Below, in pieces: positions 1 through 32,801 of a stretch of DNA of 32,801 nt (positions are counted from its first letter, which is position 1; each line of letters opens with the position of its first letter). Origin of the DNA: Planctomycetota bacterium (GTDB taxonomy: Bacteria; Planctomycetota; UBA1135). The stretch covers positions 1 to 32,801 of the forward strand of contig RFGR01000010.1 in NCBI GenBank assembly GCA_003696625.1, written 5' to 3'. The notes beneath the pieces were generated by a model. It saw nothing but the letters and a program-made list of their open reading frames with translations. It was not told the DNA's origin and did not search any database. A program made the position numbers and the translations under genes.

Positions 1-146
1 CTGCGAACCGAGCCGACCGGCTGCGACCGGTCGAGGCCGGCGAACTCGACCGCTTCTTCCGCAGCAGCGGCGGTTTCCCGCAGCCGAGCGGAGCCGACGC
101 CGGCCTGGTCGCCACCCCGGCCGGCCATAGGACCGGCGAGTTCTGA
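1..146 (+). CDS. 3' end of an unidentified protein (partial)
   Basis: An open frame runs in from the left edge with codons starting at base 3 and ends at TGA 144-146. The 47 visible residues are rich in Arg, Gly, Ala and Pro and end in G-H-R-T-G-E-F. I recognise no domain. The stop lies only five bases before the ATG of the next gene on the same strand, so the two are probably co-transcribed. The coding claim rests on the uninterrupted frame and this tight spacing alone. Confidence 0.45.
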   Translation, partial: ANRADRLRPVEAGELDRFFRSSGGFPQPSGADAGLVATPAGHRTGEF

Positions 147-151
147 TCCCG

Positions 152-1270
152 ATGGGGATCTGGGCCGTCGCCCTCCTCCTCCTGCCGGCCCAGGCCGACC
201 CCGGCCCGCACCCCGCCCACGAGGCGGTCACGACCGGGCCGGAGGCCGATCTCGTCCCCGGCAGCGTCCTGAGCGCGCTCGAGGACGAACTCGTCTCCCT
301 CCACCGCCGCCTGCGGCCGGCGCTGGTTCGGGTCGCGCTCGACCTGCCGGTGCCGCTGCCCGACGGCGGCTCGGAGATCCGGGAGGTCCTGGTCTCGGGG
401 GTCGTGATCGACCAGGGCGGGCGCTTCGTCGCGCCCGGGGTGGTCGAGGGGCCGCTGGCGGCGGTCCGGGTCTTCCGCTTCGACGGCCAGGACTTCCTCG
501 CCCAGCCCCTGGCCCACGATCCCGAGTACGACCTGACCCTCTTCCAGGCGCCGGACCTGGACGTGCCGCCGCCGCCGCTGGGCTGGCCGGCCCCGCTCCG
601 GGTCGGGATGGTCACGGTCACCCTGGGCAACGCCTTCGGGCTGGACGGTACCCTCGCCCTCGGCTTCCTGGCCGGCCTCAACCGCAGCGTCGACCAGACC
701 TCCGGTCTCCTCCAACTGACCAACCCGGTCAATCCCGGCGACGGCGGCGGCCTGGTCGCCAACCGCCGCGGCGAGGTGATCGGCCTGATCAAGACTTCCC
801 TGCGCGAGGTCGGGCACCGGCAGCTCGCCGCCGGCCACCCGGAGGCCTGCCCGGACGGTTGCGCCGAGTTCACGCGCAGCGAGTCGCTCTCCTTCGCGGT
901 GCCGATCGAGCGGGTCCTGCGCGCCTTCCGCGATCAGCTCAGCTACGCACCCCCGAGCCGCCGCTGGCTCGGGGTCCTGGTCCACGAGAGCTACCGGCCG
1001 GAACTGGCCGAACGGCTCGGCTGGCCCGATCCGGTGCTGCTCGAACTCGACCGCGTCCTGGCCGACTCCCCGGCCGGCCGGGCCGGCCTCGAGCCCGGCG
1101 ACGTCCTCCTCCGCCTCGGCGGCACGCCGCTGGAGGGGCTGGCCGGGCTGCGCTTCGTGCTCAGCGTCGCCCCGGCCGGCGAGCCGCTCGAACTGGAGAT
1201 CGGCCGCGGCGGCGAACCGCGCCGACTCAGTCTCGTCCTGTCCGATCCCCCGCCCCGTCAACGGGATTGA
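152..1270 (+). CDS. HtrA-like PDZ protein with degenerate protease domain
   Basis: A 372-residue exported protein. Residues 1-15 are a short signal peptide ending A-Q-A. Residues about 55-260 follow the trypsin/HtrA fold order, and about 270-365 form a PDZ domain with S-P-A-G-R-A-G-L-E-P-G-D. The Asp of the triad is visible (D127 in D-P-E-Y-D-L). The His position, normally T-N-x-H-V-V, reads V-A-P-G-V-V (G96). The Ser motif N-P-G-N-S-G-G-P reads N-P-G-D-G-G-G-L (G198). Two of three catalytic residues are therefore missing, which predicts a non-proteolytic periplasmic binding or scaffold protein. The 3' end overlaps the convergent TPR gene by 44 bases. The family call is firm; the function is inference. 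Confidence 0.85.
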   Translation: MGIWAVALLLLPAQADPGPHPAHEAVTTGPEADLVPGSVLSALEDELVSLHRRLRPALVRVALDLPVPLPDGGSEIREVLVSGVVIDQGGRFVAPGVVEGPLAAVRVFRFDGQDFLAQPLAHDPEYDLTLFQAPDLDVPPPPLGWPAPLRVGMVTVTLGNAFGLDGTLALGFLAGLNRSVDQTSGLLQLTNPVNPGDGGGLVANRRGEVIGLIKTSLREVGHRQLAAGHPEACPDGCAEFTRSESLSFAVPIERVLRAFRDQLSYAPPSRRWLGVLVHESYRPELAERLGWPDPVLLELDRVLADSPAGRAGLEPGDVLLRLGGTPLEGLAGLRFVLSVAPAGEPLELEIGRGGEPRRLSLVLSDPPPRQRD

Positions 1271-2306
1271 GACCGGCGGCGGCGCCGGCGCGGGTCCGTT
1301 CGTATTCGCTGACGATGTTCAGGGCCCGCTCGACCTCCTCGGCGCCGAATTCGAGGTCGGTCCGGCGGAGGAACTCGCGCATGTCGGCGTGGGCGCCGGC
1401 CAGGTCCCCGAGCCAGTAACGGCAAAGACCGCGGTTGTAGTACTCCTGGACCCGGCTCGGGTCGAGCTTGAGGATCTCGCTGAGCTGCTCGGCCGACTCG
1501 GCGTAGCGCTGGGCGGCCTTGTGGATGGCGGCGGCCAGGCCTCGGGCCTCGATCTCCATCTCGATGTCCTCCCGCACCCGCTGGCGGAGGGACTGCTCCT
1601 CGACCAGCGGCAGGGCCTCGAGGGCGAGCCGCTCGTTCTTCCACCGCCGCGAGGCCCGCAGCTCCTCGATCAGGCGCTCGAGGGCGTGGAGGGCGTCCTC
1701 CGGCCGGTCCTGGTGGGCGTAGGTGTTGGCCAGCAGGCGCAGGGCCCAGACGTTGCTCGGGTCGGCCTCGAGGGCGATGCCGAGGTACTTCTCGGCCGCG
1801 GCCAGGTCCTCGACCGAATCGGCCCGCAGGCGCTCGGCCCGGTCGGCCAGTTCGGCTCGGGCTTCGACCTCGTCCGGGCCGAGTTCGGCCGCCCGCTCGT
1901 CCAGCGCCACCGCACGGGCGACCCGGAACTCGGCCAGCCGCAGCCGGCATTCGCCGAGGGAGTAGGCGGTCTTGTACTGCGGGTCGAGTTCGTAGGCCTT
2001 CTCGAGGTACTTGCGGGCGGCGGCGACGTGGCGGGCGTCCTGGTACTTGAGCAGGGTGCGCCCCATGATGTGGTTGAGGACCGGATGGTCGGGGTCGATC
2101 TGCAGCCCCCGCAGGGCCTGTTGCTCCGCCCGGCCGAGGTCGTTGGCGTCGTAGTATTGGGTGGCGCGGGCGCGGAAGTCCTCCAGGAGTTGCTCCTCCT
2201 CGGCGGTGAGGCCGCCGCAGGCCGGGAGGAGCAACGGCGCCAGGCCGCAGGCGGCGGCCAGCAGGGGCCGGAGAAGCCGGGAGGAGCGGGGCATCGGGTG
2301 GGGCAT
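1227..2306 (-). CDS. TPR-repeat lipoprotein
   Basis: A 359-residue protein. Its N-terminus has arginines, a hydrophobic stretch and a lipobox L-L-P-A-C-G near residue 30, so it is predicted to be lipid-anchored in the envelope. The rest is almost entirely helical tetratricopeptide repeats, with units near residues 40-75, 85-120, 170-215 and 265-330. Typical hydrophobic, Ala and L-D-P-x elements are seen, such as A-Y-E-L-D-P-Q-Y and L-K-L-D-P-S-R-V. TPR domains bind proteins and scaffold complexes; no partner can be named. A second Met a few codons downstream (M-P-R-S-S) is an alternative start. Its 3' end overlaps the HtrA-like gene tail to tail. Confidence 0.85.
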   Translation of the reverse strand: MPHPMPRSSRLLRPLLAAACGLAPLLLPACGGLTAEEEQLLEDFRARATQYYDANDLGRAEQQALRGLQIDPDHPVLNHIMGRTLLKYQDARHVAAARKYLEKAYELDPQYKTAYSLGECRLRLAEFRVARAVALDERAAELGPDEVEARAELADRAERLRADSVEDLAAAEKYLGIALEADPSNVWALRLLANTYAHQDRPEDALHALERLIEELRASRRWKNERLALEALPLVEEQSLRQRVREDIEMEIEARGLAAAIHKAAQRYAESAEQLSEILKLDPSRVQEYYNRGLCRYWLGDLAGAHADMREFLRRTDLEFGAEEVERALNIVSEYERTRAGAAAGLNPVDGAGDRTGRD

Positions 2307-2367
2307 AGCGGCTCGGAGCGGGCGGGCAACCAGCTTAGCCGGGTGCTCCGGACCGGCCGGGGCCGGC

Positions 2368-2820
2368 CTAGTCCCGGTCCCAGAACCAGGGAGCCTGGAT
2401 CGGCTCCCACTCTTCCAGGCCGTCCGGGAAGAAGAGGGCCAGCTCCCGCTCGGCGCTCTCCGGAGAATCGGAGCCGTGGAGGAGGTTGTAGGACTTCGAA
2501 CAGCCGAAGTCGCCGCGCAGGGTGCCGGGCTCGGCCTCGATGCCGAAGGTCCGACCCATCAGGCGCCGGACCACCGCGACCGCCTCCGGACCGCGCAAGG
2601 CCAGGGCGATGATCGGCGAACCGGTCATGAAGGCGACCAGGCCGTCGTAGAAGGGTTTGCCGACGTGCTCCGCGTAGTGCCGGGCGGCCGTCTCCGGGCT
2701 CATCCGGAGCATCCGGAGGCCGACGATCTGGAGGCCCTTGTCCTCGAAACGGGCCAGGAGGCGGCCGACGAGGCCGCGGTGAAGGGCGTCGGGCTTGAAC
2801 AGGACGAGGGTGGTCTGCAC
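2368..2820 (-). CDS. ndk: Nucleoside diphosphate kinase
   Basis: This 150-residue enzyme moves the gamma-phosphate between nucleoside triphosphates and diphosphates through a phospho-histidine in the cytoplasm. The N-terminal T-L-V-L-F-K-P-D-A strand and the active-site N-L-L-H-G-S-D-S with His115 are plain. Total length matches the family. The frame stays open for about 100 codons further upstream, but homology begins at V-Q-T-T-L. The GTG at 2820-2818 is therefore taken as the start; the upstream part lies over the divergent promoter region. A promoter-like TTGCCA-N17-TACCCT lies 40 bases ahead. The gene appears to be a single-gene unit. Confidence 0.95.
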   Translation of the reverse strand: MQTTLVLFKPDALHRGLVGRLLARFEDKGLQIVGLRMLRMSPETAARHYAEHVGKPFYDGLVAFMTGSPIIALALRGPEAVAVVRRLMGRTFGIEAEPGTLRGDFGCSKSYNLLHGSDSPESAERELALFFPDGLEEWEPIQAPWFWDRD

Positions 2821-2867
2821 GATCTTCGGGCCCGGCCGCGCGGATCGGGGCCGGCCGGGGGCGCGAG

Positions 2868-2896
2868 AGGGTAGGGTATGGGCCGGTTTCTGGCAA
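2868..2896 (-). promoter_or_regulatory. Putative sigma-70 promoter of ndk
   Basis: On the minus strand TTGCCA (2896-2891) is followed after 17 bases by TACCCT (2873-2868). This implies transcription from about 2861 and a leader of about 40 bases before the GTG of ndk. A second TACCCT overlaps it one step upstream. Match by eye only. Confidence 0.4.
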
Positions 2897-2912
2897 TTCC
2901 CGGCCGGTGCGG

Positions 2913-2940
2913 TTGATCCCCGGCTCGGCGGCCCTAGAAT
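2913..2940 (+). promoter_or_regulatory. Putative promoter of the ATP synthase operon
   Basis: TTGATC (2913-2918), a 16-base spacer and TAGAAT (2935-2940) lie upstream of the first atp gene. Transcription from about 2947 would give a leader of about 95 bases. The same TTGAYC-N16-TAnAnT layout occurs before rpmI and cmk. Bases 2821-3042 otherwise hold only this promoter and the divergent ndk promoter. Confidence 0.5.
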
Positions 2941-3042
2941 GTCCGGCCCATTCCGGCCGGGCCCTTCCCGGCAAGGGAAGGCCGCTCCGCTCTTTCGCCT
3001 CCCACGACGGGAAGAGCTCCCCCCATCGCCGCCGCTCGCTTC

Positions 3043-3303
3043 GTGACCCCCTCCGGCCAGGCCCCGCGACCGGACTTCGCCCGCTACTCCACGATCGGGC
3101 TCGAATTCGCCCTGATCGTCGGCGCCCTCGGCTGGCTCGGGCACCTGGCGGACGAAGAGCTGTTCGGCCCCGGCGGCTTCCCCGTCTTCCTCCTGCTCGG
3201 CCTCGCCACCGGGTTGGTCGGCGGGATCCTCCGGATGAGCCGCCAGCTCGCCGGCCTTCGGCGGCCGCCCGACCGCGGTCGGGATGGGGAGGATCGACCG
3301 TGA
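3043..3303 (+). CDS. atpZ: AtpZ/AtpI-family small membrane protein
   Basis: This 86-residue protein has two hydrophobic helices, at about residues 18-38 and 46-64. The Gly-rich second segment G-L-A-T-G-L-V-G-G-I-L-R is typical of the AtpZ family found at the head of bacterial atp operons. That family has been linked to Mg2+/Ca2+ supply and to assembly of the Fo c-ring. The start is a GTG at 3043. The stop TGA shares bases with the GTG of the next gene (GTGA), so translation is probably coupled. Function is assigned mainly from position, size and membrane pattern. Confidence 0.75.
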   Translation: MTPSGQAPRPDFARYSTIGLEFALIVGALGWLGHLADEELFGPGGFPVFLLLGLATGLVGGILRMSRQLAGLRRPPDRGRDGEDRP

Positions 3304-3689
3304 TCCGGATCCTGCTTCTGCTCGCAGTCGGGGTCGCGAGCTGGCCGCTGTGGCCGCCGCCCTGGCGGACCGGCCTTCTCCTGGGCTGGTCGCTGGCGCT
3401 GGCCCTCGAGCTGAGCCTGTTCGCGCTCCGGCGGGGGGCGGCGGCGCGGAGCGGCTTCCGCCCGCTGCTGCAGGTCCAGGTGTTCGGCTTCCTGCTCAAG
3501 CTGGTCGTGCTCACCCTGGGAGGCGTCCTCGGCGCCCGGACCGGCTGGTACCACCACCCGTCGTTCCTGCTCGCCTTCGTCGCCGGCATCGTCGCCGGCG
3601 AGGCGGTCGCGCTGACCGCCCTGCTGCGCGCCCGCCCCCTTCGGAGCCGTCTCCGGCGGGGGGACGAGCGCGGGAGCCCCTCCGCATGA
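3300..3689 (+). CDS. atpI: ATP synthase subunit I-like membrane protein
   Basis: This 129-residue protein has about four hydrophobic segments: residues 3-20, 24-42, 52-72 and 85-105. It sits between atpZ and atpB, where subunit I or an AtpR-like protein is normally encoded. Subunit I helps assemble or stabilise the c-ring and is not part of the mature catalytic machine. The start is a GTG inside a GTGA overlap, with a strong Shine-Dalgarno GGGGAGG at 3286-3292, seven bases ahead. Its own stop overlaps the ATG of atpB (ATGA). Sequence conservation in this family is poor, so the call leans on context. Confidence 0.7.
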   Translation: MIRILLLLAVGVASWPLWPPPWRTGLLLGWSLALALELSLFALRRGAAARSGFRPLLQVQVFGFLLKLVVLTLGGVLGARTGWYHHPSFLLAFVAGIVAGEAVALTALLRARPLRSRLRRGDERGSPSA

Positions 3690-4510
3690 TCCCCCTCCCC
3701 GTCCCGATCGCGACCGCCGCCCTTCCCTCGGAGGGCGGGGGCGGGAGCATCTTCGAGCGGCTGTTCGGCCACGTCTTCCCGCACACGCTCGGCCGCGTCG
3801 AGCTGTTCGGAGTGGAGCTGGAGTGGTACTCCCTGACCCTGTTCCAGCTCGCGGCCGTGGCCCTGATCCTGGTCGCTTTCGCCGGGGTGGCCCGGGCCGT
3901 GCGCAGCGGCGGCGGCAACGCCGTGCAGCGGGCGTTGGCCGGTTTCGTCGGCTTCATCCGCGAGGAGATGGTCCACCCCTACCTGGGGCGGGAGGACGGC
4001 GACCGGCTGCTGCCCCTGTTTCTGGCCCTGTTCTTCTTCATCCTCGGCCAGAACCTGTTCGGGCTTCTGCCCGGCGGCGCCACCGCGACCGCCAGCGTCT
4101 ACGTCTCGGCGGCCCTGGCCCTGCTCGTGTTCCTGGTCATGATCGTCGGCGGCATGGTCGTCCAGGGGCCGGTGAAGTTCTGGGCCAACCTCGTGCCGCA
4201 CGTGCCGGGGCCGCTCTGGCCGCTGATGTTCGTGATCGAGCTGATCGGCCTTTGCGTCAAGCCTTTCGCTCTGACCGTGCGTCTCACCGCCAACATGATG
4301 GGCGGCCACCTGGTGCTGCTGAGCTTTCTGGGCCTGATCCTGTACTTCGGCAGCATGAACGCCGTCGCCGGCTGGGCCTTCGCTCCGGTCGGCATCGGCC
4401 TGTCCGTGTTCATCATGATCATCGAGGGCTTCGTGGCCCTCCTGCAGGCCTACATCTTCACGTTGCTGTCCATCATCTTCGTGGGGATGTGCCTGCACCC
4501 GGACCACTGA
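3686..4510 (+). CDS. atpB: ATP synthase Fo subunit a
   Basis: This 274-residue membrane subunit forms the proton half-channels against the c-ring. The essential Arg lies in helix 5, in the stretch A-L-T-V-R-L-T-A-N-M-M-G-G-H. The following His takes the place of E. coli Glu219, a known swap. The last helix carries the conserved Gln in F-V-A-L-L-Q-A-Y-I-F. Five or six membrane segments are visible. The N-terminus has A-A-L-P-S-E-G-G-G, almost the same peptide as the N-terminus of atpF. It starts at the ATG in ATGA 3686-3689 and is followed by atpE after 29 bases. Confidence 0.97.
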   Translation: MIPLPVPIATAALPSEGGGGSIFERLFGHVFPHTLGRVELFGVELEWYSLTLFQLAAVALILVAFAGVARAVRSGGGNAVQRALAGFVGFIREEMVHPYLGREDGDRLLPLFLALFFFILGQNLFGLLPGGATATASVYVSAALALLVFLVMIVGGMVVQGPVKFWANLVPHVPGPLWPLMFVIELIGLCVKPFALTVRLTANMMGGHLVLLSFLGLILYFGSMNAVAGWAFAPVGIGLSVFIMIIEGFVALLQAYIFTLLSIIFVGMCLHPDH

Positions 4511-4539
4511 TCGTTCCTGAACCACCAACACCAAGAAGG

Positions 4540-4833
4540 ATGCTGAACCTCCTCCTCAACGTCGCCGCCCAAGGCGTCGAACACGCCGCGGAAGTCGCCT
4601 CGAGCAACGCCTCGCCGTGGATTCCCCTCGCGGCCATCGGCGCCGGCCTCGCCGTGATCGGCGGCGGCATGGGCATCGGCAAGATCGGCGCGGCCGGCAA
4701 CGACGCGATCGCCCGCCAGCCGGAAGCCGCCTCGGACATCCGCGGCAACGCCTTGATCCTCTCCGCCCTGATCGAAGGCGTCACCTTCTTCGGCGTCGTC
4801 GTCGGTCTGCTCATTGCCCTCAAGCAGGTCTGA
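4540..4833 (+). CDS. atpE: ATP synthase Fo subunit c
   Basis: This 97-residue hairpin protein forms the rotating c-ring. An N-terminal extension of about 27 residues precedes helix 1, whose Gly ladder is G-G-G-M-G-I-G-K-I-G. The polar loop is A-R-Q-P-E-A and helix 2 carries the ion-binding Glu79 in A-L-I-E-G-V-T-F-F-G. The Gln in helix 1 and the Ser/Thr after the Glu that mark Na+-coupled rings are both absent, so proton coupling is predicted. The first ATG at 4540 has AGAAGG directly against it, closer than usual. No better start is seen. Confidence 0.95.
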   Translation: MLNLLLNVAAQGVEHAAEVASSNASPWIPLAAIGAGLAVIGGGMGIGKIGAAGNDAIARQPEAASDIRGNALILSALIEGVTFFGVVVGLLIALKQV

Positions 4834-4855
4834 GCGAAGCCAGCAAGGGAACGAT

Positions 4856-4881
4856 GCGCCCCGTCCTCGGCGGCGGGGCGC
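4856..4881 (+). promoter_or_regulatory. Intercistronic hairpin between atpE and atpF
   Basis: GCGCCCCG (4856-4863) and CGGGGCGC (4874-4881) form a perfect 8-bp stem with a 10-base loop, in the 67-base gap between atpE and atpF. No T-tract follows, so it is not a classical terminator. It could protect the atpE mRNA 3' end or thin transcription, which would help supply the many c subunits needed per complex. The role is inference. Confidence 0.45.
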
Positions 4882-4900
4882 GAGGTCCCGGGAGTCCGAC

Positions 4901-5431
4901 ATGAACCTCATCCTGCTCGCCGCGCTGCCCAGTGAGGGCGGGGTCAGCCTGTTCTCCGGCGAATCCTCGCTGATCTGGACCGTCCTGATCTTCCTCCTCT
5001 CGCTGCCGCTGATGTGGAAGGTGGTCTTCGGCCCCATCACCCGGGCCCTCCAGGACCGCGAGGCGGCGGCGCGGGAGGCGGCCAGCGCCGCCGAGGCCGC
5101 CCGCGAGGAGACCGAGCGGCTCAAGGCGGCGGTCCAGGCCGACCTCGACCAGGCCCGCAAGGAGGCCGCCCAGCGCGTGGCCGAGGCCAAGGCCCGAGCC
5201 GAGCAGCGCGAGCAGGAGATCCTGGCCGCGGCCAGGGAAGAGGCCGAACGGGAGCGGGCCCGCACCCGTGAGGAGATCGAGCGGGCCAAGAACACCGCCC
5301 TTCAGGAGCTGCGGGCGGCCGCCGTCGGCCTCGGGGTCGAGATCGCCGAGCGGGTGATCTCGCGCCGCTTCGACGAGGCCGACCAGGAGCGGCTGGTGGC
5401 CGAACTCCGCCGCGAACTCGGCGGCGACTGA
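4901..5431 (+). CDS. atpF: ATP synthase Fo subunit b
   Basis: This 176-residue protein has a single N-terminal membrane helix (about residues 22-42). A long charged coiled coil rich in Ala, Glu and Arg follows (about 50-140), then a short C-terminal domain that binds delta. It is the peripheral stalk holding F1 against rotation. The frame is open further upstream, but ATG 4901 has GGGAG six bases ahead and fits the family length. Residues 7-14 (A-A-L-P-S-E-G-G) repeat the peptide near the start of atpB. Stop and next ATG are three bases apart. Confidence 0.95.
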   Translation: MNLILLAALPSEGGVSLFSGESSLIWTVLIFLLSLPLMWKVVFGPITRALQDREAAAREAASAAEAAREETERLKAAVQADLDQARKEAAQRVAEAKARAEQREQEILAAAREEAERERARTREEIERAKNTALQELRAAAVGLGVEIAERVISRRFDEADQERLVAELRRELGGD

Positions 5432-5434
5432 GCG

Positions 5435-5998
5435 ATGGCCGGCGACAGCCTTCCCTCCGGAGCCGCGGCGCGGCGCTACGCCCGCGCCCTGCTCGAGGCG
5501 GCGGCGGCGGCCGACGCCTTGGCGGCGGTGGCCGACGATCTCGAGACCCTCGGCCGCGCCCTGGCCGAGGCCGGCGCCGGCGCCTGGCTGGCCGACCCGC
5601 GGGTTCCGGACGCCGACAAGCAGCGGGTCCTGGACCGGGTCGGCGCCGGCGCCCACGAGCTGACCCGCGGCCTGCTCCGGGTCCTGGTCCGGCGCCGCCG
5701 GCACCAGGTCCTGCTCGATCTGCCGCGGGCCTTCCGCGATCTGCTCGACGCCCACCAGGGCCGCCTGCGCGGGGTGGTCGAGAGCGCGCGGGCGCTGCCG
5801 GACCAGGAGCGCGCCCGCCTCGAGCAGGCCTTCGCCGCCCGCACCGGGCGGGAGGTCGTGCTCGAATCCCGCGTCGATCCCGACCTGCTGGGCGGGATCC
5901 GTGTCACCCTCGGCGGCACCCGCTACGACGGCAGCGCCCGCGGTCGGCTCGAGCGGCTGCGCGCCCGCCTCGCCCAGGCCGAACTCGGCCGCCGCTGA
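5435..5998 (+). CDS. atpH: ATP synthase F1 subunit delta
   Basis: This 187-residue protein links the b stalk to the top of the alpha-beta hexamer. The N-terminal helical domain begins A-R-R-Y-A-R-A-L-L-E-A-A. The C-terminal part has the family pattern V-E-S-A-R-A-L-P-D-Q-E-R, then D-P-D-L-L-G-G-I-R-V-T-L-G, ending in a basic helix. Size and gene order between atpF and atpA agree. Composition is strongly skewed to Ala and Arg, as in the neighbours. Confidence 0.93.
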   Translation: MAGDSLPSGAAARRYARALLEAAAAADALAAVADDLETLGRALAEAGAGAWLADPRVPDADKQRVLDRVGAGAHELTRGLLRVLVRRRRHQVLLDLPRAFRDLLDAHQGRLRGVVESARALPDQERARLEQAFAARTGREVVLESRVDPDLLGGIRVTLGGTRYDGSARGRLERLRARLAQAELGRR

Positions 5999-6028
5999 GC
6001 CTTCGCCCCAACGCCAGAGACCAAGACC

Positions 6029-7603
<1,575 letters not shown>

Positions 7604-7622
7604 CCCGGAGCGGGCGAATCCC

Positions 7623-9940
<2,318 letters not shown>

Positions 9941-9947
9941 GCGCCTC

Positions 9948-10355
9948 GTGAGTCGAACCATCCAGCTCCGCATCGTCTCGCCCGAGCGGGTCCTGCTCGA
10001 GGTCGAGGTGGTCTCGGTGCGCTTCCCCGGCGCCGACGGCGCCTTCGGCGTCCTGCCCCGGCACGCGGCCATGGTCTCGCTGACCGAGCCCGGGCTGCTG
10101 CGGGCGCGGACCGTCGCCGGCGAGGAGGTCGAGTTCCTGGTTCACGACGGCTTCGCCGAGGTCCGCGGTGACCGGTTGACCGTCCTCACCCGCTCGGCCG
10201 AGCGGCCGGAGGAGGTCGATCTCGAGCGGGCCCGGCGGGCGGCGGAACGCGCCCGCGCCCGGCTCCGCAACGACCGGGCCAGGGTCGATCTCGCCCGGGC
10301 CTCGGCGGCCCTGCGCCGGGCCCTGGTGCGCGAAAAATATGGCCGCCGCTCATGA
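9948..10355 (+). CDS. atpC: ATP synthase F1 subunit epsilon
   Basis: This 135-residue subunit sits on gamma and in many bacteria restrains ATP hydrolysis. The N-terminal beta-sandwich holds F-P-G-A-D-G-A-F-G-V-L-P-R-H-A-A. The C-terminal Arg/Ala-rich helical hairpin (about residues 90-135) is full length, so an inhibitory role is possible. Homology begins at the GTG at 9948 (S-R-T-I-Q-L-R-I-V-S-P-E), not at the ATG 39 bases upstream inside atpD. Its stop overlaps the ATG of aspS (ATGA). Confidence 0.95.
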   Translation: MSRTIQLRIVSPERVLLEVEVVSVRFPGADGAFGVLPRHAAMVSLTEPGLLRARTVAGEEVEFLVHDGFAEVRGDRLTVLTRSAERPEEVDLERARRAAERARARLRNDRARVDLARASAALRRALVREKYGRRS

Positions 10356-12145
10356 CTGAGGCCGTCGGCGGCCGCAGCCACGGCTGCGGGACGCTGCGCG
10401 CCGGCGACGCCGGCCGGGAGGTCCGGCTGTACGGCTGGGTCGGCGCCCGCCGGGATCACGGCGGTGTCTACTTCGTCGATCTCCGCGATCGCTCCGGGAT
10501 CATCCAGGTCGTCGCCGACGAGGAGGCGACCGAGGAGGCCCGCGCCGCCCTGGCCGGGCTCCGCCTCGAGGACTGCGTCGCCGTCCGCGGCCGGGTCCGC
10601 CGGCGCGACGAGCGCAACCGCAACCCGGAGCGGCCGACCGGCGAGGTCGAAGTCCTGGTCGAGCGGGTCGAGGTGCTGGCGCGCTGCGACCGGCTGCCGT
10701 TCGAGATCGTCGACGACCTCGATGCGCCCGAGGAACTGCGCCTGCGCTACCGCTATCTCGACCTCCGGCGGCGGCCGATGCTGGCCCGCCTCGAGCTGCG
10801 CTCGCGGGCCAACCACGCCGTCCGCTGCCAGCTGGTCGAGGAGGGCTTCCTCGAGGTCGAGACGCCGCTCCTGACCCGCTCGACTCCGGAGGGGGCGCGC
10901 GACTACCTGGTGCCGAGCCGGGTCCGTCCCGGCTCCTGGTACGCCCTGCCGCAGTCGCCGCAGCTCTTCAAGCAGTTGTGCATGGTCGGCGGCATCGAGC
11001 GTTACTTCCAGCTCGCCCGTTGCCTGCGCGACGAAGATCTGCGCGCCGACCGTCAGCCGGAGTTCACCCAGCTCGACCTGGAGCTGTCGTTCGTCGACGA
11101 GGAGGAGATCCTGGCCGTGGTCGAGCGGGTCATGGCCCGGCTGTTCGCCGAGATCCTGGGCCGGGAGCTGCCGCTGCCGTTGCCGCGGATGTCCCACGCC
11201 GAGGCGATCCGCCGCTTCGCCAGTGACAAGCCCGACCTGCGCAATCCGCTCGAGATCTGCGACCTCGGCCGGCAGGCCGGCACCATCGGTTTTCGGATCT
11301 TCGACGACGCCCTGGCCGGCGGCGGCCTGGTCCGCGGCGTCCGCCTTCCGGGCGGCGCCCGGCTGCCGCGCAAGCGGATCGACGCCCTCGAGCAGGCCTG
11401 CAAGGACGCCGGCGCCGCCGGCATGGCCTGGTGCAAGGTGGGGGAGGACGGTCCCAGCGGCCCGCTCGCCCGCTTTCTCGGCGGCGACGCCGGCGCCGCT
11501 TTCCTGGCCGCCGCCGACTGTCGCCCGGGCGACCTGCTGGCGGTGATCGCCGACCGGCCCCGACGGGCGCTGGTCGCCCTGGACGCCCTCCGCCGCGCCG
11601 CCGGGCGGGAGCTGGATCTGGTCGCGGGCCCGGACCGCCTGCTCTGGGTGACCGACTTCCCGCTCTTCGAACAGGACGACGACGGCGGCTGGTTCCCGGC
11701 CCACCACCCGTTCACCGCGCCCCACCCGGACGACCTCGAGGACCTCCTCGCCGGCCGTCGGGAAGGGATCCGTTCGCGCGCCTACGACCTGGTCATGAAC
11801 GGCGTCGAGCTGGGCTCGGGCTCGATCCGGATCCACCGGCGCGACGTCCAGGAGGCGGTCTTCGCCGCCCTCGGCATCGGGCCGGAGGAGGCCCGGCGGC
11901 GCTTCCGCTTCCTGCTCGACGCCTTCCGGTTCGGGCCGCCGCCGCACGGCGGCTTCGCCCTCGGCCTCGATCGCCTCTACGCCCTGCTCGCCGGCGCCGA
12001 CTCGATCCGGGAGGTCATCGCCTTCCCGAAAACCACCGCCGGCGGTTGTCCGCTGACCGAGGCCCCGGCCCCGATCGATCCCGAGCAGCTCGCCGAGCTG
12101 GGGATCCGCTTCACCGCCGAGCGCGGCGAGGCCGAAAAGGAATAG
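10352..12145 (+). CDS. aspS: Aspartyl-tRNA synthetase
   Basis: This 597-residue class II synthetase charges tRNA-Asp. An N-terminal OB-fold anticodon-binding domain (about 1-110) precedes the catalytic core, with motif 2 region R-D-E-D-L-R-A-D-R-Q-P-E-F-T-Q. The bacterial GAD insert spans about 285-420 and motif 3 is G-G-F-A-L-G-L-D-R-L. In the OB fold the residue after R-R-D is His36, as in non-discriminating enzymes that also charge tRNA-Asn. The second marker position (Arg88) is basic, as in discriminating ones. Specificity is therefore open. The ATG overlaps the atpC stop, so it is translationally coupled to the ATP synthase operon. Confidence 0.97.
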   Translation: MTEAVGGRSHGCGTLRAGDAGREVRLYGWVGARRDHGGVYFVDLRDRSGIIQVVADEEATEEARAALAGLRLEDCVAVRGRVRRRDERNRNPERPTGEVEVLVERVEVLARCDRLPFEIVDDLDAPEELRLRYRYLDLRRRPMLARLELRSRANHAVRCQLVEEGFLEVETPLLTRSTPEGARDYLVPSRVRPGSWYALPQSPQLFKQLCMVGGIERYFQLARCLRDEDLRADRQPEFTQLDLELSFVDEEEILAVVERVMARLFAEILGRELPLPLPRMSHAEAIRRFASDKPDLRNPLEICDLGRQAGTIGFRIFDDALAGGGLVRGVRLPGGARLPRKRIDALEQACKDAGAAGMAWCKVGEDGPSGPLARFLGGDAGAAFLAAADCRPGDLLAVIADRPRRALVALDALRRAAGRELDLVAGPDRLLWVTDFPLFEQDDDGGWFPAHHPFTAPHPDDLEDLLAGRREGIRSRAYDLVMNGVELGSGSIRIHRRDVQEAVFAALGIGPEEARRRFRFLLDAFRFGPPPHGGFALGLDRLYALLAGADSIREVIAFPKTTAGGCPLTEAPAPIDPEQLAELGIRFTAERGEAEKE

Positions 12146-12190
12146 AATGGCCCGCCCCCGGCCCATCACTCCGACCACCCGCATCGCCCT

Positions 12191-12206
12191 GAGGTAGCCG
12201 ACCATT
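12191..12206 (+). promoter_or_regulatory. infC initiation region: Shine-Dalgarno plus AUU start
   Basis: GAGG (12191-12194) lies nine bases ahead of ATT (12204-12206). The IF3 reading frame opens only after the TAG at 12195-12197. It has no NTG codon until a CTG inside the conserved V-F-L-I-G segment. AUU is thus the only reasonable start, as in E. coli infC, where it lets IF3 repress its own translation. Confidence 0.75.
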
Positions 12207-12749
12207 CCCCCGCGCCGTAGAAGATCTCGTTATGCTCCGCCGGAAAAGGAGCGCTACCGCGTCAACAACCGCATCCGGATCAAGGAGGTCTTCCTGATCG
12301 GCCCCGAGGGGCGCCAGGTCGGCGTGGTGCCGACCGCCGAGGCGCTGCGGATGGCCCAGGAGGCCGGCCTCGACTTGGTCGAGGTGGCGCCGCAGAGCCG
12401 GCCGCCGGTGTGCAAGATCCTGGACTACGGCCGCTTCAAGTACGAGCAGAAGAAGAAGCAGAGCCGGTCCAAGAGCGCCTCCTCGATCCTCAAGGAGCTG
12501 CGGGTCCGGCCGAAGATCGACGACCACGACCTCGAGATCAAGATCCGTAAGGCGCGCGAGTTCCTCGAGGCCGGCCACAAGGTCCAGATCACCTGCCTCT
12601 TCCGCGGCCGGGAGATGGTCTACCAGAACCTCGGCCGCGACGTGCTGATGAAGGTGGTCGAGGCCCTGGCCGATCTGGCCCGGGTCGAGCGGCCGCCGCG
12701 GATGGAGGGCCGGCGGATGAACATCCTGCTCGGCCGCAAGTCCGGCTGA
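12204..12749 (+). CDS. infC: Translation initiation factor IF-3 (AUU start)
   Basis: This 181-residue factor binds the 30S subunit, keeps subunits apart and checks start codons. The N-terminal domain has R-V-N-N-R-I-R-I-K-E-V-F-L-I-G. The linker and C-terminal domain hold P-P-V-C-K-I-L-D-Y-G-R-F-K-Y-E and K-E-L-R-V-R-P-K-I-D-D-H-D. A basic tail R-R-R-R-S-R-Y precedes the N domain, as in many IF3s. Starting at the first ATG (12342) would delete the N-terminal domain, so the AUU at 12204 is preferred. It lies 58 bases after aspS and heads the infC-rpmI-rplT group. Confidence 0.92.
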   Translation: MPPRRRRSRYAPPEKERYRVNNRIRIKEVFLIGPEGRQVGVVPTAEALRMAQEAGLDLVEVAPQSRPPVCKILDYGRFKYEQKKKQSRSKSASSILKELRVRPKIDDHDLEIKIRKAREFLEAGHKVQITCLFRGREMVYQNLGRDVLMKVVEALADLARVERPPRMEGRRMNILLGRKSG

Positions 12750-12753
12750 GGCC

Positions 12754-12770
12754 GGCCGCGAGCGGCCTTC
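12754..12770 (+). terminator. Weak hairpin after infC
   Basis: GGCCG (12754-12758) pairs with CGGCC (12763-12767) around a CGAG tetraloop, and TTCCTT follows. It lies just after the infC stop and just before the rpmI promoter. It may be a weak or partial terminator; the T-tract is poor. Confidence 0.25.
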
Positions 12771-12771
12771 C

Positions 12772-12799
12772 TTGACCGGTTCCGGGGATCGGGTACACT
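12772..12799 (+). promoter_or_regulatory. Putative promoter of rpmI-rplT-pheST
   Basis: TTGACC (12772-12777), a 16-base spacer and TACACT (12794-12799) lie in the 90-base gap between infC and rpmI. This would give a leader of about 35 bases. The leader contains CTTG, CAAG and CTTG segments that could form two mutually exclusive short hairpins before the GTG of rpmI. It offers extra supply of the two ribosomal proteins independent of infC. Confidence 0.5.
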
Positions 12800-12839
12800 G
12801 TCCGACCCCGTTCTTGGACCCAAGCCACTTGAAACAGCA

Positions 12840-13034
12840 GTGCCCAAGCAGAAGACCAAGAAGGCCGTCGCCAAGCGCATGAAAGTGACGAAGACCGGCA
12901 AGGTGCTTCGTCGTCACGAGGCCACCGGCCACCTTCTCTCCGCCAAGTCCGCCAAGCGCCGGCGGAACCTTCGGCGCAGCACCGTCGTGCTCGGCAAGTT
13001 CGCCCAGAACATGCGCGAGCTGATGAACTCGTAG
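12840..13034 (+). CDS. rpmI: Ribosomal protein L35
   Basis: This 64-residue basic protein of the 50S subunit begins M-P-K-Q-K-T-K-K-A and has R-R-H-E-A-T-G-H-L-L-S-A-K-S-A-K-R. The start is a GTG at 12840 with only a poor Shine-Dalgarno. It sits between infC and rplT in the order found across bacteria. In E. coli this group is repressed by L20 and IF3; here rpmI appears to have its own promoter. Confidence 0.95.
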   Translation: MPKQKTKKAVAKRMKVTKTGKVLRRHEATGHLLSAKSAKRRRNLRRSTVVLGKFAQNMRELMNS

Positions 13035-13049
13035 CCGGGAGGAGGAAGG

Positions 13050-13409
13050 ATGACTCGCGCCCGTTCCGTCGTTCCGCGTCTGCGCCGGCGCCGGCGGCTC
13101 TTCCGGCGTTCCAAGGGCAACTGGGGGGCCCGCCGCAAGCTGCTGCGGACCATGAAGGAGAACCTGCTGCGGGCCGGCATGTTCGCCTACCGCGACCGCC
13201 GGAACCGCAAGCGGGTGTTCCGCCGGCTCTGGATCCAGCGAATCAACGCCGCCGCCCGCAGTCACGGCCTCAGCTACTCGCGCTTCGTCCACGGGGTCAA
13301 GAAGGCCGGGATCGAGATCGACCGTAAGGCCCTCAGCGAACTGGCCTTCCACGACCCGGCCGCCTTCGCGGCCGTGGTCGAGCGGGCCAAGGAAGCCCTG
13401 GCCGCCTGA
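13050..13409 (+). CDS. rplT: Ribosomal protein L20
   Basis: This 119-residue 50S assembly protein has a long basic N-terminal helix ([19 protein letters not shown]). The globular C-terminal domain carries [22 protein letters not shown] strong GGGAGGAGG Shine-Dalgarno lies just ahead of the ATG at 13050. Length is standard. Confidence 0.97.
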
Positions 13410-13418
13410 GTCGGGCCG

Positions 13419-14447
13419 ATGCGCGACCAGCTCGAGCGGCTGCGCCGGGAGGGGCTGGCCGCGCTGGCCGGCGCCGAGGACGAAGCGGCCCTCCGCCGCG
13501 AGGAGGTCCGGCTGCTCGGCCGCCAGGGCGAGCTGACCGCTCTGCTCAAGCAGGTCGGCGCGCTGCCGGCCGCAGAGCGCCCGGAGGCCGGCCGGCTGGC
13601 CAACGCGGTCAAGGCCGAGCTGGCCGCGGCCCTGGACGAGCGGCGCCGGGCGCTGGCCGCCGCCCGCCTCGAGCGCGACCTGTCCGGGGCCGGCTTCGAC
13701 CCGACCCTGCCGGGACCGCCGCCGCCGGCCGGCACCCTGCACCCGATCACCCGGGTCCAGCGCCGGCTCGAGGACCTCTTTACGGCCATGGGGTTCGTGG
13801 TCGCCGACGGCCCCGAGGTCGAACTCGAGGAGAACAACTTCGACGCCCTCAACATCCCCGCCGATCACCCGGCGCGGGAGGCCCAGGACACAATCTGGGT
13901 CCGGTCCGAGCGCGGGGTCTGCATGCGCACCCACACCTCGCCGGTTCAGGTCCGGGCGCTGCGCCGCTTCGGGGTGCCGCTGCGGGTGGTGGCCCCGGGC
14001 CGGGTCTTCCGCCAGGAGACCCAAGACGCCTCCCACGACCACACCTTCCATCAGATGGAGGGCCTGGTCGTCGACCGCGGGGTCGGCGTCGGCCACATGC
14101 TGCACGCCATGAACACGCTGCTGGCGGGGGTCTTCGGCCGCGACCTCGAGACCCGCCTGCGGCCGGGCTTTTTCCCCTTCGTCGAGCCCGGGTTCGAACT
14201 CGACGCCCGCTGCCCGTTCTGCAGCGACGGCTGTCGGGTCTGCAAGGGGTCGACCTGGGTCGAGCTGATGCCGGGCGGTCTCGTCCACCCGAACGTGCTG
14301 CGCGCCTGCGGGGTGGATCCGGAGGAGTACAGCGGCTACGCCTTCGGCCTCGGCCTGTCTCGGCTGGCGATGCTCTGCTACGGCATCGACGACATCCGCT
14401 GGCTCCTCGGCGGCGACCTCCGCTTCCTCGAGCAGTTCCCGGCATGA
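13419..14447 (+). CDS. pheS: Phenylalanyl-tRNA synthetase alpha subunit
   Basis: This 342-residue catalytic subunit of the alpha2-beta2 enzyme charges tRNA-Phe. An N-terminal coiled coil (about 1-90) grips tRNA. The class II core follows with H-P-I-T-R-V, R-T-H-T-S-P-V-Q, F-R-Q-E-T-Q-D-A-S-H-D-H-T-F-H-Q-M-E-G and the final G-L-G-L-S-R-L. A four-Cys segment (C-P-F-C and C-R-V-C near residues 265-275) could bind zinc, as seen in some other bacterial PheS. Its stop overlaps the ATG of pheT. Confidence 0.97.
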   Translation: MRDQLERLRREGLAALAGAEDEAALRREEVRLLGRQGELTALLKQVGALPAAERPEAGRLANAVKAELAAALDERRRALAAARLERDLSGAGFDPTLPGPPPPAGTLHPITRVQRRLEDLFTAMGFVVADGPEVELEENNFDALNIPADHPAREAQDTIWVRSERGVCMRTHTSPVQVRALRRFGVPLRVVAPGRVFRQETQDASHDHTFHQMEGLVVDRGVGVGHMLHAMNTLLAGVFGRDLETRLRPGFFPFVEPGFELDARCPFCSDGCRVCKGSTWVELMPGGLVHPNVLRACGVDPEEYSGYAFGLGLSRLAMLCYGIDDIRWLLGGDLRFLEQFPA

Positions 14448-16861
14448 AGGTCTCTCTGTCCTGGATCGGCGAATTTGTCGACCTCGACGGCGTCGCGCCG
14501 GAGCGGGTCGCCGAGCTGCTTTCCTTGCACACGGCCGAGGTCGAGGGCCTGGAATGGTTCGGGGAGGCGATCGCCGACGTCGTCGTCGGCGAGGTGGTGG
14601 CGTGCGGCCCGCACCCGGGCGCCGACAAGTTGTCCCTGACTCGAGTCGAGTTCGGCGCCGGCGAGGCGGTGCCGGTGGTCTGCGGCGCCCCGAACGTCCG
14701 CCGCGGGCTGAAGGTGGCCTTCGCGCCGGTCGGCAGCCGCCTGCCCGGCGGCATCAAGATCAAGAAAGCCCGGCTGCGCGGCGAAACCTCCTGCGGCATG
14801 ATCTGCTCCGAGCGCGAGCTGGAGCTGTCCGACGAACATCAGGGAATCCTGGAACTCGACCCGGCGGCCCCGGTCGGCGCCCGCCTGGTCGATTACCTCG
14901 GGCTGCTCGATCCGGTCCTCGAGCTGGACAACAAGTCGCTCACCCACCGACCGGACCTCTGGGGCCACTATGGTTTCGCCCGCGAGCTGGCCGCCATCCT
15001 GGGCCGTGAACTCCGACCGCTGCCGCTGGCGCCGCCCTGGCCGGAGGCCGACGGCGAAGGGGTACCGATCGAACTCGAGGATCGGGCGGGATGCCCGCTC
15101 TACCTCGGCCTGCGCATCGATCTGGACGCCGCCCCGCGGCCCTCGCCGGGCTGGCTTCGACGCAGGTTGCTGGCGGTCGGGCAGCGGCCGCTCGACGACG
15201 TCGTCGACCTGACCAACTACATCCTGCTCGAGACCGGGCAGCCGACCCACGCCTTCGACCTCGACCGCCTGCAGGGGCCGGAGATTCGGGTCCGCCCTGC
15301 CGCCCAGGGCGAACTCCTGACCACTCTCGACGGGGTCGAGCGGCAGCTGGTCGCCGAAGATCTGGTCATCGCCGACGCCGGCCGCGCCGTCGCCCTGGCC
15401 GGGGTGATGGGCGGCGAGAACTCTGAGGTCGGCCCGGAGACGCGCCGGCTGCTGCTCGAGTCCGCCTCCTTCGACCCGGTCCGGGTGCGGCGGACGGCAC
15501 AGCGCCACGGCCTCCGCAGCGAGGCTTCGGCCCGGTTCGAGAAGTCGCTCGATCCGGCCCTGGCCCCGGAGGCCCTGCGCCGGTTCGCGTCCCTCCTCGC
15601 CCGGGTTCGGCCCGAGGCGCGGGTGCTCGGCCCGCCGGCGGTCGCCGGCGCCGCCGCCGCGCCTGCGATCCGTCTCGAACTCGAGCCGGAGCGGGCCGCC
15701 CGGCTGCTCGGCCTGCCGCTCGGCCGGGAGGAGGTCGCGGCGCCCCTCCGGGCCCTCGGTTTCGCGGTCGCCGACGAGGGCTCCGGGCCGCTGCAGGTTG
15801 GGGTGCCTTCCTGGCGGGCCACCAAGGACGTCACTCTGCCGATCGATCTGGTCGAGGAGGTGGGCCGGATGGCCGGCTACCACCGGATTCGGCCCGAGGC
15901 GCTGCTGGCGCCGGTCGAGCCCCCCTGGACCGACCCGGTCCGGCTCCTCGGGCGGCGCCTGGCCGACCGCCTGGCCGGCGCCTGGCAGGGCGCCGAGACC
16001 CAGGGCTATTCCTTCCTCGACCGGCGCTGGGCGGAACGCCTCGGGCTGCCGGAGGAGAGTTTCGCCCGGCTCGCCAACCCGGTCCAGGACCGGGTCGACC
16101 TGGTCCGGCGCGATCCGGTGCCGACCCTGCTCGAGCAGGCGGCCGGCAACGTCCGGGAGCGGCCCCGGGGCCTGCTGTTCGAGCTGGCCAAGGGCTACGA
16201 GGCCGATCGAGCGGACGCGGACGGCCTGCCCGTTGAGCGGCGCTGGCTCGGGGCGGTCCTCTGGCAGCGACCGGGCGTCCGGCCGGACGGGCCGGAGAGC
16301 GCCTTCGGCGCGGCTCGCAGTCTGACCGAGGACTTGCTGCGGACGGCCGTGGCGCCGGCCGGGGCCGAACCCGGGCACGGCCCGTCCTGGGCCCACCCCG
16401 CCCGCGCGCTGGCCTGGCGGGGCGAACCCGATCGACTGCTCGGCTGGTCGGCCTCGCTCGACCCGCGGCTGGCCGGGGAACTCGACCTGGACGGTTTCGA
16501 CACCGCGGTGGTCCTCCTCGACCTCGCCGCCCTGGCCGAACTCGGCGCCGGTCGCCTGCCCGCCTTCCGGCCGCCGGCGCGGGTGCCGGCGATCAAGGTG
16601 GACGTCGCCCTGGCTCTGCCCGAGGAGGTGTCCTACGCCGAGGTCGAGGCGGCCCTGCGCCGGGCCGGCGGCAAGCTGCTCGAGAGCCTGACTCTGTTCG
16701 ACCTCTTCGCCGGCGGCTCGCTGCCGCCGGGACAGCGGAGCCTGGCCTTCCACGCCGTGCTGCGTGCCCCCGACCGCACCCTCGGCGAGAAGGACGAGCG
16801 CCGCTTCCTCGAACGGGCGGCCCAGGCCGCTCAGGAACTCGGCGGCGCGCTGCGCGCCTGA
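14444..16861 (+). CDS. pheT: Phenylalanyl-tRNA synthetase beta subunit
   Basis: This 805-residue protein has domains in the usual order. An EMAP-like tRNA-binding domain (about 40-150) includes G-P-H-P-G-A-D-K-L. The B3/B4 editing domain includes Q-P-T-H-A-F-D. The B5 domain follows, then a catalytic-like core and a C-terminal FDX-ACB anticodon-binding domain (about 710-805, with L-F-D-L-F and the ending G-E-K-D-E-R-R-F). It starts in an ATGA overlap with pheS and ends eight bases before the convergent glycosyltransferase gene. Confidence 0.97.
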   Translation: MKVSLSWIGEFVDLDGVAPERVAELLSLHTAEVEGLEWFGEAIADVVVGEVVACGPHPGADKLSLTRVEFGAGEAVPVVCGAPNVRRGLKVAFAPVGSRLPGGIKIKKARLRGETSCGMICSERELELSDEHQGILELDPAAPVGARLVDYLGLLDPVLELDNKSLTHRPDLWGHYGFARELAAILGRELRPLPLAPPWPEADGEGVPIELEDRAGCPLYLGLRIDLDAAPRPSPGWLRRRLLAVGQRPLDDVVDLTNYILLETGQPTHAFDLDRLQGPEIRVRPAAQGELLTTLDGVERQLVAEDLVIADAGRAVALAGVMGGENSEVGPETRRLLLESASFDPVRVRRTAQRHGLRSEASARFEKSLDPALAPEALRRFASLLARVRPEARVLGPPAVAGAAAAPAIRLELEPERAARLLGLPLGREEVAAPLRALGFAVADEGSGPLQVGVPSWRATKDVTLPIDLVEEVGRMAGYHRIRPEALLAPVEPPWTDPVRLLGRRLADRLAGAWQGAETQGYSFLDRRWAERLGLPEESFARLANPVQDRVDLVRRDPVPTLLEQAAGNVRERPRGLLFELAKGYEADRADADGLPVERRWLGAVLWQRPGVRPDGPESAFGAARSLTEDLLRTAVAPAGAEPGHGPSWAHPARALAWRGEPDRLLGWSASLDPRLAGELDLDGFDTAVVLLDLAALAELGAGRLPAFRPPARVPAIKVDVALALPEEVSYAEVEAALRRAGGKLLESLTLFDLFAGGSLPPGQRSLAFHAVLRAPDRTLGEKDERRFLERAAQAAQELGGALRA

Positions 16862-16869
16862 AGCCTCCC

Positions 16870-18339
16870 TCAGTCCAGGCCGGACGCCAGGGGCCGGTTC
16901 AAGAACAGGCGGGCGGCCGAACGGGTCGGCGGTTCGGACCATGCCACGCCGGCGTCGCGGAGGGCGCGGGCCAGCTCCAGCCGGTTTCGTCCGTCCCCGT
17001 CCGGATCGTGGACCAGGACGAAGGCCGGCTGCGCCCCGGCCAGCAGTTCCACGGCGCGGGCGAAGGCGCGCTCGCGCCCGGACCGCTCGGGAGCCAGGCC
17101 GCGCCCGGCGGCGAAGGTCCAGGCCTTAGGCGGGGGCCCGAGGCACTCCAGGTCCGTCCGGCGGAGCCGGAAGGGCAGGCCGTAGGACCAGCTCATGAGC
17201 TGGGCGCCCGCCCAGTCGGCCGCGCCGGCGGCCCGCAGGACCCGGGCGGTGTCGTCCTCGCTGCGGGCCCGGACCGGGTCGAGGAAGAGGATCAGACCGG
17301 CCAGCGCCAGAGCGGCCCAGGCCGCACCGATCACCAGCCGCGGCCGCCGGTCGGTGGGTTCCGCCCAGGCCGGGCCGAGCCACAGGGCCAGGCCGGGCAG
17401 GGCCGGCGCCAGGTAGGCCGGCTGCTTGCCGGCGGGCAGCGAGAAGAAGAGGATCGGCAGCAGCGCCCAGACGGCGTGGAAACGAGCATCCCCGGCCACG
17501 GCCAGCCGGCGGCGCCGGCGGCTGGAGAGCAGGCCGAGCCACCACGGGAACAGGACGGCGGCGGCCAGAGCCGGGAAGAACCAGATCGGCCGGGCGCGGG
17601 CGTGGACGTCGCTGGCGATCCGGCCGACCGTCTCGCGGCCGATCCAGAACTCCCACAGGCCGGGCTGGGCGGCACCGGCGGCCAGGTACCAGGGCAGGCC
17701 GATCGCGGCCATGGCCAGCCAGAGAAGCGGGTGGAGCAGGCGGCGCAGGGCGGCGCCGTCCCGCTCGAGCAAGCCGGTGACCAGGAGGACGAGCAGGGCC
17801 AGGGCCGGCCCGACCGGCCCCTTGACCAGGAAGGCGGCGCCGAAAGCGGCGCCGGCGGCCGCCGCCGGTCCGGCGCCGCCCCGGCGCTGCAGCCGCCGGC
17901 CGGCGAGGAGGCCGGCGGTGACCAGAGCGGTCAGGACCATGTCAAGGGTGGCGAGCTGACCGAGGACGAGGAGCAAGGGCTCGGCGACCAAGATCAGCAC
18001 CGCGGTGGCGCCGGCCGCCCGGCCGATCCGGTCCCGGCCGCGGCGCCGGACCAAGAGGACCGTGGCGCCCAGGGCGAGCAGGGCCGGCAGGCGGACGGCG
18101 AAGGCGGTCGGCCCGAGGACCGCCATCGCCCCGGCCATCGCCCAGTAGACGCCGGGAGGCTTGTCCGGGTAGACGACGCCGGCGTGGCGCGGCAGGAGCA
18201 GGTCGCCGCTGGCCAGCATCTCCCGGGCGGCTTCGCCGTAGCGGCCTTCGTCCGGTTCGGCCAGCGGCCGCAGCAGCGCGGCCGCGGCGACCAGCGCCAG
18301 CAGGACGAGGATCAGGCGCCGTTCGGCGGTGGGGGGCAA
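16870..18339 (-). CDS. ArnT/PMT-like membrane glycosyltransferase
   Basis: A 489-residue polytopic protein of the GT83/ArnT type, which moves a sugar from a polyprenyl carrier onto an envelope acceptor. The first outer loop has the family motif P-D-E-G-R-Y-G-E-A-A-R-E-M-L-A-S-G-D followed by Y-P-D-K-P-P-G-V-Y-W, holding the catalytic acidic residues. About ten hydrophobic segments follow, then a soluble C-terminal part. No ATG or GTG lies in frame in the divergent gap. TTG at 18339 is taken as the start; TTG at 18399 would add 20 residues. Donor and acceptor are unknown, but the divergent sugar transferase suggests surface polysaccharide. Confidence 0.85.
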   Translation of the reverse strand: MPPTAERRLILVLLALVAAAALLRPLAEPDEGRYGEAAREMLASGDLLLPRHAGVVYPDKPPGVYWAMAGAMAVLGPTAFAVRLPALLALGATVLLVRRRGRDRIGRAAGATAVLILVAEPLLLVLGQLATLDMVLTALVTAGLLAGRRLQRRGGAGPAAAAGAAFGAAFLVKGPVGPALALLVLLVTGLLERDGAALRRLLHPLLWLAMAAIGLPWYLAAGAAQPGLWEFWIGRETVGRIASDVHARARPIWFFPALAAAVLFPWWLGLLSSRRRRRLAVAGDARFHAVWALLPILFFSLPAGKQPAYLAPALPGLALWLGPAWAEPTDRRPRLVIGAAWAALALAGLILFLDPVRARSEDDTARVLRAAGAADWAGAQLMSWSYGLPFRLRRTDLECLGPPPKAWTFAAGRGLAPERSGRERAFARAVELLAGAQPAFVLVHDPDGDGRNRLELARALRDAGVAWSEPPTRSAARLFLNRPLASGLD

Positions 18340-18346
18340 GGGTGGT

Positions 18347-18375
18347 TTGGTGGCAGGCCGGGGACGGGGTAGTTT
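18347..18375 (+). promoter_or_regulatory. Possible promoter of the sugar transferase gene
   Basis: TTGGTG (18347-18352) and TAGTTT (18370-18375) are 17 bases apart in the only AT-richer patch of the divergent gap. Both hexamers are weak matches. Confidence 0.25.
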
Positions 18376-18423
18376 TTCCTCGTCCGGCGTCGGCGGCAAG
18401 GGCCCGCTCGCCGGGCCCCGGCC

Positions 18424-19893
18424 ATGGGCTGGTTGCGCCGCAACTTCGACACCTGTTTCATCGTCCTGCAGGTCTGGCTGGATGGGTTCACCATCCTCCT
18501 CGCCTGCGTGGTCGGTCTTCGGATCTTCCACCAGATGAACGAGTTCGCCCTCTACCGGCAACTCGTGGTCGTCATCGTCGGCGTCACCCTGGTCTGCTTC
18601 TGGAGCTGCGGGCTCTACCGCTGGCGGAAGTCGATCCTGAACGTCGAGGAGTACCGAGCCGCCTTCCAGGCCACCGCCCTCAGCTTCCTCGGCACCGCCA
18701 CCACCCTCTACCTGCTGCGGGCGGTCGATGAGGGCGGACCGAGCTGGGACTTCTTCGGCTTCGAGCTGCTGCGCAGGGTCCACGACGTCGTCGGCCTGGC
18801 CGACATCGACCAGTGGTCCCGGTTCATCTACGTCCTGATCTTCTTCCTGATCTTCGTCTTCACGGTCATCCAGCGCGGGATCATGTTCAAGGTCAGCTCG
18901 ATGCTGCACGCGGCCGGGCTGGGGAACACCAACGTCGCCGTCTACGGCACCGGCGACATGGCCCGCCGGGTGGAACAGAAGATGCGGATCTTTCCCACCC
19001 TCGGTTACCGCTTCGTCGGCTTCCTCGACGACGAGGCCGAGCCGCCGGCCGGCGCCGCGGGACTCCGGCCCTATCTCGGCGGCCGCGACCAACTCGAGCA
19101 GGCCGTGGCCCGGGCCGCCGTCCACCGGGTGATCGTCGCCAAGCCGGAGATGGAGGAGGACCGTCTGATCGAGCTCTGCGGCCGGTTCGAGCGGCTCGGC
19201 ATCGACTATCAGGTCGTGCCGCGCCTCTACCACTTCTTTTCCCAGCGGTTCACGATCGATTCGCTCGATTCGATCCCGCTCATCACTCTCAACCGGAATC
19301 CCGGCCGGCCGATCTACCGCTTCACCAAGGAAGTGGTCGACCGGACCGCGGCCCTGGTCCTGCTGGCCCTGCTGTCGCCGCTGATGGCGCTGATCGCCTT
19401 CTTGATCCGGCGCGAGTCGGCCGGCCCGGCCTTGTTCAGCCAGGTCCGGGTCGGTTATCGGGAGCGGACCTTCCGCATGCTCAAGTTCCGGACCATGTAT
19501 CAGGACCGCTGCGTCGACGCCGTCACCCCGACCAGCAAGGAGGATCCGCGGGTGACCCGGATCGGCCGCTTCCTGCGCCGGACCTCACTCGACGAGCTGC
19601 CGCAGCTCATCAATGTGCTGCGCGGCGAGATGTCGCTGGTCGGGCCGCGCCCAGAAATGCCCTTCATCGTCGGCCACATCAAGGACGATATCGGGGATCC
19701 GGTCTACCACCTCCGGTTCCAGACCAAGCCGGGCATCACCGGCCTGTGGCAGGTCTCCTCGGCCCGGCGGGCGCCGATCGAGGAGAACATCGACTACGAC
19801 CTCTACTACCTCGAGAACCAGAGCATGTTCCTCGACCTGGTCATCCTCTTTCTGACCGTCCTGGCGGTCCTGCGGATCCGTGACACTTTCTGA
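18424..19893 (+). CDS. Polyprenyl-phosphate hexose-1-phosphate transferase
   Basis: A 489-residue WbaP/WcaJ-type enzyme that loads the first sugar-phosphate onto undecaprenyl phosphate to start a surface polysaccharide. About four membrane helices precede residue 160. A Rossmann-like CoA-binding_3 domain (about 175-290) has [11 protein letters not shown] membrane re-entrant helix (about 315-340) leads into the catalytic domain with [29 protein letters not shown] and [10 protein letters not shown]. All core motifs are intact. The sugar cannot be told. The next gene overlaps it by 14 bases. Confidence 0.93.
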
Positions 19894-20353
19894 CGCCGGC
19901 CCCGACGGCCTGAGCCGGCGCGGTCCCGACCGCCGCCGGCGGCCGACCCCGATCCTCTCCCGCTACAGCTTCTACGGCGGCCGCCGGCGCGGCGGCCGCC
20001 GCGCCGGCGAGACCGCCGACACCTTCGTCGACCTCTACTCCTTCCGGGTTTGGCTGGCCCTGAGCCTGTTCCTGCTCCTGAACCTGCTCGACAGCCACTT
20101 CACCCTGATCTACCTGCAGCGCGGCGGCGAGGAGGGGAATCCGGTCGCCATCGCTCTGCTCGCGAGCGGTATCGGCACCTTCATCCTGGTCAAGGCGGTC
20201 GGGATCGGCTTGGCCGCGGCCCTGTTCTGCCTGCTCAAGAACTTCAAGAACGGCCGGCGCGGGGTCTTCCTGGCCCTGGCTCTCTACCAGGCCCTGCTCC
20301 TCTACCACCTGAGCCTCTACTTCAACTTGGTCCCGGGCTCGGTCGAGCCCTGA
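19880..20353 (+). CDS. DUF5658-like membrane protein
   Basis: A 157-residue protein starting at GTG 19880 inside the end of the sugar transferase. The N-terminal 45 residues are basic and hold a striking motif, R-R-G-P-D-R-R-R-R-P-T-P-I-L-S-R-Y-S-F-Y, followed by G-G-R-R-R. I recall this pattern in proteins with a DUF5658 membrane domain. Four hydrophobic segments follow (about 53-75, 85-98, 100-118, 126-145), with N-L-L-D-S-H-F-T near the first. Function is unknown. The overlap suggests it works with polysaccharide initiation. Its 3' end overlaps the convergent activator gene by 37 bases. Confidence 0.75.
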   Translation: MTLSDAGPDGLSRRGPDRRRRPTPILSRYSFYGGRRRGGRRAGETADTFVDLYSFRVWLALSLFLLLNLLDSHFTLIYLQRGGEEGNPVAIALLASGIGTFILVKAVGIGLAAALFCLLKNFKNGRRGVFLALALYQALLLYHLSLYFNLVPGSVEP

Positions 20354-21759
20354 CCGGGACGGCCGCGCCGGTTCCGGGTCATGCCCAGCCGGCGCATCCG
20401 GGCGTAGAGGGTCGAGCGGTCGATTCCGAGCATGGCCGCCGCCCGTTCGCGGTTGCCGTCACAGGCCTCGATCGCGGCCCGGAGGATCCGTCGCTCCGGC
20501 TCGGCCAGCAGGTCCTTGAGCCGGTAGCGCCGGCCGGGCACCAGCCGCGGCAGCGGGATCGAGTCGGCGGGGACGGCGCCGGCGCCGACCACCGCCGGCG
20601 GCAGGTGTTCGGGCAGGATGGTCCCGCCCTGGCTGAGCAGGAGGCCGCGCTCCAGGCAGTTGGCGAGTTCGCGGACGTTCCCCGGCCAGGAATACTGGAG
20701 GAGGAGGCGGGCGGCCGGCCGGCTGATCCGCGGCACCGGCCGTTCGTAGTCGGCGGCCAGGCGCGACAGCAGGTGGCGGATGAGCGGCATGATGTCGCTC
20801 GGCCGCTCCCGCAGCGGCGGCAGGTCGATCCGGATGACCTCGATCCGGAACAGGAGGTCCCGGCGGAACTCGCCGCGCTCGACCGCTTCGCGCAGACTGG
20901 TGTTGGAGGCGAAGATCAGGCGGACGTCGGCCCGCCGGGTCCGGCTCTCGCCGACCCGCTCGAAGGTCCGGTCCTGGAGGAAGCGGAGCAGCTTGACCTG
21001 CAGGGCCGGCGAGGCGCTGCCGATCTCGTCCAGGAAGAGAGTGCCGCCGTCGGCGTCCTCGAAGCGCCCGGGACGGTCGCGGTAGGCGCCGGTGAAGGCG
21101 CCGCGGATGTGGCCGAACAACTCGCTCTCGAGCAGGGGTTCCGGGATCGAGCCGCAGGACACGGTGACGAAGGGCCGATCGGCCCGGTCGGAGAGCCGGT
21201 GGATGGCCTGGGCGAGGAGGGATTTGCCGGTCCCGCTCTCGCCGCAGACCAGCACCGTGGCCCGGGTCGGGGCGACCGCCCGCACCTGCTCGAAGGCGGC
21301 CAGCATGCGGCCGTCCCGGGCGACCAGGTGGTCGAGGGAGTGCTCGATCTCGAGCCGTTCGCGGAGGTGCCGGACCTCGCCCCGGAGCCGCTGCTGCTGC
21401 AGGAGGTGGTCCACCGCCAGCACGAAGTCCTCGCCGGCCTGCGGCCAGGGGATCCGCTCGATCGAACCGAACGGTCCGGCGGCACCCGAGCCGGCGCCGA
21501 GGCGGGGGCCGAGCAGGACCACCGGCGGCAGCCGGGGGGTCGCCGCAAGCTCCTCGAGCAGATCGAGCGCGCCGCGGTCGCCGATGCCGGGCAGGCAAAG
21601 CAGGAGGTCGTGGCCGCCGGATCGGGCGGCCTCGACGACCTCCTCGCGGCCTCCGCAGGCCTCGACCCGGAAGCCGGCCTCGGTCAGGAGACCGGTCAGT
21701 TCGGCCCGGATGCCGGGCCGGTCGACGAGCAGCAGCAGGCGGCCCCGCGGCGGTTCCAC
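20317..21759 (-). CDS. Sigma-54 activator with degenerate receiver domain
   Basis: A 480-residue NtrC-family protein. Residues 5-120 have the receiver fold but lack its chemistry: Leu56 at the phospho-acceptor Asp, Arg14 in the acidic pocket, Ile103 for the switch Lys. The AAA+ domain (about 140-380) is intact: G-E-S-G-T-G-K-S, G-A-F-T-G-A for sigma-54 contact, and Walker B F-L-D-E. A Fis-type helix-turn-helix ends the protein (R-A-A-A-M-L-G-I-D-R-S-T-L-Y). GTG 21759 is chosen because an ATG at 21849 would overlap the upstream gene by 56 bases and add non-receiver sequence. Control must come from something other than phosphorylation, likely the kinase-like neighbour upstream. Confidence 0.9.
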   Translation of the reverse strand: MEPPRGRLLLLVDRPGIRAELTGLLTEAGFRVEACGGREEVVEAARSGGHDLLLCLPGIGDRGALDLLEELAATPRLPPVVLLGPRLGAGSGAAGPFGSIERIPWPQAGEDFVLAVDHLLQQQRLRGEVRHLRERLEIEHSLDHLVARDGRMLAAFEQVRAVAPTRATVLVCGESGTGKSLLAQAIHRLSDRADRPFVTVSCGSIPEPLLESELFGHIRGAFTGAYRDRPGRFEDADGGTLFLDEIGSASPALQVKLLRFLQDRTFERVGESRTRRADVRLIFASNTSLREAVERGEFRRDLLFRIEVIRIDLPPLRERPSDIMPLIRHLLSRLAADYERPVPRISRPAARLLLQYSWPGNVRELANCLERGLLLSQGGTILPEHLPPAVVGAGAVPADSIPLPRLVPGRRYRLKDLLAEPERRILRAAIEACDGNRERAAAMLGIDRSTLYARMRRLGMTRNRRGRPGQGSTEPGTKLK

Positions 21760-21793
21760 GCCGGGGACGATAGCGGATCCGGCGCCGGCCGGC

Positions 21794-22780
21794 TCAGGAT
21801 CGAGGCGGCGGCCAGGAGAGGCCGGCCGCCACCGGCACGGCGCCGTCACGCCAGCGGAGCAGCGGCTGGGCGCCGAGCTGGGCGGCGAGTCGCGCCAGCA
21901 GCGCGGCCAGGAAGCCGGGCGGGCGGACCGCCTCCGCGGCCGGGGCCGTCTCGCCCCCTTCCTCGGCCGCCAACCAGTAGAGGCGGGCGTGCCCCTCCTC
22001 GATGCCGCCGCGCAACACCAGGTCGCCGCCGGGACCGAAGCGTTCGAGAAGGAGCCGGCCGGCGTGGAGGGCCGCCTCGAGCCGACGCAGGTCGACCTCG
22101 ATGGTCACGGTCGGCCCCTCCCACTCCAGGCGCAGCCGGTCGTCGCCCCGCCGGGCCTGCTCGAATAGACGCTGCGCCACCCCCTTGCCGTCGACGAGTT
22201 CCCGGTGGCTTCCGCTCGGGGAGGTGGCGAGTTCCAGCGCCGCCAGCAGGCGGTCGAGTTCCCGGGCCGAGTCCAGCGCCGGGCCGACCAGCCCTTCGTC
22301 CGCGGCCGGAGCCTCCCCGCGCAACAGCTGCAGGTAGCCGGACAGGCTGGCCAGCGGGTCGCGCAGCCCCTCGACCAGCCCGGACAAGAGCTCGGCGTCG
22401 TCGGCGCCCTGGACGCGTCCTCGGCCGAGGACGACCTGTTCGAGGCCGCGCGGGGTCCAGGGCTCGGGCAGGAAGCGGACGTTCGGCAGGCCGAGCAAGG
22501 GCTCGGCGCCGGCCAGGCCGCGGTCGCCGACGACGAGTACGGCCTGGAGGGCGGAGTTCCGGCGCAGGATGTGGTGGAGCAGGCGCAGCGAGGAGAGGTC
22601 CGCGCGGTTGGTCCGCAGCACGACCAGGTCGCAGCCCTCGGCCCGCGGCGGCCAGTCGGCCGTGGGCGGCAGAACCCGGAGATCGGCCCGGGGCAGGAGG
22701 GCGCGCAGGGCCTTGGCCAGCGGACCGTCCGGGTCCGGGTCGAGGAGCAGCAGGCTCCGGGAGGAGGGTGAGGGAGGCAT
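21794..22780 (-). CDS. Histidine-kinase-like protein lacking catalytic residues
   Basis: A 328-residue protein with three degenerate signalling parts. Residues 8-118 resemble a receiver, but Arg56 is at the Asp site and E-P is at the Lys-Pro site. Residues 128-190 resemble a HisKA dimerisation helix, reading L-V-E-G-L-R-D-P-L-A-S-L-S-G-Y-L-Q-L-L where H-E-L-R-N-P-L is expected (Glu137 for His). Residues about 200-328 follow a HATPase outline without recognisable N, G1 or G2 boxes. No membrane segment is seen. ATG 22780 has a good GGGAG; ATG 22822 overlaps the gmhB stop (TGATG) and would add 14 residues. It is probably an adaptor for the activator 34 bases downstream. Confidence 0.75.
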   Translation of the reverse strand: MPPSPSSRSLLLLDPDPDGPLAKALRALLPRADLRVLPPTADWPPRAEGCDLVVLRTNRADLSSLRLLHHILRRNSALQAVLVVGDRGLAGAEPLLGLPNVRFLPEPWTPRGLEQVVLGRGRVQGADDAELLSGLVEGLRDPLASLSGYLQLLRGEAPAADEGLVGPALDSARELDRLLAALELATSPSGSHRELVDGKGVAQRLFEQARRGDDRLRLEWEGPTVTIEVDLRRLEAALHAGRLLLERFGPGGDLVLRGGIEEGHARLYWLAAEEGGETAPAAEAVRPPGFLAALLARLAAQLGAQPLLRWRDGAVPVAAGLSWPPPRS

Positions 22781-22821
22781 CCCGACTCCCGCGATGATGC
22801 CATGACTTCCGCCCTCTTTCA

Positions 22822-23421
22822 TCAGGCCTGGCTAGGAACTTTCTTCTGAACGGTCCGACGCAGCAGCCAGGGCACCGCCTCGCCCAGGTGGCCGCAATAG
22901 AGGTCCGGATCCTTGCCCTGCTCGGCCAGCCGCTGCCGGGCCCGCCGGCCCTTGCCGGTGCCGACCAGCACCCCGGGCAGTCCGAGGGCGGCGTAGGCCT
23001 GGAGGTCGCGCACGTCGTCGCCGACGCCGGCACTGCGCTCGAGGTCGATCACGAAGTCCTCGCAGGCCCGCTCGAGCAGGCCGGGCCGGGGCTTGCGGCA
23101 GCGGCAGCGCCGGCGCAGCGGCGGCGCTCCGACAACGTTGTGGTGCGGGCAATGGTAGTAGGCGTCGATCCGGGCGCCGTGGGCCGCGAGTTCGGCGTCG
23201 ATCCGTTCCTGGATCGCCAGCAGGACGCCCTCGTCGAGCAGGCCGCGGGCCACGCCGGACTGGTTCGAGACCACGATCAGGAGCAGGCCGGCCTGGTGGA
23301 GGGTGGTCAGCGCCTCGGCCACTCCGGGCAGCAGCTCGGCCCGGCGGGCCGAGTCGAGGTAGGGCACCTCCTTGAGTAAGGTGCCGTCGCGATCCAGGAA
23401 GACCGTCGGCTGGCCGGGCAC
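22822..23421 (-). CDS. gmhB: D,D-heptose 1,7-bisphosphate phosphatase (GmhB family)
   Basis: A 199-residue HAD-family phosphatase. It has the nucleophile motif V-F-L-D-R-D-G-T, the second motif V-S-N-Q-S-G-V-A-R-G, the zinc loop C-P-H-H followed by C-R-C-R-K-P-R-P-G, and the final acidic motif G-V-G-D-D-V-R-D. GmhB removes the C7 phosphate of manno-heptose bisphosphate on the way to ADP- or GDP-heptose for LPS or glycans. Related HisB-type phosphatases look similar, but no histidine gene is near. The frame extends upstream over the LOG gene; GTG 23421 starts where homology begins. Confidence 0.88.
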   Translation of the reverse strand: MPGQPTVFLDRDGTLLKEVPYLDSARRAELLPGVAEALTTLHQAGLLLIVVSNQSGVARGLLDEGVLLAIQERIDAELAAHGARIDAYYHCPHHNVVGAPPLRRRCRCRKPRPGLLERACEDFVIDLERSAGVGDDVRDLQAYAALGLPGVLVGTGKGRRARQRLAEQGKDPDLYCGHLGEAVPWLLRRTVQKKVPSQA

Positions 23422-23457
23422 GCGGCGAGTGTAGCGGCGCCGGTATCCTGAGCCGCC

Positions 23458-24228
23458 ATGAGTCGGCGCCGCCATCGCCACCACGAGGAAGTCCAGGAGC
23501 GCTCCCAGCACGACCCCTGGATGATCTTCAAGATCATGGGCGAGTTCGTCGAGGGCTTCGAGGCCCTGCGCGACCTCGATCCGGCGATCTCCATCTTCGG
23601 CTCCGCCCGCACGCCGCCCGACAACCGCTGGTATCGCGCCGCCGAGGAAGTGGCCGAGCAGCTCGCCCGGCGGGGCTACGCGATCATCACCGGCGGCGGT
23701 CCGGGGATGATGGAGGCGGCCAACCGCGGCGCCCGGCGGGGCGGCACCACCTCGGTCGGTCTGAACATCGTCCTGCCGCACGAGCAGGAACCGAACCGCT
23801 ACCAGGATCTCGAGCTGACCTTCCGCTACTTCTTCGCCCGGAAGGTCATGTTCGCCCGTTACTCGGTCGGCTACGTGGTCATGCCCGGCGGCTTCGGGAC
23901 CATGGACGAGTTCTTCGAGGCCCTGACCCTGATCCAGACCGACAAGATGGAGAACTTCCCGATCGTGCTCATGGGGCGGGAGTTCTGGGGCGGCCTGATC
24001 CGCTGGATCAAGCGGACCATGATCCGGATGGGGACGATCTCGCCGGAGGACACCGATCTCTTCTACCTGACCGACGACCCGGTCGAGGCGGCGACGGTCA
24101 TCCAGCGTGCCCTGGAGGAGGGCTCGAAGATCAACCCGCGCTGGCGGGCCGGGCTGACCCGGGCCCGCCGGCGGGCGGCCCAGATCAACGCCGGCAAACG
24201 GGTACGGCGGCGCCAGCGCGGCGGCTGA
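23458..24228 (+). CDS. LOG-family nucleotide phosphoribohydrolase-like protein
   Basis: A 256-residue protein with the Rossmann fold of the LOG/lysine-decarboxylase-like (TIGR00730) family. The strand A-I-S-I-F-G-S-A-R-T and the motifs G-G-G-P-G-M-M-E-A-A-N and P-G-G-F-G-T-M-D-E carry the nucleotide-binding and catalytic Glu/Arg residues. Characterised members cleave the base from nucleoside monophosphates, including cytokinin precursors. The bacterial role is often unclear. N- and C-terminal tails are Arg-rich. A TATCCT box ends eight bases before the ATG, so transcription could be nearly leaderless. Confidence 0.9.
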   Translation: MSRRRHRHHEEVQERSQHDPWMIFKIMGEFVEGFEALRDLDPAISIFGSARTPPDNRWYRAAEEVAEQLARRGYAIITGGGPGMMEAANRGARRGGTTSVGLNIVLPHEQEPNRYQDLELTFRYFFARKVMFARYSVGYVVMPGGFGTMDEFFEALTLIQTDKMENFPIVLMGREFWGGLIRWIKRTMIRMGTISPEDTDLFYLTDDPVEAATVIQRALEEGSKINPRWRAGLTRARRRAAQINAGKRVRRRQRGG

Positions 24229-24255
24229 GCGGGCCCCGGCAGTCGGCCGGCTCAG
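24225..24255. terminator. Bidirectional hairpin between convergent genes
   Basis: CTGAGC (24225-24230) pairs with GCTCAG (24250-24255). Inside it, after one mismatch, GGCC (24232-24235) pairs with GGCC (24245-24248) around a nine-base loop. The structure contains the stop codons of both the LOG gene and efp. There is no clear T-tract on either side, so termination is plausible but unproven. Confidence 0.35.
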
Positions 24256-24827
24256 GCCTCTTCGGGCTTGGCTCGGCCGAGGAACTCGCCGGTCTCGGTG
24301 CTGACCTTCACGTACTCACCGGCCTGGATGTACATCGGCACCCGGATCTCGAGGCCGGTTTCGGTCACCGCCCCCTTCTTGTCGTTGGTGACGCTGTCGC
24401 CCTTGACCGCCATCTCGGCCTCGGTCACCTGGAGGACGACGGCAGCCGGCAGATCGATCGAGATCGCCTTGCCCTCGTGGAAGGTGAGGGTGACGGTCTG
24501 GTTCTCCTTGACGTACTTCATGGCCTCGCCGACGACGTCGGCGCCGAGGAAGTACTGCTCGTAGTTCTCGTTGTCCATGAAGACGTAGTTGTCACCGTCC
24601 ATGTACGAGAAGACGCAGGGGCGCCGGTCGAGATAGGCGAGTTCGACCGTTTCGTCCGAGCCCAGCCGCATCTGCTTGACGGTGCCGGTGGTCAAATGCT
24701 TGCACTTGACCTGGTTGATCGCCCGCCAGTTGCCGGGGGCGATGTGCTCGAAATCGGTGACGAGGTAGAGTTCGCCGTCGAGGACGAGGACCTGGCCCTT
24801 GCGGATCTGGGTCGCCTTGATGGTCAT
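24252..24827 (-). CDS. efp: Elongation factor P with Asn at the tip loop
   Basis: A 191-residue three-domain beta protein that enters the ribosomal E site to rescue polyproline stalls. The family order is clear: R-K-G-Q-V-L-V-L-D-G-E, then Y-M-D-G-D-N-Y-V-F-M-D-N-E-N-Y, and the C-terminal signature with G-L-E-I-R-V-P-M-Y-I-Q-A-G-E. The tip loop reads H-I-A-P-G-N-W-R-A. Asn33 therefore stands where E. coli has the modified Lys34 or other bacteria a rhamnosylated Arg. Standard EpmA or EarP modification cannot apply. The ATG overlaps the stop of the upstream haem-protein gene (ATGA), and no Shine-Dalgarno is visible, so translation is probably coupled. Confidence 0.96.
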   Translation of the reverse strand: MTIKATQIRKGQVLVLDGELYLVTDFEHIAPGNWRAINQVKCKHLTTGTVKQMRLGSDETVELAYLDRRPCVFSYMDGDNYVFMDNENYEQYFLGADVVGEAMKYVKENQTVTLTFHEGKAISIDLPAAVVLQVTEAEMAVKGDSVTNDKKGAVTETGLEIRVPMYIQAGEYVKVSTETGEFLGRAKPEEA

Positions 24828-25579
24828 CGGGAGCGGTTGCGGTCAGGGGGGGGCAGGAGGAGCCCGCGCAGGGCAGCGAGGAGGAGGAGGACGAGGCCGC
24901 CGGCGGCGAGCAGCGCGCCGGCCGGAACCAGGACGGCGCCGGCGCCGGTGAGGCGCACGGCCCAGACCCCGGCTTCCTCGACCAGGAGGCCGGCGGCGGC
25001 CGGACCGACCAGGATAGCCGGCGGTCGGCCGCCGCGGAACCCCGCGGCGACGCCGAGCGCGGCGGCGGCCAGCAGCAGCAGCGAACCGAGGCCGAGGATC
25101 CGGGCGGTGCGGGCGGCGAGCCGCCGGAAGGGCGGACCGACCGGCGGCGCCAGGTAGGGCTCCAGGTCGGCGTAGCGGAGCAGCGGTCGGGCCGCGTCGG
25201 GACCGTGGCAGGGGCGGCAGTCGCGGCCGACGACCGCCGCCCACTCGGCCTCGAAGGCCGCCCGGTGGGCGGCGGCGTCGAAGTCGGGGCGGCCGGGCGC
25301 CAGCGCCCACTCGAGCAGGCCGGCGCGGCGGATCGGATCGGCGACGTGGGCGCCGTCCGGGCCGGCCAGGCGCCGGACCAGGGCGGAGCCGGCCGGATCG
25401 CCGCCGAACCGGCGCCGGATGTCCTCGAGGCCGAGGCCGGGCCGGCCGTCGGCCTCGGCCAGGTCCAGGGCGGCGGCGGCGCCGCCGGCGGCCAGGGCCG
25501 TGAGCAGGGCGAAGACGAGCAGGGCCAGCGCCCCTCGGGCGCCGCCGGCGAGCGGGGGCCGGCCGCCGCCGGCGCTCAT
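24824..25579 (-). CDS. Membrane protein with one c-type haem motif
   Basis: A 251-residue protein. It has an N-terminal signal or anchor helix (about 17-36) and a soluble domain of about 110 residues ending in one C-R-P-C-H-G motif, the covalent attachment site for haem c. About four C-terminal hydrophobic segments follow (about 155-250). The layout resembles a family of haem-bearing membrane proteins often annotated as hypothetical or, wrongly, as elongation factor. The haem domain must face the periplasm. The ATG overlaps the rpoN stop and its TGA overlaps the efp ATG. No electron-transfer partner is encoded nearby; its role is unknown. Confidence 0.75.
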   Translation of the reverse strand: MSAGGGRPPLAGGARGALALLVFALLTALAAGGAAAALDLAEADGRPGLGLEDIRRRFGGDPAGSALVRRLAGPDGAHVADPIRRAGLLEWALAPGRPDFDAAAHRAAFEAEWAAVVGRDCRPCHGPDAARPLLRYADLEPYLAPPVGPPFRRLAARTARILGLGSLLLLAAAALGVAAGFRGGRPPAILVGPAAAGLLVEEAGVWAVRLTGAGAVLVPAGALLAAGGLVLLLLAALRGLLLPPPDRNRSR

Positions 25580-27003
25580 TCGCCGTGGACCCGGCGGAGG
25601 TTCGAGGACGGAATGCCGAGCGCCTTGCGGTACTTGGTCACCGTGCGCCGCGCCACCTTGACGCCGTTGCGCTGGCGGAGGATCCGGACGATCTCCTCGT
25701 CGCTGAGCGGCGAGGTGCGGTCCTCCTGCTCGATGATCTCCCGGATCCGTTCCTGGATGGCGATCCGGGAGGTCTGGCCGCCGCTGCTCGTGGTCTGGCC
25801 GCCGGAGAAGAAGCCCTTGAGGGGCAGGATGCCCTGCGGGGTCTGGGCCCACTTGCCGCGGATGGCCCGGGACACGGTGCTGATGTGGACGCCGATGGCC
25901 TCGGCCACCTCCTGCATCTTGAGCGGCCGCAGGCGTTCCGGGCCGTAGTCGAGGAACTCCCGTTGGCGCCGGACCAGCTCGGTGGCCACCCGCAGCAAGG
26001 TCCGGCGGCGCTGGGCGACGGCGTCGAGCAGCCAGCGCGCCCGCTCGATCTTCTTCATCAGGTGGGCGTGGAGCTTTTTGTTGCCCTTGGCTCGGTCGAG
26101 GGCCTCCTTGGCGCTGTCGCTGAGCCGGAGTTCCGGCAGGCCGTCGCGGGCGAGCTGGACCCGGTAGCCTCCGTCCTCGTCGGGCAGGACGATCACGTCC
26201 GGGACGATCGACATCGAGGCGTCCTGCTCGTACTCGGCCAGGGGCCGGGAATCGAGGCCGCGCAGGACCTCGAGCGCCTCGCGCACGTCGCCCAGGGTGA
26301 CGCCGAGGGCCTTGGCGATCTGCGGCAGGCGGTTGGCGAGCAGGTCGTCGAAGTGGTCGCGGACCAAGGCGGTGGCCAGCGGCTGCTCCTCCGGCATCGC
26401 CGCCAGCTGAAGCAGATAGGCCTCGCGAAGATCGCGGGCGCCCAGGGCCGGGTGGGCCAGGTCGCGCAGGTGGTGGAGGACGTGTTCGACCAGGTCCGGA
26501 TCCAGCCCGCCGGCGGCGGCCACTCCTTCCGAGCCTTCGGGCAGGAAGCCGCGCGGGTCGAGCGCGGCCAGGATCGCTTCGGCGGCTCGGATCTCCTCCG
26601 GCTCGGCGTCGCTGACCCGGAGTTCGGCCAGGATCGTCTCGGTCGTCTGCTCCTCGGGGGCGGGCAGGTCCTGGACCATGTCCCAGCGTTCCTCACCGTC
26701 GCCGCGCGGACCGCTCGGCCGCTCGCCCGGCTCGAAGATTTGGTCGATCTCGCCCAGTTCGGGCAGATCCTCCCCGGGCTCGTCGTCGCCGGTCTCCTCG
26801 CCCTCGCCGCCGGTCTCGGTCTCCGGCCCGCTCTCGGGCTTGGGCAGGTCGCTCTCGAGAAAGGGGTTGTCCTCGAGTTCGGTCTCGATCCGGTCGAGCA
26901 GCTCCTGGGTCGTGCACTGCAGGATCTGCATGGCCTGGATCATCTGCGGCGACTGCAGGAGCCGCTGCTCCATCCGCAGGTTCTGCTGGTACTCCAGGCG
27001 CAT
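25576..27003 (-). CDS. rpoN: RNA polymerase sigma-54 factor
   Basis: A 475-residue factor that directs polymerase to -24/-12 promoters and needs AAA+ activators. Region I is Gln/Leu-rich (Q-S-P-Q-M-I-Q-A-M-Q-I-L-Q). An acidic region II spans about 50-110, followed by the core-binding domain, a helix-turn-helix (H-I-S-T-V-S-R-A-I-R-G-K) and the RpoN box A-R-R-T-V-T-K-Y-R-K near the C-terminus. Length is typical and no domain is missing. It is the first gene of a three-gene overlapping chain with the haem protein and efp. Two of its likely activators are encoded in this window. Confidence 0.97.
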   Translation of the reverse strand: MRLEYQQNLRMEQRLLQSPQMIQAMQILQCTTQELLDRIETELEDNPFLESDLPKPESGPETETGGEGEETGDDEPGEDLPELGEIDQIFEPGERPSGPRGDGEERWDMVQDLPAPEEQTTETILAELRVSDAEPEEIRAAEAILAALDPRGFLPEGSEGVAAAGGLDPDLVEHVLHHLRDLAHPALGARDLREAYLLQLAAMPEEQPLATALVRDHFDDLLANRLPQIAKALGVTLGDVREALEVLRGLDSRPLAEYEQDASMSIVPDVIVLPDEDGGYRVQLARDGLPELRLSDSAKEALDRAKGNKKLHAHLMKKIERARWLLDAVAQRRRTLLRVATELVRRQREFLDYGPERLRPLKMQEVAEAIGVHISTVSRAIRGKWAQTPQGILPLKGFFSGGQTTSSGGQTSRIAIQERIREIIEQEDRTSPLSDEEIVRILRQRNGVKVARRTVTKYRKALGIPSSNLRRVHGE

Positions 27004-27059
27004 GGCGGAAGTCTACCGGCCTCCGGCGGCCGGCGGCGGCGAATGCCGGCTTTCCTAGA

Positions 27060-28013
27060 ATGAGCGGGCGCCGCCGGCCGGCGGCCGCCGCCTTGGACGC
27101 CGCCCTCCGTCCCGCCGCCGATCCCGGCGCCTTCCTCGGTCTGCCGCCCGACCGGGCCGGGCCGGACGCCCCCGCGGTCGTCCTGCCGGTTCCTTACGAG
27201 GCGACCACGACCTACGCCGGCGGCACCCAGGCCGGACCGGCGGCCATCCTCGAGGCCTCGCGTCAGGTCGAATTCTGGGACGAATGGCTCGAGGACGAGG
27301 CCCGGCGGTTCGGGGTCCGGACCCTGGCCGAGGTCCGCTGCTCCGGCCCGCCGGAGGAGCTGGCTGAACACCTCGAGCCGGCGGTGGCGGAACTCCTGGC
27401 CGCCGGCCGGCTGCCGTTGCTGCTCGGCGGCGAGCACTCGCTCAGCCTTGGTCCGATCCGCGCCGCCGCCGCCCGCCACCCGGATCTCGTCGTCCTCCAC
27501 CTCGACGCCCATCCCGATCTGCGGGACGAATACGAGGGCACCCGCTTCGGCCACGGCTGCGTCATGCGTCGGGTGCTGGAGCAGACCCGGGCGCGGATCC
27601 TCGCCTTCGGGATCCGGGCGGTCTCGCCGGAAGAGCGGGATTTCTACGCCGCCGGCGGCGACGGCGGCCGCGTCCGGGCCCTCCTGGCCCGGGAGCTTCT
27701 GCCGCTGCCGCCGGCCGAGCGGGTCGAGCGGGTCCTGGCCGCCCTGCCGCCGGGCCCGCTCTGGCTCTCCTGGGACGTCGACGGCCTCGACCCGGGCCTG
27801 GTGCCCTGCACCGGCACCCCCGAACCGGGCGGGCTGGACTGGTATACGGTCAGCGAGCTGCTCCGGCGGCTGGCCGTCGACCGGCGGCGGATCGTCGGCG
27901 CCGAACTCGTCGAGCTGCTGCCGCGGCCGGGGCAGCACGCCAGCGACTTCGCGGTCGCCCGGCTGGCCCACCGGATGCTCCTGGCCGGGCTGCTGGCGGC
28001 GGGGGAGGAGTGA
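27060..28013 (+). CDS. speB: Agmatinase/arginase-family ureohydrolase
   Basis: A 317-residue binuclear manganese hydrolase. Metal ligands are all present: G-G-E-H-S-L, H-L-D-A-H-P-D-L and S-W-D-V-D-G-L-D-P. The G-T-P-E-P-G-G-L loop and the N-terminal V-P-Y-E-A-T-T-T-Y-A-G-G-T resemble agmatinase more than arginase. That would make putrescine and urea from agmatine; other guanidino substrates remain possible. A 40-residue Ala/Pro-rich N-terminus precedes homology. TAGAAT overlaps the chosen ATG at 27060, and a TTG at 27093 is an alternative start. The next gene begins directly after its stop. Confidence 0.88.
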   Translation: MSGRRRPAAAALDAALRPAADPGAFLGLPPDRAGPDAPAVVLPVPYEATTTYAGGTQAGPAAILEASRQVEFWDEWLEDEARRFGVRTLAEVRCSGPPEELAEHLEPAVAELLAAGRLPLLLGGEHSLSLGPIRAAAARHPDLVVLHLDAHPDLRDEYEGTRFGHGCVMRRVLEQTRARILAFGIRAVSPEERDFYAAGGDGGRVRALLARELLPLPPAERVERVLAALPPGPLWLSWDVDGLDPGLVPCTGTPEPGGLDWYTVSELLRRLAVDRRRIVGAELVELLPRPGQHASDFAVARLAHRMLLAGLLAAGEE

Positions 28014-29354
28014 ATGGAGATCCTCCTGGTCGAGGACGAACGGACCCTGGCCGCCGCCCTCGCCGAGGGCCTGGGCGAGGCGGGGCACCGGGTCACCGTC
28101 CTCCACGACGGCGCCGCCGCCCTGGCCTGGCTCCGCGAGGGCCGCTGCGACCTGGTCGTGACCGACGTCCGCCTGCCCGGCGCCGACGGCATCCGCGTCC
28201 TCGAACGGGCCCGCGAGCAGGATCCGCCGGCCGACGTGATCGTGATGACCGGCTACGCCACCGTCGAGCAGGCGGTGGCGGCGATGCGGGGCGGCGCCTT
28301 CGGCTATCTGCAGAAGCCGTTTCCGGCCGAGGCCCTGCTGGCCCAAGTCCGGCGGGTGGGCGAGATCCGCGCGATGCGGACCGAACTCGAGCGACTCCGG
28401 GCGGGCGACGACGAGGACGACCTCGGCCTGGTCGGGGACGGCCCGGCGATGCGCGCGGTCCGGGAGCGCATCCGGACCGCGGCCGCCAGCGAGGCGGCGG
28501 TCCTGATCGAGGGCGAGAGCGGGACCGGCAAGGAGCGGGTGGCGCGGGCGATCCATTGGATCGGCCCGCACCCGGAGGCGCCCTTCGTCCCGGTCGCCTG
28601 CGCCGCCCTGCCGGCGGGACTGCTCGAGGGGGAGCTGTTCGGCTTCCGCCGCGGCGCCTTCACCGGCGCCGACGAGGACCACGCCGGCCTGTTCCAGCGC
28701 TGCGGCCGGGGCACCCTCTTCCTGGACGACGTCGACGACTTCCCGGCGGCCGCTCAGGCGGCGCTGCTGCGGGTGCTCCAGGAGCGGGAGTTCCGGCCGC
28801 TCGGCTCGGACGAGGCGCTGCCGTTCCAGGGGCGGACGGTGGCGGCGGCGAAGGGCGATCTGGGGCGGGCGGTCGCCGCCGGCCGTTTCCGCGAGGATCT
28901 CTACTACCGGCTGGCGGTGGTGCCGATTCGGCTGCCGCCGTTGCGGGAGCGGCTCGAGGACCTGCCGCGGCTGGTCGCCGTCTTCCTGCGCCGGCACGAC
29001 CCGGACGGACGCCTTGAGGTGCCGCCGGCGACCCTGGCCGCGCTGGCCGACCACGACTGGCCCGGCAACGTGCGCGAACTCGAGAACGCGGTCGCGCGGG
29101 CGGTGGCCCTGGCCGGCCGGGCCCGCCTGCTCCGGCGCGAGCACTTCTTTCCCGGCGGCCCCCTCGGCGGCCACGGCCGCCGGCCGGAGGAGGTGCCCAG
29201 CCTGCGCGAGTGCGTCCGTCGGGCCGAGCGGGAGGCGATCCGGCGGGCGCTGGCGGCGACCGGCGGCCGCCGGGCCGAGGCCGCCCGCCTGCTCGGCATC
29301 TCCCGCAAAGCGCTGTGGCAGAAGGCCAAGGAACTCGGTCTCGACGGCGGATGA
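28014..29354 (+). CDS. NtrC-type response regulator with altered ATPase centre
   Basis: A 446-residue sigma-54 activator. The receiver (1-115) is complete: E7/D8, phospho-acceptor D51 in V-V-T-D-V-R-L-P-G, T79 and K101. The AAA+ domain has G-E-S-G-T-G-K-E and G-A-F-T-G-A, but several key sites differ. Walker B is F-L-D-D (D239 for Glu), the glutamate-switch Asn is A195 (V-A-C-A-A-L), and sensor I reads A-A-A-K instead of A-A-T-N. The C-terminal Fis-like helix-turn-helix is normal (A-A-R-L-L-G-I-S-R-K-A-L-W-Q-K). No kinase gene lies nearby. It may have slow or differently gated ATPase. The speB stop and this ATG abut (TGAATG). Confidence 0.92.
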   Translation: MEILLVEDERTLAAALAEGLGEAGHRVTVLHDGAAALAWLREGRCDLVVTDVRLPGADGIRVLERAREQDPPADVIVMTGYATVEQAVAAMRGGAFGYLQKPFPAEALLAQVRRVGEIRAMRTELERLRAGDDEDDLGLVGDGPAMRAVRERIRTAAASEAAVLIEGESGTGKERVARAIHWIGPHPEAPFVPVACAALPAGLLEGELFGFRRGAFTGADEDHAGLFQRCGRGTLFLDDVDDFPAAAQAALLRVLQEREFRPLGSDEALPFQGRTVAAAKGDLGRAVAAGRFREDLYYRLAVVPIRLPPLRERLEDLPRLVAVFLRRHDPDGRLEVPPATLAALADHDWPGNVRELENAVARAVALAGRARLLRREHFFPGGPLGGHGRRPEEVPSLRECVRRAEREAIRRALAATGGRRAEAARLLGISRKALWQKAKELGLDGG

Positions 29355-30049
29355 TCCGGATCCGACTGGAGCGGGCGCCTCGGGTCGTGGCCGACCTCCA
29401 CCTGCGGCCGGAGGAGCCGGAGGAGATCGCGGCCTTCGCGGCCCAGGTCCGGGAGCTGGCCGGCGCCGGGGCCGACCTGGCCGTGCTCGGCGATCTGGTC
29501 GACGCCTGGCCGGGTCCGGGGCACTGGCGGGAACCCGCCTGGGCGCCGCTGCTGGCGGCGGCGCGGGAGCTGACCGCCGCCGGCGGCCGGCTCTGGCTCC
29601 TCCGCGGCAACCGCGACGTGCTGTTCGAACCGGCCGACCTCGCACCGCTCGGCGCCCGGCTGGCCGACGCCCTGCTGGCCCCGGCCGAGGAGGGGCTGGC
29701 CCTGCTCAGCCACGGCGACGAGTACTGCCTGCGCGACCGGCCCTATCAGCGGTTGCGGCGGGCGCTGCGCTGGCCGCCGCTGCGGCGGCTGCTTCGGGCC
29801 CTGCCTTACCGGCTGCGCCTTCGCCTGGCCGCCCGGATGCGCGGGGTCAGCCGCGCGGCGGTGGCGCGGAAGCCGCTCGACGCCCTCGCCCTCGAGCCGG
29901 CGGCGGTGGCGGCGGCCCTGGCCGAGGCTGGCGCCGGACTGGCCGTGATCGGCCACCTGCACCGGGAGGAGCAGCGGGAACTGCCCGGCGGCCTTCGCCT
30001 CCGGGTGCTGCCGGCCTGGTCGCCCGAGCGGCCGCCCGCGGCGATTTGA
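29351..30049 (+). CDS. lpxH: UDP-2,3-diacylglucosamine diphosphatase (LpxH-like)
   Basis: A 232-residue calcineurin-like phosphoesterase. Metal-binding motifs are in order: A-D-L-H-L (D15, H17), L-G-D-L-V-D-A-W, R-G-N-R-D, S-H-G-D and G-H-L-H-R. The mid-region Y-R-L-R-L-R-L-A-A-R-M-R and the following S-R-A-A-V-A-R-K-P-L match the LpxH cap that grips the acyl chains. LpxH cleaves UDP-diacylglucosamine to lipid X in lipid A synthesis at the inner membrane face, so the organism likely makes lipid A. ATG 29351 lies in an ATGA overlap with the regulator. Confidence 0.87.
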   Translation: MIRIRLERAPRVVADLHLRPEEPEEIAAFAAQVRELAGAGADLAVLGDLVDAWPGPGHWREPAWAPLLAAARELTAAGGRLWLLRGNRDVLFEPADLAPLGARLADALLAPAEEGLALLSHGDEYCLRDRPYQRLRRALRWPPLRRLLRALPYRLRLRLAARMRGVSRAAVARKPLDALALEPAAVAAALAEAGAGLAVIGHLHREEQRELPGGLRLRVLPAWSPERPPAAI

Positions 30050-30073
30050 CCCCGATCCGGCCAGGGATAGAAT
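30046..30073 (+). promoter_or_regulatory. Putative promoter of cmk-rpsA
   Basis: TTGACC (30046-30051), a 16-base spacer and TAGAAT (30068-30073) lie between lpxH and cmk. The -35 box includes the lpxH stop codon. ATG follows 11 bases after the -10 box, so the leader would be only a few bases. It is the best sigma-70 match I see in the window. Confidence 0.55.
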
Positions 30074-30084
30074 CATCCGTTCCC

Positions 30085-30801
30085 ATGCCCGCCCACGGCC
30101 CTTCGGAGCCGGTTCCGGTCATCGCCCTGGACGGCCTCTCCGGCTCCGGCAAGAGCACCCTGGCCCGGAGGCTGGCCGAACGGCTCGGCTGGACCTACCT
30201 GGACTCGGGCGCCTGGTACCGGGCCCTGGCCTGGGCCGCGCGGGAGCGCGGCGTCGATCCGACTTCGGCCGCCGACCTCCTCGCCCTGCTCTCTGAGATC
30301 GAGATCCTCGGCCGGCCCGACGGCACCGTCGTCGTCGACGGGCGCGAACTCCGCGGGGAGATCCGCAGCCCGGAAATCGACGAGCTGGTGACCGAGGTGG
30401 CCGACCGGCCCGAGGTGCGCGCGGCCCTGAACCGGCGCATGCGCCGGCTGCGGCGCCAAGCCGGCGTCGCCGGGGTAGTCGCCGACGGGCGCGACGCCGG
30501 CTCCGTCATCTTCCCGGACGCCGCCCTCAAGGTCTTCGTCGACGCTTCGCTCGAGGTCCGGGCCGACCGGCGCTACCGGCAGCGGCTGGCCTCCGGCCGG
30601 CCGACCGACCGCGCCGAGGTGCTGCGGGCGCTGGCCGCCCGCGACGCCCGCGACGCCGCCCGGGGGGAATCCGCCCCGCGCCGCGTCCCGGGCAGCGTGC
30701 TGCTCGACAACAACGAACTCTCCGTCGAGGAGGCGATCCGGCGCCTCCTGAACCTCGCCCGGCCGCTGCTTGCGCCCGGTCCGGCGCGGGGCCAGCCCTA
30801 G
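30085..30801 (+). CDS. cmk: Cytidylate kinase
   Basis: A 238-residue kinase that phosphorylates CMP and dCMP with ATP. The P-loop is D-G-L-S-G-S-G-K-S-T. The CMP-binding region has Y-L-D-S-G-A-W-Y-R-A-L, and the later motif D-G-R-D-A-G-S-V-I-F-P-D-A is followed by R-R-Y-R-Q-R-L. All are typical of bacterial Cmk. The adjacent pair cmk-rpsA is conserved in many bacteria. ATG 30085 is the first after the promoter. Confidence 0.96.
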   Translation: MPAHGPSEPVPVIALDGLSGSGKSTLARRLAERLGWTYLDSGAWYRALAWAARERGVDPTSAADLLALLSEIEILGRPDGTVVVDGRELRGEIRSPEIDELVTEVADRPEVRAALNRRMRRLRRQAGVAGVVADGRDAGSVIFPDAALKVFVDASLEVRADRRYRQRLASGRPTDRAEVLRALAARDARDAARGESAPRRVPGSVLLDNNELSVEEAIRRLLNLARPLLAPGPARGQP

Positions 30802-30841
30802 GCCGACGTTCCCCGGTCCCTTCCACCCACCCCCCGACTTC

Positions 30842-32719
30842 ATGGCTTCCAAAGACGCCCTCCGGCGCTTCGAGATCGACGACCAGGAACTGGAGCACCA
30901 GCTCAGCGAGGCGCTGGGCCAGGACTTCCAGCTCGAACAGGCTCTCCCCGACGGCATCGGCGCCGTCGAACCCGACACGATCATTCCGGCCCGGGTTCTG
31001 TCCCTGGACGAGGACGGCCAGCGCGTCCTGGTCGACATCGGCGGCAAGGCCGAAGCCCCGATTCCCTTCGCCGAGTTCGAGGACGGCCTGCCCGCCCCGG
31101 GCGACGAGTTCGAGGTCTTCTACTACGGCGACGACCGCAACACCAACGTGCCGGTGGTGTCCAAGGCCGACGCCGACCGGGAACGCTCCTGGGCCAAGGT
31201 GGTCGGGGTCTACGAGCCCGGCGACGAGATCGAGGGCGTGGTCAAGAAGAAGATCAAGGGCGGCCTGCTGATCGACGTCGACGGCGTCCTCGTCTTCATG
31301 CCCGCCTCGCAGATCGACCTGCGGCGGACCGCCGAGCCGGCCGACTTCATCGGTCAGACCCTGCGGGCCAAGATCGTCAAGATCGACGAGGAGCGGCGGA
31401 ACATCGTCGTCTCCCGTCGTCAGCTGCTCGAGGAGGAGCGGGCCGAGAAGCGCGAGGCGTTGCTGCAGGAGATCGCCGAAGGCCAGGTCCGCAAGGGCGA
31501 GGTCAAGAACATCGCCGACTTCGGCGCCTTCGTCGACCTCGGCGGGATCGACGGCCTGCTGCACGTCACCGACATGTCCTACGGCCGCATCAAGCACCCG
31601 CGCGAAATGGTCAAGATCGGCGACGTGATCGACGTCTACGTGTCGAAGATCGATCGCGAGCGGAACCGGGTCGCGCTGTCGTTGAAGGCCCTGACCGAGG
31701 ATCCCTGGGAGACGATCACCAGCCGCTACCCGGTCGGCACCATCCACACCGGGCGGGTGGCCAACATCGTGCCCTACGGCCTGTTCGTCGAGCTCGAGCC
31801 CGGGGTCGAGGGGCTGGTGCACGTCAGCGAGCTGTCCTGGACCCGCCAGAACCTCAACCCCGAAAACGAGTACGAGAAGGGCCAGGAGGTCCAGGTCTTC
31901 GTCAAGGCAATCGATCTCGAGAAGAAGGAGATGTCGCTGTCGGTGCGCGAGGTCGAGGGCAACCCCTGGGACAAGATCGCCGAGTCCTACCTGCCCGGCA
32001 CCGTCATCGAGGCCACGGTCAAGAACCTGGCCAGCTACGGCGCCTTCGTCGAGATCGAGGAGGGCATCGACGGTCTGCTCCACAACACCGATTTCCACTG
32101 GACCCGCAAGATTCAGCACCCGTCGGAGATCGTCAAGAAGGGCGACCGCATCCAGTGCGTGGTCCTCAACGTCGACCGGGAGAAGCAGCGGATCAGCCTC
32201 GGCATGAAGCAGCTGACCAAGAACCCGTGGGAGGACTACATCCCCTCCAACTACCACGTCGGCGACATGCTTTCCGGTACGGTCACCAAGAACATCAGCG
32301 CTGGCGCCTTCGTCAAGCTCGAGGAGGACCTCGAGGCCTTCATGCACTACAGCTCGCTGCCGCAGGAGTGGCAGAACGATCCCGAGAACCACTGCATCCC
32401 CGGCCTCAAGGTGGAGGTGCGGGTGGTGCGGGTCGACTGCGGCGAAGAGCGCATCGGCCTCAGCTTCATCCACGCCGACTTCGAGGAGAACGACGAAGTC
32501 CGAGCCAAGTGGCAGGAGCAGCAGGCGCGGAAGAAGGCCAAGGCCGAGAAGCGGGCCGCCGCCAAGGCGGCGACCGAGGAGAAGGCCTCCGAGGAGAAGG
32601 CCCAGGCGGCCGAGGGCGCGCCGGCCGCCGCCGAGACGGAGGGCCAGGAGTCGTCGGCGGCCGCCGAGTCCGCGGCCGAAGCCGCTCCGGCCGCGGAGGA
32701 GCCGAGCCCGGAGGCCTAG
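30842..32719 (+). CDS. rpsA: Ribosomal protein S1
   Basis: A 625-residue mRNA-binding protein of the 30S subunit. Six S1-type OB folds follow one another at about residues 45-110, 120-190, 205-275, 290-365, 375-450 and 465-540. The middle ones are clearest (for example I-A-D-F-G-A-F-V-D-L-G-G-I-D-G-L-L-H-V and I-V-P-Y-G-L-F-V-E-L). A tail of about 75 residues is almost only Ala, Glu, Lys and Ser. The 40-base leader after cmk is C/T-rich and has no Shine-Dalgarno, which would suit S1-dependent self-regulation as known for E. coli rpsA. ATG 30842 is chosen over an in-frame Met inside cmk. Confidence 0.96.
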   Translation: MASKDALRRFEIDDQELEHQLSEALGQDFQLEQALPDGIGAVEPDTIIPARVLSLDEDGQRVLVDIGGKAEAPIPFAEFEDGLPAPGDEFEVFYYGDDRNTNVPVVSKADADRERSWAKVVGVYEPGDEIEGVVKKKIKGGLLIDVDGVLVFMPASQIDLRRTAEPADFIGQTLRAKIVKIDEERRNIVVSRRQLLEEERAEKREALLQEIAEGQVRKGEVKNIADFGAFVDLGGIDGLLHVTDMSYGRIKHPREMVKIGDVIDVYVSKIDRERNRVALSLKALTEDPWETITSRYPVGTIHTGRVANIVPYGLFVELEPGVEGLVHVSELSWTRQNLNPENEYEKGQEVQVFVKAIDLEKKEMSLSVREVEGNPWDKIAESYLPGTVIEATVKNLASYGAFVEIEEGIDGLLHNTDFHWTRKIQHPSEIVKKGDRIQCVVLNVDREKQRISLGMKQLTKNPWEDYIPSNYHVGDMLSGTVTKNISAGAFVKLEEDLEAFMHYSSLPQEWQNDPENHCIPGLKVEVRVVRVDCGEERIGLSFIHADFEENDEVRAKWQEQQARKKAKAEKRAAAKAATEEKASEEKAQAAEGAPAAAETEGQESSAAAESAAEAAPAAEEPSPEA

Positions 32720-32801
32720 ACTCCCGTCCGATGGCAGCCGGCCGCCTCGGCGGAGCCGCGATCGGGCCCGGCCCCGGTCGCGGCCGGCCGGGGCGGTCGG
32801 C

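Follow-up and report, generated by a model that had tools for sequence, protein, structure and literature searches.

The infC gene in the stretch of DNA analysed here (the window, 32,801 nucleotides of a planctomycete genome) raises the question from which codon translation initiation factor IF3 is produced, and whether this codon would place the gene under the control of its own product. IF3 destabilises initiation complexes on codons besides AUG, GUG, and UUG (Butler 1986, 1987; Sacerdot 1996, as cited in PMC5472188). According to the same source, IF3 of E. coli represses its own synthesis by virtue of the AUU start codon of infC, and a change of AUU to AUG abolishes this autocontrol (Butler 1987). 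The original prediction for the window held that infC starts at an ATT codon, which was taken to suggest that this control is preserved in the lineage. The features involved are the following.

10352..12145, + strand: aspS, aspartyl-tRNA synthetase, 5' neighbour of infC; adjacency kept in the family
12191..12195, + strand: GAGG(T), Shine-Dalgarno sequence of infC (GAGG itself 12191-12194), with a GAGG-to-ATT spacing of 9 nt
12195..12197, + strand: in-frame TAG in the sequence, which excludes an upstream infC start
12204..12206, + strand: ATT, putative initiator of infC; no other NTG or ATH codon occurs after TAG 12195 and ahead of the conserved RVN motif; ATT, ATC, or ATA is found here across the family
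12204..12749, + strand: infC, translation initiation factor IF3, 181 codons from ATT to TGA (12747-12749)
12324..12326, + strand: GTG, codon 41 of infC and its first NTG
12840..13034, + strand: rpmI (L35), GTG start, control gene (ORF list, family comparison)
13050..13409, + strand: rplT (L20), ATG start, control gene (ORF list, family comparison)
13419-14447 and 14444-16861, + strand: two ORFs read as pheS and pheT on order and size only, in an E. coli-like gene order

The infC frame is closed by the TAG at 12195-12197, which is separated from ATT 12204 by the codons CCG and ACC. The only codons one base away from ATG ahead of the RVN motif are this ATT and an AAG (12249). Both IF3 domains were matched in the 181-residue product, which scored 198.8 bits against the TIGR00168 equivalog (cut-off 60), and an intact IF3 is obtained only when the frame is read from ATT 12204. 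The IF3_N match covers residues 20-87, and CTG 12294 (codon 31), GTG 12324 (codon 41), and the first ATG (12351, codon 50) all fall within it. In these respects the original prediction was borne out: the frame is closed by TAG, no NTG precedes the conserved N-terminal domain, and an ATT nine bases after GAGG gives a full-length IF3. Its statement that the first ATG would remove the N-terminal domain holds insofar as this codon lies inside the domain; initiation there would break the domain, not wholly remove it. A gene caller restricted to NTG would yield a 141-aa product from GTG 12324. A genome search found no second infC across the source genome, a draft metagenome-assembled genome (MAG) of 186 contigs, and IF3 is single-copy in it. 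The infC Shine-Dalgarno sequence is modest (5 nt); the anti-Shine-Dalgarno was read from two family members with assembled 16S rRNA, which have the standard end GGATCACCTCCTTTC, the MAG of the window being without the 16S rRNA 3' end. The gene therefore has the properties of an IF3-discriminated start, with no AUG, GUG, or UUG available and an AUH codon behind a correctly spaced Shine-Dalgarno sequence. Because TAG 12195 shuts the frame and no NTG occurs before codon 41, ATT 12204 is, as read from the letters of the window, the only workable infC start, and the AUU start is real.

A 42-codon stretch free of NTG in a single GC-rich gene could be due to chance, a matter that is decided by comparison. 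The presence of any NTG between the upstream stop (within 60 codons) and the conserved core was determined for infC, rpmI, and rplT in the GTDB family of the window (f1), of which the named relatives are all uncultured Planctomycetota MAGs, with UBA7888 as the nearest. NTG was absent from infC in 21 of the 21 members with an upstream stop; NTG-free rpmI and rplT were found in 0 of 18 and 0 of 14, respectively. Within the family the feature is thus kept in the infC of relatives and not in the neighbouring genes, which does not extend to the families f5, f6, and f8. When chosen by the best Shine-Dalgarno sequence, the family infC starts were ATT (6), ATC (6), ATA (10), and ATG (1), the choice being decided by this sequence in G002, G008, G019, and several ATA genomes that have two nearby AUH codons. 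Member G015 has no nearby stop and an ATT behind GGAG, the sole member with ATG (G005) reads ATGATG, and infC is broken or located at a contig edge in G011 and G016. In nearly all members a Shine-Dalgarno sequence is present upstream, mostly at the right distance. ATA accounts for 10 of 22 family infC starts versus 12 of 252 Ile codons in the family IF3 core, and Ile codon usage alone thus does not account for the start. All three kinds of stop codon are encountered at differing distances just before infC, and this variety rules out both initiation further upstream and one shared assembly error.

By these comparisons the original interpretation is partly supported: the conserved feature is a codon rejected by IF3, not AUU itself, and it is limited to the family. 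The expectation that AUU control is preserved in the lineage thus stood for the class of start codon (21 of 21 NTG-free), but not for AUU as such, and it failed in f5, f6, and f8. Likewise, the proposed comparison of the start region across relatives returned a Shine-Dalgarno sequence mostly at the right distance, but a codon that varies among ATT, ATC, and ATA. Relatives with ATG or GTG replacing ATT had been named as contrary evidence; they are absent among the 21 stop-bounded members, but ATG is found in G005 and f5, and GTG or TTG in f8.

The surroundings of infC were inspected for other known modes of control. The gene upstream of infC is aspS, and never thrS, in all family members that could be checked, and thrS of the genome of the window is located on a separate contig (C150). 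An E. coli-type infC operon, with thrS immediately upstream, was thus not found, as aspS takes that position. The aspS-infC adjacency was also observed in one or several genomes of f4, f7, f8, f11, f26, f33, and f51. The aspS-infC intergenic region contains, in frame with infC, an ORF of 16 codons (12147-12197, ATG to TAG 12195); this upstream ORF was rejected as a candidate since it is not conserved in the nearest relatives. A special RNA structure at the infC start was ruled out, as the fold over 12144-12263 was not more stable than shuffled sequences (z 0.53). Moreover, an Rfam scan of the window at gathering thresholds returned zero matches, including for the L20 leader, and a leader-controlled infC operon of the Bacillus type was rejected accordingly. 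Elsewhere in the window, two long ORFs without Pfam match (17008-18369 and 20050-22794) flank a sugar transferase gene (18424-19890). In a further ORF (29014-30801) a cytidylate kinase domain is confined to residues 370-582; because the N-terminal part overlaps the upstream sigma-54 activator gene and is without Pfam match, the actual start probably lies at a more internal position, which still leaves an extension without explanation.

ATG, TTG, and GTG are starts that IF3 does not discriminate against, and these codons are found in several sister families. In the order to which the family of the window belongs, infC starts with ATG in f5, with TTG behind AGGAGG in f6, and with GTG or TTG in f8; f7 of the same order retains ATT and ATC starts. 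Codon-based IF3 autocontrol seems to be lost in f5, f6, and f8. At an intermediate stage, the phylum sample comprised 84 genomes with a non-NTG infC start, 42 with NTG, and 33 that were unclear. At least 14 changes of start class were counted on the IF3 tree, a rough figure from a short and weak single-gene tree, and IF3 codon control appears to have been lost repeatedly in the phylum.

Genomes scored as unclear, which had no NTG or AUH candidate, included cases with a conserved ACG behind a Shine-Dalgarno sequence. ACG mismatches the initiator anticodon at its second position. An apparent ACG infC start behind an SD-like GGAGG or GGAG was encountered in 18 genomes of five families (f45, f25, f66, f64, and f17), at the following loci.

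f45: L264, L266-L269
f25: L271, L272, L274
f66: L270, L273, L275, L276
f64: L259-L261
f17: L228, L283, L284

In the order or class of G101, ACG was found in 5 of 6 (f45), 3 of 3 (f25), and 4 of 4 (f66) genomes, G193 being the exception among the members read; the counts were 3 of 4 for f64, the fourth having CTG, and 3 of 3 for f17. In G101, G179, G161, G202, and G131 an upstream stop is present and no NTG, ATT, ATC, ATA, or CTG occurs before the core. Inside the IF3 genes of the ACG genomes (16 genes), the Thr codon ACC is more frequent than ACG (52 versus 35), and the invariant ACG start is therefore not explained by Thr codon use; the product of the per-gene ACG fractions is 2e-7, a rough value since relatives are not independent. 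Where readable, rpmI and rplT of the ACG genomes start with ATG or GTG. The ACG infC genes form three separate groups on the IF3 tree. Probable CTG starts were detected at L262 and L263 (f31), L258 (f64), and L200 (f44). In f31 (G083 and G106) the CTG is preceded by an 8-nt Shine-Dalgarno sequence, GGAGGTGA. In-frame ATG codons are located downstream in L200 and L263; G083 is without in-frame NTG and is the stronger CTG case because G106 carries in-frame ATG codons downstream of its CTG. No IF3 residues conserved in AUH genomes yet changed in ACG or NTG genomes were detected at cut-offs of 90% and 60%. ACG infC starts were not described in the open literature searched, although this does not establish their novelty. 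Overall, we consider it rather probable that selection keeps infC on any IF3-rejected codon across Planctomycetota, with its identity drifting among AUU, AUC, AUA, CUG, and ACG, and with ACG in an entire class plus another two families, in which neighbouring genes have ATG or GTG. The survey suggests that selection acts on rejection of the codon by IF3, not on AUU itself.

The window has the same arrangement as E. coli infC, and for that reason initiation at AUU 12204 combined with homeostatic self-repression by IF3 is the best explanation, and a very likely one. Translation of infC would be initiated at AUU 12204 by fMet-tRNA, aided by the GAGG(T) Shine-Dalgarno sequence, and IF3 would make initiation complexes come apart faster wherever the codon is not AUG, GUG, or UUG. 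Ample IF3 would lower its own translation and scarce IF3 would release it, a homeostatic circuit like that of E. coli. We infer both the initiation at AUU 12204 and the repression by IF3, the autorepression by analogy with E. coli.

The most serious alternative, albeit an unlikely one, is that AUU is used merely as a weak codon that fixes a low IF3 yield, without meaningful feedback. Against the loop count the ATG of one family member and the NTG starts of three sister families, which make it dispensable, as well as the modest Shine-Dalgarno sequence and the lack of a 16S rRNA 3' end in the MAG; that sister families live with an ATG, TTG, or GTG infC, making feedback dispensable in this order, speaks in favor of a fixed yield. 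However, the repeated swaps among IF3-rejected codons (AUU, AUC, and AUA in the family; CUG and ACG elsewhere) fit sensitivity to IF3 better, as the exchange is not to a weak NTG or a weak Shine-Dalgarno sequence.

Two other alternatives dispute the start itself. Translation could begin at the internal CTG 12294 or at GTG 12324, a legal start, to give a shortened IF3, or by readthrough of TAG 12195 from ATG 12147, which shares its frame. This is highly improbable, as the internal starts cut the conserved IF3_N domain, relatives conserve the N-terminal tail that begins at ATT (IPPRRRR...), and ATG 12147 is missing in the nearest relatives, whose stops lie at other positions. A sequencing or assembly error that made the stop or erased an NTG start is conceivable for a draft MAG of 186 contigs, but can be virtually dismissed, since the infC frame is intact and 21 family members, which are independent genomes, are also NTG-free with different upstream stops. 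Regulation through an IF3-rejected start thus stays the preferred reading. The original prediction is right in essence and partly supported, and is better stated as an IF3-rejected start retained within one family, with drift among AUU, AUC, and AUA, and loss in sister families; this wording gains support from the putative ACG and CUG starts of other planctomycete lineages.

The window thereby extends a known autoregulatory theme to one planctomycete family, and its infC is a case in which callers limited to NTG would set the start wrongly. The turnover of infC starts among IF3-rejected codons, together with the loss in some families, provides a natural series (AUU, AUC, AUA, CUG, ACG, and NTG) that can be used for testing the worth of IF3 autocontrol. 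If confirmed, a conserved ACG start would be unusual in bacteria.

Outside the phylum, AUU, AUC, and AUA infC starts are already known from E. coli, Bacillus, Streptomyces, and Staphylococcus. E. coli infC, which is annotated from ATT, differs from the gene in the window in its Shine-Dalgarno sequence (GGAGG versus GAGG(T)) and in its upstream neighbour, as the window has aspS there and thrS is on another contig; moreover, autorepression is established in E. coli and predicted for the window. The two genes share an AUU start behind a Shine-Dalgarno sequence, are of almost identical length (543 bp in E. coli versus 546 bp), and are followed by rpmI-rplT. The infC start is ATC in Streptomyces (according to PMC5472188), ATT in B. 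subtilis, where an L20 leader is present that has no Rfam counterpart in the window, and AUA in S. aureus, as determined by initiating-ribosome profiling. These species belong to phyla other than that of the window, but they have an AUH start of infC in common with it.
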